Part shown: one piece after another, positions 1 to 64,000 of the stretch
Position numbering within the stretch: the first letter of the stretch is position 1
Layout: every line of letters begins with the position of its first letter
Source: Streptomyces sp. NBC_00162
Lineage (GTDB): Bacteria > Actinomycetota > Actinomycetes > Streptomycetales > Streptomycetaceae
Direction: 5' to 3'
Assembly (NCBI RefSeq): GCF_024611995.1
Contig: NZ_CP102509.1
Location: forward strand, 4,154,001-4,218,000
DNA: 64,000 nucleotides
Notes under the pieces: generated by a model
Database searches by the model: none
The model's input: the letters and a program-made list of their open reading frames with translations, nothing else
What the model was told of the DNA's origin: nothing
Position numbers and translations under genes: made by a program

Positions 1-2
1 TG

Positions 3-350
3 GTGAGCGTGCGCGAGGGCTCGCGGATGGACGACCTGCTGGCGGAGCAGCCGCTGTGGGCGGTCTCGCTCCTCGCCGACCACCAGCTCCAGATCGCCGG
101 CCGGTTCGCCATGAAGGGCCGGATCAGCGACCGGCTGCTCTTCGCCGACCTCCCCTGCACGCGCGGCGAGGCCTCCGGCGCCCCGCTGCTGAGCGGCGCC
201 CTGGCCACCCTCGAATGCCGTACGGAGAACCGCGTCGAGGCGGGCGACCACACGCTGGTGATCGGCCGCGTCCTGACCGCCGCCCTGCCCTCCCCCGACG
301 GGCAGCCGCTGACGTACTTCCGGGGCCGCTACCGCCACCTGGGCCAGTAG
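3..350 (+). CDS. Flavin reductase-like domain protein, C-terminal part (5' end outside window)
   Basis: The reading frame is already open at the window edge, so the true start lies upstream and only about 115 residues are visible. The visible part (GRFAMKGRISDRLLFADLP, then ALATLECRTENRVEAGDHTL and a terminal YFRGRYRHLG) resembles the C-terminal half of flavin reductase-like FMN-binding split-barrel proteins, which reduce FMN/FAD with NAD(P)H for partner monooxygenases. The AxLEC...GDHTLVIGRV pattern is what I recognise from that family. No partner oxygenase is visible, so its substrate cannot be named. The gene faces arfB tail to tail with a 16-base gap. Confidence 0.7.
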   Translation: MSVREGSRMDDLLAEQPLWAVSLLADHQLQIAGRFAMKGRISDRLLFADLPCTRGEASGAPLLSGALATLECRTENRVEAGDHTLVIGRVLTAALPSPDGQPLTYFRGRYRHLGQ

Positions 351-366
351 TCCCGGACGGGCGGTG

Positions 367-792
367 CTACCAGTCGCGGCCGGTGCGGCCGCGCTTGGTC
401 TCGGCGCGCGCCTTCTTCTCGCGCAGCCGCCGCTCGTTGATCCCCCGCGGGATCTTCGTCGCCCGGCGCGGCTTCGGCGGCGGCGCCGTCGCCTCGGCCA
501 GCAGCGAAGCCAGCCGGACCAGCGCCATCTCCCGGTTGCGGAACTGCGAGCGGTGCTCGGATGCCCGTACGGTCACCACCCCGTCGACCAGGCGGGAGGC
601 GAGCCGCTCCAGCGCCCGCGCCTTCCACACCTCGGGCAGCGCGTTCGTCGCCGCCACGTCGAAGAGCAGCTCCACGCGGGAGTCCGAGGTGTTCACGTGC
701 TGGCCGCCCGGTCCGGAGGACCGCGAGAAACGCCAGGCGAGCTCGCCCTCGGGGAGCACGACCGAACCGCGGATGACATAAGGACCAGGCAT
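367..792 (-). CDS. arfB: Alternative ribosome-rescue peptidyl-tRNA hydrolase ArfB (YaeJ/ICT1 type)
   Basis: A 141-residue RF-1-like protein that hydrolyses peptidyl-tRNA on ribosomes stalled without a stop codon. The catalytic GGQ lies in SSGPGGQHVN near residue 30. The basic C-terminal tail (KIPRGINERRLREKKARAETKRGR) is the segment that in this family enters the empty mRNA channel. Length matches stand-alone ArfB and there is no codon-recognition domain as in RF1/RF2. I placed the start at the ATG at 792, which has AGGGGG just upstream; the frame is open further upstream but without a family match. It stands alone, convergent with the flavin reductase gene. Confidence 0.9.
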   Translation of the reverse strand: MPGPYVIRGSVVLPEGELAWRFSRSSGPGGQHVNTSDSRVELLFDVAATNALPEVWKARALERLASRLVDGVVTVRASEHRSQFRNREMALVRLASLLAEATAPPPKPRRATKIPRGINERRLREKKARAETKRGRTGRDW

Positions 793-948
793 GCCCCCTA
801 TGATCCGTGCCCGCCCTCGCCACGTCACCCGCATTTCACCCGGGGCCGATTTCACATGGGAACCTGACCGCCCCCTCGTGGCGTTAGAGGGGTGAGCGGT
901 AATTTGACCGCCTGTACGTGCATGTCGGATGAGGAAAGGGACATTCCC

Positions 949-1524
949 ATGGCTGTAAGCCTGTCCAAGGGCGGCAACGTCTCGCTCACGAAGGAGGCCC
1001 CCGGCCTCGCTGCCGTCACGGTCGGCCTCGGCTGGGACGTCCGTACGACCACCGGTGTCGACTTCGACCTCGACGCCTCGGCCATCGCGGTCAACCCGAC
1101 CGGCAAGGTCGTCTCGGACGGCCACTTCGTCTTCTTCAACAACAAGTCCACCCCGGACCAGACCATCGTCCACACCGGTGACAACCGCACCGGCGAGGGC
1201 GCGGGCGACGACGAGGCCATCAACGTCAACCTCGCCGGTCTCCCCGCCGACGTGGACAAGATCGTCTTCCCGGTCTCCATCTACGACGCCGAGGCCCGCA
1301 GCCAGAACTTCGGCCAGGTCCGCAACGCGTACATCCGCGTCGTGAACCAGGCCGGCGGCGCCGAGATCGCCCGCTACGACCTCTCCGAGGACGCGGCGAC
1401 CGAGACCGCCATGGTCTTCGGCGAGCTGTACCGCAACGGTGCCGAGTGGAAGTTCCGCGCGGTCGGCCAGGGCTACGCCTCCGGCCTCACCGGCATCGCC
1501 CAGGACTTCGGCGTCAACGTCTAA
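949..1524 (+). CDS. terD: TerD-family calcium-binding stress protein
   Basis: A 191-residue TerD-domain protein. It opens [20 protein letters not shown] and carries the acidic calcium-binding patterns of the family ([21 protein letters not shown]) and the [13 protein letters not shown] stretch. TerD proteins bind Ca2+ and belong to the tellurite/chemical-stress systems; Streptomyces copies are also linked to differentiation. The start is the ATG at 949, preceded by GGAAAGGGA at good spacing; a GTG at 892 is in frame but adds a non-conserved extension. It is followed by a strong hairpin, so it is probably monocistronic. It lies two genes from the haem/redox-sensing hbpS-senS-senR cluster. Confidence 0.93.
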
Positions 1525-1540
1525 GACCGGCGGATTTACG

Positions 1541-1579
1541 GCGAAGCCCCCTCCCGGCCGTCCGGGGAGGGGGCTTCGC
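1541..1579 (+). terminator. Hairpin terminator after terD
   Basis: Perfect 15-bp inverted repeat (GCGAAGCCCCCTCCC with its complement) around a 9-base loop, 17 bases after the terD stop. There is no U-tract, as is common in Streptomyces. Confidence 0.85.
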
Positions 1580-1592
1580 TACCGTTCAGCAG

Positions 1593-2123
1593 GTGATCCT
1601 TCAACCGCTCGTCCCCGTGGACGGCGACCTGCCCGGTCCGGTCCTCACCGAGATCGCCGCCCTGTACGCGACGAACCACGCGTTCTTCGAACTCAGCGGC
1701 GACTTCCCCGATCCGGGCCGCATCACGGTCGAACAGGTCGCGGCCGCCCTCGCCGACGAACTCGCCCATGACGGCGCCGAGGTCCTCCTCGCCCGCTCCG
1801 CAGGCCGGCTCGTCGGCATGGCCACCACCCTGGCCCACCACCCTGACCCGGCCTCCGAGGACCCGGACCCGTGGATCGGGCTGCTGCTCATCGACGCCAC
1901 CGCGCACCGCGAGGGATACGGCCGCGCCGTGGCCACCCTGGTCGAGGACCACTTCCGGGCCGCGGGACGGGCGGGCGTACGCCTGGCCGTACTGGCGAAC
2001 AACCCCAAGGCCCTCGCGTTCTGGCAGTCCCAGGGCTACGGGTTCCTGCGCCGGGCCAGGGACCGCGAGCTGGGCCGCGAGTGCACCGTGCTGCGCAAAC
2101 CCCTCACTGCCGAACTGCCTTAG
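1593..2123 (+). CDS. GNAT-family N-acetyltransferase
   Basis: About 176 residues with a GNAT acetyl-CoA fold. The pattern WIGLLLIDATAHREGYGRAV corresponds to motif A (strand 4 and the pyrophosphate loop), followed by VRLAVLANNPKALAFWQSQG, the usual motif B with the N-x-x-A-x-x-F-W-x-x-x-G signature. The substrate cannot be inferred. The GTG at 1593 is the most sensible start because family homology begins there and it lies just after the terD terminator; upstream in-frame codons run through terD. The end overlaps the convergent M1 peptidase gene by 4 bases. Confidence 0.85.
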   Translation: MILQPLVPVDGDLPGPVLTEIAALYATNHAFFELSGDFPDPGRITVEQVAAALADELAHDGAEVLLARSAGRLVGMATTLAHHPDPASEDPDPWIGLLLIDATAHREGYGRAVATLVEDHFRAAGRAGVRLAVLANNPKALAFWQSQGYGFLRRARDRELGRECTVLRKPLTAELP

Positions 2124-3532
2124 CGGGGGCTGTCCTTCCCGTACAGCCACACGTCCCAGACCTTCTTCAGGTCGTGACCCGTCTGCCGCTCCGCGTACGC
2201 GGTGAAGTCGGCCGTACTCGCGTTCCCGTGCCGGTGCTCGGCGGCCCAGCCGCGCACCAGGGCGAAGAACTTCTCGTCGCCGACCTCCTGACGGATCCGG
2301 TGCAGCACCATCGCACCGCGGAAGTACACCGGGTTCCCGGAAATGTGCTCGGGACCGGGCGGGGCGGCCGGCGGGAAGGCGTCCCAGTCGGAGTCGGCCC
2401 CCTCGTCGACCTCGGTGTCACCGGCCAGGAACGCCTCGAAGCGCTTCTGCGCGGTGACCCCGCCGTGGTCCTCGGCCCACAGCCACTCCGCGTACGTCGC
2501 GAAGCCCTCGTTGAGCCACATGTCCTTCCAGGACTTCGGCGACACCGAGTTGCCGAACCACTGGTGGGCGAGCTCGTGCAGCACGAGATCCTCGCTGCCC
2601 GGCGCGCCGGAGAAGACCGGCCTGGTCTGCGTCTCCAGCGCGTACGCGAGGGTCCCGGCGGGCAGCACGATCGCCCCCGCGGTGCTGAAGGGGTACGGGC
2701 CGAAGCGGCCGGCGCCCCACTCCACCATCTCCGGCACCCGCGCGAGGTCCCCCGCGCTCGCCGCCGCCTCCCCGGGCGCCACCGCGTCGTACAGGGCCAC
2801 CCCCGACGGGGTCCGCCCGGTCGCCACCCGGTACTTGCCGACGACCGCGGTCGCCAGATAGCTCGCCATCGGCTCCGGACTGTGCCACGCGAACGCGGTG
2901 CGCCCGTCGGCCTGCGTGGTCCGGGCGCGCAACTCGCCGTTCGACACGGCCTCGTAGCCCTTCGGCACGGTGATCGTGATGTCGTAGGTGGCCTTGTCGC
3001 TGGGGTGGTGGTTGCCCGGGAACCAGGTCATCGACCCCACCGGCTCGCCGACGCCCACCGCGCCGTCCTCGGTGGTGATCCAGCCCTCCTTGGCGCCGTC
3101 CGCGTCCGTGAGGGCCTTCGGCCGGCCGGAGTAGTCGACCTCCGTGACGAAGACCTCGCCCTTCTCCAGGTCCTCGGCCGGGCGCACGGTCAGCTCGTTG
3201 CCGGTCCGGTTGTACCGGGCCCCGGCGCCCTGCACCGTCACGCCCTCGACCTTCAGGCCGCTGAGGTCGAGGTTGAAGGAGCTCAGCCCCTGCTCGGCGC
3301 GGGCGGTGATCACCGCCGTGCCGTGCAGCAGGCCGTCGCCGGGGTCGTAATCCAGGTCCAGCTCGTAGTGCTCGACCTGATAACCGCCGTTGCCCGCCTT
3401 GGGGAAGTACGGATCGCGCAGCCCCGACGCACCCGGCCGCCCATGCACGGTGCCGCCCGTACACGCCGTGGTGAGGGCGAGCAGGGCGGCAACGGCAGGG
3501 GCGGCGAGGCGGGAGAGCGCACGGTGTTCCAC
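2120..3532 (-). CDS. Secreted M1-family metallopeptidase (lipoprotein)
   Basis: 470 residues. The N-terminus is a lipoprotein signal peptide with the lipobox LTTAC, so the mature protein should be anchored outside the membrane by Cys24. The zinc site is HELAHQWFGNS (His319, Glu320, His323) with the third ligand Glu342 in NEGFATY, giving the HExxH-x18-E spacing of M1 aminopeptidases. The substrate-facing region reads ALETQT in place of the classic GAMEN motif. It is shorter than full-length PepN, lacking the large C-terminal helical domain, as is usual for secreted Streptomyces M1 enzymes. It likely trims peptides in the cell wall space. It ends convergent with the GNAT gene. Confidence 0.92.
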   Translation of the reverse strand: MEHRALSRLAAPAVAALLALTTACTGGTVHGRPGASGLRDPYFPKAGNGGYQVEHYELDLDYDPGDGLLHGTAVITARAEQGLSSFNLDLSGLKVEGVTVQGAGARYNRTGNELTVRPAEDLEKGEVFVTEVDYSGRPKALTDADGAKEGWITTEDGAVGVGEPVGSMTWFPGNHHPSDKATYDITITVPKGYEAVSNGELRARTTQADGRTAFAWHSPEPMASYLATAVVGKYRVATGRTPSGVALYDAVAPGEAAASAGDLARVPEMVEWGAGRFGPYPFSTAGAIVLPAGTLAYALETQTRPVFSGAPGSEDLVLHELAHQWFGNSVSPKSWKDMWLNEGFATYAEWLWAEDHGGVTAQKRFEAFLAGDTEVDEGADSDWDAFPPAAPPGPEHISGNPVYFRGAMVLHRIRQEVGDEKFFALVRGWAAEHRHGNASTADFTAYAERQTGHDLKKVWDVWLYGKDSPR

Positions 3533-3564
3533 GCGCTCGATCCTAGGTCGTGCCGGCCGGCGGA

Positions 3565-4116
3565 CTACTTGGCGAGCGCGTCGGCTCCGGCCTTGGCGAA
3601 CTTCTCGTCCAGGTCACCGCTCGGGGCGCCGGCCACACCGATGCCGGCGACCGGGGCGCCGTTCGCCTGGACCGGGGTGCCGCCGCCGAGGAACAGGGTG
3701 CCGGGGATGTCCTTCAGGTTCGGGGTCTGGGCGAGGCGGCCCACGAGCACCGAGGTCGGGGCGTTCCAGGACACGGCGGTGAAGGCCTTGCGCTGCGCCG
3801 ACTCGTAGGACTGCGGGCCCGCGCCGTCGCCGCGCAGGGTGACGATGGTGTTGCCGTTGCGGTCCACGACCGCGACCGTCACCTTCTGGTTCTCCTTCTG
3901 CGCGGCCTCGAGCGCGGCCGTGGCGGCGCGGGTGGCGGCGTCGATGGTGAGGTGGGTCGAGGTGGTGAAGTTCTTGTCGTCCGTCTCCTGCTTCTTCGCG
4001 GAGACGGCGGCCGTGCCGGTGTTCGTGGTGGCGCTGGCGCTGACGGCGCCGAAGGTCCCGGCGCCGAGCGCGACGGCGAGGGCGGTACCGGTGAGAACGC
4101 GGGTGCGGGTCTTCAT
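3565..4116 (-). CDS. hbpS: Extracellular haem-binding sensor protein HbpS (GlcG/HbpS domain)
   Basis: A 183-residue secreted protein with an N-terminal signal peptide (basic start, hydrophobic LTGTALAVALGAGTFGAV, Ala-rich cleavage region) and a GlcG/HbpS domain: VAVVDRNGNTIVTLRGDGA, a Ser/Lys-rich SAQRKAFTA helix, LFLGGGTPV and IGVAGAPSGDLDEKFA. In S. reticuli the homologue binds haem, degrades it and interacts with the SenS kinase to signal redox stress. Here it is transcribed away from senS across a 246-base gap, the arrangement of that system. The start is the ATG at 4116 with AGGAG upstream. Identity as HbpS rests on domain plus context; haem binding is inferred. Confidence 0.88.
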   Translation of the reverse strand: MKTRTRVLTGTALAVALGAGTFGAVSASATTNTGTAAVSAKKQETDDKNFTTSTHLTIDAATRAATAALEAAQKENQKVTVAVVDRNGNTIVTLRGDGAGPQSYESAQRKAFTAVSWNAPTSVLVGRLAQTPNLKDIPGTLFLGGGTPVQANGAPVAGIGVAGAPSGDLDEKFAKAGADALAK

Positions 4117-4362
4117 CTCTGCTCCTGACAACGGTGAGGCGGTGACATCACCAAGCCTGGGCGGAAACCCCCCGCCGCCCCGTCGCCGTACCGGCTCCGA
4201 CCACCTACCGGACCGGCTGACCCGGGGGTCATCCGATCGGTCGATGCGCCCGCGGCCGTCGTTCGTATTGGCTGGTCAGCCCAGGGCGCGGCCCCGGCAG
4301 CGGCGCCGACCGCGGTGCCTCGGCCGACAATGGACGCACGCCCCCCACCCCAGGAGCACCCC

Positions 4363-5535
4363 GTGAGCCAGCCCCCGCGGAAACCGGACACCCGCACGCT
4401 GGCCACCGTCATGCACACGGCGTTCTTCCTCCTCCTCGGCGCCTCGGTGGCCCGCTTCCTGCTGCGCCATCCCGGCGAGCCCCGCACCCCGTGGGTCATC
4501 GCCCTCAGCATCGCCCTGGCACTGCTCTACGTACTCGGCCCCGCCCTCGGCGCCGCCCCCACCGCGCGCCGCCGCCTCTGGCTCGGCCTGGTCGTCACGA
4601 CCTGGGTGGTCCTCGTCGTCCTCGCGCCGAGCTTCGCCTGGTGCGCCGTTCCGCTCTTCTTCACCGCCCTGCGCACCCTCCCCCCGCGCGCCGCGATCGT
4701 CCTCGTCGCCCTCCTCACGGGCCTCGTGGTCGTCGCCCAGCTGAAACTGGCCAAGGAGTTCGACCCCAACCTGCTGCTCGCGCCGCCGGCCGTCGCCGCC
4801 CTCGCCACCGCCGTCTTCGTCCACATGGAGCGCCAGGCCCAGGCCCAGCGCGCACTGATCGACGACCTGATCCGCACCCGCCGGGAGCTGGCCGCCACCG
4901 AACGCCGCGAAGGCACCCTCGCCGAACGCCAGCGGCTGTCCATGGAGATCCACGACACCCTCGCCCAGAACCTCTCCAGCCAGCAGATGCTCCTCCAGGC
5001 CGCCGACCGCACCTGGGACACCGACCCCGGCACCGCCCGCGCGCACGTCCGTACCGCCACCGGCATCGCGGCGCGCGGGCTCGCCGAGGCCCGCCGCCTG
5101 GTCCACGACCTGGCCCCGGCCGAGCTCGCCGACGGCGCCGGCCTCGCCGACGCCCTGCGCGCCCTGGACGCCGGCCCGGACGTCGAGGTGCGCTTCCACC
5201 TCGAAGGCGCCCCGGCCCCGCTCCCCGACCGCGTCCAGTCCGCGCTGCTGCGCATAGCCCAGGGCGCCCTGGCCAACGTCCGCGAACACTCCGGCGCCCG
5301 GACGGCCGCACTCACCCTCAGCTTCCTGGGCGACCAGGTGGTCCTCGACATCGCCGACGACGGCCACGGCTTCACCGAGCCCCGCGACGACGCCGCCGAA
5401 CGCGCCGAACGCGGGCACGGCCTCCCGGCGATGCGGGCCCGCGTCCGCCAGCTCGGCAGCACCCTGACCATCGAATCCACCCCCGGCGAGGGCACCGTCC
5501 TCTCTGCGGCCATCCCCCTGGAGCCCACCGGATGA
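4363..5535 (+). CDS. senS: Sensor histidine kinase SenS
   Basis: 390 residues. The N-terminal part has about five hydrophobic segments (for example WVIALSIALALLYVLG and TWVVLVVLAPSFAWCAVPL), then a HisKA_3 dimerisation domain with the phospho-acceptor in ERQRLSMEIHDTLAQ, and a HATPase_c domain ending in GHGLPAMRARVRQLGSTLTIES. This is the NarX/DesK-like class that pairs with LuxR-type regulators. Its position next to hbpS and overlap with the response regulator identify it as SenS, the kinase modulated by HbpS in S. reticuli. The GTG start at 4363 has CAGGAG upstream. The stop overlaps the senR start (ATGA). Confidence 0.9.
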   Translation: MSQPPRKPDTRTLATVMHTAFFLLLGASVARFLLRHPGEPRTPWVIALSIALALLYVLGPALGAAPTARRRLWLGLVVTTWVVLVVLAPSFAWCAVPLFFTALRTLPPRAAIVLVALLTGLVVVAQLKLAKEFDPNLLLAPPAVAALATAVFVHMERQAQAQRALIDDLIRTRRELAATERREGTLAERQRLSMEIHDTLAQNLSSQQMLLQAADRTWDTDPGTARAHVRTATGIAARGLAEARRLVHDLAPAELADGAGLADALRALDAGPDVEVRFHLEGAPAPLPDRVQSALLRIAQGALANVREHSGARTAALTLSFLGDQVVLDIADDGHGFTEPRDDAAERAERGHGLPAMRARVRQLGSTLTIESTPGEGTVLSAAIPLEPTG

Positions 5536-6152
5536 CGACGATCCTGCTCTGCGACGACCACGTGGTGGTCCGTGCCGGGCTCCTGGCCCTGCTCGGCAGC
5601 GAACCCGACATCGAGGTGCTCGGTGAAGCGGGCAGCGGCGAGGAGGCCGTCGCCCTGGCCGCCAAACTCCGCCCCGACGTCGTCCTCATGGACCTCCAGC
5701 TGGGCGAGGGCATCGACGGCGTCGAGGCCACCCGCCGCATCACCGCCCTCCCCGGCCCGCCGCACGTCCTCGTCCTCACCACGTACGACACCGACGCGGA
5801 CATCACACGGGCCATCGGCGCGGGCGCGACCGGCTACCTCCTCAAGGCGGAACGCCCCGAGGAGCTCTTCGCCGCCATCCACTCGGCCGCCCAGGGCCGC
5901 ACCACCCTCTCCCCGCCCGTGGCCAGCCGCGTCATGGCCCACATGCGGGGCACCCGCCCCACCCTGACCGACCGCGAGCTGGACATCCTGGGCCAGCTGG
6001 CCCGCGGCCTCGGCAACCGCGACATCGCCCGCGCCCTCTTCATCAGCGAGGCCACCGTCAAGACCCACCTCGGCCGCATCTACGACAAGCTCGGCGTCGA
6101 CACCCGCGCCGGCGCCGTCTCGGTCGCCAAGGAGCAGCGCCTGCTGCCGTGA
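5532..6152 (+). CDS. senR: NarL/LuxR-family response regulator SenR
   Basis: 206 residues: a receiver domain (ILLCDDHVVVRAGLLALL, phospho-acceptor Asp in VVLMDLQLG, conserved Thr and Lys in VLVLTTYD and GYLLKAE) and a C-terminal LuxR helix-turn-helix (LTDRELDILGQLARGLGNRD, then SEATVKTHLGRIYDKLGV). It partners SenS, with which it is translationally coupled through a 4-base overlap. In S. reticuli SenR controls hbpS and oxidative-stress genes; targets here are inferred, and the 4117-4362 gap is the obvious place to look for its sites. Confidence 0.92.
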   Translation: MTTILLCDDHVVVRAGLLALLGSEPDIEVLGEAGSGEEAVALAAKLRPDVVLMDLQLGEGIDGVEATRRITALPGPPHVLVLTTYDTDADITRAIGAGATGYLLKAERPEELFAAIHSAAQGRTTLSPPVASRVMAHMRGTRPTLTDRELDILGQLARGLGNRDIARALFISEATVKTHLGRIYDKLGVDTRAGAVSVAKEQRLLP

Positions 6153-6197
6153 CGCCTCGATGCGGGGCGGCGCCGAAGCCGTGACACCATCGGGTAC

Positions 6198-6701
6198 GTG
6201 CTCGACATCGGCTACTCCCTCTCCCGGCGCTTCCCCGACCCCCCGCAGACCGACTACCGCTCGGCGGACGTCCACACCCTGCGGCACGACCTGTTCTGCG
6301 GGGACGTCTACCTCGCGGACACCGACAAGGACCGGGAAGTGTCCACAGCCTGGGGATGGGTGCCGGTACTGGACTTCGCCTGGGCCCTGTGCGACATCGT
6401 CGAACAGCTCGACCGGGACCCGCGCGGCAACCGCTCCGCCAACCGCCAGTACGCCGAGCTCGACTTCACCGAATCCACGGACCGGATGCTCTTCGAGCGC
6501 CGCTTCGGCTGGGTCGACATCGAGGCCGACTGGATGCCGGGCGACGAGGACCCGCTGACCTTCAGCCACCGCCTGCTGCGCCGCGAGGCCCGCGACTTCC
6601 TGCACGACCTCATCGCGGACCTCGTCGACATGCACGAGGGCCTCGGCGACAACCCGGCCATCTGGACCCTCCAGGCCCGCTTCCCCCGGGTCCCGGCCTA
6701 G
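6198..6701 (+). CDS. Conserved hypothetical protein, about 167 residues
   Basis: I do not recognise a characterised family with confidence. The protein is acidic and soluble, with no signal peptide or membrane segment. Notable stretches are FCGDVYLADTDKDREVSTAWGW, AWALCDIVEQL and RFGWVDIEADWMP; the style matches actinobacterial DUF proteins. The GTG start at 6198 begins LDIGYSLSRRF. It follows senR by 45 bases on the same strand, so it might be co-transcribed, but nothing in the sequence ties it to haem sensing. Confidence 0.75.
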   Translation: MLDIGYSLSRRFPDPPQTDYRSADVHTLRHDLFCGDVYLADTDKDREVSTAWGWVPVLDFAWALCDIVEQLDRDPRGNRSANRQYAELDFTESTDRMLFERRFGWVDIEADWMPGDEDPLTFSHRLLRREARDFLHDLIADLVDMHEGLGDNPAIWTLQARFPRVPA

Positions 6702-6735
6702 GCCCTGTCCGGGGCGTCTCTTCCTGCGGGTGGCC

Positions 6736-7410
6736 TCAGGCCACCACCCGTACCCCCAGCTGCGCGGCCAGCGCCGGGGCCAGGTCGAACAGCTGCGCCG
6801 GGCTGATCACCGCCCCGGCCAGCGAGTCCAGCCCGCGTGCGATCTCCAGTACGCCCGCGGCGCGCAGATCCACGTCCGTCATCCGCGCCCCGCCGAAGTC
6901 CACTCCCCGCAGCGCGCAGTCCCGGAACTCCACCCGCTCCAGCACGGCGTCCCCGAAGTCCGGCTCCACCAGCACGCACCCCTCGAAGACCACGTCCTTG
7001 AGCCGCGCCTGCCGCAGGTTCAGGTAGTCGATCTTGCCGCCGCGTACGAGGACCCGCTCCAGCACCGCCCCGTGCAGCTGCACCCCGCCCAGCCGGGCGT
7101 CCACCAGCTCCACGTCCCGCAGCGAAGCCCCCGCCAGGTCCGTCCCCACGCCCCGGACCCCCTCCAGCACCGAGTCCAGGAACCGCGCCTTGCGCAGCCC
7201 CGCCTCGTCCAGCACGCACCGCCGCACCGCGCAGTCCATGAACTGCGCCCCGACCCCCTCCTGCCCCGTGAGGTCCAGGTCCGCGAACTCCAGCCCGTCG
7301 TAGTCCCCGTCCGGTTCCAGCTCACCCGCTTCCCACACCGACAGCTCCGGCAGCCGTACCTCCGGCCGCCGCGCCGCCTTCACCGTCTCCTGCTGCCCTT
7401 TGCGCGCCAT
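6736..7410 (-). CDS. Pentapeptide-repeat protein
   Basis: 224 residues made largely of pentapeptide repeats of the A(D/N)LXX type: FADLDLTGQ, TDLAGASLRDVELVDARLG, AVLERV, YLNLRQARLKDVVFEG, FRDCALRGVDFGGARMTDVDL. Such repeats form a right-handed quadrilateral beta-helix; some members mimic DNA and protect gyrase, but most have no known role. The start is the ATG at 7410 with a GGGG upstream. The frame is open upstream through the neighbouring acetyltransferase, which is a shadow. No fluoroquinolone-type context is present, so no resistance role is claimed. Confidence 0.88.
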   Translation of the reverse strand: MARKGQQETVKAARRPEVRLPELSVWEAGELEPDGDYDGLEFADLDLTGQEGVGAQFMDCAVRRCVLDEAGLRKARFLDSVLEGVRGVGTDLAGASLRDVELVDARLGGVQLHGAVLERVLVRGGKIDYLNLRQARLKDVVFEGCVLVEPDFGDAVLERVEFRDCALRGVDFGGARMTDVDLRAAGVLEIARGLDSLAGAVISPAQLFDLAPALAAQLGVRVVA

Positions 7411-7472
7411 CACCCCATCGTGGCCCAGCCCACTGACAACGCCGCGCATCGCCGAAGCCGCCACCAGCCGCC

Positions 7473-7943
7473 CTAACGCCCCAGCTCCGCCAGTGCCCCG
7501 TCCGTCAAGCGGTAGACCGACCACTCGTCCTGCAGGCGCGCGCCCAGGGATTCGTAGAACTCGATCGACGGCGTGTTCCAGTTCAGGACCGACCACTCCA
7601 GCCGCCCGTAGCCGCGCTCCACGCAGATCCGCGCCAGCTCCCGCAGCAGGGCCTTGCCGTAGCCGCCGCCACGGGCGCCCGGGCGGACGTACAAGTCCTC
7701 CAGGTAGATGCCGTGCACCCCGCGCCACGTCGAGAAGTTGAGGAACCACACCGAGAAGCCGACGACCTCGCCCTGCGCCGATTCCGCGATGTGCGCGAAC
7801 GCCGCCGACCGCTCCCCGAACAGCGCCTCCCGCAGCTGCTCCTCGGTCGCGCGCGCCTCGTGCGGCACCTTCTCGTACTCCGCGAGCTCGCGGATCATCG
7901 CCTGGATGACGGGAACATCGGTGACTTCAGCATTCCGGATCAT
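7473..7943 (-). CDS. GNAT-family N-acetyltransferase (SSAT-like)
   Basis: About 156 residues. It begins MIRNAEVTDVPVIQAMIREL, contains GFSVWFLNFSTWRGVHGIYL and LYVRPGARGGGYGKALL (motif A with the R/Q-x-x-G-x-G/A acetyl-CoA loop), and ends with LEWSVLNWNTPSIEFYESLGA. The WxGxxGIYLEDLYVRP pattern is that of spermidine/spermine N1-acetyltransferase-like and thialysine acetyltransferases, so an amine substrate is plausible but unproven. I chose the ATG at 7943 over the GTG three codons upstream because the family begins MIR. It lies 10 bases downstream of the kinase gene at 7954, so the two are probably co-transcribed. Confidence 0.87.
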   Translation of the reverse strand: MIRNAEVTDVPVIQAMIRELAEYEKVPHEARATEEQLREALFGERSAAFAHIAESAQGEVVGFSVWFLNFSTWRGVHGIYLEDLYVRPGARGGGYGKALLRELARICVERGYGRLEWSVLNWNTPSIEFYESLGARLQDEWSVYRLTDGALAELGR

Positions 7944-7953
7944 GCCCCGCACC

Positions 7954-8871
7954 CTAAACGGGCGTCCTGCGCGAGCCCAGCAGTTCCTCCGCCACCGCCA
8001 CCTGCTCCGCCCCCAGCCGCTCCTCCCCCTCCTCCACGTCCCACAGGCAGTTCTGCACCACCCGCCCCAGCGTCCACGCCCGCGCCCGGTCCCGGTCCCG
8101 GTCCAGTCCCGTCACCTCCGTCAGCAGGTCGAAGCGCCACCGCACCTCCTGCGCACGGAAGTTGTTCACGATCGCCGGCAGCAGCTCGAACCCCGGATCG
8201 CCCGACAGCGGCTTCGGGTCGATCGCCAGCCACGGCTCCCGGCGCCCCGCCAGCACGTTGTCGTAGTGCAGGTCCCAGTGCAGCAACCGGTCGCCCGGCT
8301 CCCCCGCGACCTCCGCCAACGCCGCCGCGCACCGCCCGAGCAGCCGCCGCTCCCGCCCGTCCGCCAGCCGACCCAGCGCCTGCGGCAGGTCGTCCAGCAT
8401 CCCGGCGGCCATCTCCCCGAGCCCGCGCAGCCCCGCCGGCGCCGGGACCGCCGTCAGCCGCGCCAGCAGCTCCGCGACCACCTGGACCGCCCGGCGCGAA
8501 TCCCGCTCCGCGAGCGCCGACAAGTGGCGCCCCTCGTCCAGCCGTTCCAGCAGCAGCGTGCCCGTCTCCGCGTCGTACTCCAGCAGCCGTACGGCGCCCT
8601 CCCCGCCCCACGCGCGCAGCGCGACCGGCTCCCCGGCGCTCTCCTCGTCCACCCGCTGGAGCTTCAGCGCCGCCGCACTCCCGTCGGCCCGCACCACCGG
8701 CAGCACCAGCGCCGTCACCCCGTGCATCACCGGCCCCGTACGCCGCAGCTCCCACCGCTCCAGGAACCGGGCCGCCCGCGCCGGCAGCCCGGCGATGAAC
8801 TCCCGGCCCGCCTCGCCGTTCCACCTGATCTGCGCCCGGACCAGACCTTCCGGAATCTCCGAGATGTCCAT
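7954..8871 (-). CDS. Aminoglycoside/hydroxyurea-type phosphotransferase (APH(6) family)
   Basis: About 305 residues with a protein-kinase-like small-molecule phosphotransferase fold. Visible motifs are the nucleotide-binding Lys region (AAALKLQRVDEES), the catalytic loop HWDLHYDNVLAG (HxDxxxxN) and the metal-binding IDPKPLSGDPGFELLPAI. These features, in particular IDPKPxxGDPxF, are typical of the streptomycin 6-kinase and hydroxyurea phosphotransferase group. In Streptomyces such genes are common and may be self-protection relics; there is no antibiotic cluster here, so the substrate is open. A GTG directly before the chosen ATG is an equally possible start. Confidence 0.85.
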   Translation of the reverse strand: MDISEIPEGLVRAQIRWNGEAGREFIAGLPARAARFLERWELRRTGPVMHGVTALVLPVVRADGSAAALKLQRVDEESAGEPVALRAWGGEGAVRLLEYDAETGTLLLERLDEGRHLSALAERDSRRAVQVVAELLARLTAVPAPAGLRGLGEMAAGMLDDLPQALGRLADGRERRLLGRCAAALAEVAGEPGDRLLHWDLHYDNVLAGRREPWLAIDPKPLSGDPGFELLPAIVNNFRAQEVRWRFDLLTEVTGLDRDRDRARAWTLGRVVQNCLWDVEEGEERLGAEQVAVAEELLGSRRTPV

Positions 8872-8993
8872 CACCGCCCGACCCTACGACGCCGCCGCGG
8901 TCCCCACATCGGCCATCCGGCCTGGAATCACCCCCCGAAGCACGACAACCAGTCCATGGACGCGCCGCCGGAACCAGGTGTACCAACTCCCCC

Positions 8994-10376
8994 ATGACGA
9001 TCAACGGCGGCATCTCCTTCTGGTACGCGACCGACCGCACCGCCCCCACCACCCCACCGCGCCCACCCCTGACCGCCGACGCCACGGCCGATGTCGTCAT
9101 CGTGGGCGGCGGCTACACGGGCCTGTGGACCGCCTACTACCTGAAGGCGTCCGCCCCCGACCTGCGCGTGACCGTCCTGGAGCAGAAGTTCTGCGGGTAC
9201 GGAGCCTCCGGCCGCAACGGCGGCTGGCTCTACAACGGCATCGCCGGCCGCGACCGCTACGCCGCGCTCCACGGCCACCAGGCCGCCCAGCGCCTCCAGC
9301 AGGCCATGAACGACACGGTCACCGAGGTCATCGAGGTGGCGGCCAAGGAAGGGATCGACGCCGACATCCACCGCGGCGGCGTCCTCGAGGTCGCCCGCAC
9401 CCCCGCCCAGCTCACCCGCCTCAAGGCCTTCCACGCCGCCGAACTCGCCTTCGGCGAAACCGACCGCGAGCTGCACGACGCCACCGCCACCCGCGCCCGC
9501 ATCGACATCGCCGACGCCGTCGGCTCGAGCTGGACCCCGCACGGCGCCCGCATCCACCCCCTGAAGCTGGCCAGGGGCCTGGCCGCGGCCTGCGAACGGC
9601 TGGGCGTGGTGATCCACGAGTCCACCCCCGTCACGGAGATCGCCCCGCGCAAGGCCGTCACCCCCTACGGCACCGTCCGCGCCCCGTACATACTGCGCTG
9701 CACGGAGGGCTTCACCGCCGCCCTCAAGGGCCAGAAGCGCTCGTGGCTCCCGATGAACTCCTCGATGATCGTGACGGCCCCGATCCCGGAGTCCACGTGG
9801 CAGCAGCTGTCCTGGTCGGACTCGACGCTCCTGGGGGACATGGCCCACGCCTACATGTACGCCCAGCGCACCGCCGACGGCCGCATCGCGATCGGCGGCC
9901 GCGGGGTGCCGTACCGATTCGGCTCGCGCACGGACAACGACGGACGCACCCAGCCGGCCACCATCGACTCCCTGCGCGAGCTGCTCTTCTCCTTCTTCCC
10001 GGTCCTCACCGGTACGGAGATCACCCACGCCTGGTCGGGTGTCCTCGGCGTCCCGCGCGACTGGTGCGCCACCGTCACCCTGGACGCCGGCACCGGCCTC
10101 GGCTGGGCGGGCGGCTACGTCGGCTCCGGCGTCGCCACCGCCAACCTCGCGGGCCGCACCCTGCGCGACCTGATCCTCGGCGAGACCACGGAGCTGACCG
10201 CCCTGCCCTGGGTCAACCACCGCGTGCGCCGCTGGGAGCCGGAACCCTTCCGCTGGCTCGGCGTCCAGGCCCTCTACGCCGCCTACCGTCGGGCGGACCG
10301 CCACGAAACGGCCAGCCACACCCCGACGACGACCCCGCTGGCCCGGCTGGCCGACCGCATCTCGGGCCGCCACTGA
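8994..10376 (+). CDS. FAD-dependent amine oxidoreductase (DAO/PuuB-like)
   Basis: 460 residues. The FAD-binding Rossmann motif DVVIVGGGYTGLWTAYYL begins near residue 33, followed by the family-typical YGASGRNGGWLYN, which resembles gamma-glutamylputrescine oxidase and related DAO-superfamily enzymes. Near the C-terminus GLGWAGGYVGSGVATANLAG is the second FAD contact. The reaction is probably oxidation of a primary or secondary amine with release of H2O2; the substrate cannot be read from the sequence. It is preceded by divergent genes and followed by a palindromic terminator, so it is probably monocistronic. Confidence 0.88.
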   Translation: MTINGGISFWYATDRTAPTTPPRPPLTADATADVVIVGGGYTGLWTAYYLKASAPDLRVTVLEQKFCGYGASGRNGGWLYNGIAGRDRYAALHGHQAAQRLQQAMNDTVTEVIEVAAKEGIDADIHRGGVLEVARTPAQLTRLKAFHAAELAFGETDRELHDATATRARIDIADAVGSSWTPHGARIHPLKLARGLAAACERLGVVIHESTPVTEIAPRKAVTPYGTVRAPYILRCTEGFTAALKGQKRSWLPMNSSMIVTAPIPESTWQQLSWSDSTLLGDMAHAYMYAQRTADGRIAIGGRGVPYRFGSRTDNDGRTQPATIDSLRELLFSFFPVLTGTEITHAWSGVLGVPRDWCATVTLDAGTGLGWAGGYVGSGVATANLAGRTLRDLILGETTELTALPWVNHRVRRWEPEPFRWLGVQALYAAYRRADRHETASHTPTTTPLARLADRISGRH

Positions 10377-10386
10377 TCAGTACGCC

Positions 10387-10418
10387 GGAAGGCCCCGGGT
10401 GATCACCCGGGGCCTTCC
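10387..10418. terminator. Palindromic terminator, likely bidirectional
   Basis: Perfect inverted repeat of two 14-base arms (GGAAGGCCCCGGGT and its complement) with four central bases, 10 bases after the stop of the FAD oxidoreductase. It overlaps the last codons of the small opposing reading frame at 10403-10582. Confidence 0.8.
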
Positions 10419-10582
10419 GCGCGCCGCGTCCACGCGATGCGATCGAGGACGGACTCCGTCGCGCACAGGGCCAGGTCCTTGCACAACGCCTCGAACCACA
10501 GGTCCCGGCCGTCGGATCCGGTCAGGAAGTGCGCGGCCCTCCTCAAGCGCCTCAACGCCCAGAGCCGCTTCCAGGCCGGCAT
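10403..10582 (-). CDS. Possible small protein, 59 residues
   Basis: A short minus-strand frame beginning MPAWKRLWALRRLRRAAHFL and continuing GSDGRDLWFEALCKDLALC, a natural-looking amphipathic composition with balanced charges, unlike most frame shadows in this GC-rich DNA. A weak ribosome site (GGCGGACGG) precedes the ATG at 10582. It lies downstream of tRNA-Thr and its terminator. I recognise no family. The opposite strand over the same bases also gives a plausible peptide (KCAALLKRLNAQSRFQAGM), so the coding strand is uncertain. Confidence 0.4.
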   Translation of the reverse strand: MPAWKRLWALRRLRRAAHFLTGSDGRDLWFEALCKDLALCATESVLDRIAWTRRAEGPG

Positions 10583-10621
10583 GGAAGCCGTCCGCCTGGG
10601 CTGGCTCTGACAAAGCCAAAA

Positions 10622-10650
10622 GGCCAGGTCACACATGGTGTGACCTGGCC
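10622..10650 (-). terminator. Intrinsic terminator of tRNA-Thr
   Basis: Thirteen-bp perfect stem (GGCCAGGTCACAC with its complement) and a 3-base loop. On the minus strand it is followed by TTTTGGCTTTG, a genuine U-run, six bases after the tRNA 3' end. Confidence 0.9.
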
Positions 10651-10656
10651 TTCTCG

Positions 10657-10729
10657 AGCCGCCTATCGGAATCGAACCGATGACCTTCGGGTTACAAAGC
10701 CGGTGCTCTACCAACTGAGCTAAGGCGGC
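10657..10729 (-). tRNA. tRNA-Thr (anticodon UGU)
   Basis: A 73-base cloverleaf on the minus strand. Acceptor arms GCCGCCT/AGGCGGC pair fully, the D-arm carries TAGCTCAGTTGGTAGAGC, the anticodon loop is CTTTGTAA with anticodon TGT, and the T-arm has GGTTCGATTCC. The discriminator base is T and CCA is not encoded. An intrinsic terminator follows. The TnpB gene begins about 160 bases on the other side. Confidence 0.97.
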
Positions 10730-10889
10730 ATGACACCCACCCACAAACCCACCGCGCGTGGAGCCGCCATCACTCTACACAGCGGCCGATTCCCCAAGCC
10801 ATCACATTGGAGCCGCCCGTAACCACCCACGCACACGTTCGTTGTACGGACTGGTGTGCCGTTCTGGAGAACAGATCGCGGGAGGGGCG

Positions 10890-12272
10890 ATGGGGGACCG
10901 TGTCACGGGGGAGGAAGCCCGGCGCGTCAAGCGCGAACACCTCGGAGTGGGCGACCGGACCAAACACCAGGGCCGGACGGCCACGCCACTGAAGAGCCTG
11001 GTCAGAGCGCCGGGCACGCAGCAGCGCGTCTACCGTTTCCGCTTCTATCCGACCGCCGACCAGGCCGCTCAGCTCACCCAGACCTTCGGCGCCTGCCGCT
11101 GGGTCTACAACGAGGGCCTCGCCCTCCGGGTGAAGGCCTGGGAGGACCACCGGGTATCGCTGGGCTTCGCCGAGACCTGCCGGGCCCTGACCGGATGGAA
11201 GCGGATACCGGAGACCGCCTGGCTGAGGGAAGCCTCTTCCACGGTCCTCCAGCAGTCGTTACGGCACCTCGACTCCGCGTTCTCCAAATTCTTCAAGGGA
11301 TCGGCGAAGTACCCGCAGCGGAAGTCGAAGCACCGCTCCCGCGACTCGGCGACGTACGTCCGCACCGGCTTCCGGTGGGTCGAGAACCCCGAGCGTCCGG
11401 GTACGGCCTCGGTCACCCTCGCCAAGCAGAGCACGCCGCTGGACGTGCGCTGGTCGCGGGCGCTTCCACCAGGGCAGTTACCGGTGAAGCTGACGGTCAC
11501 CCGGGACCGGGCCGGCCGGTTCTTCCTCTCCGTACTGGTGGAGGAAGTGATCGCGCCGCTCCCCGAGGCGCTCTTCCCCGCCAGCCGCGAGCCGAAGGCA
11601 GTGGGCCTGGACCTCGGACTCGCGACGCTGGTGACGCTCGACGACGGGGAGAAGCTGCCGCATCCGCGGCTGCTGAAGAAGTACGCGAAACAGCTCGCCT
11701 CCTTGCAGCGCGATCTGCACAGGAAACGGAAGGGCTCGAAGAACCGGGGGAAGGTGCGGGAGCGTATCGCCCGCCTGTACGCCTCGATCGGTGATGTCCG
11801 TCGTGATCTGCTGGACCGGTTCACGACCCGCCTCGTGCGCGAGAACCAAGTGCTCGTGGTGGAAGACCTGCCGATCGCCAACCTCCTGCGTGCGGCGACG
11901 GGGAAGGGCCGCCGGCGCAAGGCGGCGCTGAACCGGTCCATCCTGGACGCGGCGTGGGGTGAGCTGCTGCGCCAACTCCGCTACAAGTGCGCGTGGTACG
12001 GGCGGACGCTGGTGATCGTGGACCGGTTCTTCCCGTCGACCCGGCGCTGCTCGGCCTGCCATACGAAGGGCCCGCGGCTCGACGTCTCGATCCGCGAGTG
12101 GACCTGCGCGGAGTGCGGGACGGTGCACGACCGCGACGAGAACGCGGCGGTGAACCTCCAGGACGAGGGGATGCGGCTGTACTGGACCGTGGCCGCCGGG
12201 CTGCCGCCGGGGCGGGTGCCGCCGAGTGTGATCAGGGCTTCGGAGCTGGTGGATCTCGTACCGGCCGCGTAG
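10890..12272 (+). CDS. tnpB: Stand-alone TnpB RNA-guided nuclease of the IS200/IS605 group
   Basis: About 460 residues from the ATG at 10890 (GGAGGGG upstream). The conserved part begins near QQRVYRFRFYPTADQAAQL, the wedge/N-terminal strand of TnpB. The catalytic RuvC triad is complete: Asp241 in VGLDLGLATLV, Glu325 in LVVEDLPIANLL, Asp416 in HDRDENAAVNL. Between the last two lies an intact four-Cys zinc ribbon (CSACH ... CAECG). TnpB proteins are programmable nucleases guided by an omegaRNA made from the transposon right end. No TnpA tyrosine transposase is present on either side, so this copy cannot move by itself. The first 40 residues are not conserved-looking and the true start could be a downstream GTG near 10948. 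Confidence 0.92.
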   Translation: MGDRVTGEEARRVKREHLGVGDRTKHQGRTATPLKSLVRAPGTQQRVYRFRFYPTADQAAQLTQTFGACRWVYNEGLALRVKAWEDHRVSLGFAETCRALTGWKRIPETAWLREASSTVLQQSLRHLDSAFSKFFKGSAKYPQRKSKHRSRDSATYVRTGFRWVENPERPGTASVTLAKQSTPLDVRWSRALPPGQLPVKLTVTRDRAGRFFLSVLVEEVIAPLPEALFPASREPKAVGLDLGLATLVTLDDGEKLPHPRLLKKYAKQLASLQRDLHRKRKGSKNRGKVRERIARLYASIGDVRRDLLDRFTTRLVRENQVLVVEDLPIANLLRAATGKGRRRKAALNRSILDAAWGELLRQLRYKCAWYGRTLVIVDRFFPSTRRCSACHTKGPRLDVSIREWTCAECGTVHDRDENAAVNLQDEGMRLYWTVAAGLPPGRVPPSVIRASELVDLVPAA

Positions 12273-12490
12273 CCAACCGCAGTACGGGCCGACGGGCCGT
12301 CGGCCGCAATGCCTGTGGAGCCCGCGTAAGACCGGCCAGGTGCGACCCCCAGGGTCATGCCGGGCCGGCAACGGGCGTCGAAGCAGGAACCACTGCTCGT
12401 GAGGGTGGTGAGGCGCAACAGAGCCGAGGCCAAAAGTGCCCTGCTCTGCTGGGGCCACAGGTCAAAAGCGCGTTGCTCTGCCGACGGACG
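12273..12490 (+). other. Right flank of tnpB, candidate omegaRNA/right-end region
   Basis: 218 bases with no coding frame I trust. In TnpB loci the omegaRNA scaffold overlaps the tnpB 3' end and continues into the right end of the element, with the guide immediately beyond. Structured sequence is present here (for example GGGCCGACGGGCCGTCGGCC at 12287-12306) and a 22-base imperfect direct repeat closes it. The exact element boundary cannot be fixed without comparing an empty site. Confidence 0.4.
12429..12482. repeat. Imperfect 22-base direct repeat, two copies 32 bases apart
   Basis: GCCAAAAGTGCCCTGCTCTGCT at 12429-12450 minus its first two bases closely matches 12463-12482; over 22 positions 17 are identical, sharing CAAAAG and TGCTCTGC. 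It lies between tnpB and the opposing hypothetical gene. It could mark the transposon end or an insertion-site duplication. Confidence 0.5.
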
Positions 12491-13180
12491 TCAGGCGGCG
12501 ACCGGATACCCCGTCCCGGCCACCGCCTTCGCCACACCGGCGAGGTCCGCCCCCGGGTTCAGGGCCTTGACCACCGCTTCCGTGAGCGGGCGCAGGGCGA
12601 AGACGTGCCGGACCGCGTCGAGGTCGATCTCGCGCTCGTAGTAGTGCTCGGCGAAGTCCGCGTACGCGTCCGGGGTGCCAGCTGCCAGGACGTGGAAGAG
12701 GTGGCCCGTGCCGTCGTCCGCGTCCGTGGGGATCTCCACCGGTCCCGCCCGCCAGGCGGTGTCGGCGGTCTCGCGCCAGAACACCACGGTGGCCACCTGG
12801 ACGTGCTCGTCGCAGAAGGCCTGCTCTTCGAGTTGCGGCCGGAACACCTCCGGCAGGGTGTCCACGAGACCGGGCCACAGGGCCATGTCCTCATTTGTGT
12901 AGGGGCTCATCCAGGACTCGTGGTCGAAGCCGCGGCCGAAGACGCCGTCGGGCGTGAAGAGGATGGCGTACTCGTCACCCGAGCCGTTGTTCATCAGTGC
13001 GGCTTCGACTCCCGGGCCCCAGGCGGGGTCGTAGTCGTAGTAGCGGCCGTAGCGGCCGCCCATGAGCACTTCCAGGGCTGCCAGCGCCCGGCAGCGGTCC
13101 CGGAGAACCGGGACATCGGGGAGGACGCGGATCAGTTCGTGGACGTCGCGGGGACGCTGTATGCCGCTCATGCGCGTCAT
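12491..13180 (-). CDS. Conserved hypothetical protein, 229 residues
   Basis: A soluble acidic protein with no signal peptide. It opens with RPRDVHELIRVLPDVPVLRD and contains YYDYDPAWGPGVEAALMNN, LFTPDGVFGRGFDHESWMSP and HLFHVLAAGTPDAYADFAEHYY. The composition (many Trp, Tyr, Asp) resembles actinobacterial immunity or SUKH-like proteins, but I cannot assign a family. Two ATG codons (13180 and 13171) are possible starts; neither has a strong ribosome site. It points toward the tnpB right flank. Confidence 0.72.
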   Translation of the reverse strand: MTRMSGIQRPRDVHELIRVLPDVPVLRDRCRALAALEVLMGGRYGRYYDYDPAWGPGVEAALMNNGSGDEYAILFTPDGVFGRGFDHESWMSPYTNEDMALWPGLVDTLPEVFRPQLEEQAFCDEHVQVATVVFWRETADTAWRAGPVEIPTDADDGTGHLFHVLAAGTPDAYADFAEHYYEREIDLDAVRHVFALRPLTEAVVKALNPGADLAGVAKAVAGTGYPVAA

Positions 13181-13281
13181 CCAAGCATCCGGGTCCGACG
13201 GATCGCACAGAGTTCGAAGTCACGTCGATGCGGGTGCTGACAGGAGGCGGGCCGGCGGGTAGCGTCGGGCGGAGTCCGATT

Positions 13282-13297
13282 ACTGGACTAGACCTTC
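13282..13297. promoter_or_regulatory. dre-like site (possible DasR operator) upstream of msiK
   Basis: ACTGGACTAGACCTTC matches the Streptomyces dre consensus ACTGGTCTAGACCA(C/G)T at 12 or 13 of 16 positions, with the CTAGACC half intact. It lies 49-64 bases before the msiK start, a sensible operator position. DasR is the GntR-type N-acetylglucosamine regulator; MsiK energises chitobiose uptake, so control by it would make sense. Match by eye only. Confidence 0.5.
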
Positions 13298-13345
13298 CAC
13301 TCGGATCGTCCGGCACGTTCCTGCCGGTAGAAGGGATTCATCACC

Positions 13346-14434
13346 ATGGCTTCTGTCACTTTCGACAAGGCGACCCGTCTGTACCCCGGCGGGGACAAGC
13401 CCGCCGTCGACCAGCTGGAGCTGGAGATCGAGGATGGCGAGTTCCTCGTCCTCGTCGGTCCGTCCGGCTGCGGCAAGTCCACCTCGCTGCGCATGCTCGC
13501 CGGTCTGGAGGACGTCAACGGCGGTTCCATCCGCATCGGTGACCGTGACGTCACGCACCTGCCGCCCAAGGACCGGGACATCGCGATGGTGTTCCAGAAC
13601 TACGCGCTGTACCCGCACATGTCCGTCGCCGACAACATGGGCTTCGCGCTCAAGATCGCCGGTGAGGACAAGGCCACCATCCGCAAGAAGGTGGAGGACG
13701 CGGCGAAGATGCTGGACCTGACCCAGTACCTCGACCGCAAGCCGAAGGCGCTCTCCGGTGGTCAGCGCCAGCGTGTGGCGATGGGCCGTGCCATCGTGCG
13801 CAAGCCGCAGGTGTTCCTCATGGACGAGCCGCTGTCGAACCTCGACGCCAAGCTCCGCGTGTCCACCCGTACGCAGATCGCGGCGCTCCAGCGCGATCTG
13901 GGCATCACCACCGTCTACGTCACGCACGACCAGGTCGAGGCCATGACCATGGGCGACCGGGTGGCGGTCCTGAAGGACGGGCTGCTTCAGCAGGTCGACA
14001 CCCCGCGCAACATGTACGACCGTCCGGCGAACCTGTTCGTGGCGGGCTTCATCGGTTCGCCGGCCATGAACCTGGTCGAGGTCCCGATCACCGACGGCGG
14101 TGTGAAGTTCGGCGACAGCGTGGTCCCGGTGTCGCGTGAGGCGCTGTCGGCCGCCGCCGACGCGGGCGACCGTACCGTCACGGTGGGCGTGCGTCCGGAG
14201 CACTTCGACATCGCGGAGAGCGGCGGTCTGACGATCGTCGTGAACGTGGTCGAGGAGCTCGGTGCCGATGGTTACGTGTACGGGTCGGCCACGTCGGCCG
14301 AGGGTTCGCAGGACCTTGTGGTCCGTGTGAACGGCCGCCAGGTGCCGGAGAAGGGTTCGAGCCTGCACGTGGTGCCGCAGGGCGGCGAGATCCACGTGTT
14401 CTCGACTTCTTCGGGTGAGCGGCTCTCCGACTAG
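13346..14434 (+). CDS. msiK: Multiple-sugar ABC importer ATPase MsiK
   Basis: 362 residues. ABC ATPase motifs in order: Walker A GPSGCGKST, Q-loop MVFQNYALYPHMS, signature LSGGQRQRVAMGRA, Walker B VFLMDEPLSNLDAK, D-loop and switch His in VYVTHDQVEAMTMGDR, then a C-terminal MalK/UgpC-type OB domain (VGVRPEHFD). In Streptomyces one MsiK serves many sugar importers (cellobiose, maltose, xylobiose, chitobiose) that lack their own ATPase, which fits the absence of permease genes here. The start has AGAAGGGA upstream. A hairpin follows, so it is monocistronic. Confidence 0.96.
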   Translation: MASVTFDKATRLYPGGDKPAVDQLELEIEDGEFLVLVGPSGCGKSTSLRMLAGLEDVNGGSIRIGDRDVTHLPPKDRDIAMVFQNYALYPHMSVADNMGFALKIAGEDKATIRKKVEDAAKMLDLTQYLDRKPKALSGGQRQRVAMGRAIVRKPQVFLMDEPLSNLDAKLRVSTRTQIAALQRDLGITTVYVTHDQVEAMTMGDRVAVLKDGLLQQVDTPRNMYDRPANLFVAGFIGSPAMNLVEVPITDGGVKFGDSVVPVSREALSAAADAGDRTVTVGVRPEHFDIAESGGLTIVVNVVEELGADGYVYGSATSAEGSQDLVVRVNGRQVPEKGSSLHVVPQGGEIHVFSTSSGERLSD

Positions 14435-14453
14435 TCGGCTGCGGCAGGGTGTT

Positions 14454-14484
14454 GGAGGGGCGTCCCCGTCGGGGGCGCCCCTCC
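14454..14484 (+). terminator. Terminator after msiK
   Basis: Nine-bp perfect outer stem (GGAGGGGCG/CGCCCCTCC) extended by C-G pairs inside, 20 bases after the msiK stop. Confidence 0.85.
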
Positions 14485-14633
14485 TCCGTGTCGGGCTGCC
14501 GCGCAGGAACCCTGGCAGACCGGGCCATTCAGGCCCAACCCGTCAACCCATAATTCGAAAAGCCACGTCGAACCATCCCCCGACAGGGTGACTAAATGTC
14601 GCCAAATCTTCACCGAGCGCTACTCTCGCCCTC

Positions 14634-15050
14634 GTGACCCACACTGCCCGCCGTATCGGCCGTTCCCTCGCCCTGGTCCTGCCCGTCGTCCTGGTCCTGT
14701 CCGGGACCCTCGCGGTCACCATGGTCCCCTGGGCGGACACTTCTTCGTCCCAGGTCCTGACCGCCTCCGCCGAGGACGTCTCCGTCCCCGCCAAGCCGCG
14801 GCCCGCGGCGCACGACGTGCTGCGCGACACGCTCGTCGGCGAGATCCAGCAGGGCAAGGAGCCGGGTGATGTCCTCACGCACCTCCAGCAGGAGGTGGAC
14901 AAGCGGCCGTCGTTGGCCGCGCACTGCGTGGGGATCGCCCGGGCGCTGGGCCGGGCGGCGGTGGACGCCTACGGTCCGACGAAGGCCCAGTCCTTCGCCC
15001 GGCCGGTGTGCGACACCTCGTACGCGTCCGGTGTCGCCTCCATGGGCTGA
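14634..15050 (+). CDS. Small secreted or membrane-anchored protein
   Basis: 138 residues. The N-terminus THTARRIGRSLALVLPVVLV followed by LSGTLAVTMVP is a signal peptide or N-terminal anchor. The remainder is hydrophilic and helical, with two Cys (AAHCVGIARALG and ARPVCDTS) that could form a disulfide outside the cell. No domain recognised. The GTG start at 14634 gives the signal-like N-terminus. It precedes the nucleotidyltransferase by 28 bases on the same strand and may share its transcript. Confidence 0.75.
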   Translation: MTHTARRIGRSLALVLPVVLVLSGTLAVTMVPWADTSSSQVLTASAEDVSVPAKPRPAAHDVLRDTLVGEIQQGKEPGDVLTHLQQEVDKRPSLAAHCVGIARALGRAAVDAYGPTKAQSFARPVCDTSYASGVASMG

Positions 15051-15078
15051 GGCGCGTCGCGTCCCTACCCTGGCCTGC

Positions 15079-15849
15079 ATGACCGACACTTCCCGATCCA
15101 CCCCTTCCACTCCGCCTCCCGCAGCCGCGTTCTCTTCCGCCCCCACCCAGGCCGTTGTCCTGGCGGGCGGTCAGGGTTCGCGGCTGCGGCCGTATACGGA
15201 CGACCGTCCGAAGCCGATGGTGGAGATTCCGGGGACGGGGGTGCCGATCATCGGGCATCAGCTGGCGTGGCTGGCGTCGGAGGGGGTCACGGACGTCGTG
15301 GTGTCGTGCGGGCATCTGGCCGGGGTGCTTCAGGAGTGGCTGGCGGAGGCGGAGTTGCCGCTGCGGGTGACGACGGTGGTGGAGGAGGAGCCGCTGGGGC
15401 GGGGTGGCGGTCTGAAGTACGCGGCGCGTCATCTCCCGGACCCGGAGGGGTCCTGGTACGCGACGAACGGTGACATCTGGACGCGGTTCTCGCTGCGGGA
15501 GATGGCCGCGTTCCATACGGAGCGCGGTGCGGTGGCGACGCTGGCGCTGGCCCGTCCGCGGATTCCGTGGGGGGTGGTGGAGACGAACGAGTTCGGGCAG
15601 GTGCTGGACTTCATCGAGGCTCCGCCGTCGCCGTATCCGGTCAATGCGGGCGTGTATGTCTTCGGGCCCGAATTCGTGGCGCTGCTGCCGGATTTGGGGG
15701 ATCACGAGCGGACGACGTTCCCGCGGTTGGCGCGGGAGCGGCGGCTGGCGGGCTTTCCGCTGCCGCAGGGGGCCTACTGGCGGGCGATCGACACGGCGAA
15801 GGACCTGACCGAGGCGGCACGGGAGTTGGCGGCGCAGACGGGCTCCTGA
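15079..15849 (+). CDS. Sugar-1-phosphate nucleotidyltransferase
   Basis: 256 residues. After a Ser/Pro-rich leader the catalytic domain starts AVVLAGGQGSRLRPYTDDRP, the nucleotide-binding G-x-G-(T/S)-R-L-x-P loop, with KPMVEIPG as the next motif and the metal-binding NGDIWT. PVNAGVYVFGPEF is the sugar-binding region, and YWRAIDTAKDL resembles the end of GDP-mannose/NDP-sugar pyrophosphorylases. It makes an NDP-sugar from a sugar-1-phosphate and NTP; which sugar is unknown. There are no glycosyltransferases next door. A hairpin follows. Confidence 0.88.
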   Translation: MTDTSRSTPSTPPPAAAFSSAPTQAVVLAGGQGSRLRPYTDDRPKPMVEIPGTGVPIIGHQLAWLASEGVTDVVVSCGHLAGVLQEWLAEAELPLRVTTVVEEEPLGRGGGLKYAARHLPDPEGSWYATNGDIWTRFSLREMAAFHTERGAVATLALARPRIPWGVVETNEFGQVLDFIEAPPSPYPVNAGVYVFGPEFVALLPDLGDHERTTFPRLARERRLAGFPLPQGAYWRAIDTAKDLTEAARELAAQTGS

Positions 15850-15897
15850 GCCTTTTCGGACGGATTTACGATGCTTCGTGTGCTCGGGGCGCGCGGA

Positions 15898-15929
15898 GGG
15901 GCCCGGCACGCTCGCGCGCGCCGGGCCCC
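15898..15929. terminator. Terminator between convergent genes
   Basis: Ten-bp perfect stem (GGGGCCCGGC/GCCGGGCCCC) with a 12-base loop, between the nucleotidyltransferase and the DoxX gene. It can serve both strands. Confidence 0.82.
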
Positions 15930-15957
15930 TGGTGTTCTGGATGCCGGTCGGCCGGGT

Positions 15958-17472
15958 TCAGCCGAGGAGGCCTCCGACCAGGCCGGGCTGCTTGGCCGGG
16001 GTGGTGGTGCCGGAGGTGCTGCTGCCGGAGGAGGTCGGCGGCTTCTGGGGGGCGGACTGCCGCGGGGTGCTGCGGGGGGTCTGCCTGCTGGTGGTGCCCT
16101 TGGTGGCGGTGGGCGATTCGGAGCGGGTGCCGGCGGTTTCCCGGGCGGGGCCGCCGGATGCGCCCTTGCCGGACTTGGCGGCGGGCTCGGAGGCGCTGGC
16201 GGAGGGCTGTGCGGGCTTGGACGGCTGCTGGGTGGGCTGCTGCTGCCTGGCCGGTTCCTTGGGGAGGGGGCGGCCGGGGAGGTAGTTGCTGGGGGCTTGT
16301 CCGGGGCCGGGGACGGTGACGACGGTGGTGGAGCGGACGGCGCCGCCGAGGAGGGAGCCGATGAGCAGGGTGAGTCCGCAGATGACGCTGGCCATGACGG
16401 CTCCGCGGCGCAGTACGCGCCGGCGCAGTCGCCAGATCTCGGAGCGGGGTCCGAGGGTGCGCCAGGCTTCGCCGGCGAGGCGTCCGTCGAGGGAGTAGAC
16501 GGGGGCGCCGGCGATGATCAGCGGGCTCCAGGCGGCGAGGTAGATGATGTCGGGCGCGTCGTAGGCGGGGACGGTCTTCCAGCTGACGGTCATCAGGAGC
16601 GCGGCGGAGAGCAGTGCTCCGAAGCAGGCGGCGAACCGCTGCCAGAGGCCGAAGACGGTCAGGACTCCGACGATGACCTGGAGGAAGGCCACGCTGAGGC
16701 CGGCGCCGACGGGGTGGGCGAGGGCGAAGTCGCGCAGTGGTTCGGCGAGTGCCCAGGGGTGGAGGGTGTGCAGCCAGGTGACCATGGAGCCGCGTTCGCC
16801 GCCGTCGAAGTAGACGGGGTCGCACAGTTTGCCCATGCCGGCGTAGATGGAGATGAAGCCGAGGAAGACGCGCAGTGGGAGGAGTACGACGCCGAGGTTC
16901 ATCCGGCGGCCGGGGTAGTAGGAGGCCTGTCCGCGGGTGTCGGTGCCGGCGCGCCGGGTGTCGGCGCCGGGGTCGGGTGATCCGCTGCCGTAGGCCGGCT
17001 CGTACGGGAGGTCGCGTACGGCGGCCAGGGGGCGGGTCTCGTCGGGGTCGCCGTAGGTGCGCTGGCCGATGACGGTGGGGGTGGTGAGGGTGTTGTCGGC
17101 GAGGTCGTGGGCCAGGTCGATGCGCGGGATGACCTGGGTGGCGCCGCCGTCGTACTCGTCGATGCCGCGGCCGGCCTCGCGTACGGCTTGGAGGAGTCCG
17201 CCCATGGCCGCTCCGTCGCCGGGGGCGGCCTTGCCGCTCCAGACGACGGGGGCTCTGCGGCGGGTGGCTCCGGCCGCGGCGGCCACGGCGCCGCCGAGGA
17301 CGGGGGCGCGGCCGGGGGCGTTCGCGGGCTTGGAACGCGCGCTCGGGCTCGGTGCGAGCCGCACGCGGAAGCTGGCGTGGTTGACGATGACCTGTGCGGG
17401 GTCGCACGGCACCTTGACCATGCTCAGCGCGGGCTGGTCGTCGAACCCTGACGTTCTGGTGTCCACACTCAT
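15958..17472 (-). CDS. DoxX-family membrane protein with long disordered ends
   Basis: 504 residues. The first 190 are hydrophilic and low in order. A four-helix DoxX domain follows, starting RMNLGVVLLPLRVFLGFISI with AGMGKLCDP, then HPVGAGLSVAFLQVIVGVLT, WQRFAACFGALLSAALL and IIYLAAWSPLIIAGAPVYSLD. A further membrane segment (VMASVICGLTLLIGSLLGG) leads to a C-terminal tail rich in Pro, Ser, Thr and Gln, probably outside the cell. DoxX proteins are implicated in thiol/redox balance and in quinone-linked oxidation. The start is the ATG at 17472. It is much longer than simple DoxX proteins because of the two tails. Confidence 0.85.
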   Translation of the reverse strand: MSVDTRTSGFDDQPALSMVKVPCDPAQVIVNHASFRVRLAPSPSARSKPANAPGRAPVLGGAVAAAAGATRRRAPVVWSGKAAPGDGAAMGGLLQAVREAGRGIDEYDGGATQVIPRIDLAHDLADNTLTTPTVIGQRTYGDPDETRPLAAVRDLPYEPAYGSGSPDPGADTRRAGTDTRGQASYYPGRRMNLGVVLLPLRVFLGFISIYAGMGKLCDPVYFDGGERGSMVTWLHTLHPWALAEPLRDFALAHPVGAGLSVAFLQVIVGVLTVFGLWQRFAACFGALLSAALLMTVSWKTVPAYDAPDIIYLAAWSPLIIAGAPVYSLDGRLAGEAWRTLGPRSEIWRLRRRVLRRGAVMASVICGLTLLIGSLLGGAVRSTTVVTVPGPGQAPSNYLPGRPLPKEPARQQQPTQQPSKPAQPSASASEPAAKSGKGASGGPARETAGTRSESPTATKGTTSRQTPRSTPRQSAPQKPPTSSGSSTSGTTTPAKQPGLVGGLLG

Positions 17473-17544
17473 CTAACCGAGTGATCAGTGTTTAGGACAC
17501 TGCCTTGACATCAGGGATCTGTCCGAGACCCGTCAAGATCAAGC

Positions 17545-17569
17545 CACCCCGCCCGAAACGGGCGGGGTG
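17545..17569. terminator. Terminator after rlmB
   Basis: Perfect stem CACCCCGCCC/GGGCGGGGTG with a 5-base loop, about 70 bases downstream of the rlmB stop on the minus strand. Confidence 0.8.
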
Positions 17570-17636
17570 ACAGCCTCACGTGTCACTTTCCGTGAGCCAA
17601 GTGGATCAAGCGGATCAAGCGGATGAGGCGGATGGA

Positions 17637-18608
17637 TCAGGCGCGGCCGCGGTCCGCGCGGCGGCGGGCGGCCTCGTAGAGCACGACGCCGGCGGCGACA
17701 CCGGCGTTGAGGGACTCGGCGCCGCCGGGCATCGGGATGCGGACGAGGTAGTCGCAGTTCTCGCCGACGAGGCGGCCGAGGCCCTTGCCCTCGGAGCCGA
17801 CGACGATGACGACGGGGCCGCCGAGCGCGTCCAGGTCGTTGACGCTGTGCTCGCCCTCGGCTGCGAGGCCGACGATGGTGATGCCGGCCTTCTTGTAGTC
17901 CTGGAGGGCGCGGGTGAGGTTGGTGACGCGGGAGACCGGGGTGCGGGCGGCGGTGCCGGCCGAGGTCTTCCACGCACCGGCGGTCATGCCGGCGGCGCGG
18001 CGCTCGGGGATGACCACGCCGTGGCCGCCGAAGGCGGAGACGGAGCGGACGATCGCGCCGAGGTTGCGCGGGTCGGTGACGCCGTCGAGGGCGACGATGA
18101 GGGGGTCGTCCCCGTCGTCGTAGGCGGCGGCGGTGAGGTCCTCGGGGTGCGCGTACTCGTACGGCGGGACCTGGAGGACGAGGCCCTGGTGGTTGAGCCC
18201 GTTGGTCATGCGGTCGAGCTCGGGGCGCGGGGCTTCCATCAGGTTGATGTTGCCGCGGTCGGCAGCGAGCTTGAGGGCGTCGCGGACGCGCTCGTCGTTG
18301 TCGATGAACTGCTGGACGTAGAGGGTGGTGGCGGGAACTCCGTCGCGCAGCGCCTCGAAGACCGGGTTGCGGCCGACGACCATCTCGCTGGTGCCCTTGG
18401 CTCCGCCGCGGCGGGGGGCGGGGCGGCGCTTGGCGGCCTGCCGGGCCATGGCGTTGCTGATGCGGTTCGCCTTGTGCTTCTTGCGGTCCTCGGCCTTGGG
18501 CGTGGGGCCCTTGCCTTCCAGGCCCTTGCGCCGCTGGCCACCGCTGCCGACCGTCGCGCCCTTCTTGTTGGACGTACGGCGGTTCCTGCGCTGGCTGTTC
18601 CCGGCCAT
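17637..18608 (-). CDS. rlmB: 23S rRNA 2'-O-methyltransferase, SpoU/TrmH family (RlmB type)
   Basis: 323 residues. A basic N-terminal extension ([14 protein letters not shown] ...) typical of actinobacterial members precedes the substrate-binding domain ([17 protein letters not shown]). The SPOUT knot motifs are [36 protein letters not shown] and [18 protein letters not shown], all intact. RlmB methylates G2251 of the peptidyl-transferase centre; related family members act on other sites, so the exact target is by family only. Upstream of it on the same strand is cysS (95-base gap), a conserved pairing in Actinobacteria. Confidence 0.92.
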
Positions 18609-18703
18609 GACTTCTACCTGTTTTCGTTGATGCTGCGGTATGTACGTATGAAGAGTGTGCCGCCCGGAACGCCGGGCAGCACACCAAGCTCAGCTGCCTG
18701 GGC

Positions 18704-20104
18704 TCAGCGGGGGCCGAGCGTCCAGCGCGGACCCGTCGGACTGTCCTCGATGACCAGTCCGGACTGCTGGAGCTGGTCGCGGATGGCGTCGGCCGTGGCC
18801 CAGTCCTTGCGGGCCCGGGCGGACTCGCGCTGTTCGAGGACGAGGCGTACGAGCGTGTCGACGGCGCCGTGCAGGTCCTCGCCGCGGTCCGCCTCGCCGG
18901 CCCAGTGCGGGTCGAGCGGGTCCAGGCCGAGGACGCCCAGCATGGCCCGCACCTCCGACAGGCGCGCGATGGCCGCGTCCTTGTCGTCGGCGGCGAGTGC
19001 GCTGTTGCCCTGGCGGACGGTGGTGTGGACGATGGCGAGCGCCTGCGGGACCCCGAGGTCGTCGTCCATGGCCTCGGCGAAGGCGGGCGGGACCTCGGCG
19101 GCGGGCTCGACGGGCTTGCCGGCCTTCTCGATGACGCGCTGGTAGAAGCCCTCGATCCGCGCGAAGGCGGACTCGGCCTCGCGCAGGGCCTCCTCGCTGT
19201 ACTCGATCATCGACCGGTAGTGCGGGGTGCCGAGGTAGTAGCGCAGGACGATCGGGCGCCACTGCTTGACCATCTCGGAGACGAGGACCGAGTTCCCGAG
19301 GGACTTGGACATCTTCTCGCCGGACATGGTGACCCAGGCGTTGTGGACCCAGTAGCTCGCGAACTCGTCCCCGAAGGCCTTGGCCTGGGCGATCTCGTTC
19401 TCGTGGTGCGGGAAGATCAGGTCCAGGCCGCCGCCGTGGATGTCGAAGGCCTCGCCGAGGTACTTGTGCGCCATGGCGGAGCATTCCAGGTGCCAGCCGG
19501 GGCGGCCGCGGCCCCACGGGGTCTCCCAGGAGGGCTCGCCGGGCTTGACGGACTTCCACATGGCGAAGTCGCGGGCGTCGCGCTTGCCGGTCTCGCCGGT
19601 GCTCTCCGGCTGGCGGATGTTGTCGAGTTCCTGGCGGGACAGCGAGAGGTAGCCGGGGTAGGACTTCACGTCGAAGTAGACGTTGCCCTCGGACTCGTAG
19701 GCGTGGCCGCGCTCGATGAGGCCGCGCATCATCTCGACCATCTCGGTGACGTGGCCGGTGGCGCGGGGCTCGTAGGTGGGCGGGAGGCAGCCGAGGGCGG
19801 CGTAGCCGTCGTTGAAGGCACGCTCGTTCTCGTAGCCGATGGACCACCAGGGGCGGCGCTGTTCGGCGGACTTCGCGATGATCTTGTCGTCGATGTCCGT
19901 GACGTTGCGGATGAAGGTGACCTCGTAGCCCCGGTACTCGAACCAGCGGCGCATCATGTCGAAGTTGAGGCCCGACCGGATGTGCCCGATGTGGGGGGCC
20001 GCCTGCACCGTGGCGCCACAGAGGTAGATCGAGACACAGCCCGCGGTGAGCGGGGTGAAGTCACGGATCTGCCGGGCGCTGGTGTCGTACAGGCGAATAG
20101 TCAC
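18704..20104 (-). CDS. cysS: Cysteinyl-tRNA synthetase
   Basis: 466 residues, class I synthetase. The HIGH motif appears as PHIGHIRSG and the KMSKS loop as [11 protein letters not shown]. Zinc ligands include the N-terminal Cys of YLCGATVQ, the Cys of GWHLECSAM and the His pair in [11 protein letters not shown]. It charges tRNA-Cys. The GTG start at 20104 gives [15 protein letters not shown], the usual beginning. It lies in the ispD-ispF-cysS-rlmB minus-strand string, the standard actinobacterial order; the 94-base gap to ispF holds no obvious terminator. Confidence 0.97.
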
Positions 20105-20198
20105 GGCATCCAGGGTAGTGCGCCTGTAGCAGTGCCCCGCGACCCTTTGGGGACCCGGGGGCCTCTTTGTTGTGGAAGAAGTGTCTTCGTACGTCGCA

Positions 20199-20702
20199 CT
20201 ACGCGGGATTCGTCCGGTACACGAGGGCTGTCGCGATGGCGGCGAGCCCTTCGGCGCGGCCGGTGAGGCCCAGTCCGTCGGTGGTGGTGCCGGAGACGGA
20301 GACGGGGGCGCCCGCGGCGGCGGCGAGCGCCTTCTGCGCCTCTTCGCGCCGCTTGCCGATCTTCGGGCGTACGCCGATCACCTGGATGGCGATGTTGCCG
20401 ATCTCGAAGCCCTCGGCGCGGACGATGCGGGCGGCCTCCGCCAGGAGGGTGACGCCCGCGGCTCCGGACCACTCGGGGCGGGAGGTGCCGAAGTGCGCGC
20501 CGAGGTCGCCGGCGCCGGCGGCGGAGAACAGCGCGTCGCAGGCGGCGTGCGCGGCGACGTCGCCGTCGGAGTGTCCGGCGAGGCCGTCCTCGCCCTCCCA
20601 CAGCAGTCCGGCGCACCACAGCTCGCGGCCCGTCTCGAAGGCGTGCACGTCGGTGCCGATGCCGACGAGCGGGATCAGCGGGGCGTCGGGGCTAGTAGGC
20701 AT
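20199..20702 (-). CDS. ispF: 2-C-methyl-D-erythritol 2,4-cyclodiphosphate synthase
   Basis: 167 residues. It converts CDP-ME-2-phosphate to MEcPP in the MEP isoprenoid pathway. Metal ligands are in [10 protein letters not shown] (Asp and His), and the conserved [10 protein letters not shown] and [18 protein letters not shown] motifs are present. The ATG at 20702 lies inside the end of ispD, giving an 11-base overlap and translational coupling of the two consecutive MEP-pathway enzymes. Length is normal for the family. Confidence 0.96.
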
Positions 20703-21438
20703 CGGTGGCCCTCCTGCGGGCGAGTACGGCCTCGGCGAGGACCAGGTCGAGCGGGCGGGTGACCTTGAAGGCCTCTTCGTGGCCGGGGACGACGACGACG
20801 GTGACGCCGAGGCGCTCCACCATGCCGGCGTCGTCGGTGGCTCCCTCGCCGGCCACGGCGATCTCCTCGTGCGCGCGTACGAGGGTGGCACGGTCGAAGC
20901 CCTGCGGGGTCTGTACGGCGCGCAGCCGGGCCCGCTCGGGGGTCGAGACGACGGGCTCGGGCTCGCCGGGCTTGCCGGGCTCGACCTCCTTGACGGTGTC
21001 GGCCAGGGGCAGGGCGGGCACCACGGCGGGGGCTCCGGCGCGTACGGCTTCGACGACGGAGTCCACGGTGTCGACGGGGACCAGCGGGCGGGCCGCGTCG
21101 TGGATGAGCACGGAGGTGACGTCCTGCGGGAGCGCGTCGAGGCCGGCGCGTACGGACTGCTGGCGGGTCTCGCCGCCGGGCACGACCACGATGTCGGTGC
21201 GATCGGGCAGCGCGTGCTCGTTCAGGAGGAGGCGTACCGCGTCGGCGCCGTCGGGCGGGGCGACGACGACCACGAGGGAGACCGCGCGGGAGCGGGCCAT
21301 GGCGCGGACGGCGTGGATGAGCATCGGCGTTCCGCCGATGGCCCGCAGGGCCTTGGGGGCGCCGGGGCCGAGGCGTACCCCGCGGCCGGCGGCCGGGATC
21401 ACCGCGGCGGTGCGGTGGGGGCGCGTTTCGTCAGACAT
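20692..21438 (-). CDS. ispD: 2-C-methyl-D-erythritol 4-phosphate cytidylyltransferase
   Basis: 248 residues. It transfers CMP to MEP, the step two before IspF. The CTP-binding loop is [20 protein letters not shown], followed by [20 protein letters not shown] and [13 protein letters not shown], all diagnostic of IspD. The start at 21438 has GGAG at good spacing. The gene is downstream of carD, separated by 273 bases that include a hairpin, so it probably has its own promoter. Confidence 0.96.
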
Positions 21439-21614
21439 CAGTAGCTCCGAGCCAGGTTTGTGACTTCGGCCGACATGGGTATGGCCTGGAGGGTGCCGGG
21501 TGCGACGCCCTCGCCCCTTCCGTGGACGACCGGTCGAGCAGGCTGCCCGGACCCGGCACACCAGTGAGGTGGATCAAAAGGTATGGGTACAGACATGCCG
21601 CAGCGCCCGGCAAC

Positions 21615-21638
21615 AGGCCCCTCGTGGAGGAGGGGCCT
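21615..21638 (-). terminator. Terminator after carD
   Basis: Eight-bp perfect stem (AGGCCCCT/AGGGGCCT) with an 8-base loop in the carD-ispD gap; it lies 74 bases beyond the carD stop. Confidence 0.7.
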
Positions 21639-21711
21639 CGTCATCGGGCACCGCGGCACAACTGTGTACACATTGTTCTGATGAACACTGTTTGCTGAAC
21701 GGGGCCTCGCG

Positions 21712-22194
21712 TCAGGACGCGAGAACCTCGTCGAGGAGGGCCTCGGCCTTGTCCTCGTTCGTGTTCTCGGCGAGCGCGAGTTCGCTCACCAGAATCTGGC
21801 GCGCCTTCGCGAGCATGCGCTTCTCACCCGCGGAAAGCCCGCGCTCACGCTCACGACGCCACAGGTCACGCACGACTTCGGCGACCTTGATGACATCGCC
21901 AGAAGCGAGCTTCTCCAGATTTGCCTTGTAGCGCCGGGACCAGTTCGTCGGCTCTTCTGCATACGGTGCGCGCAGCACCTCGAAGACCCGGTCCAGCCCG
22001 TCCTGGCCGACTACGTCGCGAACGCCGACGAACTCCGCATTGTCCGCAGGCACACGAACCGTCAGGTCGCCCTGGGCGACCTTGAGCACCAAGTAGGTCT
22101 TGTCCACGCCTTTGATCTGACGAGTCTCAATGGCCTCGATCAGCGCGGCCCCGTGATGGGGATAGACCACGGTGTCGCCAACCTTGAACGTCAT
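21712..22194 (-). CDS. carD: CarD-family RNA polymerase-binding regulator
   Basis: 160 residues. The N-terminal RNAP-interaction (Tudor-like) domain begins [20 protein letters not shown], and the helical C-terminal DNA-binding domain contains [17 protein letters not shown] and [20 protein letters not shown], including the Trp that wedges into the upstream edge of the transcription bubble in mycobacterial CarD. It stabilises open complexes, particularly at rRNA promoters. It is monocistronic-looking: a long empty upstream region and a downstream hairpin. Confidence 0.96.
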
Positions 22195-22829
22195 GTGACA
22201 GGTACCCCTTCCGTGGCTATCCAGGGTAACACGAGAACTGACTGTTATGAATGGCGTTTTCGCAGGTCAGGGCACATCTCGGGGCTTGACAACAGCGACA
22301 GGAACGTGCTGCGAAGGGCTTCCGGAAGGGGGTATTCGCAGGTCGGGGGCGCTGTGCGGACCGGGCGAAAGGGCCACGCTACACCCGCTCGACACCACCG
22401 TCAGTGTGACGTACGTCCCGATTTGCCGGTTTCGGAGTCGCAAAACCGAACTACTCCGTTCGACTGGCGGCCGCCAGTGCGGGGCGGTTCAGGCCCAATC
22501 CCGAATTGATCACGCGGCGGCGTTCACGGGAATCCGGGAATTGATCACCGGGCGTCCGTGGCTCGATATGCGGGTGTCATGTGATCGGCGTGTGAACGGC
22601 AGGGTGATCGGCATGTGAACGGCACGGTGAACGGCACGCGGAATGCAAGATCGCGGAAGTGGGCGCAGACCCCCGGCAGGGTGGCCGCCGCGCTGCGGAG
22701 GGTCGGGTGCGGGGGCAGGGCGGCGGCTCGGTAACCTAAGCGCGCTGACACACCCTTAGAGCGGCTTTACCTCGGCCGTCCCAAGGGAGCCCACCCTCCC
22801 GTTCCGTACGTCAAGGAGATGCCGCCGCC
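22195..22829. other. 635-base gap between carD and the lipoprotein gene
   Basis: No reading frame here has convincing codon use or homology that I can see. The carD-proximal end is AT-richer (GAACTGACTGTTATGAATGG) and should hold the carD promoter on the minus strand. A short tandem repeat sits at 22581-22638. The lipoprotein-proximal end has AAGGAG at 22813-22818. Confidence 0.6.
22581..22638. repeat. 23-base tandem repeat, two and a half copies
   Basis: Units beginning GTGATCGGC(G/A)TGTGAACGGCA at 22581 and 22604, then a partial third unit GTGAACGGCACG at 22627. GTGAACGGCA therefore recurs three times at short spacing. It could be a regulator binding array or slippage. Confidence 0.65.
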
Positions 22830-23516
22830 GTGAGCCGCAGCCTTCGACGCGGCGCCCTCGCCGCCACCGCCGTCGTGTTCTCGATCGCCTCGCTGGCCGC
22901 ATGCGGTGCGGGCAACGACGCGCAGACCCTCCAGATCAAGCCGGACAACGCCGCCGCCTCCAAGGGCGAGATCGAGGTCCAGAACGCACTGGTGATCACC
23001 CAGGGCCAGAAGGGCGAGAAGGGCGCAGCAGTCGTCTCGGCGACGCTCTTCAACAACGGCACCAAGGCAGAGACCCTTGACGGCATCACCCTCCCGGGTG
23101 GCCAGGGCAAGGTCGCGCTGAAGCCCGCCGAAGGCTCCGGCAAGGTCACCGTGCCGGCCCTCGGCTACGTGGTGATCGGCGGCAAGGGCAACGCCTCCGC
23201 CGTGATCGAGAACGGTGCCGCGACCGTCAGGGACGGCGAGGTACAGAAGCTCCTCTTCCAGCTGAGCAGCACGGGCGGCATCGAGCTGGAGGCCTTCGTG
23301 GTGCCGAACACCGGCGCGTGGGCGCCGTTCGGCCCGACCGTGGCCCCGGCCGCCACCCCGGCCGCCGGCTCCACCCCGTCCGGCGCCCCCTCCGGCAGCC
23401 CGTCCGGCACCCCGTCGGGCGCGGCCACCGGTGCGGCCTCGGGCAGCCCGTCCGGATCCCCCTCGGGCGCCGCCGGCACGCCGTCGGGTTCCGCCTCGCA
23501 CAGCGCGGGCCACTGA
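22830..23516 (+). CDS. DUF461-type lipoprotein with Ser/Pro/Gly-rich tail
   Basis: 228 residues. Signal peptide with lipobox (SIASLAACGAG), then a beta-sandwich-like domain (QTLQIKPDNAAASKGEIEVQ ... LALGYVVIGG-type strands) of the DUF461 family seen in Streptomyces. The last 50 residues are a low-complexity GSPSGTPSGAATGAASG tail that may span the cell wall. The GTG at 22830 is the start; a four-codon ATG frame (ATG CCG CCG CCG TGA) overlaps it just downstream of the AAGGAG site. Function is unknown; DUF461 resembles copper-chaperone PCu(A)C proteins in fold, but the His/Met copper ligands are not evident. Confidence 0.85.
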   Translation: MSRSLRRGALAATAVVFSIASLAACGAGNDAQTLQIKPDNAAASKGEIEVQNALVITQGQKGEKGAAVVSATLFNNGTKAETLDGITLPGGQGKVALKPAEGSGKVTVPALGYVVIGGKGNASAVIENGAATVRDGEVQKLLFQLSSTGGIELEAFVVPNTGAWAPFGPTVAPAATPAAGSTPSGAPSGSPSGTPSGAATGAASGSPSGSPSGAAGTPSGSASHSAGH

Positions 23517-23558
23517 CCCGGATGACGGCGTAGCGCCGTACATGTACGCATACGCATA

Positions 23559-23602
23559 CGGGAAGGGCCCCCATCCGCATCGGCGGCTGGGGGCCCTTCC
23601 CG
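23559..23602. terminator. Bidirectional terminator between the lipoprotein gene and phoP
   Basis: Fifteen-base arms (CGGGAAGGGCCCCCA and complement) around a 14-base centre. It lies between convergent stops at 23516 and 23636. Confidence 0.88.
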
Positions 23603-23635
23603 TACTGCGTGGAGCTGTCCTGCGTGAAGCTCGGT

Positions 23636-24316
23636 TTACGGCTCGAACTTGTAGCCGAGACCGCGCACCGTGACGAGGTAGCGCGGCGCGCCCGGGTCCG
23701 GTTCGATCTTCGCGCGCAGGCGCTTGACGTGGACGTCCAGGGTCTTGGTGTCACCGACGTAGTCGGCGCCCCAGACCCGGTCGATCAGCTGCATGCGGGT
23801 CAGTACGCGGCCCGCGTTGCGCAGCAGCATCTCGAGCAGGTCGAACTCCTTCAGCGGGAGGTCCACCTTCCCGCCGGCGACGGTGACCACGTGGCGGTCG
23901 ACGTCCATCCGTACGGGGCCCGCCTCGAGGGCCGCCGGGGTGACCTCTTCCGGTTCGCCGCGGCGGCGCAGGACCGCGCGGATGCGGGCGACCAGCTCCC
24001 GCGAGGAGAAGGGCTTGGTGACGTAGTCATCGGCTCCTATCTCCAGCCCGACGACCTTGTCGATCTCGCTGTCCTTGGCCGTCACCATGATCACGGGGAC
24101 GTTGGAGCGGCCGCGCAGCTGCCGGCAGACCTCCGTGCCGGGCAGGCCGGGGAGCATCAGGTCGAGGAGGACGAGGTCGGCGCCGTTGCGCTCGAACTCG
24201 TCCAGTCCGTCGGGCCCCGTCGCGGCGATGGCGACTTCGAAGCCCTCCTTGCGGAGCATGTAGGACAGGGCGTCGCTGAATGATTCCTCATCCTCGACGA
24301 CGAGCACTCGGGTCAC
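23636..24316 (-). CDS. phoP: Phosphate response regulator PhoP
   Basis: 226 residues, OmpR/PhoB class. The receiver carries the acidic pair in VLVVEDEESF, the phospho-acceptor in LVLLDLMLPGLPG and the conserved Lys in DYVTKPFSSRELV. The winged-helix domain ends TLDVHVKRLRAKIEPDPGAP. In Streptomyces PhoP binds PHO boxes, activates phosphate scavenging and represses nitrogen and antibiotic genes. The GTG start at 24316 overlaps the phoR stop by 4 bases. The divergent phoU and a PHO-box-like array upstream confirm the assignment. Confidence 0.96.
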   Translation of the reverse strand: MTRVLVVEDEESFSDALSYMLRKEGFEVAIAATGPDGLDEFERNGADLVLLDLMLPGLPGTEVCRQLRGRSNVPVIMVTAKDSEIDKVVGLEIGADDYVTKPFSSRELVARIRAVLRRRGEPEEVTPAALEAGPVRMDVDRHVVTVAGGKVDLPLKEFDLLEMLLRNAGRVLTRMQLIDRVWGADYVGDTKTLDVHVKRLRAKIEPDPGAPRYLVTVRGLGYKFEP

Positions 24317-25551
24317 GGAAGGACCTCCGGGGCAGGGATGGCTGTTGCTGGGTCAGTCAGGGGTGGGGCGGGTGCGGGGGTCGTCGCCGGGGCCGGCGCG
24401 GCCGCTTCGGGGAGTCGCAGCGTGAACGTGGAGCCCTGGCCCTCCGAGCTCCACACCGACACTTCCCCGCCGTGCGAGGCAGCCACGTGCTTCACGATCG
24501 CAAGGCCGAGGCCCGTTCCTCCCGTGGCACGGGAGCGGGCCGGGTCCACGCGGTAGAAGCGCTCGAAGATGCGCTCGCGGTCCTTTTCCGGGATGCCGAT
24601 GCCCTGGTCGGTCACGGCGATCTCGATCAAGTCTCCCCCAGGTGCCGCCACCCTGCGCCCGGCTATGCCGACGCGGGTGCGGGCGGGGCTGTAGTTGACG
24701 GCGTTCTCGACCAGATTTCCGAGGGCTGCCGCGAGCTGTCCGCGGTTGCCCCAGACGCGCAGGTCGGCGGTGCCGCCGGCGGCCATGGTGATCTGTTTGG
24801 AGGAGGCCGTGTGTCGGCAGCGGTCGATCGCCTCTGCTACCAGGGTGTCCACGCGGATGGGCTCGGCGTCCTCCAGCGGGTCGTCGTTCTGTACCCGGGA
24901 GAGGTCGATGAGTTCCTGTACGAGGTTGATCAGGCGGGTTGCCTCGATCTGCATGCGGCCGGCGAAGCGACTGACCGCCTCGGGGTCGTCCGAGGCGTCC
25001 ATGACGGCCTCGGAGAGCAGGGAGATCGCTCCGACCGGGGTCTTCAGCTCGTGGGACACGTTGGCCACGAAGTCGCGGCGTACGGCTTCGATGCGGCGGG
25101 CCTCGGTGAGGTCCTCGACCAGGAGGAGCACCAGGCGGGAGCCGAGCGGGGCGACGCGCGCCGAGACGGCGAGGGCCTCCCCGCGGCCGGTGCCGCGCCG
25201 GGGCAGGTCCAGCTCGACCTGCCGTATCTCCCCGTCGCGGCGGGTGTCGCGGGCCATGTGGAGCATGGGTTCGACGGCGAGCTTGCCGCCTCGGACCAGT
25301 CCGAGGGCGTACGCCGCCGAGCTGGCCTTGACCACCGCGTCGCCCTCGTCGAGTACGACGGCCGAGGACCGCAGTACGGAGAGCACGGTGTCCACACCGG
25401 GTGGGAGCACCGCGTTGATGTCGGGGCGCATGGAGCTCCGGGTGGGGCGGGCCTGGTCGCGCTCGCTCCAGCGGAACGCCAGCATCGCGATCACACCGGT
25501 GCAAAGACCGGCGATCGCTGCAGCTGCGGCGACCGCCGCGTTCACGTCCAT
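24313..25551 (-). CDS. phoR: Phosphate sensor histidine kinase PhoR
   Basis: 412 residues. One N-terminal membrane helix (NAAVAAAAAIAGLCTGVIA), a linker/PAS-like region, the HisKA phospho-acceptor in DFVANVSHELKTPVGAISLL, and a HATPase_c domain with N box (GNLVENAVNYSPA), G1 (VTDQGIGIPEKDRERIF) and G2 (GTGLGLAIVKHVA). The tail is Ala/Pro rich. Partner of PhoP, with coupled translation. Expression should start in the phoR-phoU gap. Confidence 0.96.
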   Translation of the reverse strand: MDVNAAVAAAAAIAGLCTGVIAMLAFRWSERDQARPTRSSMRPDINAVLPPGVDTVLSVLRSSAVVLDEGDAVVKASSAAYALGLVRGGKLAVEPMLHMARDTRRDGEIRQVELDLPRRGTGRGEALAVSARVAPLGSRLVLLLVEDLTEARRIEAVRRDFVANVSHELKTPVGAISLLSEAVMDASDDPEAVSRFAGRMQIEATRLINLVQELIDLSRVQNDDPLEDAEPIRVDTLVAEAIDRCRHTASSKQITMAAGGTADLRVWGNRGQLAAALGNLVENAVNYSPARTRVGIAGRRVAAPGGDLIEIAVTDQGIGIPEKDRERIFERFYRVDPARSRATGGTGLGLAIVKHVAASHGGEVSVWSSEGQGSTFTLRLPEAAAPAPATTPAPAPPLTDPATAIPAPEVLP

Positions 25552-25624
25552 GCATCCAGGTTAAGCAGGCGTGACGACACTTCCACAGCCGTTCGGGTGC
25601 CACCTCGAACACTCGTCGCCCAGA

Positions 25625-25657
25625 GTTCACCCTGGGTACGGGGTTGATTCATTTGTG
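25625..25657. promoter_or_regulatory. PHO-box-like direct repeat array (phoR/phoU)
   Basis: Three 11-base units in register: GTTCACCCTGG, GTACGGGGTTG, ATTCATTTGTG. The first and third fit the Streptomyces PHO-box direct-repeat consensus (GTTCACC or similar every 11 bases); the second is weak. It sits in the phoRP/phoU divergent gap, where PhoP autoregulation is known in other Streptomyces. Confidence 0.65.
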
Positions 25658-25767
25658 ATGCCGGAGTCGGACGCGTTTGCGCCTCACCGTGTCAACGTGG
25701 GGCCAGCGGCCGCCCTGGCCGGGCCCCCCGGGCAGTAGTGCAGTAGGTCAAGAGAGGGACACCAGAC

Positions 25768-26445
25768 ATGCGTGACGCGTACCACGAGGAACTGGACTCG
25801 ATCGGAGAGGGCCTGGTCGAGATGGCCCGGCTGGTCGGTTCCGCGATCGGGCGGGCCACGACGTCCATGCTCGACGCCGACCTGAAGCTCGCCGAGAGTG
25901 TCATCGCCGCCGACCAGAAGGTCGACGACCTCCAGCACGACCTGGAGGCCCGCGCGATCGCGCTGCTGGCCCGGCAGCAGCCGGTCGCCACCGACCTGCG
26001 CATCGTGGTGACCTCGCTGCGGATGAGCGCGGACCTGGAGCGCAGCGGCGACCTGGCCCAGCACGTGGCGAAGCTCGCGCGGCTGCGCTTCCCGGACACG
26101 GCCGTGCCGCGGGACCTGCACGCCACCATCCTGGAGATGGGGCAGCTGGCGCAGCGCCTGATGGCGAAGGCCGCCGAGGTCATCATCACCAAGGACGTCG
26201 ACCTGGCGCTCCAGCTGGAGCAGGACGACGACGAGATGGACCAGCTGCACCGCACGCTGTTCCAGCACCTGATGGACGACCGCTGGAAGCACGGCATCGA
26301 GACGGCCGTGGACGTGACGCTGCTGGGCCGGTACTACGAGCGCTTCGCGGACCACGCGGTGTCGGTGGCCAAGCGCGTGGTCTACCTGGTGACGGGCGAG
26401 CACGCGGACGAGCTCCAGCCGCCGACCCAGGTCGAGGGCGTCTGA
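25768..26445 (+). CDS. phoU: Phosphate signalling protein PhoU
   Basis: 225 residues with two PhoU three-helix bundles. It begins MRDAYHEELDSIGEGLVEMA and carries the metal-binding acidic motifs of each repeat (LRMSADLERSGDLAQHVAKL and RYYERFADHAVSVAKR). PhoU dampens PhoR signalling and modulates phosphate uptake. It is transcribed away from phoRP across the PHO-box region, the conserved Streptomyces arrangement. The start has GAGAGGGA upstream. Confidence 0.96.
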   Translation: MRDAYHEELDSIGEGLVEMARLVGSAIGRATTSMLDADLKLAESVIAADQKVDDLQHDLEARAIALLARQQPVATDLRIVVTSLRMSADLERSGDLAQHVAKLARLRFPDTAVPRDLHATILEMGQLAQRLMAKAAEVIITKDVDLALQLEQDDDEMDQLHRTLFQHLMDDRWKHGIETAVDVTLLGRYYERFADHAVSVAKRVVYLVTGEHADELQPPTQVEGV

Positions 26446-26555
26446 GCACGGGCGCGAGCCCCAATGCGCCGTTGACGCGCCGGTGTGGCTGGGCATGAAT
26501 GAGGCGAGGGCGGTCCGTCGTGCGAAGTCCCGTACGCCGCCCGCGAGGAGGAACC

Positions 26556-26705
26556 ATGCCCGATTCCCCCGTCCCCATCACGCCGGAGCAGGAGCAGCCG
26601 CCGAGGCCGGAACCGCTGCGCCTCCCGCTGCTCGCAGCCTGCGGCTGCGGCTCGGGCTGCGGCTGCGGCTGCCAGTCCGGCGCCCCCTGCCAGTGCGGCG
26701 GCTGA
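26556..26705 (+). CDS. Cys-rich 49-residue peptide, metallothionein-like
   Basis: The ATG at 26556 has a near-ideal ribosome site (GAGGAGGAACC). After a Pro/Glu-rich N-terminus (PDSPVPITPEQEQPPRPEPL) the peptide ends AACGCGSGCGCGCQSGAPCQ-C-G-G, with seven Cys in the last 21 residues at C-x-C spacing, the pattern of metal-thiolate peptides. It is not a recognised metallothionein family. It follows phoU by 110 bases on the same strand and precedes a strong hairpin terminator, so it may be expressed with phoU or alone. Metal binding is inferred from Cys spacing only. Confidence 0.75.
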   Translation: MPDSPVPITPEQEQPPRPEPLRLPLLAACGCGSGCGCGCQSGAPCQCGG

Positions 26706-26728
26706 CCCCGCCGACCCGGCGCACCGTA

Positions 26729-26771
26729 CGCGAAGGGCCCCGGCCGACGTCCTCGGCCGGGGCCCTTCGCG
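26729..26771. terminator. Strong hairpin terminator after the Cys-rich peptide
   Basis: Nineteen-bp perfect stem (CGCGAAGGGCCCCGGCCGA and complement) with a 5-base loop, the longest perfect stem in the window that I noted. Confidence 0.9.
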
Positions 26772-26799
26772 TGAGCTGCCCTTACGATGCCTGCGGGGG

Positions 26800-26874
26800 C
26801 GGCCCGTAGCGCAGAGGTCGTCGCGCGCGGTCTCCAAAACCGCGAGGACGCCGGTTCGACTCCGGCCGGTCCGC
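26800..26874 (+). tRNA. Atypical tRNA-Trp-like gene (anticodon CCA)
   Basis: An anticodon arm GCGGT-CTCCAAA-ACCGC with anticodon CCA (26834-26836), a T-arm GCCGG-TTCGACT-CCGGC and TA at positions 8-9 give a tRNA-Trp call. Oddities: the acceptor CGGCCCG/CGGTCCG has a C/T mismatch at pair 4, the D-stem and anticodon stem touch without the usual spacer base 26, the D-loop lacks A21, and the flanking GGGG/CCCC extends the acceptor helix to 11 pairs. CCA is not encoded. It may be a divergent second tRNA-Trp or a decaying tRNA-like sequence. Confidence 0.6.
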
Positions 26875-26898
26875 CCCTGCCCTTGGCTGGGACTACTT

Positions 26899-26917
26899 CT
26901 TCTTGCCCTGGTTCTTG
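26899..26917. repeat. Left copy of 19-base direct repeat (candidate attL/attR)
   Basis: CTTCTTGCCCTGGTTCTTG, identical to 28555-28573. It lies 25 bases after the tRNA-Trp-like gene and on the minus strand reads as a GpmA-like C-terminus followed by TAG. Confidence 0.65.
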
Positions 26918-27160
26918 CTCCGACCTGGGGCTTTACCCGGCACCCCGGCTCTGACCAGCGGTCGAGCGGTCAGCGGTTGTCACCCTTGGCCGCCCTCGGT
27001 CACCGTCCCACGGCCCACAGACGGCCCACGCGCGACGCTCCGCAAGTGCCCAGCCCCCCGACCGGGTGACGCATGGGTGGTTTCACCTCAGTGATCGCTT
27101 AGGCCTACCTAGGGTGCATCTCGTTCTTGCACAAACGACGCACCAGGGAGTCGACGCAAC

Positions 27161-27397
27161 ATGACGACATCGCCGGACCAACAGCCTGCCCAGGCTTACG
27201 CGCAACCTCCGACCATCATCATTAACAACACCAGCTCCGCAGCGGCGTCGGCTACCGCGATGGTCGGCGGGATGGGTCTGAGGCGGCGCCGTCAGTCGTT
27301 GTGGGTTCACTTCTGGCTGTTCATGTTTACGGCGGGCATCGGCAACATCTTCTACGCAGTGCATGTGAGCCGCTGGAACAGGGACCGAGGTCTGTAA
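27161..27397 (+). CDS. Small membrane protein, 78 residues
   Basis: The N-terminus is Gln/Ala-rich (TTSPDQQPAQAYAQPPTIII) with NNTSSAAASATAMVGG, then a basic MGLRRRRQ patch and one hydrophobic segment WVHFWLFMFTAGIGNIFYAV, then VSRWNRDRGL. Similar small proteins with a Pro/Gln N-terminus and one helix occur on actinobacterial plasmids and phages; function unknown. The ATG at 27161 has AGGGAG upstream at longish spacing. It is the first gene of the element remnant. Confidence 0.6.
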   Translation: MTTSPDQQPAQAYAQPPTIIINNTSSAAASATAMVGGMGLRRRRQSLWVHFWLFMFTAGIGNIFYAVHVSRWNRDRGL

Positions 27398-27752
27398 CAG
27401 CATTTGGAGGGCCCGGGGCCTACTCCCATCGGTTCTGACGGGGACGGACCACCGTCAGATCACCCCTGCCTCCGCCCACCACTGACGGCAGACGGGATGG
27501 GAGTTCCCCCGCCTCAACCCCCACCAGCCGCCACCCGCCCGCGGTGCCCCCGCCATCCCGGAGCCTGAGGCCCCCGCCGGAGGCATGTCGGTGAGGGATG
27601 GAATCGACGGCCGGTCGGGGCTCGCCTCATGCCCTCGGGCCTATCCCAGCCGTAGGGGCGGGCGTCGGCGCAGCGCGCGGAGCGGGCCGAAGGCAGGAGC
27701 GTCGCGCGGAGCGGAGCCGGGAAGCCCGCCCGGCGGAGCGGAGCGCAGCCGG
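27398..27752. other. Gene-free, degenerate stretch inside the remnant
   Basis: About 355 bases with no trustworthy frame. 27690-27752 is built of short GC repeats (CGGAGCGGAGCCGGG and CGGAGCGGAGCGCAGCCGGG), which look like the replacement of the missing integrase body. Confidence 0.5.
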
Positions 27753-27911
27753 GTGCTTGATGCCGGAGAGAACATCAAGGCTCTGGCCGACTACCTGGGT
27801 CACTCCGACCCGGGTCTGACTCTCCGGGTGTACGCACATCTGATGCCCAGTAGCCGGGAGCGGACCCGCAAGGCCATAGCGTCGGTCTACAACGGGCATG
27901 GTACGGACTGA
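27753..27911 (+). pseudogene. C-terminal fragment of a tyrosine-recombinase integrase
   Basis: About 52 residues remain: LDAGENIKALADYLGHSDPG, then LTLRVYAHLMPSSRERTRKA. LGHSD holds the conserved His and RVYAHL the Tyr nucleophile of actinomycete (pSAM2-type) integrases. The catalytic Arg-Lys-His-x-x-Arg portion and the whole N-terminal domain are missing; upstream sequence is repetitive. It is therefore not functional. Confidence 0.82.
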
Positions 27912-27950
27912 GATCTTTCGCAGACCCTGCAACAGGACTAGCCTCCCGCC

Positions 27951-28490
27951 ATGAGCCTGTCGCTCGCGCTGAATCTGCTTGCCGTTCTCGTGGCCTTGGC
28001 GGCGTTAGGCACCTCGGTAGCCGTCGCACAACGTCAGCTGCGGCTCGCGCAGAACTCCAACGTGCTGCCCATAGTCATCGAGCTCTTCCGAGAGACCCGT
28101 GAACCCGACTTCTCGCAGGCGATCGCGTACATCAGCACTCGACTGAACACTGAGCACTCACACGAGAACGGGTACCGGAGGCTGCCCCCTGAGGCACTGG
28201 GCCACATACGCCGAGTCAGCTTGTTCTACGACGACGTGGGCAAGCTCGTTGCTCACGGCGTAGTAGACGAGGTTCTGGTCATCGGCTCGTACGGCTTGAA
28301 CATCGTGTCCATGTGGGATGTCCTGGCCCCTTACATCTACCGAGAGCGGGCACTCACAACCCCAGCCATGCTCTACTTCGAAGACCTCGCCGCGAGGGCG
28401 AAAGCTCGGCCCATGTCGGCGGTGCACACGTCGATCGGCCTCGCACAATGCCCGCCATGGAACGGGGACGGCCCCCAGACGGCCCCGTGA
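27951..28490 (+). CDS. Single-pass membrane protein of DUF4760-like type
   Basis: 179 residues. One N-terminal membrane helix (SLSLALNLLAVLVALAALGT) followed by a cytoplasmic helical domain: RQLRLAQNSNVLPIVIELFR, REPDFSQAIAYISTRL, RRVSLFYDDVGKLVAHGVVD and DVLAPYIYRERAL. This layout is that of DUF4760-like proteins, often found on mobile DNA. Codon use is noticeably less GC3-biased than in neighbouring core genes, consistent with recent arrival. It ends 9 bases before a terminator that also serves gpmA. Confidence 0.72.
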   Translation: MSLSLALNLLAVLVALAALGTSVAVAQRQLRLAQNSNVLPIVIELFRETREPDFSQAIAYISTRLNTEHSHENGYRRLPPEALGHIRRVSLFYDDVGKLVAHGVVDEVLVIGSYGLNIVSMWDVLAPYIYRERALTTPAMLYFEDLAARAKARPMSAVHTSIGLAQCPPWNGDGPQTAP

Positions 28491-28499
28491 CCAAGAAAA

Positions 28500-28534
28500 G
28501 CCCCCTCCCTGCTGAGAACCAGCAGGCAGGGGGC
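28500..28534. terminator. Bidirectional terminator between the DUF4760-like gene and gpmA
   Basis: A 15-base arm (GCCCCCTCCCTGCTG) pairs with its partner except one C/C mismatch. T-containing sequence follows on both strands (CGTTTCG and CTTTTCTTGG). Confidence 0.85.
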
Positions 28535-28551
28535 CGTTTCGTGCGTGGGGG

Positions 28552-29310
28552 CTACTTCTTGCCCTGGTTCTTGACGGCCTCGATGGCGGCCGCGGCCGCG
28601 TCCGGGTCGAGGTAGGTGCCGCCCGGCTTGAGGGGCTTGAACTCGGCGTCGAGCTCGTAGGCGAGCGGGATGCCGGTCGGGATGTTCAGGCCCGCGATGT
28701 CGGCGTCGGAGATGCCGTCCAGGTGCTTGACCAGGGCGCGCAGGGAGTTGCCGTGCGCGGCGACCAGGACGGTGTGGCCGTCGAGCAGGTCCGGCACGAT
28801 CGCGTCGTACCAGTACGGCAGCATGCGGACGACGACGTCCTTGAGGCACTCCGTGCGCGGGCGCAGCTCCGGCGGGATCGACGCGTAGCGCGGGTCCTCG
28901 GACTGGGAGAACTCCGTACCGTCCTCGAGGGCCGGCGGCGGGGTGTCGTACGAGCGGCGCCACAGCATGAACTGCTCCTCGCCGAACTCGGCGAGGGTCT
29001 GGGCCTTGTCCTTGCCCTGGAGGGCGCCGTAGTGGCGCTCGTTCAGGCGCCAGGAGCGGTGGACCGGGATCCAGTGACGGTCGGCGGCCTCGAGCGCCAT
29101 CTGCGCGGTGCGGATCGCGCGCTTCTGGAGCGAGGTGTGCACGACGTCGGGGAGCAGGCCGGCGTCCTTGAGCAGCTCACCGCCGCGGACCGCCTCCTTC
29201 TCGCCCTTCTCGTTGAGATTGACGTCCACCCAGCCGGTGAACAGGTTCTTCGCGTTCCACTCGCTCTCGCCGTGGCGGAGGAGGATCAGCTTGTACGGTG
29301 CGTCGGCCAT
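28552..29310 (-). CDS. gpmA: 2,3-bisphosphoglycerate-dependent phosphoglycerate mutase
   Basis: 252 residues. The phospho-histidine motif [12 protein letters not shown] is near residue 10, and [39 protein letters not shown] and the second His in [19 protein letters not shown] are all present. It interconverts 3- and 2-phosphoglycerate in glycolysis. The ATG at 29310 begins [13 protein letters not shown]; the longer open frame upstream is not conserved. Its last codons (KNQGKK) coincide with the right copy of the direct repeat that bounds the integrated remnant. Confidence 0.97.
28555..28573. repeat. Right copy of 19-base direct repeat, within the gpmA 3' end
   Basis: Identical to 26899-26917; encodes the GpmA C-terminal residues on the minus strand. 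Confidence 0.65.
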
Positions 29311-29462
29311 GCGTACGAGCCTAATGGACGGGCCGGGGCGCTCGCGCGCGGTGTCCATGCCCGCCGATTGACGCCGGGCGTCAATTGACTGGCGTTGACG
29401 GAACCACCAATCGTAATGTGCGGGGAGCTCAAGAGACACTTACATCACCGGGGGGATTCCTT

Positions 29463-30761
29463 ATGTCCGCTGCCAGTTTGAGACGGGCCGCCCGGGAGAG
29501 CGTGTCGGGTCTGCCGCGTGCGTTCTGGTGGCTGTGGGCGAGCACCCTGGTGAACCGGCTCGGGGCCTTCGTCGCCACGTTCATGACCTTGTACCTGACC
29601 CTGGACCGGGGCTATTCGGCCTCCTTCGCGGGACTTGTGGTCGCCCTGCACGGGCTCGGCGGTGTGATCTCCTCGCTGGTCGCCGGGGTGATGACCGACC
29701 GGCTCGGGCGCCGGCCCACGCTGATGGCCGCCAACGTCTCGACCGCCCTGTCGGTCGCGCTGCTCGGCTTCATGGAGCATCCGGCGGCGATCGCGGCCGT
29801 CGCGCTGCTGGTCGGCATGACCTCCAACGCCTCGCGCCCCGCCGTGCAGGCGATGATGGCCGACATCGTCCGCCCCGAGGACCAGGTACGGGCCTTCGCG
29901 CTGAACTACTGGGCCATCAACCTCGGCTTCGCGATCTCCGCGACGGTCGCCGGTTTCGTCGCCGAGTACAGCTACCTGGCCGGATTCCTGGGCGAGGCGG
30001 CGCTGACGCTGCTGTGCGCGGTCCTCGTCTTCGTGAAGCTGCCCGAGTCGCGGCCCGAGAAGGGCGACGCGGCCGCGGCGGCGGCCGAGCCCGGGATCGG
30101 ACTCGGCACCGTGCTGCGCGACGGGCGGTTCATGGCTGTGGTCGGGCTGTCGTTCCTGATCTCGCTGATCTTCATGCAGGGCTCGTTCGGGCTGCCGCTG
30201 GCCATGGGCACCGCGGGGTTCTCCACCGGGGACTACGGACTGGTCGCCGCCGTGAACGGCGTACTGATCGTGGTGCTGCAGATCCCGGTCACGCGGTTCA
30301 TCGAGCACCGCGACCCGCAGAAACTGCTCGTGATCTCGGCGCTGCTGGCCGGGTACGGGTTCGGTCTGACGGCGTTCGGCGGCTCGATCGGCGTGCTCGC
30401 GCTGACCGTCTGCGTGTGGACGCTGGGCGAGATCATCAACTCGCCGACCCAGATGGGCCTGGTCGCGCGGCTCTCCCCGCTGCACGGGCGCGGCCGCTAC
30501 CAGGGGATGTACACGATGTCCTGGGCGGTGGCCTCGCTGATCGCGCCGCTGCTGGCGGGCGGGGTGATCGACCGGTTCGGCGCGGGCTGGCTGTGGGGGG
30601 CGACGGCGGTCCTCGGAACCGTCGCCGGGCTCGGGTACTGGCTGCTGATGCGCAACCTGCCGCCCGTGATCGCGCCGGAGCTGCCGGCGGCCGCGTCGGC
30701 CGAACCGTCCGCGCCGGCCTCGCCGGCCGAGGTCAGGCCGACGGCTGCGTCAGGTGCTTGA
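29463..30761 (+). CDS. Major facilitator superfamily transporter
   Basis: 432 residues with about 12 hydrophobic segments. The MFS loop 2-3 signature is VAGVMTDRLGRRPTLMAANV. Other landmarks are FWWLWASTLVNRLGAFVATF, MTSNASRPAVQAMMADIV and GRGRYQGMYTMSWAVASLIA. Substrate unknown; it resembles the drug/proton antiporter type. The start is the ATG at 29463. The 3' end overlaps the convergent YbjN gene by 29 bases. Confidence 0.9.
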   Translation: MSAASLRRAARESVSGLPRAFWWLWASTLVNRLGAFVATFMTLYLTLDRGYSASFAGLVVALHGLGGVISSLVAGVMTDRLGRRPTLMAANVSTALSVALLGFMEHPAAIAAVALLVGMTSNASRPAVQAMMADIVRPEDQVRAFALNYWAINLGFAISATVAGFVAEYSYLAGFLGEAALTLLCAVLVFVKLPESRPEKGDAAAAAAEPGIGLGTVLRDGRFMAVVGLSFLISLIFMQGSFGLPLAMGTAGFSTGDYGLVAAVNGVLIVVLQIPVTRFIEHRDPQKLLVISALLAGYGFGLTAFGGSIGVLALTVCVWTLGEIINSPTQMGLVARLSPLHGRGRYQGMYTMSWAVASLIAPLLAGGVIDRFGAGWLWGATAVLGTVAGLGYWLLMRNLPPVIAPELPAAASAEPSAPASPAEVRPTAASGA

Positions 30762-31221
30762 ACGCGTCCAGGTTGTAGGTCGGCTCGCCGCGGGAGACGC
30801 GCCACTCGTACTCGCGGCGGATCGCCCCGGCGAAACCGAGCTCCAGCAGGGTGTTGAAGGAGCCGTCCGCCGCCTCCAGCACCGTGCCGAGCAGCCGGTC
30901 CAGCTCCTCCGGGGTGACCACGGCGAGCGGTAGGCGGCCCGTCAGGTAGATGTCGCCGAGGCGGTCCACCGCGTAGCTCAGCCCGTACAGCTTGAGGTTG
31001 CGCTCCAGCAGCCAGCGGTGGACCCCGGCCTCGTTCTCGTCGGGGTGGCGGATCACGAAGGCGTTGACCGACAACGAGTGCCGGCCGACCCGGAGCGAGC
31101 AGGTGGTGCTCAGCTTGCGGGTGCCGGGGAGCTGGACGACGTAGGAGCCCGGCTCGGGGCTCTCCCAGCTCAGCTCGGCGCCGGCGAGCGTGGCCTCGAT
31201 GATCTCGGCGGTGTCAGCCAT
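30733..31221 (-). CDS. YbjN-domain protein
   Basis: 162 residues. The YbjN / type III chaperone-like domain is seen in [40 protein letters not shown] and [20 protein letters not shown], ending in [20 protein letters not shown]. The ATG at 31221 overlaps the mshA stop by 8 bases, so it is translationally coupled to mshA, a pairing kept in Streptomyces. Molecular role is unknown; a chaperone-like role is by fold only. Confidence 0.88.
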
Positions 31222-32596
31222 GGTGGGAGCGTACGCGACGGCGGTGATCATGCATCGCCGCGGTGTACACGTCCGCCGTGCCGCCGGCGGCGGTGTCCCA
31301 GCCGAAGAACTGCGCGTGCCGCGCCGCCTCGGCGCCCATCCGGTCCGCGAGCCCGGGGTCGTCCACGAAACGCCGCAGCTCACGCGCGTAGTCCACCGGG
31401 TCGTGGCCGGGTACGAGGATTCCGGTGACCCCGTCGTTGACGGCGACGGGCAGTCCGCCGACCTCGGCGGCGAGCACCGGCGTGCCGCTGGCCTGCGCCT
31501 CTATGGCGACGAGTCCGAAGGACTCGCTGTACGAGGGCATGACCAGCACGGACGCCGCGCGGAACCAGTCGGCGAGGCTGTCCTGTCCCACCGGCGGGTG
31601 GAAGTGCACGAGATCGGCGATGCCGAGCTTCGCGGCGAGCTTCTGCAGGCCTTCCGGCTTGGCGAGGCCGCTGCCGCTGGGGCCGCCGACGACGGGGACG
31701 AAGAGGCGGCCGCGCAGCGAGGGGTCCCGGTCGACGAGCTCGGCGACGGCGCGCAGCAGGATGTCGGGGGCCTTCAGCGGCTGGATCCGCCCGGCGAAGA
31801 GCGGGATCACGGCGTCCTGCGGCAGGCCGAGGCGGGCACGGGCGGCGGCCCGGCCGTCGCCGACGGTGAAGCGGTCCAGGTTCACGCCGGGGTGGACGAC
31901 GGCCACCTTGGCGGGGTCGGCCTCGTAGTGCCGGACGAGCTCGTCGGCCTCCTCGGCGGTGTTCGCGATGAGCCGGTCCGCGGCGGCCACGATCTGGGTC
32001 TCGCCTATGACGCGGGCGGCGGGCTCGGGCGTGTCGCCCTCGGCCAGCGCGGCGTTCTTGACCTTGGCCATGGTGTGCATGGCGTGCACGAGCGGGACGC
32101 CCCAGCGCTCGGCGGCGAGCCAGCCGACGTGGCCGGAGAGCCAGTAGTGGGAGTGGACGAGGTCGTAGTAGCCGGGGCGGTGGCCGGCCCAGGCCTGCAT
32201 CACGCCGTGGGTGAAGGCGCACAGCTGGGCCGGGAGCTCCTCCTTGGCGAGGCCTTCGTACGGGCCCGCGTCCACGTGCCGTACGAGGACCCCGGGGGCC
32301 AAGTCGACCACGGGCGGCAGTCCGCCGGTGGTGGCCCGGGTGAAGATCTCGACCTCGATGTTGATGGCGGCGAGGCGTTTGGCCAGTTCGACGATGTAGA
32401 CGTTCATGCCGCCGGCGTCGCCGGTGCCGGGCTGGTGCAGCGGGGAGGTGTGCACGCTGAGCATGGCCACGCGGCGGGGCTTGCGGTGGTGGCCGACGGC
32501 CGGCAGGCGCAGTCGCGGCGGCTCGTGCCGGGTGGCGCGGGCGGCGGCGAGGCGGCCGCTGATGCTGCCGCCGAGGCGGGACACGTACTGGCTCAA
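31214..32596 (-). CDS. mshA: D-inositol-3-phosphate glycosyltransferase (mycothiol step 1)
   Basis: 460 residues, GT4 retaining glycosyltransferase. It joins GlcNAc from UDP-GlcNAc to 1L-Ins-1-P, the committed step of mycothiol synthesis. Signature parts are [20 protein letters not shown] at the acceptor/donor cleft, [43 protein letters not shown] and the E-x7-E motif in [21 protein letters not shown] chose a TTG start at 32596 (GAGAGGAA upstream) because it gives the usual family length; the open frame runs much further upstream but is not coding. First gene of the mshA-ybjN pair. Confidence 0.95.
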
Positions 32597-32827
32597 GGGA
32601 GCAGTTCCTCTCGCTCGACGACACGCGGATCGGACGACACTCGGACCGGCTGCCGGGCTGGCGGCGGGCGGCTGCCGGGCATGCCGACAGGGGCGCGCCG
32701 GGCGCCCTGCAAGGAGTGCAACCCGGATGGCCGTCCCGCGCATTCCGGGGTGGCCGGATTTCCGCGTCTTTTTCTCGGCGGGCTCCCGATTTTCCTCCGG
32801 TGAGGGCGCTCCGCTTACTCTCGGCTC

Positions 32828-33649
32828 ATGGCCTCCCGCACCACTCCGACTCCCAGCCGCGCCCCCGGGCGCCCCGTGGGCTCGGTGACGCGCGGGACGA
32901 CGAACCCGAACCGGTTGCGCCGGATGGACCGCTGGATCGCCGCCACGCACGGGGCGGCGCTGCGGCGCGCGCAGGCGCCGGTCGCGGTGGACCTCGGCTA
33001 CGGGGCCGCGCCCTGGACGGCGGTCGAGCTGCTGGCGCGGCTGCGCGAGGCGGCTCCGCGGGTGCGGGTGGTCGGTATCGAGATCGAGCCGGCGCGGGTG
33101 GCCGGGGCGAAGCCGTACGAGCGGGAGGGTCTGAGCTTCCGGCACGGCGGCTTCGAGGTCCCGCTGGAGGACGGGGCCCGCCCGGCGCTGATCCGGGCGG
33201 CGAACGTACTGCGCCAGTACGACGAGGAGCAGGTCGCGGCGGTGTGGGAGCGGCTGTGCGCGCGACTGGCCCCGGACGGGCTGCTGGTGGAGGGGACCTG
33301 CGACGAGATCGGGCGGCGGCACGTGTGGGTGGCACTGGGGCCGGAGGGGGCGCGCACGGTGACGTTCGCGACCCGGCTGGGCTCCCTGGAGCGCCCCTCG
33401 GACCTGGCGGAGCGGCTCCCGAAGGCGCTGATCCACCGCAACGTTCCGGGCGAGCCGGTGCACGCGTTCCTGCGCGACTTCGACCGGGCGTGGGCGGCGG
33501 CGGCTCCGTACGCCTCGTACGGGGCGCGGCAGCGCTGGATCCGGACGGCGCGGGCCCTGTCCGGCGACTGGCCGCTGGCGGACGGGCCGGGGCGGTGGCG
33601 GCAGGGCGAACTGACGGTGCGCTGGGAGGCGTTGCGCCCGGCGGGGTGA
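32828..33649 (+). CDS. Class I SAM-dependent methyltransferase-like protein
   Basis: 273 residues. A Rossmann-like core with motif I variant [20 protein letters not shown] and [20 protein letters not shown] as motif II (acidic Glu for the ribose hydroxyls), then [20 protein letters not shown] and [20 protein letters not shown]. The family is conserved in actinomycetes with unknown substrate. It diverges from mshA; the 231-base gap should hold both promoters. Confidence 0.82.
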
Positions 33650-33861
33650 ATACGGCGGCCGGGGGAACCGGTGATACGGATCGCCCGTTGAGCGGTCAGG
33701 GGTGGGGTCCGTTGGGGCGGACAAGATCGGAAGGACATCCACAAGGGTGTCGGAATTCACCGGCTCGTGGCACCATCCCGAAGGCAGCGACAAGTTACTG
33801 ACGAATAGTCAGATCTAATGCAGGATGATGCAGGGTCTGACTCTGGGTGCCTGGGGGGACC

Positions 33862-34974
33862 ATGGGGGCCGAACGGCGACGGCGGGGCACAAGCGGGCTC
33901 GTGCTGCTGTGCGCGATGGCGATACTGACGGCGCCGGGCCTGGCGACGGGCATGGCGTACGCGGCTCCTGCCGCGCCCGTGGCACCCGTGGCTCCGGCGG
34001 CCCCCGGGGCTCCCGCCGCTCCGGCTCCGGAGCCGGGCGCCAAGTCCCTGGAGCAGGTCCGCAAGGAGATGGAGGAGCTGTTCCGGCAGGCGGGCACCGC
34101 CACGGACGCCTACAACCTCGCCGAGGCCGAGGCCAAGGCCCAGTCGGACAAGATCGTCGAGATCGCCAACCTGATCGTGGCCGGCCAGGAGCGGATCACC
34201 ACCCTGAAGAGCCGCGCGGGCGCCGCCGCCCGCGCCCAGTACCGCTCGGGAGGTCTGCCGCCGAGCGCGAATCTGGCGCTGAGCGACGACCCGGGCCACT
34301 TCCTCGACGGGGCGGGCCGGATGCGCCAGGGCGAGAAGGCCGCCTCGGACATGCTGACCGAACTGGACCGCACCCAGAACGACTTGAAGCGGTACGCGGA
34401 GGAGGCGAGCGCCCACTGGGCGACGCTGGAGGCCAACCGGATCAAGCAGGAGAACGCGAAGAAGCAGATCGAGGAGAAGATCAAGGCTGCGGAGGAGCTG
34501 GAGAACAAGCTCGAGGCCGAGGAGAAGGCCCGGCTGATCCAGCTGGAGCAGGAAGCCCAGTACAAGGCGCAGACGGCGTGGCTGTCGACGGGCGCGATGA
34601 AGGACGTCAACGGCCTGGCGACGGACGCCGGGAAGCGGGCCGTGCAGTACGCCACCGCGCAGATGGGCAAGCCCTACGTCTGGGGAGCCGAGGGTCCGGG
34701 CTCGTTCGACTGCTCCGGTCTGACCTCCCAGGCCTGGCTGGCGGCGGGCAGGCCGATCCCGCGCACCTCGCAGGAGCAGCTGAGGCTGCTGCCGAAGGTC
34801 GCGATCAAGGACATGCGCCCGGGCGATCTGATCATCTACTTCGACGACGCGAGCCACGTCGCGATGTATGTCGGCGACGGCGCGATGGTCCACGCCCCGC
34901 GCCCGGGCCGGAACGTGACGATGGCGGGTGCGGGCTCGATGCCGATCAAGGCGGTCGTCCGGCCGGACGCGTAG
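33862..34974 (+). CDS. Secreted NlpC/P60 (C40) peptidoglycan hydrolase
   Basis: 370 residues. A signal peptide (LVLLCAMAILTAPGLATGMA) and a Pro/Ala linker lead to a long coiled-coil (KSLEQVRKEMEELFRQAGTA ... RIKQENAKKQIEEKIKAAEE ... EAEEKARLIQLEQEAQYKAQ), as in RipA-type hydrolases whose coiled coil autoinhibits or docks to FtsX. The C-terminal NlpC/P60 domain has the catalytic Cys in GSFDCSGLTSQAWLAAG and His in DASHVAMYVGDGAMVHAP. It cleaves D-Glu/mDAP peptide stems. The ATG at 33862 follows GGGGGGACC directly; a GTG at 33847 is in frame. Confidence 0.92.
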   Translation: MGAERRRRGTSGLVLLCAMAILTAPGLATGMAYAAPAAPVAPVAPAAPGAPAAPAPEPGAKSLEQVRKEMEELFRQAGTATDAYNLAEAEAKAQSDKIVEIANLIVAGQERITTLKSRAGAAARAQYRSGGLPPSANLALSDDPGHFLDGAGRMRQGEKAASDMLTELDRTQNDLKRYAEEASAHWATLEANRIKQENAKKQIEEKIKAAEELENKLEAEEKARLIQLEQEAQYKAQTAWLSTGAMKDVNGLATDAGKRAVQYATAQMGKPYVWGAEGPGSFDCSGLTSQAWLAAGRPIPRTSQEQLRLLPKVAIKDMRPGDLIIYFDDASHVAMYVGDGAMVHAPRPGRNVTMAGAGSMPIKAVVRPDA

Positions 34975-35001
34975 CCCGCGCCCCGGACGCCGGGCGCGGG
35001 G
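34975..35001 (+). terminator. Probable terminator after the NlpC/P60 gene
   Basis: Inverted repeat CCCGCGCC/GGCGCGGG with a loop of about 10 bases right after the stop codon; additional GC hairpins follow up to 35060. No other feature seen in the gap up to 35264. Confidence 0.6.
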
Positions 35002-35264
35002 GTCCGGGGGCGGCGTGGGGGAAGCCCCGCAGGGCGGGGTTCAGGGCGGGCGCCGCAGGCAACCAAACCGGCCCGCCGGACGTCTCGCTAGGCGGGACGG
35101 AACACGGCCCCGCCGTGACCTTTGTCATCCACGAGGCCGATTTTCCCCCGCGATAACGGCATATGACGGAGGCCCTGGCCCGGCACGGCATTCCGCCCGC
35201 CGGGCCGGGCCGCTAGGGTCGGCGCACGAGCGCACCCTCGGGGGGAGGGAAGGAACCGGAGACG

Positions 35265-36590
35265 ATGCCCGTACCCGTACCGCGGCAGAGGGACACCCCG
35301 GCCACGGAAAGCGGTCAGGCCGTTCTGACCGCCGAACCGCCCCTGGCGCAGGCAACCGGCCAGGCGGCCGCCGAAGCGACGGCCCAGGCGACCACGCACA
35401 CGACCCCGCTGACCCTCCTGGTCATCGAGGACGACCCGGCCGGCGGCCTCACCGTCCCCGAGATCCTCGACACCGACGGCCACCGCATCCGGCTCCGCAC
35501 CGCCCGCAACCTCACCGAGGCCGCACGGCTGCTCACGCCCGACGTCCACTGCATCCTGCTCGACCTGGCCCTGCCGGACACGGGCCCCCGTACGGCGTCC
35601 ACCGCCACGGCCGCGGACCAGCTGGACAACCTCCGCCAGGTGCTCCGCATCGCCCCCCGCCACGCCGTCCTCGTCCTCACCGCCGAGGCGGACGCCGAGC
35701 GCGGCGCCGAGGCCGTCCGGGTCGGCGCCCAGGACTTCCTCTTCCGGGACGAGCTGGACGGCCGGCTGCTGAGCCGCGCCATCCGGTACGCGGTGGAGAG
35801 AAAACGGGCCGACATCGCCCAGTACAAGCTTGCAGAATCGAAACTGCGCGCCCAGGAGAACGCCCGGCTGGAGCGCGGGCTGCTCCCCAACCCCCTCCTG
35901 GAGGGCTCGGACCTCCGCTTCGCCGCCCGCTACCGCCCCGGCCGCAGCCGGGCCCTGCTCGGCGGCGACTTCTACGACACCGTCCGCACCCCCGACGGCA
36001 CCGTCCACGCCATGATCGGCGACGTCTGCGGCCACGGCCCGGACGAAGCGGCCCTCGGCGTCGAGCTCCGCATCGCCTGGCGCGCCCTGACCCTGGCCGG
36101 CCTGTGCGGCGACGACCTGCTGGCCACGCTCCAGGAAGTCCTGGAGGTGGAACGTCCCTGCGAGGAGATCTTCGCGACGCTGTGCACGGTGGACATCGCC
36201 CCGGACGGCCGCCGCGCCGGCCTGTGCCTGGCCGGCCACCCGGCACCGCTGATCTCCAGGCCGGGGCGCCCCGCGCGGCTGCTCCCGTACGAGAACAGCG
36301 GCCCGGCACTCGGACTGCTGCCCAAGGCCCGCTGGCCCCGGCGCCAGGTCGAGCTCGGTGGCGCGTGGAGCCTGATGCTCTACACCGACGGGCTGATCGA
36401 GGGCCGGATCGGCGCGGGCAAGGAGCGCCTGGGGCAGGACGGCATGGTCGAGATGATCAACCGCCACCTCGATGACGGGCTGAGCGGCGAGAACCTGCTG
36501 GAGGCCTCCGTCACCGAGGCCCGCCGCCTCAACGGCGGCGAGCTCACGGACGACGTGGCCGTGGTCCTGCTCTCCCGCGGCGGGTCCTGA
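35265..36590 (+). CDS. Receiver-domain PP2C phosphatase (RsbU/SpoIIE type)
   Basis: 441 residues. A 45-residue Ala/Gln/Thr-rich leader, then a receiver domain (LTLLVIEDDPAGGLTVPEIL; acceptor Asp in HCILLDLALPDTG; Lys replaced by Arg/Asp near DFLFRDELDGRLL), a short coiled linker (YAVERKRADIAQYKLAESKL), and a PPM phosphatase with the metal sites GGDFYDTVRTPDG, IGDVCGHGPDEAALG and GELTDDVAVVLL. Such proteins dephosphorylate anti-anti-sigma factors in stress and development pathways. No anti-sigma gene is adjacent, so its target is elsewhere. Confidence 0.9.
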   Translation: MPVPVPRQRDTPATESGQAVLTAEPPLAQATGQAAAEATAQATTHTTPLTLLVIEDDPAGGLTVPEILDTDGHRIRLRTARNLTEAARLLTPDVHCILLDLALPDTGPRTASTATAADQLDNLRQVLRIAPRHAVLVLTAEADAERGAEAVRVGAQDFLFRDELDGRLLSRAIRYAVERKRADIAQYKLAESKLRAQENARLERGLLPNPLLEGSDLRFAARYRPGRSRALLGGDFYDTVRTPDGTVHAMIGDVCGHGPDEAALGVELRIAWRALTLAGLCGDDLLATLQEVLEVERPCEEIFATLCTVDIAPDGRRAGLCLAGHPAPLISRPGRPARLLPYENSGPALGLLPKARWPRRQVELGGAWSLMLYTDGLIEGRIGAGKERLGQDGMVEMINRHLDDGLSGENLLEASVTEARRLNGGELTDDVAVVLLSRGGS

Positions 36591-36594
36591 CGCC

Positions 36595-36633
36595 GGGCAC
36601 TGACGTCGGGCACTGACGTCGGGCACTGACGTC
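36595..36633. repeat. 13-base tandem repeat, three copies
   Basis: GGGCACTGACGTC three times in exact tandem directly after the phosphatase stop, followed by a degenerate fourth beginning GTGTCCTGACC. TGACGTC is palindromic-like. Probably slippage; no function apparent. Confidence 0.8.
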
Positions 36634-36667
36634 GTGTCCTGACCGCCGGGCGGGGCGGCGGGGAGGG

Positions 36668-37006
36668 TTACCTTCCGCCGTTGTAGGGCCCGTACGGCCC
36701 GTCACTGCTGCTGCCGCCGCTGCGCCGCCCGCCGCCCGAGACCTGCTTGAGCGCGGGGCGCACGTCGACGAAGAACACGATGGTGGCGACCAGGCCGGCG
36801 ATCTCCAGGAACAGCATCCCCAGGAAGAAGTCCACGAGGACGGTGATGCCGAGGATGACCAGCCAGAACGTCTTGGTCTGCTTTTCGGCCGCCCGATACG
36901 CGTCCTCGCGCGCGAGCAGCGCGAACACGAAGGCCACGACGGCGAGCACCAGCATGGCGAGCCCCAGCATCGGGAGCACGCCTCGATCGAACCCGTCCAT
37001 CAACAT
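36668..37006 (-). CDS. DUF2516 membrane protein
   Basis: 112 residues, with three hydrophobic segments: LPMLGLAMLVLAVVAFVFAL, TFWLVILGITVLVDFFLGML and LEIAGLVATIVFFVDVRPAL. The loop REDAYRAAEKQTKTFW between the first two is the DUF2516 hallmark. The C-terminus is Gly/Ser rich. The start is taken as the ATG at 37006; the ATG two codons later is possible. It is the last of the XRE, HbhA-like, DUF2516 minus-strand set, the same order as around mycobacterial hbhA (from memory). Confidence 0.85.
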   Translation of the reverse strand: MLMDGFDRGVLPMLGLAMLVLAVVAFVFALLAREDAYRAAEKQTKTFWLVILGITVLVDFFLGMLFLEIAGLVATIVFFVDVRPALKQVSGGGRRSGGSSSDGPYGPYNGGR

Positions 37007-37148
37007 CGCTTCGACCGCCTTCTCACGCTCTTGCTTTCGCACTCCTGACGGGATGCCGCCCGATTCCACGCTACCGGCACGGGCGCCCTCACGAATGACA
37101 ACGGGCCGGACACCCTCAAGGTGCCCGGCCCGCCGCCGCTCATGCGTC

Positions 37149-37718
37149 TCAGCTCTCGTCGCCCGCCGTGGCGGCGGCCTTCTTGGCCGTGCTCTTGCGC
37201 GCCGTGGTCCTCTTCGCGGCGGGCTTCTCCTCGGAGGCGGAGGCCTCCGCGGCGGCCGGCTCGGCCTCGGGCTCCGGCTCGACGGCCACGGCGATCTCGA
37301 CGATCTCCTCGGAGACCTCGCCCCGCCAGGCCCGGACAGCCTGCTCGCCGTGCTCGGCGACCTTGTCGTACGTCTCCTTGGCGCGGACCGCGTACTCCGC
37401 GGCCACGCCGACGCCGCGCAGCGCCAGGTCCTGCGCGGTCTCCCCGAGCTTCTTCGGGTCGATCGCGCCGAACACCTCGGCGACCTTGGCGGTGACCGCC
37501 TCCTGCGCCTCCTTGGCCGCCGCGGCGGCCTTCTCCTGCACGACCTTGGGGTCGGTGTTCTTCACGGCCTCGATGCGCGCCGGGGCCTCGGCGCGCAGCT
37601 GCTCGATGAGCCCGGGCACCTTCTTGGCCTGCTGCACGGCCAGGTCGGCCGTACCGGCGGCGAAGTAGAGGGGGGTCGGGTCGGTGAGGGTCTTCTTCAG
37701 GTCATCGGCGATGGCCAT
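37149..37718 (-). CDS. HbhA-like surface/heparin-binding protein
   Basis: 189 residues. It starts AIADDLKKTLTDPTPLYFAA with GTADLAVQQAKKVPGLIEQL, the conserved opening of heparin-binding haemagglutinin-like proteins, then a long coiled-coil helix (VVQEKAAAAAKEAQEAVTAK). After an acidic Glu/Pro/Ala segment comes a Lys/Ala/Thr-rich tail (KRTTARKSTAKKAAATAG) like the heparin-binding tail of mycobacterial HbhA. In Streptomyces the family is linked to attachment and membrane/polymer binding rather than virulence. The start at 37718 has GGGAGG upstream. It lies 23 bases after the XRE gene and is probably co-transcribed. Confidence 0.85.
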   Translation of the reverse strand: MAIADDLKKTLTDPTPLYFAAGTADLAVQQAKKVPGLIEQLRAEAPARIEAVKNTDPKVVQEKAAAAAKEAQEAVTAKVAEVFGAIDPKKLGETAQDLALRGVGVAAEYAVRAKETYDKVAEHGEQAVRAWRGEVSEEIVEIAVAVEPEPEAEPAAAEASASEEKPAAKRTTARKSTAKKAAATAGDES

Positions 37719-37741
37719 GTGCTGGTCCTCCCGGATCAAGT

Positions 37742-38161
37742 TCAGTTCGTCTTCGACGGCATCTCGCCGTCGGGCACGTCAGGCACGTCGGGCGCGTCGG
37801 GCACATCGGGCGCGTCGAGCGCGTTCTCCTTGCGGAACGACTCGTAGATCTGGAGCAGCACCTGCTTCTGCCGCTCGTTGATGGACGGGTCGGCGAGGAT
37901 GACGGCCCGCGTCTCCACCTCGTCCCGGTCCCGCTCATCCAGGATTCCGGCCTGCACGTACAGCGTCTCCGCGGAGATCCGCAGCGCCTTGGCCAGCTGC
38001 TGCAGGATGTCCGCGCTCGGCTTGCGCAGCCCGCGCTCGATCTGGCTCAGGTACGGATTCGACACCCCCGCCGCCTCGGCCAGCTGCCGCAGCGAAAGCT
38101 GGGCCTGCCGACGCTGCTCACGGAGGTATTCGCCGAGGTTTCCGACGTTGAGCGATGCCAT
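37742..38161 (-). CDS. XRE-family transcriptional regulator
   Basis: 139 residues. Helix-turn-helix of the lambda-Cro type: LGEYLREQRRQAQLSLRQLA, EAAGVSNPYLSQIERGLRKP, SADILQQLAKALRISAETLY. A short helical region follows, and the C-terminus is an acidic Asp-Ala/Val-Pro repeat (DAPDVPDAPDVPDVPD). It leads the hbhA-like operon and may control it. A palindrome at 38191-38210 just upstream is a likely operator, shared with the divergent AraC-type gene. Confidence 0.92.
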   Translation of the reverse strand: MASLNVGNLGEYLREQRRQAQLSLRQLAEAAGVSNPYLSQIERGLRKPSADILQQLAKALRISAETLYVQAGILDERDRDEVETRAVILADPSINERQKQVLLQIYESFRKENALDAPDVPDAPDVPDVPDGEMPSKTN

Positions 38162-38190
38162 GCCCCGATCCTGCCCGACTCTGCTAACTA

Positions 38191-38210
38191 TTGCAAGCGC
38201 ATGCTTGCAA
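38191..38210. promoter_or_regulatory. Inverted-repeat operator candidate between XRE and AraC-type genes
   Basis: TTGCAAGC-GCAT-GCTTGCAA, 8-bp perfect arms around 4 bases, in an 83-base divergent gap. It lies 30 bases upstream of the XRE start and 35 upstream of the AraC-type start, and is AT-richer than its surroundings. Confidence 0.7.
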
Positions 38211-38244
38211 CATCTCCCACCCGTGTCTGTCGGAGGGCCGTGCG

Positions 38245-38652
38245 ATGCTGGTGAGCGTGACCTTGGAGGATCTGGTTCGGCTGCGCCGCGCCCGGGACGT
38301 GATGGATCGCGACTACGCGCAGCCGCTGGACGTCCCGGCGCTGGCCAAGGTCGCCCTCATGTCCTCCGGCCACTTCTCCCGCAGCTTCCGCGCCGCCTAC
38401 GGCGAGACGCCGTACAACTACCTGATGACCCGCCGCGTCGAGCGGGCGAAGGCGCTGCTGCGACGGGGCGACATGAGCGTGACGGACGTCTGCTTCGCCG
38501 TCGGATGCACCTCGCTCGGGTCGTTCAGCTCGCGCTTCACCGAGCTGGTCGGCGAGACCCCGAGCGCCTACCGGGCCCGCCCCCACGAAGCGGGCGCCCC
38601 GATCCCGGCGTGCGTCGCCAAGGTCCTCACGCGACCGGTCAGGAACAGGTAA
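38245..38652 (+). CDS. AraC-family transcriptional regulator (DNA-binding domain only)
   Basis: 135 residues, essentially a bare AraC double helix-turn-helix: DVPALAKVALMSSGHFSRSF, RAAYGETPYNYLMTRRVERA and VTDVCFAVGCTSLGSFSSRF, TELVGETPSAYRAR. There is no sensor domain, as in SoxS/MarA-type regulators. The ATG at 38245 has GGAGG 8 bases upstream. The VOC-family gene 57 bases downstream is the probable target, a common pair in actinomycetes. Confidence 0.9.
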   Translation: MLVSVTLEDLVRLRRARDVMDRDYAQPLDVPALAKVALMSSGHFSRSFRAAYGETPYNYLMTRRVERAKALLRRGDMSVTDVCFAVGCTSLGSFSSRFTELVGETPSAYRARPHEAGAPIPACVAKVLTRPVRNR

Positions 38653-38709
38653 GCGGACACATCAGGATCGAGGAAGCGCGATCCGCCGCCGTCTCGTAGC
38701 GTCGAGGGC

Positions 38710-39126
38710 ATGGACATCAAGCTCTCGCAGTGCTTCATCGCCGTCGACGACCACGACAAGGCCCTCGCCTTCTACCGCGACGCCCTCGGCCTGGAGGTCC
38801 GCAACGACGTCGGATACGAAGGGATGCGCTGGGTGACCGTCGGCTCCCCGTCGCAGCCGGACGTGGAGATCGTCCTCGAACCGCCGCTCGCCGACCCCAA
38901 CGCCTCACCCGCCGACCGGCAGGCCATGGCGGAACTGCTGGCCAAGGGCCAGCTGCGCGGCGTGATCTTCTCCACCGACGACGTCGACGCCACCTTCGAA
39001 AAGGTCCGGGCGGCCGGCGGCGAAGTCCTCCAGGAACCCCTCGACCAGCCCTACGGCGTCCGCGACTGCGCCTTCCGCGACCCCGCCGGCAACATGCTCC
39101 GCTTCAACCAGCCCCGCAAGAAGTAA
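38710..39126 (+). CDS. VOC (glyoxalase/bleomycin-resistance fold) protein
   Basis: 138 residues with the paired beta-alpha-beta-beta-beta modules: KLSQCFIAVDDHDKALAFYR, ALGLEVRNDVGYEGMRWVTV, VDATFEKVRAAGGEVLQEPL and YGVRDCAFRDPAGNMLRFNQ. The metal ligands of true glyoxalase are only partly visible (Glu in DVEIVLEPP). A dioxygenase or detoxification role is possible but unassigned. Probably controlled by the upstream AraC-type regulator. Confidence 0.88.
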   Translation: MDIKLSQCFIAVDDHDKALAFYRDALGLEVRNDVGYEGMRWVTVGSPSQPDVEIVLEPPLADPNASPADRQAMAELLAKGQLRGVIFSTDDVDATFEKVRAAGGEVLQEPLDQPYGVRDCAFRDPAGNMLRFNQPRKK

Positions 39127-39131
39127 GGACT

Positions 39132-39932
39132 TCAGCGCGCGGCGATCACCACCGTCGCGTACAGCTCCTCCGAGGTGGCCACACGGGTCGCGAGGCCCGC
39201 CGAGGTCAGGGCCGAGGCCGTCGACGGGCACTGCCGGGCGCTCGTCTCGATCAGCAGGTGGCCGCCCGGGGCCAGCCACGGGAGGACGTCCGCCGCGACC
39301 CGGCGGTGGATGTCCAGGCCGTCCGAACCGCCGTCCAGGGAGACCAGCGGCTCGTGGTCGCGGGCCTCCGAGGGCATGAGGCCGATCTCCTCCGTCGGCA
39401 CGTACGGGGCATTGACCACCAGCACGTCCACCCGCCCCCGCAGCGACGCCGGAAGCGGGGCGTACAGGTCGCCCTCCCACACGCTGCCGCCGTACGGGGC
39501 CACGTTGCGCCGCGCGTACGCCAGCGCCGCCGGGTCGATGTCCGCCGCGTGCAGCTCCACCCCGCCCGGCACCCGCGCCGCGACGGCCGCGCCCAGGGCG
39601 CCGACCCCGCAGCACAGGTCCAGCACCACCGCGCCGGGCCGGGCCAGCGCCACCGCCTCCGTCACCAGGAACTCGCTGCGCCTGCGCGGCACGAAGGCCC
39701 CCGCGCCCACTTCCACGCGCAGTCCGCAGAACTCCGCCCAGCCCACCACGTGTTCCAGCGGCTCGCCGCCGACCCGGCGGGCCAGCAGCTCCGCCAGGTG
39801 GCCGTCGTCCCGCGCGGAGGCGAGCAGCAGGTCCGCCTCCTCCTCCGCGAAGACGCAGCCGGCCACACGCAGTTGTTCCACCAGGGTCGTCAAATACCTC
39901 AGTCCTCGGTCATCGGTTCTCGGTTCACTCAC
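39132..39932 (-). CDS. HemK/PrmC-like protein N5-glutamine methyltransferase
   Basis: 266 residues. A helical N-terminal domain, then a SAM-binding core: VVLDLCCGVGALGAAVAARV (motif I), ELHAADIDPAALAYARRNVA (motif II) and a catalytic loop VNAPYVPTEEIGLMP. PrmC enzymes have NPPY; the NAPY here departs from that, so activity on release-factor GGQ glutamine is uncertain and this is probably the paralogous group common in Streptomyces. The helical domain keeps VGGEPLEHVVGWAEFCGLRV, matching PrmC's G-x-P-x-x-Y/H-(I/V)-x-G. Confidence 0.85.
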   Translation of the reverse strand: MSEPRTDDRGLRYLTTLVEQLRVAGCVFAEEEADLLLASARDDGHLAELLARRVGGEPLEHVVGWAEFCGLRVEVGAGAFVPRRRSEFLVTEAVALARPGAVVLDLCCGVGALGAAVAARVPGGVELHAADIDPAALAYARRNVAPYGGSVWEGDLYAPLPASLRGRVDVLVVNAPYVPTEEIGLMPSEARDHEPLVSLDGGSDGLDIHRRVAADVLPWLAPGGHLLIETSARQCPSTASALTSAGLATRVATSEELYATVVIAAR

Positions 39933-39972
39933 ACGCTACGGTCTGCGCCGGAAGCCGGGGCAGGGACCGGGA

Positions 39973-41217
39973 TCAGAAGACGTCCGGACACCACGGCCGG
40001 CGCGCCGTACGGAACACCGCGTCGGCCAGCGCCAGCGCGCCCGGCCGCAGCTCCGCCACCCGCCCGAGCGCGCCCAGCCGCACCGCGGACTCGTCGCCGA
40101 GGTACAGCGAGCCCAGCGCGGACACGTCCAGCCGCAGGTCCACCGGGTCCTCGGTGCGCTCGCACGCGCCGGTCCCCGCGTCCAGCCGGTAGCGGCCGTC
40201 CGCGAGCCCCGCCGGGTCCGTGACCTCGAGTACGAGCACCCCGGGCACGGCGTACGTCCGCGCGCGCAGCGCCCGTACCACGTCCAGCAGCCGCACCCAC
40301 AGGAAGTCAGCCGAGGTCAGGGGCCTGGCCGAACGCGGGTCGGGCAGCAGCTGCGTGACGAGGTCGTCGGGGGCCCGGCGGCCTGTGCGGACCTTCAGCA
40401 CCCAGTCGATGGAGCACAGGAAGTGCCACAGCGCCCGCTCCGCCTCCGGCGTGACCGCGATCAGGTCCTTGACCTGCACGGTGTTCAGCGGAACCTTCGC
40501 ATCCGTCCAGTGGTCGTCGGCGGAGTAGACGGCCAGACCGGCCACCTCGCCCGCCGCCGTCCGGTACACGGCGTGGAACTTCTCCTTGTACGGGCGGTAC
40601 GACATCTCCTCCAGGCCGGTCGTCAGCCGCCACCAGCGCTCGTCCCGGTTCACCGCCCCGTGCGTGACCGCGCGCAGCCGCTCGTGCAGTTCCGGCCCCA
40701 CCTCACGGACCTCGGCCGCGTCCACCAGGTCGATCCTCCCGCCGTCCGCGGGCACCGGCCGGCGCCGGTCGAGTCCGGTGCGCGGTACGTCGATCTCCCA
40801 TTCCGCGATCGAGGCGGCGGGCCCGTACCCGTACCGCCCGTAGATCGGGTACTCGGCGGCGATCAGCGTGGACAGCACGTCCCCGCGGGCATGGGCGGCG
40901 CCGAGTTCGGCGGCCATCATCCGGGTCAGCAGGCCCTGGCGGCGGTGCGTGGGCAACACGGCGACGTTCGAGACCGCGCTGGCCGGGACGGCCGCCCCGC
41001 CCGGGACGGTCAGCCGCTGGGCGAAGGAGCGGAAGGCCGCCACACAGCGGCCGGTGTCGCTGTCGAAGGCGCCCTGGATCCGGGCCAGGTCGTTGTACTT
41101 GGCCCGCTGGGCGACATCGGACTCCGTGACCCGGGCGGGGGCCAGGAACCCCGTGTTCAGGGCCCGCATCCAGTCGGCGAGTTCGGATTCGGCGATCGGC
41201 CGGACGTCAGCACTCAT
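39973..41217 (-). CDS. Eis-like GNAT acetyltransferase
   Basis: 414 residues with the three-domain Eis layout: an N-terminal GNAT ([20 protein letters not shown] holds the acetyl-CoA loop), a second GNAT-like domain and a C-terminal sterol-carrier-like domain ending in a Phe carboxylate (PWCPDVF), which in Eis supplies the general base. Mycobacterial Eis acetylates aminoglycosides and host proteins; Streptomyces homologues have unknown natural substrates. The ATG at 41217 begins [16 protein letters not shown]. Confidence 0.9.
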
Positions 41218-41288
41218 AACGGGTCACGCTAATCGCCCGACCGGCCCGAGTCGCCCGGTTTTCCGGCGCCCCTCCAGGCGGGTGTGCC

Positions 41289-41867
41289 TCAGGCCAGCAG
41301 GTCGTCCACCTGCGCCTCGCCCTCCCGGTACCGGCGGGTGATCTCGGCACTGCAGTCGTCCACGGTGCGCTGGAGCTGCTGGCGGCGCCTCGAGACCTGC
41401 TGCTCGTAGCGCACCAGCTTGCCCATCCCGTCGTAGAGCTCGCCGTCCGTGCGCGCGGCCAGGTCCGAAAGCTCCACGTCGGCCAGCATCTCCGCCGCCA
41501 GCAGCCGGAACTCCTCGCTGTGCGGGGTGCCGAGCGTGACGTGCCGGGCGGAGGCGCTGCGGCTGGACGGCGCGTCGGCGAGGATCTCGGAGAGCCGGTC
41601 CACCACCGGCGTCTCGGGGTCGGTACGCCGGGCCAGCTCGGCCCGCAGGATGTCGATGCGGCCCTGGAGCAGTCTGCGTACGTAGCTCAGGTCGGCCTCG
41701 TCGCGCTGCGCGTCGCGGCGCAGCGCGCGCAGTTCCGGCAGCCCGAGGGCGCTGGTCGGCGCGCCGGCCGGGGCCTGGCTGTCGGAGGTGCGCTGCGCGG
41801 GCGGTCGTACCGCGGCAGCTGCGATGGAAGCGGGTGATGCAGGTACGGAGGTACCAGAAGTATTCAT
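41289..41867 (-). CDS. rsiG: Anti-sigma factor RsiG (c-di-GMP-responsive, formerly AmfC)
   Basis: 192 residues. It holds two copies of the c-di-GMP-binding motif E-x3-S-x2-R-x3-Q-x3-D on antiparallel helices: Glu57-Ser61-Arg64-Gln68-Asp72 and Glu155-Ser159-Arg162-Gln166-Asp170, both complete. In S. venezuelae RsiG bound to c-di-GMP sequesters the sporulation sigma factor WhiG. The first 40 residues are an Ala/Pro/Ser linker. The ATG at 41867 begins [10 protein letters not shown]. It is divergent from dtd. WhiG is not in the window. Confidence 0.95.
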
Positions 41868-42003
41868 ACGAACGAGTCCGTCCCCTCGACCGGTGCGGCG
41901 CACCCGCACCGCCTGCGTGCATGGTGCCACTCTCCGTGGCCCCCATGCAGTCCCACTCCACCCGATCGGCCCCGGACGGGTGCAAGCCTGGTACACAGGT
42001 GGT

Positions 42004-42429
42004 ATGCGAGCAGTGGTGCAGAGGGTGGACGGCGCGAGCGTCGTCGTGGGCGGCGAGACCGTGGGCGAGATCGTCGGCGAGGGTCTGTGCGTACTGGTGG
42101 GGGTGACCCACGACGACACACCGGAGAAGGCGGCGCTGCTGGCCCGCAAGCTGTGGTCGGTGCGGGTCCTGGAGGCGGAGAAGTCATGCAGCGACGTGAA
42201 CGCGCCGCTGCTGGTGATCTCCCAGTTCACGCTCTACGGAGACGCCCGCAAGGGCCGTCGGCCCACCTGGAACGCGGCCGCGCCCGGACCGGTGGCCGAG
42301 CCGCTGGTCGACGAGGTCGTGGCGCAGCTGCGGTCGCTGGGCGCGACGGTGGAGACGGGCCGGTTCGGCGCGGACATGCGGGTCTCGCTGACCAACCACG
42401 GCCCGTTCACCATCGTCATCGACATCTAG
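42004..42429 (+). CDS. dtd: D-aminoacyl-tRNA deacylase
   Basis: 141 residues. It starts [18 protein letters not shown] and has the active-site motif [19 protein letters not shown] and the cross-subunit Gly-cisPro type motif [11 protein letters not shown], which enforces chirality. It removes D-amino acids (and glycine from mischarged tRNA-Ala). Length is standard. The gene ends 15 bases before the convergent ygfZ stop. Confidence 0.96.
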
Positions 42430-42444
42430 GACCCGGCCTGGCGG

Positions 42445-43413
42445 TCACGGGGCTACGACGACCTCCTGCGCGGCGGCCGTGTTCCCGGCCAGCAGCGGTG
42501 CGTCCACCGGGACGTTCCGCTTGACCAGCGCGAGCGCGATCGGGCCCAGCTCGTGGTGGCGCACGGCGGTGGTCACGAAGCCCAGCTGGCGGCCCTCCTC
42601 CCCGTCCGCGGCGAGCCGTACGGGAGCGCCGTGCGCCGGGAGCAGCACCTCGGAGCCGTCCAGGTGCAGGAAGACCAGGCGGCGCGGGGGCTTCCCCAGG
42701 TTGTGGACGCGGGCCACCGTCTCCTGCCCGCGGTAGCAGCCCTTCTGGAGGTGGACGGCGGTGCCGATCCAGCCGAGCTCGTGCGGGATGGTGCGGTGGT
42801 CGGTCTCCAGGCCGAGCCGCGGCCGGTGCGCCTCGACGCGCAGGGCCTCGTAGGCGAGGAGCCCGGCGGCGGGGCCGTGGGCGGCGGCGAAGGCCTCCAG
42901 CTCGGCGCGCGGCACGAAGACGTCGCGGCCGTGCGCGGTCTCCCGTACGACGTGCTCCTTGGCGACCTCGGCGATGGAGCCGGCCGGCAGGTGCACGACC
43001 GCGAACTCCTCGGTGCGGTCGGCGACTTCGACGCGGTAGAAGAACTTCATGGACTCCAGGTAGGCGATCAGCTCCCCCTGGGTGCCGGGCTCCACGTGCG
43101 CCCAGGTGGTCTCGCCGTCGTCGACGAGGTAGAGCGCGTGCTCGATGTGCCCGTTGGCGGAGAGGATCAGCGCCTCGGTGGCCTGCCCGGGCGGCAGCTC
43201 GGTGAGGTGCTGGGTGAGGAGCAGGTGGAGCCAGCTCAGCCGCTCCGGTCCGGTGACGGTGACGACTCCGCGGTGCGAGAGGTCGACGAAGCCGCGGCCG
43301 TCGCTGAGGGCGCGCTGTTCGCCGTACAGCTCTCCGTAGTGGGCGGCGACGCCCTCGTCGCGGCCTTCGGCCTGCACGGCGCCGGGGAGATGGAGCAAGG
43401 GGCTGCTGGTCAT
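42445..43413 (-). CDS. ygfZ: YgfZ/CAF17-type folate-binding protein
   Basis: 322 residues of the GcvT-like fold. The diagnostic motif is QKGCYRGQETVARVHNLG, containing the conserved Cys in K-G-C-Y-x-G-Q-E. YgfZ uses folate in repair or assembly of certain iron-sulfur proteins. It lies 21 bases downstream of nur on the same strand, so it is likely co-transcribed with the nickel regulator. The start is the ATG at 43413. Confidence 0.93.
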   Translation of the reverse strand: MTSSPLLHLPGAVQAEGRDEGVAAHYGELYGEQRALSDGRGFVDLSHRGVVTVTGPERLSWLHLLLTQHLTELPPGQATEALILSANGHIEHALYLVDDGETTWAHVEPGTQGELIAYLESMKFFYRVEVADRTEEFAVVHLPAGSIAEVAKEHVVRETAHGRDVFVPRAELEAFAAAHGPAAGLLAYEALRVEAHRPRLGLETDHRTIPHELGWIGTAVHLQKGCYRGQETVARVHNLGKPPRRLVFLHLDGSEVLLPAHGAPVRLAADGEEGRQLGFVTTAVRHHELGPIALALVKRNVPVDAPLLAGNTAAAQEVVVAP

Positions 43414-43434
43414 GGGACCAAGCGTACGACTCGG

Positions 43435-43878
43435 CTACGCGTGCCCGGCACGGTGTTTGGCGGCGCACTTCTTGCACAGCCCGAAGATCGCGAAGTGCTT
43501 CATGTCGGTCTCGAAGCCGAAGGTCTCGCGGAGCTTGGCGGTGAACTCGGAGGCGATGTCCACGTCGGCCTCGATGACGTCGCTGCAGTCGCGGCACACC
43601 AGGTGGATGTGGTGGTGCCGGTCGGCGAGGTGGTACGTGGGCGCGCCGTGGCCGAGGTGGGCGTGCGAGACGAGCTTCAGCTCCTCCAGCAGCTCCAGCG
43701 TGCGGTAGACGGTGGAGATGTTGACGCCGGAGGCGGTCTTGCGCACCTCGGCGAGGATCTCGTCCGGGCTGGCGTGCTCCAGGGCGTCGACCGCTTCCAG
43801 CACGAGCTGGCGCTGCGGTGTCAGGCGGTATCCGCGCTGCCGCAGGTCGGTCTTCCAGTCGGTGCTCTCGGTGCTCAC
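43435..43878 (-). CDS. nur: Fur-family nickel-responsive regulator Nur
   Basis: 147 residues. The winged helix is DLRQRGYRLTPQRQLVLEAV with NISTVYRTLELLEELKLVSH, and the metal-site region is YHLADRHHHIHLVCRDCSDV followed by FAIFGLCKKCAAKHR, giving two CxxC zinc pairs. The close match to my memory of S. coelicolor Nur (same opening DWK-DLRQRGYRLTPQRQ) and the neighbours support Nur rather than Zur or CatR. With nickel it represses nickel uptake and sodF. Two adjacent GTG codons (43881 and 43878) are possible starts. Confidence 0.92.
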   Translation of the reverse strand: MSTESTDWKTDLRQRGYRLTPQRQLVLEAVDALEHASPDEILAEVRKTASGVNISTVYRTLELLEELKLVSHAHLGHGAPTYHLADRHHHIHLVCRDCSDVIEADVDIASEFTAKLRETFGFETDMKHFAIFGLCKKCAAKHRAGHA

Positions 43879-43949
43879 CACCCGGCCAGTGTAAGCGCGC
43901 GAAGGGGACCACAGGCAGCCCTGCGGTCCCCGATCTCGCCGGCTGGGCC

Positions 43950-44522
43950 TCAGCGGAAGAAGGCGATGCCGTCGTCCGGCATGTCCGGGAGGTTGCGCGC
44001 CATCTCGGCGACCTCCTCGGGGGTGACGACCTTCTTCAGCTGGGCCGACATGTACGGGCGCAGCTCCACGTCCGGCGTGGCCTTCTCGCCGACCCACATC
44101 AGGTCGCTCTTCACGTAGCCGTAGAGCCGCTTGCCGCCGCTGTACGGGCCGGAGGCCGCGGTGCGCGCGACCGCGTCGGTGGCCAGGTCGATCTGGGGCT
44201 TCTGATCGGCGAGCTCGCCGTACCAGACCTCGACGACACCCTGGTCGCGGACCATGACGATCTCGACCTTGCGGTCCTTGTCGATGCGCCAGTAACCCGA
44301 CTCGGACTCCAGCGGCCGCACCTTCTTGCCCTCGGCGTCGAGGACCCAGGTGTGGGAGGTGTACTCCAGGAAGTCCCGGCCGTCGTGGCTGAAGACGACC
44401 TCCTGGCCGAAGTTGCACTTTTCCTCACCCGGGAAGTCGAAGACTCCGGCGCCCTCCCAGTTGCCGAGGAGGAAGGCGAGGGGGACGAGTCCCGGGTTCA
44501 GGTCGGACGGGATCTGGATCAT
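43950..44522 (-). CDS. Nitrobindin-like FABP/DUF1794 protein
   Basis: 190 residues, a ten-stranded beta-barrel family. The motif LAFLLGNWEGAGVFDFPGEE (G-x-W-x-G) is present, then DFLEYTSHTWVLDAEG and GYWRIDKDRKVEIVMV. True nitrobindins end with a His haem ligand; the end here is MSAQLKKVVTPEEVAEMARN without a clear His, so haem binding is doubtful. It lies upstream of nur on the same strand with a 71-base gap. Confidence 0.88.
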   Translation of the reverse strand: MIQIPSDLNPGLVPLAFLLGNWEGAGVFDFPGEEKCNFGQEVVFSHDGRDFLEYTSHTWVLDAEGKKVRPLESESGYWRIDKDRKVEIVMVRDQGVVEVWYGELADQKPQIDLATDAVARTAASGPYSGGKRLYGYVKSDLMWVGEKATPDVELRPYMSAQLKKVVTPEEVAEMARNLPDMPDDGIAFFR

Positions 44523-44580
44523 GAATGGCTGCTCAGGCGATCTGTGGGAGGGGTTCCGGGGCGGTCTGCTGAGCGGATGC

Positions 44581-44682
44581 TCAGCGCTGACCCTGGTACA
44601 GCTTCTTGACGGCCAGGCCGGTGAAGGCCATGACGCCGACGCAGACCAGGACCAGCAGGGAGGTGAAGACTGCCTCAAGCAC
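44581..44682 (-). CDS. 33-residue single-pass membrane peptide
   Basis: GTG start at 44682 with GAGGAG 8 bases upstream, stop at 44581. The sequence LEAVFTSLLVLVCVGVMAF is one membrane helix, followed by a short basic tail (AVKKLYQGQR) that should face the cytoplasm. The good ribosome site, the clean helix and the position 58 bases upstream of the nitrobindin-like gene argue it is real; I believe similar tiny proteins recur in Streptomyces. Function unknown. Confidence 0.7.
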   Translation of the reverse strand: MLEAVFTSLLVLVCVGVMAFTGLAVKKLYQGQR

Positions 44683-44805
44683 GGGGTGCTCCTCGGAGGA
44701 TTCGTTTGGGGGTCCCCCCGGACGGAGTCCGAGGAGGGTACGGCCGGTCCCCAAGCCTACTGGCCCGGGGACCGGCGCACTCTGCGAGGTCGGCCGTACC
44801 GGCGC

Positions 44806-45783
44806 TCAGCTGAGCAGCTGGCTCTGGAGGATCACCGTCTGGTGGAAGGGAATGATCGGCAGCCCACCCTTGCGGGACTGGACGACCACTCCCTGGACGT
44901 CACCCATCTGCAGGCAGCCGAAGCGGACCTGCTCGTCCCCGAAGGGCTTGGCCTCCTCATAGAGGCTGAATTCGCTGGAGCTGAGGGTGCCCGACCCGGC
45001 GAAGCCGCTGCTTCCGACGGTGCTGTACTGCTCCGTCTTGGCCTTGCTCCACGACAAGTCGACCGAGAGCGAGTCGGCGCCGGTCAGCCGGGTGTTGATG
45101 CCGCAGCCGCGGAAGGTGTCCACGAAGCTCGAGGAGTGGAAGCGCAGCAGGTAGACGCGGGTCCGCGTGCCGTCGGGCATGGTCCAGGACCGGCCGGTGA
45201 TCTGACGCAGCCCCTCGTACTCGAAGCCCTCCTTGAGCTTCGCCCGGTCGTCGGGGGCGTACTCCTCCAGGAAGGCGTCCGGCTCGACCTTCCCGTCCTT
45301 GTCCGCCTTGACGACATCATCGGGCCGGGACCCCTCGGGGGCGGGGAGCAGCAGGCCGCTCAGGGCGGCGTAGTGCGTGCCGTCCGGGTTGTCCGTGGCG
45401 CCGGGCAGCGGGGCTCCGGCCGGCAGCTCGGGCTTGGCCAGCGACGGGTAGGTCCAGCGGCCGTCGGGCAGCGTGGACAGCCCGGGGATCTTGGTCCGCT
45501 CCGGCTGGACGAGCCCATACGCGGTGCCCGCGCCGACGACGGCGAAGACGAGGACGGCGGCGGTCCACCGCAGGGCGGCGAACAGCTTGCGACGGTCCTT
45601 CGGCGCGACGGGGGCCGGGGCCGGGTCCGGTTCGGGGGCCGTGTCATGCGGGACTGCTGTGTCATGCGGGACTGCCGGGTCCTGCGGAGAGGCGTCCTGC
45701 GGAGAGGCGTCCTGCGGTGCTGCTTCTGCGGTCGCGTCCAGCGCAGTGGCGGACTCGACGCCGGTGGTGTTCTGCTCGGTCAC
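44806..45783 (-). CDS. Single-pass membrane protein with extracytoplasmic domain (third of a trio)
   Basis: 325 residues. The cytoplasmic N-terminus is acidic and repetitive (QDASPQDASPQDPAVPHDTA), one membrane helix (WTAAVLVFAVVGAGTAYGLV), then an extracytoplasmic region with WTYPSLAKPELPAGAPLPGA, a YLLRFHSSSFVDTFRGCGIN stretch and RFGCLQMGDVQGVVVQSRKG. Two Cys in the outer part could pair. No family recognised. The GTG start at 45783 overlaps the upstream stop by 4 bases. Confidence 0.8.
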   Translation of the reverse strand: MTEQNTTGVESATALDATAEAAPQDASPQDASPQDPAVPHDTAVPHDTAPEPDPAPAPVAPKDRRKLFAALRWTAAVLVFAVVGAGTAYGLVQPERTKIPGLSTLPDGRWTYPSLAKPELPAGAPLPGATDNPDGTHYAALSGLLLPAPEGSRPDDVVKADKDGKVEPDAFLEEYAPDDRAKLKEGFEYEGLRQITGRSWTMPDGTRTRVYLLRFHSSSFVDTFRGCGINTRLTGADSLSVDLSWSKAKTEQYSTVGSSGFAGSGTLSSSEFSLYEEAKPFGDEQVRFGCLQMGDVQGVVVQSRKGGLPIIPFHQTVILQSQLLS

Positions 45784-46619
45784 ACGGACTCCCCGGGGGA
45801 CTTCAGGTGGTTCAGCTGCCTCGTGAACAGACCGACGGCCGTCTTCACGTCGAACCGGGGCCGGGGACCGTACGAACGGAAGGTCACCAGCACATCGCCC
45901 TCGACGGCCACGCAGTCGAGGGATTCGATCGTCTCGGGCTTCGGCGAGTCGGGCCGTTCCTCGACGATGTCCAGCAGGACGCACTTGGCCTGCGGGAACC
46001 CCTCAACGGCGGGCGCCTCGTGCTTCTTCTCGCCCAGCGCCACGAGGACGTCGAGGAGCTTCTTGTTGAGGTCCGCGAACTTGACGAGTGCCTGCGGGTC
46101 CGCCTGCGTGAGCTCGATCTCGATGACCGGGCCGGCGTACGAGAGGGTGTAGCTGCGGCCGGCCACGCCCTTGAGCTTCAGCTCGGCCACGGCCTTGTCC
46201 CGCTCGGCGCGCTCGGCGGCGGACAGCCCCGTACGGGCGTCCTTCACGGCCTGGACCGCGCGCTCGCCCGACACGTAGAAGTCGTTGCCCTCGTCGTCCA
46301 GGTCGGGACCCAGCTCATAGCTTGCGGGGACCGGCAGCAGCTTGCCCGTGAGCTCGTTGGGCGGCACGGTCGGCACCGGGGTCGCCGAGGCGGTCGGCCG
46401 GGGGCCGTCCGGTACCCAGTAGCGCGTCGGGGAGGTCCGGTCGGCCTGGTCGATCCTGCCGGCGGCCCAGAAGCCGCCGCCCGCGAGGACGGCCAGGCCG
46501 AGCCCGCCCGCGACCAGGGCCAGCGTCCTGCGGTTCACCCTGCGCGGCGGGCGCGCGGAGACCGGTGCGTCCTGCTCCGCCGCCGGACCGGTCACGGCGT
46601 CGTTCTGCTGCTCGGTCAC
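45780..46619 (-). CDS. Single-pass membrane protein with extracytoplasmic domain (second of a trio)
   Basis: 279 residues with the same plan as its neighbours: a short hydrophilic N-terminus, one helix (TLALVAGGLGLAVLAGGGFW), then an outer domain (VPPNELTGKLLPVPASYELG, GRSYTLSYAGPVIEIELTQA, CVLLDIVEERPDSPKPETIE, GDVLVTFRSYGPRPRFDVKT). No known domain. It overlaps both neighbours by 4 bases. Confidence 0.8.
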   Translation of the reverse strand: MTEQQNDAVTGPAAEQDAPVSARPPRRVNRRTLALVAGGLGLAVLAGGGFWAAGRIDQADRTSPTRYWVPDGPRPTASATPVPTVPPNELTGKLLPVPASYELGPDLDDEGNDFYVSGERAVQAVKDARTGLSAAERAERDKAVAELKLKGVAGRSYTLSYAGPVIEIELTQADPQALVKFADLNKKLLDVLVALGEKKHEAPAVEGFPQAKCVLLDIVEERPDSPKPETIESLDCVAVEGDVLVTFRSYGPRPRFDVKTAVGLFTRQLNHLKSPGESV

Positions 46620-47419
46620 AGCCGCTCCATCTGTCGCTTGGCCAGATCGGTGATCTCGCCCTGGGAGACGTCACCGCGGTTGTTCGTGATCTCGACGTCC
46701 ATGACGATGTCCCCGCGCCGGAGGATGGCCCGGGCCTGGCGCAGCGGGTGGTACCCCGCCTTCGTCTTCGGCTTGTAGAGCCAGGCGCGGCCGTAGCCGT
46801 CGGGCACGCCGGGCAGCGCGAAGCCGTCGTTGCCCGCGCGCTTCTCCTCGTCCTGGTACGAGGACTGGCCGTCCTGGTATTTCTGGGCCGAGTGCTGGTC
46901 CTGGAACTGGAGCAGCCGGATCTCGATGAAGTCGTGCTCGCCCTGCCGCCAGCCCGCCGTGGCGATCCGCCGCACGTCCTGGGCGATGGAGTCGAAGCCG
47001 CGGTCGGGGGACTCGTAGTAGTCCGCCGCGAACGTGTCCAGCGACTCGTAACCGGAGTAGCCGTCCTTCGCGCCGCTCGGGGCCTCCAGCAGCTTCTTGG
47101 CGAGGTCCTCCTCCGCCTTGTCCCACCGGTTGGCGTTGACGGAGCGACGGGTGGTCGCTTCGTTCGCCGCGACGGGTGGCTGCACGGCCACGTTCTGCTG
47201 CGCCAGTGGCTGCAGCGGGGTCGGGGCCCGGTGGTACTGGACCGTGTAGCCGGTGATCGTCCCGGCGAGCACGCCGAGGACGGCCGCGCCGGCGATCAGG
47301 AGCGTCGTACGGCCCCGGCGGCGGCGCGGGGCGAAGGCCGGCGCAGGATCGGCAACGGGGTCAGGAGCCGCGAGCTCCCCCTCTTTCCGCTGCTCGGGGA
47401 TGGTGTGTTCATGTTCCAA
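46616..47419 (-). CDS. Single-pass membrane protein with extracytoplasmic domain (first of a trio)
   Basis: 267 residues. Hydrophilic N-terminus, a basic stop-transfer patch (APRRRRGR), one helix (TTLLIAGAAVLGVLAGTITG), then an outer domain (RWDKAEEDLAKKLLEAPSGA, FIEIRLLQFQDQHSAQKYQD, GRAWLYKPKTKAGYHPLRQA). I chose the TTG at 47419, preceded by GGGGGGA, because no ATG or GTG with a ribosome site is nearby. First gene of a three-gene coupled operon; the AT-rich 47500-47525 stretch upstream is a likely promoter region. Confidence 0.78.
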   Translation of the reverse strand: MEHEHTIPEQRKEGELAAPDPVADPAPAFAPRRRRGRTTLLIAGAAVLGVLAGTITGYTVQYHRAPTPLQPLAQQNVAVQPPVAANEATTRRSVNANRWDKAEEDLAKKLLEAPSGAKDGYSGYESLDTFAADYYESPDRGFDSIAQDVRRIATAGWRQGEHDFIEIRLLQFQDQHSAQKYQDGQSSYQDEEKRAGNDGFALPGVPDGYGRAWLYKPKTKAGYHPLRQARAILRRGDIVMDVEITNNRGDVSQGEITDLAKRQMERL

Positions 47420-47533
47420 GGAAGTCCCCCCACAGGCCTGGAGGCGCGGATTCGGATACCCGCGCGTACCCATGACCCGCCCTGGCGAGGACTAGTTGTA
47501 CGAACCCTTATTACATTTTTATCTCACGGCGTT

Positions 47534-47797
47534 TCATTCCTCGTGACGCCGCTTTCCGTCCAGTTCGTCCCACCACTCGTCGGATTTCGGATCTCCCGAG
47601 GGGTCGTCCCACCAGCGGTCGTCCGGCCCGCGGCGGTTCGCGATCACCGCGGCGACCGGCGGGATGACCATGGCGACCACGCACATGGCCACGGCGGCCT
47701 CCACCGACCACAGGCGCACGAAGGACCAGGCGGAGACGAACAGAACCAGGCATCCGCCCATGAGCAGGAAATAGGCGCGTCGGCGCCGGGCGTACAT
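47534..47797 (-). CDS. DUF3099 membrane protein
   Basis: 87 residues. Two membrane segments (YFLLMGGCLVLFVSAWSFVR and VAMCVVAMVIPPVAAVIANR) and a strongly conserved acidic/aromatic tail DRWWDDPSGDPKSDEWWDEL that marks DUF3099. Function unknown, common in Streptomyces. It lies downstream of the sseC operon, from which a hairpin separates it. Confidence 0.9.
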   Translation of the reverse strand: MYARRRRAYFLLMGGCLVLFVSAWSFVRLWSVEAAVAMCVVAMVIPPVAAVIANRRGPDDRWWDDPSGDPKSDEWWDELDGKRRHEE

Positions 47798-47822
47798 GCT
47801 TCAAGGGTAAGAGCGGACGGCA

Positions 47823-47877
47823 CGAAGGGCCGCACCCCGTTCCAGTGGCGTCCAACCCCCGGGGGTGCGGCCCTTCG
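47823..47877 (-). terminator. Terminator of the sulfurtransferase-sseC operon
   Basis: Sixteen-bp perfect stem (CGAAGGGCCGCACCCC and complement) with a 23-base loop, 33 bases past the sseC stop. Confidence 0.85.
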
Positions 47878-47909
47878 GCCGATCAATCAGGCGATCACAA
47901 GTGCGGTGC

Positions 47910-48200
47910 TCAGACCGCGATCGCCACGTCCGTCACGCCGCCGGCCTCGGCGACGACGACCTTGCGGTCCGCCGTGCCACCCGGGACGAGCGCGCGCAGC
48001 GTCCAGGAGCCGGTCGCAGCGTAGAAGCGGAACTGGCCGGTCGCCGAGGTCGGGACTTCGGCGGTGAACTCACCGGTCGAGTCCAGCAGGCGGACGTAGC
48101 CGGACACCGGCTCACCCGCCTTGGTGATCTGACCCTGGATCGCGGTCTCACCGGGCTTGAGCGTCGCGAGGTCGGGCCCGCCGATCTGTGCTCCACACAT
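47910..48200 (-). CDS. sseC: DUF1416 (SseC-like) protein
   Basis: 96 residues with a transthyretin-like beta-sandwich: MCGAQIGGPDLATLKPGETA, IQGQITKAGEPVSGYVRLLD, FRFYAATGSWTLRALVPGG. The invariant N-terminal MCGAQ with Cys2 is typical of SseC proteins, which accompany the CysA2/SseA sulfurtransferase in mycobacteria. It is 70 bases downstream of the sulfurtransferase gene on the same strand. It may be a thiosulfate-metabolism partner; biochemical role not established. Confidence 0.92.
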   Translation of the reverse strand: MCGAQIGGPDLATLKPGETAIQGQITKAGEPVSGYVRLLDSTGEFTAEVPTSATGQFRFYAATGSWTLRALVPGGTADRKVVVAEAGGVTDVAIAV

Positions 48201-48270
48201 GTTCTCTGTCCTGTCCTAGAGAGAGGTTCTGACTACTACGGGGCCTCAGGGCCCTGCATGCCCGGCAGGG

Positions 48271-49116
48271 TTACTTGTTGGCGCCGAGCTCGATCGGCAC
48301 GCCGACCAGCGAGCCGTACTCGGTCCAAGAGCCGTCGTAGTTCTTGACGTTCTCCTGGCCCAGGAGCTCGTGCAGCACGAACCACGTGAGCGCGGAGCGC
48401 TCACCGATGCGGCAGTAGGCGATGGTGTCCTTCGCCAGGTCGACCTGCTCGGCCTCGTAGAGGGCGATCAGGTCCGCGTCCGACTTGAAGGTGCCGTCGT
48501 CGTTGGCGTTCTTCGACCACGGGATGTTGCGGGCGCTCGGCACGTGGCCGGGACGCTGCGACTGCTCCTGCGGGAGGTGCGCCGGGGCGAGCAGCTTGCC
48601 CGAGAACTCGTCGGGCGAACGCACGTCGACCAGGTTCAGGGAGCCGATCGCGGCCACGACGTCGTCGCGGAAGGCGCGGATCGAGGTGTCCTGGGCCTTG
48701 GCCTTGTACTGGGTGGCCGGGCGGTTCGGGACGTCCTTGCCGTCGACCAGGTCGCGGGAGTCGAGCTCCCACTTCTTGCGGCCGCCGTCGAGGAGCTTGA
48801 CGTCCTGGTGGCCGTAGAGCTTGAAGTACCAGTAGGCGTAGGACGCGAACCAGTTGTTGTTGCCGCCGTAGAGGACGACGGTGTCGTCGTTGGAGATGCC
48901 CTTGGCGGAGAGGAGCTTCTCGAAGCCCTCCTGGTCCACGAAGTCGCGGCGGACCGGGTCCTGGAGGTCGCTCTTCCAGTCGATCCGGACGGCGTTGGTG
49001 ATGTGGTTCTTGTCGTAGGCGGACGTGTCCTCGTCCACCTCGACGATGACGACATTGGCGTCGTTCAGGTGGGCCTCGACCCAGTCGGCGTCTACGAGGA
49101 CGTCGCTGCGGCTCAT
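48271..49116 (-). CDS. sseA: Thiosulfate sulfurtransferase (two-domain rhodanese)
   Basis: 281 residues, two rhodanese domains. The N-terminal inactive domain starts SRSDVLVDADWVEAHLNDAN with HITNAVRIDWKSDLQDPVRR. The C-terminal active domain has VDVRSPDEFSGK and the catalytic loop IAYCRIGERSALTWFVLHEL, with Cys in C-R-I-G-E-R-S. It moves sulfane sulfur from thiosulfate to an acceptor (CysA2/SseA type). The ATG at 49116 has CGGAGGAG upstream. A 223-base leader separates it from a Cys-containing leader peptide. Confidence 0.95.
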   Translation of the reverse strand: MSRSDVLVDADWVEAHLNDANVVIVEVDEDTSAYDKNHITNAVRIDWKSDLQDPVRRDFVDQEGFEKLLSAKGISNDDTVVLYGGNNNWFASYAYWYFKLYGHQDVKLLDGGRKKWELDSRDLVDGKDVPNRPATQYKAKAQDTSIRAFRDDVVAAIGSLNLVDVRSPDEFSGKLLAPAHLPQEQSQRPGHVPSARNIPWSKNANDDGTFKSDADLIALYEAEQVDLAKDTIAYCRIGERSALTWFVLHELLGQENVKNYDGSWTEYGSLVGVPIELGANK

Positions 49117-49175
49117 GGTGTTCTCCTCCGGGGCAGTGTGCGGCGGGGCTGTGCTGGCAGGGCTGGCGGTGCTGC

Positions 49176-49209
49176 GCACCGGCCGGCTGCGGGTGCTGCC
49201 GGTTGGTGC
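49176..49209 (-). promoter_or_regulatory. Hairpin in the sulfurtransferase leader (possible attenuator)
   Basis: GCACC-AA-CCGGC on the minus strand pairs with GCCGG-CC-GGTGC across a 10-base loop (two 5-bp stems around a 2x2 internal loop). It lies between the leader peptide and the sulfurtransferase start. No U-run follows, so a Rho-type or translational mechanism would be needed. Confidence 0.4.
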
Positions 49210-49339
49210 GGGCGATGCGTACGTCCGGGTGCGCTCGCAGGTCCGGTCCGGCGCAAGAGGCGTCAGGGGATCAGGAGGCAGGTGCGGTCACGCGGGAGGG
49301 GCCGTCGTCCGGCGCTTGTGGAGCGGATGCGCTCACACG

Positions 49340-49429
49340 TCACATGGATCGACAGAGCATGGCGGCGACGCGACACAGGTCTACTGCCCGCCGCTTCGTG
49401 AGGTCCGCCTGCTGATGCTTCATAGCCAT
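49340..49429 (-). CDS. Cys-containing leader peptide upstream of sulfurtransferase
   Basis: 29 codons from the ATG at 49429, or 27 from the ATG at 49423, to TGA at 49340. The peptide contains KHQQADLTKRRAVDLCRVAA then MLCRSM: two Cys codons near the end and an Arg/Lys-rich middle, a type annotated as a putative leader peptide before sulfur genes in Streptomyces. There is no ribosome site, and a good promoter lies immediately upstream, so translation is probably leaderless. In mycobacteria leaderless Cys-rich small frames attenuate sulfur operons, including those of sulfurtransferase genes; the same logic is inferred here. Confidence 0.78.
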   Translation of the reverse strand: MAMKHQQADLTKRRAVDLCRVAAMLCRSM

Positions 49430-49431
49430 GG

Positions 49432-49461
49432 ATCGTAGGGACGAATCGGCCGCCCTGTCAC
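49432..49461 (-). promoter_or_regulatory. Sigma70-type promoter for the leader-sseA-sseC operon
   Basis: On the minus strand GTGACA (49456-49461) is followed after 18 bases by TACGAT (49432-49437), close to the TTGACA/TAnnnT consensus. The expected transcription start (six to eight bases further) falls at or beside the ATG at 49423, implying a leaderless transcript. Confidence 0.72.
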
Positions 49462-49584
49462 CGGTGTGTCATATTCCGAGACAGGATCGTCCGAATAGTG
49501 GGATGAGAGGTCTGCGAGCGGCCGCCGCGCCGCCCCGCGGAGCCCTCGTACGGCCCGTCCTTCTGCGGATCGGACCACACCGTC

Positions 49585-50301
49585 TCACGATCCGGCCAGT
49601 ACCACGTCCGTGCCGCCCAGCGTGAGGTGCACACCGGCCTCGTCCGAGGTCAGGGCGGACAGGTGCAGCCCGGCGGGCAGTCCGCCGTCGAGGCTGCGGT
49701 CGAAGTCGGTCTTCTTGCGGACCACCTTCTCGATCCCGGGGATCCCCTCGCCCGGCACCTCGTCGGCGCGCACCCGGACGATCTTGCCGCCCTTGCCGTC
49801 GTTGGCGTCCTCGAGGGTGATGGTCGACACCACGCTCTTCGTCAGCACCCTGCCGAAGACGTCCACCGCCGCGGTCACCTTCACCTTGCCGGGCGCCCCG
49901 CCGTAGGACAGGGTCGCGCCGGTCTGCGAGGCCGCGGTCAGGTCCGCGTACGTGATGAGGCCGGTGCCCTCGGCCCGCTTGGCGGTGCCGCCGCTGTAGT
50001 CCCCGTTCAGCTTCACGCTGCGGAAGGTGGCGTCGAGCTCGGAGAGCCGCGTCTTGCGGCCCTCCGCGGCCACGTCCACGCCCCGGAGCTTCAGGTCGAC
50101 GCGGTCCAGGTCATGGCTGAGCGCCTGGGTGAGGAACGGGAACCCGCCGATCTCCACCTCCGAGGTGCCGGCCAGCCCCTGCCGGGCCTGTATCCGGTCG
50201 GCCAGCCGGTTCTCGGCATAGCTCACCGCCCACCGGTCGGCTCCCACGAACAGGGCTCCCAGAACCACTCCGATGATCACGATGGCGCGCAGGAAACGCA
50301 C
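49585..50301 (-). CDS. DUF2993 (LmeA-like) secreted lipid-binding protein
   Basis: 238 residues. An N-terminal helix/signal (FLRAIVIIGVVLGALFVGAD) then the DUF2993 domain: LADRIQARQGLAGTSEVEIG, GFPFLTQALSHDLDRVDLKL and RKKTDFDRSLDGGLPAGLHL. The phrase GGFPFLTQ is diagnostic. The mycobacterial relative LmeA binds phospholipids in the periplasm during lipomannan elongation. The start is the ATG at 50301. Confidence 0.9.
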   Translation of the reverse strand: MRFLRAIVIIGVVLGALFVGADRWAVSYAENRLADRIQARQGLAGTSEVEIGGFPFLTQALSHDLDRVDLKLRGVDVAAEGRKTRLSELDATFRSVKLNGDYSGGTAKRAEGTGLITYADLTAASQTGATLSYGGAPGKVKVTAAVDVFGRVLTKSVVSTITLEDANDGKGGKIVRVRADEVPGEGIPGIEKVVRKKTDFDRSLDGGLPAGLHLSALTSDEAGVHLTLGGTDVVLAGS

Positions 50302-50364
50302 GTGCCCTCCCCCTACTAGTCGGTACGTGCGTTCTAGTTGACCACGCCCCTCGTCGGGCAGGGA

Positions 50365-51843
50365 TCAGCCCACCACCCTGCCGATCAGGTACACGGCGGG
50401 GGCGGCGGCCGCCAGCGGCAGCGCGACACCGGCCGTCATGTGGACGAACTTCGACGGGTAGTCGTACGCGGCCACGCGCAGCCCGATCAGCGCGCACACC
50501 CCGGCGACGAGGCCGAGCAGCGCCCCGCCGCCCACCCCGGCTCCGGCCATCGGGCCGACGGCGATGCCCGCACCGGCGGCCGCGGCCAGCGAGACGGCGA
50601 CGGAGGGCGCGGGCGGCAGCGGCAGCGCGCGGGCGAAGACGGCGACCGCGACGGCGGCCGCGCCGACGGTCACGGCGGCGGTGTCCGCGGCCAGGTAACC
50701 GGCGCAGACGATGGCGAGGGCGGCGGAGGCCACCGAGGCCATCAGGCCGTACATCCGCTCGTCGGGGTCGGCGTGGCTGCGCAGCTGGAGGACGAGGGTG
50801 AGCAGCACCCAGGCTCCGAGGGTGCCGATGATCGCGCCGGGACCGTACGCCTCGTCCACCGCGAGCACCGCCACGTCGGCGACCAGGGCTCCGGCGAAGG
50901 CCAGGGCGATGCCCTGCCGGGCGGGCCACATGCCGTTGAGGCGGAACCAGCCGGCCGCGGTGAGCCCCTGGAGGGCGATCAGCGGCACGAGGAGGGCGTA
51001 CTGGCCGACGGCGGCGGCCACGGCGAGCAGCACCCCGAGAACGGCGGTCAGTATGGCCGGCTGCGGACCGGGGTCGATGATCGGCGACCGGCCCTCGGCG
51101 CGGGCCTGCGCCGGGTCGACGGCGCGCACGGTGTTGCCGCCGAGGGTGGGCGGGGAGTACTCCGGCTCCTCGCCGGCGGCCTCCGGCGGCGCGGGCAGTA
51201 CGGGAGGCCCGGCCAGTACGGGAGGCTCGGGCGCCGGCGCCACGGGCGGCAGGTACGCGGTCTGCTCGACCGGCGGCTCCGCCTGGGGCGGCAAGTACGC
51301 GGTGGTCTCGGCCCAGTCCGCGGCAGGGGCGGGAGCAGGGACCGGGGCCTCGTCGCGGAACCAGCCCTCCGGGGCGGCCGGCTGCTGCGCGGAACCGGGG
51401 TCGTGCCCGGGGCCCGGGTAGGGCGGGAGATAGGCGGTCTGCTCGGCCGCCGGGGCCACCGGGGCCGCCTGGGCCGCCTGGGACCAGTCCTGGGCCGGAG
51501 CCGGAGCCGGGACCTCGTCACGGAACCAGCCGTCCGGGGCCGCCGGAGCGGGCGCGGCGGGCGGCAGATAGGCGGTCTGTTCGGCGGCCGGGGCCTCGTC
51601 GCGGAACCAGCCCTCGGGCGCGACCGGCTGCCCCGGCACCCCGCCCAGCGGCGGCTGCACCGGCTGGTAGCCGGTGTCCCAGGTGTCGGTCTGCCAGGTC
51701 TGCGTCCCGTACGGGTCCTGGTGCTGCTGCGGCTGCTGCTCGTACTGCGGCTGCTCGTACTGCGGCTGCTGCTGCTGTTCGTACTGCTGCTGCCGCTGTC
51801 GCTGCTGCTGCTCGTACTGCTGCTGTTCCTCAGGCGTGCTCAT
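50365..51843 (-). CDS. Polytopic membrane protein with Gln/Tyr-rich N-terminal tail
   Basis: 492 residues. The first 40 are almost only Gln, Tyr, Glu and Pro (for example QQYEQQQQPQYEQPQYEQ). Residues 40-240 repeat a WFRDE(A/V)PA ... EQTAYLPP module about five times separated by Pro/Ala linkers. The C-terminal half has about eight hydrophobic segments (AILTAVLGVLLAVAAAVGQY, GTLGAWVLLTLVLQL, AGVGGGALLGLVAGVCALIG and others). No family recognised. It is 10 bases downstream of the MoaD-like gene and so co-transcribed with it. Confidence 0.82.
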   Translation of the reverse strand: MSTPEEQQQYEQQQRQRQQQYEQQQQPQYEQPQYEQQPQQHQDPYGTQTWQTDTWDTGYQPVQPPLGGVPGQPVAPEGWFRDEAPAAEQTAYLPPAAPAPAAPDGWFRDEVPAPAPAQDWSQAAQAAPVAPAAEQTAYLPPYPGPGHDPGSAQQPAAPEGWFRDEAPVPAPAPAADWAETTAYLPPQAEPPVEQTAYLPPVAPAPEPPVLAGPPVLPAPPEAAGEEPEYSPPTLGGNTVRAVDPAQARAEGRSPIIDPGPQPAILTAVLGVLLAVAAAVGQYALLVPLIALQGLTAAGWFRLNGMWPARQGIALAFAGALVADVAVLAVDEAYGPGAIIGTLGAWVLLTLVLQLRSHADPDERMYGLMASVASAALAIVCAGYLAADTAAVTVGAAAVAVAVFARALPLPPAPSVAVSLAAAAGAGIAVGPMAGAGVGGGALLGLVAGVCALIGLRVAAYDYPSKFVHMTAGVALPLAAAAPAVYLIGRVVG

Positions 51844-51853
51844 CGGCTCCCGC

Positions 51854-52108
51854 TCACCCGCCCGCGAACGGCGGGAGCACCTCGACGGTGCCCCCCTCGG
51901 TCAGCAGGACGGAATCGTGCGGGCGCTTGCCCACAGGCTCATCGTTCACCAGGAAGGAGCAGCGCAGCAGGACCCGGGTCAGTTCCCCGGGGTGGCGTTC
52001 CCGCACGGCGTCGAGCGCCTCGGCCAGGGTGCGCGCCGAGTACGGCTCCTCCGCCGTCTTGGCCGCGGCCTTGGCCGCCGCCCAGTAGCGGATGGTTCCG
52101 GTTGCCAC
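51854..52108 (-). CDS. MoaD/ThiS-family sulfur carrier protein
   Basis: 84 residues, ubiquitin-like fold. It begins ATGTIRYWAAAKAAAKTAEE and ends VEVLPPFAGG with the C-terminal Gly-Gly that is adenylated and thiocarboxylated. The GTG start at 52108 has GGAG 5 bases upstream. Such carriers feed sulfur into molybdopterin, thiamin or siderophore/antibiotic pathways. The partner MoaE/MoeB is not adjacent. It lies 3 kb from the sulfurtransferase, which could supply sulfur. Confidence 0.88.
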   Translation of the reverse strand: MATGTIRYWAAAKAAAKTAEEPYSARTLAEALDAVRERHPGELTRVLLRCSFLVNDEPVGKRPHDSVLLTEGGTVEVLPPFAGG

Positions 52109-52347
52109 TGCAGCTCCTATCGTCGGCTCTCTACCGTCGGCCTCCATGATGACCCCTCCGCACCCCCGCACCGGCGTGCCTCCGCGCGCCCCGTGTGCGC
52201 CCGGGCGGCCCGGCAGTACCGCTCGGCGAGCCACCGAACCGGTGAAACCGGGGCATACCCTGGTCAGTGGCGTGGCAGGAACCACAGAAGCGGACCCGGC
52301 GGAGACCTCGGCCGACGAACGGCCGGTGGGCTATTCTGCTGGCGAGA

Positions 52348-52380
52348 GGATCCGGGCAACGTTGCCCCCGGGTCCTTTTG
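52348..52380 (+). terminator. Intrinsic-terminator-like hairpin upstream of glnR
   Basis: GGATCCGGG pairs with CCCGGGTCC (one T-G wobble) around a 10-base loop and is followed by TTTTG. It sits 190 bases before the glnR leader frame and 11 bases after TATTCT, a possible -10, so a very short terminated RNA is conceivable. Confidence 0.6.
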
Positions 52381-52521
52381 TGCTTTCAGCACGTTGAACG
52401 AACCGAGAACAGTGGTATCCATCCGGGCCTCAGGGCGCGGGGCCCGCGTGGAGACCGCCAGCGTCACCGTACGAAGCAGTACCGCGCACGTCCTCGACGG
52501 GACCGAGGAGGAACCGACGTG

Positions 52522-52575
52522 ATGGACCAGCGATCCGTGCAGAACCGCCTGACCGGGGCAGGTGAGCGGGTATGA
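52522..52575 (+). CDS. Possible 17-codon coupled leader frame before glnR
   Basis: ATG at 52522 (a GTG directly precedes) behind a strong GAGGAGGAACCGAC ribosome site encodes [17 protein letters not shown] and stops at TGA overlapping the glnR ATG (ATGA). glnR itself has a weaker ribosome site (GCAGGTGAGCGG), so translation of glnR may depend on this frame. Evidence is the ribosome site and overlap only. Confidence 0.45.
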
Positions 52576-53399
52576 GCTCTCTCCTGCTGCTGACCAACGC
52601 CCTGCAGCCGTCGACCGAGGTGCTGCCCGCCCTCGGCCTGCTGCTGCACAACGTCCGGGTGGCGCCCGCCGAGGGCCCGGCCCTCGTGGACACCCCGGGC
52701 GCCGACGTCATCCTCGTGGACGGCCGCCGCGACCTGCCGCAGGTGCGGTCGCTGTGTCAGCTGCTCCGCTCCACCGGGCCGGGCTGCCCGCTGATCCTGG
52801 TCGTGACCGAGGGCGGGCTCGCGGCCGTCACCGCCGACTGGGGCATCGACGACGTACTCCTGGACACCGCCGGTCCCGCCGAGGTCGAGGCGCGGCTGCG
52901 GCTGGCCACCGGCCGCCAGCAGCTGGGCTCGGACGACTCCCCCATGGAGATCCGCAACGGCGACCTGTCGGTGGACGAGGCGACGTACTCGGCGAAGCTG
53001 AAGGGCCGGGTCCTGGACCTGACCTTCAAGGAGTTCGAGCTGCTCAAGTACCTCGCGCAGCACCCGGGCCGGGTCTTCACCAGGGCGCAGCTCCTCCAGG
53101 AGGTCTGGGGCTACGACTACTTCGGAGGCACCCGGACGGTCGACGTCCACGTACGGCGGCTGCGCGCGAAGCTCGGCCCCGAGCACGAGTCGCTGATCGG
53201 TACGGTCCGCAACGTCGGCTACCGCTTCGTCACTCCGGAGAAGGTCGAGCGGGCGGCTGCCGAGGCCGCGGCCCAGGCGGCGGCCCAGGCGGCGGCGCAG
53301 GCGGCCGCACAGGCTGTCGCGCAGGCCGGCGCGGCCGTCACCCGGTCGGCCGAAGATCCTGTGAGCATCCACTCTTCAGGACGCCCTGCCCAGAGGTAG
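52572..53399 (+). CDS. glnR: Global nitrogen regulator GlnR
   Basis: 275 residues, an orphan OmpR-type regulator. It begins [20 protein letters not shown], which I recognise as GlnR. The receiver-like domain has a lone Asp in [16 protein letters not shown] but lacks the acidic pocket needed for phosphorylation, as known for GlnR. The winged helix carries [20 protein letters not shown] and [20 protein letters not shown]. The C-terminal tail (residues 228-255) is an Ala/Gln repeat, unlike the charged tail I recall in S. coelicolor. It controls glnA, amtB and related genes. The LacI-type gene follows 24 bases later. Confidence 0.96.
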
Positions 53400-53423
53400 G
53401 TCACCCCGCGTAGACTGCCGCGC

Positions 53424-54446
53424 GTGGCCAAGGTGACGCGGGATGACGTGGCGCGACTTGCGGGTACCTCTACCGCCGTCGTGAGCTACGTCATCAACAA
53501 CGGACCCCGGCCGGTTGCCCCGGCCACGCGCGAGCGTGTACTCGCCGCGATCAAGGAGCTGGGCTACCGCCCGGACCGGGTCGCCCAGGCGATGGCCTCC
53601 CGGCGCACCGACCTCATAGGCATGATCGTCCCCGATGCCCGGCAGCCGTTCTTCGCGGAGATGGCGCACGCGGTCGAGCAGGCCGCCGCCGAGCGCGGGA
53701 AGATGGTGCTCGTCGGGAACTCCGACTACCGCGACGAGCGCGAGGTCCACTACCTGAGGGCCTTCCTCGGGATGCGGGTCTCGGGCCTGATCCTGGTCAG
53801 CCAGGGCATGAGCGAACGCGCGGCGTCCGAGATCGAGGCCTGGGACGCGCGGGTCGTGCTGCTGCACGAGCGTCCGGAGGCGATCGACGACGTCGCCGTC
53901 GTCACGGACGACATCGGCGGCGCGCAGCTCGCCACCCGCCACCTGCTGGAGCACGGGCACGAGTACGTGGCCTGCCTGGGCGGCGTGGAGACCACGCCGG
54001 AGGTCGGCGACCCGGTCGCCGACCACGTCGAGGGCTGGCGCCGGGCGATGCTGGAATCCGGCCGCTCGGTGGAGGGACGGCTCTTCCAGGCCCCGTACAA
54101 CCGCTACGACGCGTACCGCGTGGCCCTGGAGGTCCTGTCGGGCCCGGACCGCCCGCCGGCCATCTTCTGTGCCACGGACGACCAGGCGATCGGGCTGCTG
54201 CGGGCGGCGCGGGAGCTGCGGATCGACGTGCCCGGGGAGCTGGCCGTCGCGGGCTTCGACGACGTGAAGGAGGCGGCCCTCACGGACCCGCCGCTGACCA
54301 CGATCGCCTCGGACCGCCCGGCGATGGCCCGCGCGGCGGTGGACCTCGTCCTGGACGACGCCCTCCGCGTGGCCGGCTCCCGCCGCGAACGCCTGAAGCA
54401 GTTCCCGTCGGCCCTGGTGATCCGCCGCTCCTGCGGCTGCCGCTAG
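53424..54446 (+). CDS. LacI-family transcriptional regulator
   Basis: 340 residues. Helix-turn-helix [20 protein letters not shown] with hinge helix [15 protein letters not shown], then a periplasmic-binding-protein-like effector domain ([24 protein letters not shown]-like [20 protein letters not shown]). The end [12 protein letters not shown] is typical of Streptomyces members. The GTG start at 53424 gives [13 protein letters not shown]. Immediately downstream of glnR, an arrangement conserved in Streptomyces; a sugar ligand is likely but unidentified. Confidence 0.92.
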
Positions 54447-54449
54447 CCT

Positions 54450-54467
54450 CCGGCGGTTCGCCGCCGG
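54450..54467 (+). terminator. Terminator after the LacI-family gene
   Basis: CCGGCGG-TTCG-CCGCCGG: a 7-bp stem closed by a stable UUCG tetraloop, three bases after the stop. Confidence 0.8.
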
Positions 54468-54566
54468 GGGAACGGGCCCCGGCCTTATATCGGGCATACG
54501 CGGTTCTGTCGGGCTTCTCAGGCCAGGCTCAGGAAGCTCTCATGATCCGCGGACAGAGTCATAGCC

Positions 54567-55688
54567 ATGACCGAGAGCTTCCGCCGCGAAGGCGAGTACC
54601 CGCAGGAGCACCGCCCGACCCAGGCCGGGGCGATCCATCCGCCGCCCCCCTCGTACCCGCCCGCCGCGCCGGGCTGGCACGAGGCGCACCAGCCCCCGGT
54701 CATCCTGGGCGAGACCGTCCCGGACGCCCCGGCCCCGGCGGCCCCGGCCGCCCCCACCCGTCACCGCGCCAAGAAGCCGGTCGCGCTGATCGCCGCCGTC
54801 GCCCTCGCGGCAGCGGTGATCGGCGGCGGCACCGCAGCCGCCGTCCAGCAGCTGATGGGCACCCCCGCCTCCACCGGCACCGGCGGCGTCAACGGCACCA
54901 ACGTCTCCCAGTCCAACACCGGCACGGTCTCCGGCGTCGCCGAGCAGGCCGGCCCCTCCGTGGTCCGCATCGACACCCGCACCGGCTCCGGCCAGGGCAC
55001 CGGCTCCGGCATCGTCATCACCGCCGACGGCGAGATCGTCACCAACAACCACGTCGTCAGCGGAGCCTCCGAGATCCAGGTGACGATGAGCGACGGAAAG
55101 AAGTACGCCGCCAAGATCGTCGGCACCGACCCCGACAAGGACCTGGCGCTCATCAAGCTCCAGGGGGCCGGAGGCCTCAAGCCCGCCAAACTCGGCGACT
55201 CCGGCAGCCTGAAGGTCGGCGACCAGGTCGTCGCCATCGGCTCCCCCGACCGCCTCACCGGCACCGTGACCAGCGGCATCGTCTCGGCCCTCGACCGCGA
55301 GGTGAACGTCGCGAAGCCGGAGCAGCAGTCCCCGCAGCAGCAGGGCGACGGCGGCTGGCCCTTCTCGTACGGCGGCAAGGAGTTCAACGGGAACACCGGC
55401 TCGGACACGGCCACGTACAAGGCCATCCAGACGGACGCCTCCCTCAACCCCGGCAACTCGGGCGGCGCCCTGTTCAACATGAACGGCGAGATCGTGGGCA
55501 TGCCCTCGGCGATCTACTCCCCCAACAGCGGCGGCGCCGCCGGCAGCGTCGGTCTCGGGTTCGCCATCCCGGTCAACACCATCAAGGCCGACCTGGACTC
55601 CCTCCGCAAGGGCGGCCCCGGCGGCGCGGGCTCCGGCAGCGGCAGCGGCTCAGGCACCGGTACGACCGGCTTCGGCACCTCGTACTGA
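54567..55688 (+). CDS. htrA2: HtrA-like membrane serine protease
   Basis: 373 residues. A Pro-rich cytoplasmic N-terminus, one membrane helix ([20 protein letters not shown]), then a trypsin-like protease with the triad His in [11 protein letters not shown], Asp in [11 protein letters not shown] and Ser in [11 protein letters not shown]. No PDZ domain follows; the end is a Gly/Ser repeat. Together with the two-component system directly downstream it matches the Streptomyces secretion-stress set (HtrA2 with CssRS). It degrades or refolds misfolded secreted proteins outside the membrane. Confidence 0.92.
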
Positions 55689-55738
55689 GACCCTGGATCC
55701 TGGTAACCGCGACCGACCACCACCCCTGGGGGACCTCA

Positions 55739-56479
55739 ATGGCTGCAATCCCTGCCACGGGCGACCAGCAGCGCATCCTCGTCGTCGACGACGAGCCGGC
55801 CGTCCGTGAGGCGCTGCGCCGCAGCCTCGCCTTCGAGGGGTACGCCGTACAGACCGCGGTCGACGGGCTCGACGCCCTCGACAAGGCGGCCTCGTACGCC
55901 CCCGACCTGATCGTCCTGGACATCCAGATGCCCCGGATGGACGGACTGACCGCGGCCCGCCGGCTGCGCGCCGCGGGGACTGTCACCCCGGTCCTGATGC
56001 TCACCGCCCGCGACACCGTCGGCGACCGCGTCACCGGCCTCGACGCGGGCGCCGACGACTACCTCGTCAAGCCCTTCGAACTCGACGAGCTCTTCGCCCG
56101 CGTCCGCGCCCTGCTGCGCCGCAGCTCCTACGCCGCCCCGCAGCCGGGCGGCGAGAGCCTCGAGGACGCGCTGACCTTCGGCGACCTGCGCATGGACCTG
56201 GCCACCCGCGAGGTCACCCGGTCCGGGCGCCCGGTGGAGCTGACCCGTACGGAGTTCACGCTGCTGGAGATGTTCCTCGCGCACCCGCGCCAGGTCCTGA
56301 CCCGCGAGCAGATCCTCAAGACCGTCTGGGGCTTCGACTTCGAACCCAGCTCCAACTCCCTGGACGTGTACGTGATGTACCTGCGCCGCAAGACCGAGGC
56401 GGGCGGCGAGCCCCGCCTGGTCCACACCGTGCGCGGGGTGGGCTACGTACTGCGCGCCGGCGAGAGCGGTCCCGAGTGA
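55739..56479 (+). CDS. cssR: Secretion-stress response regulator CssR
   Basis: 246 residues, OmpR class. Receiver: [20 protein letters not shown], acceptor Asp in [14 protein letters not shown], Lys in [12 protein letters not shown]. Winged helix: [20 protein letters not shown] and [20 protein letters not shown]. Its position between htrA2 and the kinase identifies it as the CssR homologue that induces htrA-type proteases when secreted proteins misfold. The ATG is at 55739; its stop overlaps cssS (GTGA). Confidence 0.9.
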
Positions 56480-57924
56480 TCCGGATGTCCCCGGCCGCCA
56501 GATTCCGCGCCCTGCCGCTGCGCTCCCGCCTCGCGCTGCTGGTCACGGTGGCGGTGGCGCTGGCCGTGGCCGCGTGTGCTGCGGTGTCCTGGGTGATGGT
56601 GCGCGCCCAGCTCCTCGACCAGCTGGACCGCTCGCTCCTGGCGACCAATCCGAACGCCCAGGTGTCGCGCGCCCTGGAGGACCGGCGCTGCGCCCGCCCT
56701 CCCGAGGCGCAGCAGGACATCGCCGGGAACCTCAACGCGACGGTCCAGATCGTCACCGCCGACGGCGCGCACTGCTGGGTGAGCGGCCCTGAGACGCTGC
56801 CCGTGACCGCCGTGGACAAGGAGATCGCGGCGGGCAAGCACCGGGCCGCCCTGCAGGACGTGACGACCACCGACGGCACCGACATGCGCGTCTACACCTT
56901 CCCCGCACAGGCCCAGCCCGGCGGCCCGGTCTTCGCGATCTCCGTCGCCAAACCGCTCGCCGACATCGACAAGCCCCTGTCCACCCTGGCCTGGGTGCTG
57001 CTCCTGGTCTCCGGCATCGGAGTGGTCGGCGCGGGCGCCGCCGGGCTGTGGGTGGCCCGGACCGGACTGCAGCCCGTCGACGAACTGACCGGCGCGGTCG
57101 AGCACATCGCGCGGACCGAGGACCTCACCGTACGGATCCCCGACGAGGGTGACGACGAGATCGCCCGCCTGTCGCGGTCCTTCAACTCCATGACGGCCGC
57201 CCTCGCCTCCTCCCAGGAGCGGCAGGCCCAGCTGATCGCCGACGCCGGGCACGAGCTGCGCACCCCGCTGACCTCGCTGCGGACGAACATCGAGCTGCTG
57301 GCCCGCAGCGAGGAGACCGGCCGTGCCATCCCGCCCGAGGACCGCAGGGAGCTGCTGGCCTCGGTCAAAGCACAGATGACCGAGCTCGCCGCGCTGATCG
57401 GGGACCTCCAGGAGCTGTCCCGCCCCGACGCCGTCTCCCCCGGCCCGCTCGGGGTGGTGGCCCTGCACGAGATCACCGGGGCCGCGCTGTCCCGGGCCCG
57501 GCTGCGCGGTCCGGAGCTGGACTTCAGCTCCGCCCTGGATCCCTGGTACGTACGGGGCGAGGCGGCCGCGCTGGAGCGGGCGGTGGTCAACGTCCTGGAC
57601 AACGCGGTGAAGTTCAGCCCGCCGGGCGGCGCGGTCGAGGTGACGCTGCGGGCGGGCGAGCTGCGCGTACGGGACCACGGTCCGGGCATCCCGGACGAGG
57701 ACCTCCCGCACGTCTTCGAGCGCTTCTGGCGCTCCCCCTCCGCCCGCGCCCTGCCCGGCAGCGGCCTGGGCCTGTCGATCGTGGCCCGTACGGTGGCACG
57801 CGCGGGCGGGAGCGCCGAACTGCGGGCGGCGGCCGACGGCGGACCGGGCACGGAGGCGGTGCTCCGCATCCCGGGAGCCCCGTCCCCGCCGCCGCCCGGG
57901 CCCTCAGTTGTGCCGGATCAGTGA
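56476..57924 (+). CDS. cssS: Secretion-stress sensor histidine kinase CssS
   Basis: 482 residues. Two membrane helices ([20 protein letters not shown] and [20 protein letters not shown]) enclose an extracytoplasmic sensor of about 140 residues with two Cys ([24 protein letters not shown]). HAMP, then HisKA with [20 protein letters not shown], and HATPase_c with [13 protein letters not shown] and [18 protein letters not shown]. Translationally coupled to cssR. Its 3' end overlaps the convergent PI-PLC gene by 21 bases. Confidence 0.9.
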
Positions 57925-58782
57925 GGCGACCAGGCCGGAGCGGGTGTTCGGGAAGTCCATCGGGACGATCCCGAGCCCGGTCCGGCCGGCCATCTCCCCG
58001 CCGTCGACGAAGGCGTGCACCTGTGGGTTGAGGCGGTCGGAGTTCCAGCGCGGCGGCATGTACGCCGAGGTGCTGCTGTAGTTCACGAAGAGCTTGCCGG
58101 GCTGCTGGACGGCCTTGCGGAAATGGTTCTCGATCTTGCCGCGTTTGGCGAAGGGCTCGGCGTTCCAGTCGTCCTGGATGTCGAAGACGTTGCCGTCGCC
58201 GTAGCGCAGGCCGGGCAGTCCGCCGTTGTCGGCGAGCAGGACCACCTTGCCGCGGGCCTGGCCGAGCGCGGGCAGGGTGTCGGCGATCCGGAACAGCGGG
58301 CGCCAGCCGCGGTTGTCCAGGTAGTCGTCGAAGACGGCGCGGAAGGTGGCGTCGCTGTCCGTGGAGTACTCCTGCTTGAGCCGCATCAGGACGGTCTCGG
58401 ACGGGCGCGCGGCGAGGAAGTTCCAGCAGGCGGCGAGCACGTCGCCGAACATCAGGTTCTGGTAGAAGGACCCGTGGTGGATGGCGAACGAGCCGCCCGT
58501 CACCCGGCAGCGGACGTCGAGGAACCGGATGCCGGAGTCGAGCTGTTCGGCGATCGAGGTGTTCTGGCAGGCGACGTAGAGCCCGCCCTGGCGGGCTCCG
58601 GAGTCGTGCGTGCCGGGGATGGTCATCCGCTGGAGGGGCGTCGGGTCGCCGAGGCCCGCCATCCAGTCCTGGGTGCCCAGTGCCGTGGCCGCGGCGGATG
58701 GTGTGCCGAGCCCGACGGCAACGCCCGTAGCCAGTGCTCCGGCCAGAAACGCCCGCCGGTCCAGTCCCACGCCCATGCCCAT
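57904..58782 (-). CDS. Secreted phosphatidylinositol-specific phospholipase C-like protein
   Basis: 292 residues. A Tat-type signal (LDRRAFLAGALATGVAVGLG) then a PI-PLC X domain with the catalytic His pair in MTIPGTHDSGAR and FAIHHGSFYQN, plus LDSGIRFLDVRCRV and VLLADNGGLPG. It would cleave phosphatidylinositol or GPI-like lipids without calcium. Bacterial members of this size lack a Y domain, as here. The ATG at 58782 begins MGMGVGLDRR. Confidence 0.9.
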   Translation of the reverse strand: MGMGVGLDRRAFLAGALATGVAVGLGTPSAAATALGTQDWMAGLGDPTPLQRMTIPGTHDSGARQGGLYVACQNTSIAEQLDSGIRFLDVRCRVTGGSFAIHHGSFYQNLMFGDVLAACWNFLAARPSETVLMRLKQEYSTDSDATFRAVFDDYLDNRGWRPLFRIADTLPALGQARGKVVLLADNGGLPGLRYGDGNVFDIQDDWNAEPFAKRGKIENHFRKAVQQPGKLFVNYSSTSAYMPPRWNSDRLNPQVHAFVDGGEMAGRTGLGIVPMDFPNTRSGLVASLIRHN

Positions 58783-58911
58783 GCCCGCCCCTTTGCCGAC
58801 CCAGTGGTGGGTCCGGATTATGGCGTGCGGAACCAGCCTTTACTACCTGCCGGTAGGAGCGAACTTCAGAACAACTCCCTTACACCTCAGGCGAGTTGGG
58901 GCAAGACAGCC

Positions 58912-59481
58912 CTAACCGTCCAGCAGCTCCGCCATCGCGCGCAGCCCGCGGGCGATCGACTGCCCGTCGGGCGTGTGCTCCGGGTCGGTCAGGCACTGGA
59001 CCATCACCCCGGTGAGCAGCGCGATGTGCACCGACCCGAGGGCCCGTACGTCCTCCTCGGTGACCGCGTCCTCGGACACCCCGCGCAGCTGCGCGGCCAC
59101 CATGCGCCGGGACCTTCGCTGACCCTCGGCCAGGACCGCGAGCAGCTCGGGCGAGGACTGCGCGTGCACGAAGGCCTCGACGTTGGCGATCCACAGCCAG
59201 CTCATGTCGCCGAAGTCCCGGATCTTGCGGTCCCAGGTGTCGGCGTACCGCTCCACGGCGGTGTCGCCCTGCCCGGTGAGCCGTCCGGACCCCGCGGCCC
59301 ACTCGTCCATCGCGGCGAAGAGCGCCTGGTTGAGCAGCACCTCACGCGATCCGAAGTGGTAGCCGATCGCGGCCATGCTGACCTTCGACGCCGTGGCGAT
59401 GTCGCGCACGGTCGTGCGGAGGTACCCCTTCTCCTCCAGGCAGCGCCGGGCTCCGGCCAGCAGGTCCTCGCGATTTCCCAT
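58912..59481 (-). CDS. TetR-family repressor
   Basis: 189 residues. Helix-turn-helix: GYLRTTVRDIATASKVSMAA then IGYHFGSREVLLNQALFAAM. The ligand domain is unremarkable. It diverges from an alpha/beta hydrolase gene; the 126-base gap has an inverted repeat that is a likely operator, so the pair probably forms a self-contained repressor/enzyme unit. Confidence 0.92.
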   Translation of the reverse strand: MGNREDLLAGARRCLEEKGYLRTTVRDIATASKVSMAAIGYHFGSREVLLNQALFAAMDEWAAGSGRLTGQGDTAVERYADTWDRKIRDFGDMSWLWIANVEAFVHAQSSPELLAVLAEGQRRSRRMVAAQLRGVSEDAVTEEDVRALGSVHIALLTGVMVQCLTDPEHTPDGQSIARGLRAMAELLDG

Positions 59482-59507
59482 GCCGGGATCGTATCCGCGC
59501 CCCCCGC

Positions 59508-59549
59508 TTGGGCAACCGCCCTAGACATACGTATTGCGCGCTTGCCCAA
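59508..59549. promoter_or_regulatory. Operator candidate between tetR and hydrolase genes
   Basis: TTGGGCAA (59508-59515) and TTGCCCAA (59542-59549) form an inverted repeat whose centre contains ATACGTAT (59527-59534). The AT-richer centre may be the overlapping promoters. Confidence 0.6.
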
Positions 59550-59607
59550 ATCCTGGCAGGCTTCGGTCATCGGAAGAAGATCCACGGGCCCACAGGAGGC
59601 ACCTGCC

Positions 59608-60384
59608 ATGCGCCACGAGCTGAAGATCGACGACCGCACCCTGTCCTACCTGGACTTCGGAGGCACCGGCCGCCCGCTGCTCGCCCTGCACGGCGGCCTC
59701 TCCGAAGCGGCCTCCTACGCCGGCCTGGCCACCGCCCTCGGCGACGAGTGGCGGATCATCGCCCCCGACCAGCGCGGCCACGGCGACTCCGACCGCACCC
59801 CCGAGTACACCCGCGAGGGATACGTGGGCGACGCCGTCGCGCTGCTGGAACACCTGGACCTGGGCACCCCGGTGCCCGTCCTCGGCTTCTCCCTCGGCGG
59901 CACCAACGCCTACCACCTGGCCGCCGCCCGCCCCGACCTGGTCTCCGCGCTGATCAACGTCGACTGCCCCGTGGAGGTGGTGCCCAAGGACGGCCCGGAC
60001 TTCTGGGCCTTCCTCCACCACCTCCCGTACACCGCGCCGACCCGCGAGGAACTCATCACCGCGCTCGGCCCGATGGGCCCGACCTACGCCCCCGCGCTGC
60101 GCCCCGAGGGCAGCGGCTGGCGGCTGCCGTTCCACCCGCAGGACACCCTGGCCACCCTGGCGCTCGCCCACGGCGACCGCTGGGACGTCTGGCTCGCCAG
60201 CGACTGCCCGGCGCTGCTGATCCACGGCCTGCGCAGCCAGGCGCTCTCCAAGGAGCAGGCCGACGCGATGGTCTCCCGGCGGCCCGGGACCTCGTACGCC
60301 GCCCTCGACACCGAGCACTTCGTGCCCTTCCAGGACCCGGAGGGCTTCGCGAAGGCCGTCCACACCTTCCTCGCGACCCTCTAG
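59608..60384 (+). CDS. Alpha/beta-hydrolase
   Basis: 258 residues. The oxyanion region is LLALHGGLSEAASYAGLATA, followed by IIAPDQRGHGDSDRTPEYTR, the nucleophile elbow VLGFSLGGTNAY (Ser in G-x-S-x-G) and the catalytic His in ALDTEHFVPFQDPEGF. Substrate unknown; probably an esterase or lactonase induced when the TetR neighbour binds its ligand. The ATG at 59608 has AGGAGG upstream. Confidence 0.9.
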   Translation: MRHELKIDDRTLSYLDFGGTGRPLLALHGGLSEAASYAGLATALGDEWRIIAPDQRGHGDSDRTPEYTREGYVGDAVALLEHLDLGTPVPVLGFSLGGTNAYHLAAARPDLVSALINVDCPVEVVPKDGPDFWAFLHHLPYTAPTREELITALGPMGPTYAPALRPEGSGWRLPFHPQDTLATLALAHGDRWDVWLASDCPALLIHGLRSQALSKEQADAMVSRRPGTSYAALDTEHFVPFQDPEGFAKAVHTFLATL

Positions 60385-60404
60385 CGACGCCGGAGAACGC
60401 CGAA

Positions 60405-60434
60405 GGGGCGGCGGGCCGACCGGCCCGCCGCCCC
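60405..60434. terminator. Terminator between hydrolase and 5'-nucleotidase genes
   Basis: Fourteen-bp perfect arms (GGGGCGGCGGGCCG and complement) almost without a loop, between convergent stops at 60384 and 60470. Confidence 0.85.
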
Positions 60435-60469
60435 TCACAGGGGTACTGCGTGACGTACTGCGTGACGTA

Positions 60470-62284
60470 CTACTTGATGACCGTGATCCGGTCCGCCGCC
60501 GGCGGGACGATCGGGTTCGCGGCCGTCGACTTGCCCAGGTAGGCGTTGAAGCAGTCCAGGTCGGGCGCGCCGACCAGCTTGTTCTTGTGCTCCTTCAGGA
60601 CGGTGAAGCCGTCACCGCCGCCCGCGAGGAACTCGTTCATCGCGACCCGGTAGGTCTTGGCGGGGTCGATCGCCGCGCCGTTGAGCCTGACCGAGTCCAC
60701 GACGATGCGGTCCGCACTGGCCTTGGTCATGTCGAGGGTGTACGTGAAGCCCTTCGACACCTGGAGGATCTTCGGGTTCGGGCCGTTGACCGTGCCGCTG
60801 ACCTGCTGCTGGAGCGCGGTGATCAGCTGCGCGCCGGTCAGGTCCACGATGTTCATCATGTTGTTGAACGGCTGGACCGTGTAGGACTCGCCGTACGTCA
60901 CCACGCCGTCGCCCTCGGCCCCCGAGGCCTTGTAGGCGAGGTCGGCACGGATGCCGCCCGGGTTCATGATGGCCAGCTGCGCGCCGCCCTTGTCGGCCGG
61001 GGCGAGCGCCTCGAGCTGCGCGTCGGCGATCAGGTCACCGAGCGGCTTCTCCGGCGCCTCGGAGCCGCGGCCGGAGATGTCGGCCGAGATGAAGCCCTGC
61101 GGGCGGTTCGCGATCGGGGCCGCCAGCTCGCTCCAGCGCTTGATCAGCTCGGTCATGTCCGCGGCCTTGGGCTGGTCGCGGGTGACGACCTTGTTGACCG
61201 GCTTGGGCGAGCTGACCGGCGTACGGACGATGTCCTTGGTCTGCCGGTCGTAGGTCAGCGTGGTGTCCGTGAACAGCCGGCCGTAGGAGGCGGCGGAGGT
61301 CACCATGCGCGGGTTGCCCGCCGGGTCGGGGATGTTGCAGGCGTACGCCTGGTGCGTGTGGCCGGTGACCAGCGCGTCGACCTTGGCGTCCACGTTCTTG
61401 GCTATGTCGACGATGGCACCGGAGATGCCGGCGCCCGCGCCGGGGACGTTGCAGTCGTAGTTGTACGCGCCGTTCGCCGGCAGACCGCCCTCGTGGATCA
61501 GCGCGACGATCGACTTCACGCCCTGCTTGTTCAGCTCGGCGGCGTACTTGTTGATCGTCTCGATCTCGTCGCCGAACTTCAGCCCCTTGACGCCCTCGGC
61601 GGTGACGACGTCCGGAGTGCCCTCCAGGGTGACGCCGATGAAGCCGATCTTCACGTCCCCCTTCTTCCAGATGAAGGTGGGGTTCATCATCGGACGCTTG
61701 GTCTTCTCGTCCGTGACGTTGGCGGCGAGGAACTTGAACTCGGAGCCCGTGAACTCCTTGCTGGGCTCGAAGCAGCCCTCGACCGGGTGGCAGCCGCCGT
61801 ACGCCATGCGGCGCAGCTCGGCCTTGCCCTCGTCGAACTCGTGGTTGCCGACGCTGGTGACGTCCAGGCCGAGCTTGTTCAGCGCCTCGATGCTCGGCTC
61901 GTCGTGGAAGAGCCCGGACAGCATCGGGCTGCCGCCGATCATGTCACCGGCCGTGGCCGTGACGGAGTACTCGTGGCCCTTGCGGGCTTCGCGCAGGCTG
62001 GTCGCGAGGTACTCGACCCCGCCCGCGGGTATGGCCTTGGTGGTGCCGTCGGCCTGACGTTCGGTCACGTTGCCGGACGAGCCCTGCGGGGGCTCGAGCG
62101 TGCCGTGGAAATCGTTGAACGACAGCATCTGCACATCGACGGTCCGGCTCTTGCCGGCACCGCCACCACTCGCGGCGCCGGCCGGCAGAGCGGCGGCGAC
62201 CATCGCCCCGGCCCCGGCCGTGACGGCGAGAGCGGTGAAGGTCAACCGGCGGGTGCGGCGGTGCCGTTGTGGCGTCGCTGACAT
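60470..62284 (-). CDS. Secreted 5'-nucleotidase/metallophosphatase
   Basis: 604 residues. A twin-arginine-like signal (RRTRRLTFTALAVTAGAGAM), then the calcineurin-like metallophosphatase domain with metal ligands in LSFNDFHGTLEP, AGDMIGGSPM, TSVGNHEFDEG, VALIHEGG and VTGHTHQAY, and the C-terminal 5'-nucleotidase domain (IMNPGGIRADLAY, VQPFNNMMNIVDLTG, NEFLAGGGDGF) with the substrate-stacking Phe residues. It releases phosphate from extracellular nucleotides. In S. coelicolor the homologue is a phosphate-starvation gene, to my memory, which fits with phoRP in this window. Confidence 0.95.
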   Translation of the reverse strand: MSATPQRHRRTRRLTFTALAVTAGAGAMVAAALPAGAASGGGAGKSRTVDVQMLSFNDFHGTLEPPQGSSGNVTERQADGTTKAIPAGGVEYLATSLREARKGHEYSVTATAGDMIGGSPMLSGLFHDEPSIEALNKLGLDVTSVGNHEFDEGKAELRRMAYGGCHPVEGCFEPSKEFTGSEFKFLAANVTDEKTKRPMMNPTFIWKKGDVKIGFIGVTLEGTPDVVTAEGVKGLKFGDEIETINKYAAELNKQGVKSIVALIHEGGLPANGAYNYDCNVPGAGAGISGAIVDIAKNVDAKVDALVTGHTHQAYACNIPDPAGNPRMVTSAASYGRLFTDTTLTYDRQTKDIVRTPVSSPKPVNKVVTRDQPKAADMTELIKRWSELAAPIANRPQGFISADISGRGSEAPEKPLGDLIADAQLEALAPADKGGAQLAIMNPGGIRADLAYKASGAEGDGVVTYGESYTVQPFNNMMNIVDLTGAQLITALQQQVSGTVNGPNPKILQVSKGFTYTLDMTKASADRIVVDSVRLNGAAIDPAKTYRVAMNEFLAGGGDGFTVLKEHKNKLVGAPDLDCFNAYLGKSTAANPIVPPAADRITVIK

Positions 62285-62523
62285 TTAGTCCCCTTTGTGG
62301 ACAGCGAGACAAACTTGGGAGGTCCGCCGCAGCCTATTGTCAACGCGCGTAGCACGACAGGGGGTAAGGGGTAGCCGACTGCTGAATTGTTAGAAGGTCG
62401 CGGCCGGACATCGGATACCTCTTTTGGGTGAACATGGGCCATATTGAGAGGTTCCCGGCCTTGCCGAACTGGTTGCCTGTGGGGGCGGGATGGCCGCTGC
62501 GGCGAGTGGAGAGGGGGCGGGCT

Positions 62524-64000
62524 GTGGCGCAGGGCACACGGAAGAAGGTGCTCGAACTCCGCCTGCTAGCAGATCCATTCGTGGTCGCTGCCCCAACTGG
62601 TGCCCGCATCCGAGACCGTCTGCGTCTGAGTTCGGCGGATGAGAAGATCCTGATGCTCCTCGGTGACCACCTCGGTCATCACGCTCGTGCTGATCTGGCC
62701 GAACGCGTCCGTATCGGCAAGGTGCCGGTCAAGGACAATCGTCGGGCGGAGCGTAAGCGCGCGCTGACGAAAGTGTCGTCGTCACGGTGGGCGGGGGCCA
62801 TCACCCGGGCCAGTGAGGACCAGTACCGGCTGTCATTGCGCTGTCTTTTCGATGAGCGGGCGTTGCTGCGCAGGGCAATCACGGAGATCGGCAAACGTCT
62901 GGCTTTACCCTGCGGCCGACGTGTGGGTGGGGTTCGGGGCTACCAGAGCCGGGCTGAGCGGGCACAGAAGCAGTGCCGGCTGCAGTCGTTCACCGCCCGC
63001 CTGACCGAGGTGGATCGGCGTATCGAGGGCGGGCATCCGGCGATCGTGCTCGGCGGGCGAAGGCTCGCGAGGGCACGGCACAACCTCGCCGACACCAGTC
63101 TCACGGAGAGCGAGTGGCGGGAGCGGTGGGACTCTGCCCGTTTGTTCCTGACCGCCGACGGCGAGTCCGGCGTGCCCTACGGGAACTACACGATCAGCGT
63201 TGACCCGGCCGACGGCAGCGTCACGATCGTCCTGCCCGAACCAATGCGGCACCTCGCCAACGCGCCCCGTGGCCGGTACCAGCTCGACTGCACCGTCACC
63301 TTCCACCACCGCTTGGATGAGTGGCTGGACCGGATCACCGCCGGCCAAGCCGTCCGCTACGACATCGTTCACGACCCGTCCCGCGGCCGCTGGTACCTCG
63401 ACGCCTCCTGGGCCACCCCGAAAAGAGTGCAGCCCACTGCGGACGAGCTCGCCGCCACCGGCGCCCGCCTGCTGGCGGTCGACCTCAACGCCGATCATCT
63501 CGCCGCCTGCGTCGTAGACACCCACGGCAACCCGGTCGGTGAACCCGTCACGGTGCCCACCGACCTGCCCGGCCCCACATCCCAGCGCGACGGCCGCCTA
63601 CGGGCCGCGATCACCGAACTCATCAACCTCGCCAGGGCGAACGGCTGCGCCGGCCTGGCGATCGAGAATCTCGGCTTCGCTGACGCCCGTGCCACAGGCC
63701 GCGAAACCATGGGACACGGCAGACACGGCAAGAACTTCCGCCGCGCCGTCGCCGGACTTCCCACCGCGCGCTTCCGGGAACGGCTGCGCGGCATGGCCCA
63801 CCACCACGGGCTCGTTGTGATCGCCGTCGACCCCGCATACACCTCCCGTTGGGGAGCCCAGCACTGGAAGCAGCCGCTCCAGCAACAATCGAAGACCACC
63901 GTCGTCACCGGCCACCACGCGGCCGCTGCGGCAATCGGCAGGCGCGCCCTCGGACACGGGCTACGGCGTCGGCCAGGTGTGACCGCACACGACCAGAGGA
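62524..64000 (+). CDS. Divergent TnpB-superfamily protein without zinc ribbon (3' end outside window)
   Basis: At least 492 residues with no stop before the window edge. The GTG at 62524 has GAGAGGGGG upstream; an in-frame ATG at 62434 is an alternative. The N-terminal 300 residues are helical and basic (VSSSRWAGAITRASEDQYRL) then beta-rich (YGNYTISVDPADGSVTIVLP, RWYLDASWATP). RuvC-like motifs: Asp320 in LLAVDLNADHLAACVVD and Glu381 in GLAIENLGFADARA. Where TnpB has a four-Cys ribbon this protein has VDPAYTSRWGAQHW and no Cys. The third motif reads TGHHAAAAAIGRRALG, with His465 where Asp is expected. Such proteins are annotated as TnpB-related transposases in Streptomyces. No TnpA is visible. 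Confidence 0.85.
   Translation, partial: MAQGTRKKVLELRLLADPFVVAAPTGARIRDRLRLSSADEKILMLLGDHLGHHARADLAERVRIGKVPVKDNRRAERKRALTKVSSSRWAGAITRASEDQYRLSLRCLFDERALLRRAITEIGKRLALPCGRRVGGVRGYQSRAERAQKQCRLQSFTARLTEVDRRIEGGHPAIVLGGRRLARARHNLADTSLTESEWRERWDSARLFLTADGESGVPYGNYTISVDPADGSVTIVLPEPMRHLANAPRGRYQLDCTVTFHHRLDEWLDRITAGQAVRYDIVHDPSRGRWYLDASWATPKRVQPTADELAATGARLLAVDLNADHLAACVVDTHGNPVGEPVTVPTDLPGPTSQRDGRLRAAITELINLARANGCAGLAIENLGFADARATGRETMGHGRHGKNFRRAVAGLPTARFRERLRGMAHHHGLVVIAVDPAYTSRWGAQHWKQPLQQQSKTTVVTGHHAAAAAIGRRALGHGLRRRPGVTAHDQR

Follow-up and report, generated by a model that had tools for sequence, protein, structure and literature searches.

A TnpB-type protein that lacks the zinc ribbon and has a proposed Asp-Glu-His RuvC site, probably still cutting, in a transposase-less insertion of Streptomyces sp. 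NBC_00162

Nuclease-dead TnpBs are sought by matching the RuvC positions to D, E and D. The catalytic centre of ISDra2 TnpB is D191/E278/D361 (PMC10097598). Nety et al. describe a TnpB clade, RIII-r4, with a rearranged RuvC-III, and state that such clades are not necessarily inactive (PMC10278001). Their study reports activity for 27 of 59 TnpBs and a small G-rich subset of TAMs. One active ortholog with a rearranged RuvC-II is named; no active TnpB with a rearranged RuvC-III is named in the sections of that paper covered here. The RuvC of Deinococcus-Thermus has His as its third residue, and the H143D variant is reported to be more active (PMC3834835). In Thermus RuvC, H143 coordinates metal A (PMC5389553), and D146 is a fourth residue (PMC3864405). 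IS607 is described as recombining at a GG overlap (PMC4058570).

We analysed a window of 64,000 nucleotides from Streptomyces sp. NBC_00162 (contig NZ_CP102509.1, positions 4,154,001 to 4,218,000) and the sequence beyond its right edge. Near that edge lies a tnpB-like gene. In our best reading its product is a TnpB-type protein that lacks the zinc ribbon, has a D-E-H site and probably still cuts DNA, and is not a repressor. The features of the locus are listed in Table 1.

Table 1. Features of the locus. Positions without a prefix are those of the window; positions with the prefix L009 are those of the locus sequence.
Feature	Position	Strand	Basis or remark
5'-nucleotidase gene	60470..62284	-	PF02872, 4.6e-37
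GGGT abutting the left end (target or TAM-like)	62369..62372	+	L057 empty site; same place in some other copies
Insertion, part in the window	62373..64000	+	Runs 225 bp beyond the edge to L009:4225; empty-site comparison and conserved right end
Left end (LE), 75 bases used in the profile	62373..62447	+	Profile of 7 copies, this one included
tnpB-like gene, GTG start	62524..64000 within the window	+	Continues for 218 bp; predicted structure matches Cas12f and ISDra2 TnpB
Asp320, RuvC-I residue	63481..63483	+	365/365 rows; aligned with the canonical TnpB Asp (hhalign)
Glu381, RuvC-II residue	63664..63666	+	364/365 rows; hhalign
YTSRWGAQHW, cysteine-free place where a zinc ribbon would start	63838..63867	+	Sequence; PF07282 score
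His464, proposed third RuvC residue, second in helix 463-475	63913..63915	+	363/365 rows; register from alignment ends
His465, column scored by the first-pass annotation	63916..63918	+	Varies by lineage
Guide-RNA-like scaffold, ending GGAACGGT	L009:4131-4225	+	RNA covariation and fold
Right flank that would be read as guide	L009:4226-4242	+	Match at its own place only
mshD	L009:4321-5250		TIGR03448, 1.9e-110

The insertion and its gene

The insertion spans 62373 to 64225 (1,853 bp). It lies between GGGT and ATCG, and between a 5'-nucleotidase gene and mshD. Its bounds follow from the nearest relative (L057, mshD 91% identical), which has the empty site with GGGT directly before ATCGAG and whose aligned flanks overlap by four bases. 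At this one site the junction fits a GG overlap, and a 3-bp GGT duplication may also account for it. We found mshD in 30 other genomes and compared the 18 of the same genus, leaving out the 12 of other genera. Both flanks aligned in 15 of the 18, and none of these 15 carried the insert; the other 3 had no aligned left flank. The gap at the site was -4 to 157 bp in 13 relatives; the remaining two had gaps of 340 and 761 bp. The sole match within the insert among the compared relatives was 29 bases in L072.

Since mshD lies beyond the insertion and the 5'-nucleotidase gene before it, the insertion splits a divergent promoter region. A motif at window positions 62339-62365, GTCAACGCGCGTAGC(A/G)C(G/A)ACAGGGG, stands before the 5'-nucleotidase gene, adjoins the insertion, and is kept in the 6 relatives shown. 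Its role could be that of a promoter or an operator.

The right end was compared in 17 close-clade loci, including the query. It is conserved to (A/G)(A/G)(G/C)A(A/G)(C/T)GGT and diverges immediately beyond. L017 and L090 have a common flank, so the 17 copies have 16 different right flanks. These two are probably a single ancestral insertion in two genomes. L017 is without a stretch that includes the RuvC-III codons and keeps the RNA end.

The left-end profile was made from 7 copies picked with GGGT in view, and was searched on 22 loci that included those 7. Matches at E<=1e-6 were obtained for 16 of the 22 (the 7 seeds and 9 of the 15 others); five more matched at E 0.002-9, and one did not match. 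GGGT adjoins the left end in three of the nine nonseed matches (L017, which is orthologous to the seed L090, L050, and L015). Two rows of identical sequence have GGGC there, and four have other letters. The count of three in nine is a point against the leading reading set out below. The sister clade contained eight sites in one genome (a ninth locus is a duplicate), with copies 89-94% identical. All eight have the right end TAGGAACGGT, and seven have GGGT at the left junction.

The tnpB-like frame runs from a GTG at 62524 (+) to a TAG ending at 64218 (L009:4218), 218 bp past the window edge. The gene is complete and encodes 564 amino acids. The downstream sequence bears out the first-pass annotation, which had described an intact, well-initiated gene of at least 492 codons. 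That annotation also gave the positions of Asp320, Glu381, and YTSRWGAQHW correctly. The RuvC-III text is GHHAAAAAIGRR, and its two His are residues 464 and 465, as confirmed here.

No cysteine is present between residues 381 and 464. The match to the zinc-ribbon model PF07282 spans 3-29 of its 60 profile positions and scores 17.4 bits, short of the 26.3 that the model requires. The first-pass description of a zinc-ribbon-less TnpB relative therefore stands. The guided_TnpB model NF040570 scored 40.2 bits (E 2.5e-10), below its cut-off of 100, and the HD and Pseudomonas relatives described below were likewise under that cut-off. Homologues at E<=1e-5 numbered 5,177 among 7,994 scored candidates, which by sequence score is beyond chance. 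Nearly all of those with a visible name, among the 120 homologues listed, are called hypothetical protein. The window also contains a second TnpB at 11955-12158 (+; L003), with PF07282 at 6.2e-23 and a canonical DRDENAA RuvC-III.

Over the greater part of its length the protein has a predicted fold like that of TnpB and Cas12f, and its RuvC domain is C-terminal. The best 50 Foldseek matches listed included Cas12f, Cas12k, Fanzor, and RuvC; ISDra2 TnpB was found instead in the VIA list. A single-sequence search of solved structures gave nothing relevant, and a profile search of them gave just Cas12f matches (E 0.02-0.17). The protein tail, residues 484-564, is predicted to be disordered. Because the protein departs from three typical TnpB features (the sequence-model cut-off, the D-E-D triad, and the zinc ribbon) and the insertion is without an IS607 transposase, we class the first as a TnpB-type branch and the second as an IS607 derivative, and neither as a typical member.

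Residues of the RuvC site

We aligned 365 distinct proteins, made up of three lists of the best 120 matches and 5 others. They form three groups: 123 rows named HH, 120 named HD, and 122 distant rows. Since the rows come from best-120 lists, near relatives weigh heavily in the counts. The groups are about 21-25% identical to each other and still keep Asp320 and Glu381. The canonical Asp-Glu-Asp triad is absent; Asp320 and Glu381 are present, and the third place is His464 in 363 of the 365 rows. The two rows without His464 are L105 (Ala) and P0280 (gap). An earlier alignment, whose 147 HH rows included some genes more than once because they occur in several loci, gave the same picture. L105 is a distant relative on a Calothrix plasmid and reads NSASSAAMVIGRR here. 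If any member is truly inactive, L105 is the better candidate.

The first-pass annotation had compared column 465, read it as the loss of one catalytic acid, and proposed binding without cutting. This column varies by lineage. Among the best-match rows it is His in 123 of 123 HH rows and Asp in 120 of 120 HD rows. In the 122 distant rows it is Gln in 111, Glu in 4, Ala in 2, Ser, Lys, Met, and His in 1 each, and a gap in 1. We rejected a dead site read from column 465, which holds H, D, Q, E, A, K, M, or S according to lineage. Neither the loss nor the noncutting role finds support, because His464 is fixed beside Asp320 and Glu381 and the compared column is variable. The H-D-A-A-A that the annotation gave for relatives was right for the sister clade, where D at 465 is the rule and stands in all of the 120 best matches to one member; exceptions are HE in L018 and HA in L019. 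By the annotation's own account, its reading would fall if His were normal in active members of the family. His is normal at 464 in the rows compared, and these members may be active. His465 may have a role of its own in the close clade, where it is invariant.

On alignment evidence, 464 and not 465 is the residue conserved family-wide, and this is a stronger argument than the structural register. That register was taken from alignment ends, not from coordinates. The AlphaFold models of the query (pLDDT 79.3) and a distant relative (86.9) were built from different alignments, and both place His second (464) in a helix 463-475. By the VIA alignment ends, if the last helix is ungapped, 464 corresponds to ISDra2 TnpB 361 (8bf8; 8exa and 8h1j with the distant model) and to Thermus RuvC 143 (4ep4, 4ld0, 6s16). 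Identical arithmetic on AsCas12f chains gives 399-402; this spread exceeds the one residue between 464 and 465, so the register by itself does not separate them. The hhalign profile comparison with six canonical TnpBs of the same genome covers RuvC-I and RuvC-II and ends before RuvC-III.

As a yardstick, 31 of the 564 columns reach 90% in all three groups, and 61 columns are invariant among the HH rows, H464 and H465 included. Judged by these columns, invariance is not peculiar to the triad, which is a point against the D-E-H reading. The search for compensating acids was negative: apart from D320 and E381, the sole acidic column at or above 90% in all three groups is Glu214, far in the N-terminal part. 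Asp436 was rejected as a substitute, being Asn in 118 of the 122 distant rows.

A 57-row tree has Asp, Glu, and His464 in every row. This says less than is apparent, since the motif filter of the script had removed L105, which lacks His464, and L121. The HH label requires 3 changes on this tree, and the HH row P0292 falls among the distant rows. L119 (G298), an HD-type protein on a long branch, lies within the HH clade and hints at reversals at 465. Another HH protein, P0081, reads RHHADAV; by register its Asp at the 467 place corresponds to D146 of Thermus RuvC.

We judge with moderate confidence that the D-E-H site cuts, given the invariance of the triad and the solved precedent for His. It could instead bind metal and DNA and leave the DNA uncut, the protein being nuclease-dead, still guided, and of use to the element in other ways (for instance, marking the empty site or regulating the transposase). 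The canonical third Asp is missing throughout the 365 rows, and D and E might be retained for structure or metal binding only. His may also reduce activity, Asp being better in Thermus RuvC (PMC3834835), which is a point against cutting. Some TnpBs are further reported to process RNA and to show no double-stranded DNA cutting in a screen (PMC10278001). Against this stand a His-containing RuvC that is active (PMC3834835), the retention of Asp320 and Glu381 between such divergent groups, and selection on the RuvC part that is not relaxed (below). We consider a dead but guided protein rather unlikely.

The 3' RNA, its flanks, and the transposase

About 95 nt at the 3' end of the insertion form a covarying, guide-RNA-like structure that abuts the right flank. 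A structured RNA at the 3' end of the gene that reaches the right end is a TnpB feature, and it is present here. The last 95-110 nt of 17 copies mostly give a closed, branched fold. Of the 17 single-sequence folds, 15 are closed by the outer stem, the exceptions being L091 and L088. In the four-helix structure, 88.5% of cells are paired, compared with 28-49% in slid controls, and 31 cells are changed on both sides, compared with 12.7 in shuffles (0 of 500 as high). Six of the seven pairs of the main hairpin are doubly changed. The covariation score of the 17-sequence alignment was 0.233, with 0.130 in shuffles (0 of 500), and the fold of the query RNA had a z of -2.66. Helix 3, the outer right-end stem, is a weak point with 66% paired. 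Neither the number of pairs with double change (7) nor that of further pair types (17) was above the shuffles (149 and 460 of 500). Comparing 2,051 bases with Rfam yielded nothing at E<=1. The RNA-model search of 61 genomes gave five matches, all at the 3' ends of HH tnpB genes, and no orphan RNA; all five are loci used to build the model, hence no independent test.

The RNA may reach further into the gene. Divergence at 4-fold third bases was 0.473 over codons 13-480, dropping from about 0.55 to 0.39 along the gene. It was 0.216 over codons 481-535 and 0.277 over codons 536-564. The low value at codons 481-535 indicates that constraint begins upstream of the aligned RNA. These codons (L009:3964-4128, of which the first 37 bases are window 63964-64000) have the strongest synonymous constraint. 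Since it is strongest there, the functional RNA may be about 260 nt. The first-pass suggestion of an RNA-guided protein is upheld at the level of this anatomy, a 3' RNA abutting the flank.

The same annotation had suggested that the protein could act on a host promoter. Such a domesticated, TldR-like repressor would suit an insertion in the divergent region of the 5'-nucleotidase gene and mshD, and TldRs are described as TnpBs with an inactivated RuvC domain (PMC13418256). The ends are intact, and the relatives with both flanks aligned at this site are without the insert. The 17 copies have their 16 different flanks. With up to 3 mismatches allowed, a 20-mer of 3 right-end bases and 17 flank bases matched the 9.02-Mb genome once, at its own position. 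For one TldR, guides down to 6 nt are reported to work (PMC13418256), so a short seed could escape the 20-mer search. Because His occupies the third position across the whole family, no loss particular to one lineage can be scored. The claim of action on a host promoter found no support in these comparisons, and we regard a repressor as highly improbable.

Selection was measured in 14 close-clade genes. The median dN/dS was 0.237 over 91 pairs. It was 0.246 in RuvC and 0.234 in the N-terminal part (90 pairs). The tail, residues 484-564, had a dN/dS of 0.61 with a dS of 0.41, and the core had 0.24 and 0.79. The frame is intact and under purifying selection, RuvC included, and the first-pass statement that this is not simple decay is sustained. 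Selection across the family is no proof that this copy works now. The wider family was found at E<=0.001 in 45 of 150 genomes of the genus, its own included, with many matches partial or interrupted. At E<=1e-60 it was found in 5 of 198 genomes of the phylum, again including its own. This patchy distribution is as expected of a mobile element.

No transposase lies within the insertion, and there is no room for one at 62373-62524 or from tnpB to the right end. The IS607 transposase model gave nothing over the cut-off in the genome. Two partial matches under it, L124 (G000:C1:8367934-8368218) and L125 (G000:C1:4293894-4294046), comprise one resolvase part and one HTH part. We rejected an IS607 transposase as helper on these two matches, and a Y1 transposase because the single Y1 match in the genome lies beside a different TnpB. 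Own-genome copies are 80% identical, and together with the IS607 result this makes no recent jump evident.

Transposases are present beside relatives. L106, on a Streptomyces plasmid, has the HH text and is 66.7% identical. It has an IS607 transposase just upstream (NF033518 2e-42, over the cut-off) and matching left and right ends outside, with the left end preceding the transposase gene. L102, an HD protein of the sister clade, has one alongside (NF033518 5.1e-56). So does L104, a distant Pseudomonas relative (annotation and Pfam resolvase domain). As L106 carries its transposase between matching ends, the present insertion appears to be an IS607-type derivative that lacks the transposase. 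The reported GG overlap of IS607 (PMC4058570) fits the GGT at both junctions here. The insertion, its ends, the RNA, and the kinship with IS607 TnpBs are well supported, and we hold them with high confidence.

This copy could also be an ageing insertion-sequence remnant with no present function. Consistent with this are the lack of a transposase in this copy and of any match above the cut-off in its genome, the numerous matches across the genus that are partial or interrupted, and the identity of just 80% among the own-genome copies. The frame is intact, dN/dS is low over the 91 pairs of 14 copies, and the RNA hairpin is conserved. We consider a remnant improbable.

Proposed mechanism and comparison with known systems

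Our leading reading, held with moderate confidence, is a TnpB-type protein of a transposase-less IS607-type derivative that is guided and cuts the empty donor site with a D-E-H RuvC. The 3' RNA would carry the right flank as guide and load the protein. The reRNA would consist of the scaffold ending GGAACGGU and then the flank. The complex would recognise the donor site when empty, where GGGT precedes the sequence of the guide. This site would be cut by the RuvC domain, with His464 in the role that the third Asp usually has, like His143 in Thermus RuvC. Chromosomes that retain the element would be favoured by such cutting. Mobility would require an IS607 transposase from elsewhere, none being over the cut-off in the genome.

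More widely, the chances seem about even that a large TnpB-type branch cuts DNA with an Asp-Glu-His RuvC and no zinc ribbon, in parallel with the RuvC of Deinococcus-Thermus. The branch was sampled in Actinomycetota, Pseudomonadota, and a Thermaerobacter; the cyanobacterial relative is without His464. The D-E-D rule would call the family dead, yet its D, E, and H show the strict conservation that a working site would have. If the family cuts, the third metal ligand of a TnpB/Cas12 nuclease would be replaceable in nature, a rule that equates the absence of a third Asp with a dead enzyme would place thousands of guided nucleases in the wrong class and would have to allow for His, and a nuclease scaffold free of the ribbon, with a G-rich target motif, would become available. 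If the family does not cut, a TnpB branch that is widespread would persist all the same, and this would call into question cutting as the contribution of TnpB to the element.

A literature search at the level of titles and abstract openings gave no description of His as the third residue in TnpB. The family resembles RIII-r4 (Nety et al. 2023, Altae-Tran et al. 2023) as a TnpB clade with an atypical RuvC-III, a comparison made at the level of the published description. The two may be the same clade, in which case the family here would be less novel.

Compared with ISDra2 TnpB (IS200/IS605; 8bf8, 8exa, 8h1j), the third residue is His and not Asp, and the CCCC zinc ribbon is absent. The left-flank motif is G rich, and the protein is longer, with an Arg/Pro-rich tail, predicted to be disordered, that overlaps the RNA. 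As in the IS607 family, a serine transposase is found beside HH, HD, and Pseudomonas relatives, and GG(T) at both junctions would fit the GG overlap of that family; unlike that family, this copy is without the gene for a serine transposase with an N-terminal HTH. Like TldR, the protein is TnpB derived and its third RuvC residue is not Asp. Unlike TldR, it keeps D and E, and the insertion keeps its ends and variable flanks. Unlike Thermus RuvC with its D146, nearly all rows have Ala467 at that place. Like Thermus thermophilus RuvC, the protein has a predicted RNase H fold with Asp, Glu, and a third residue, His, at what the alignment ends place in the same helix register.
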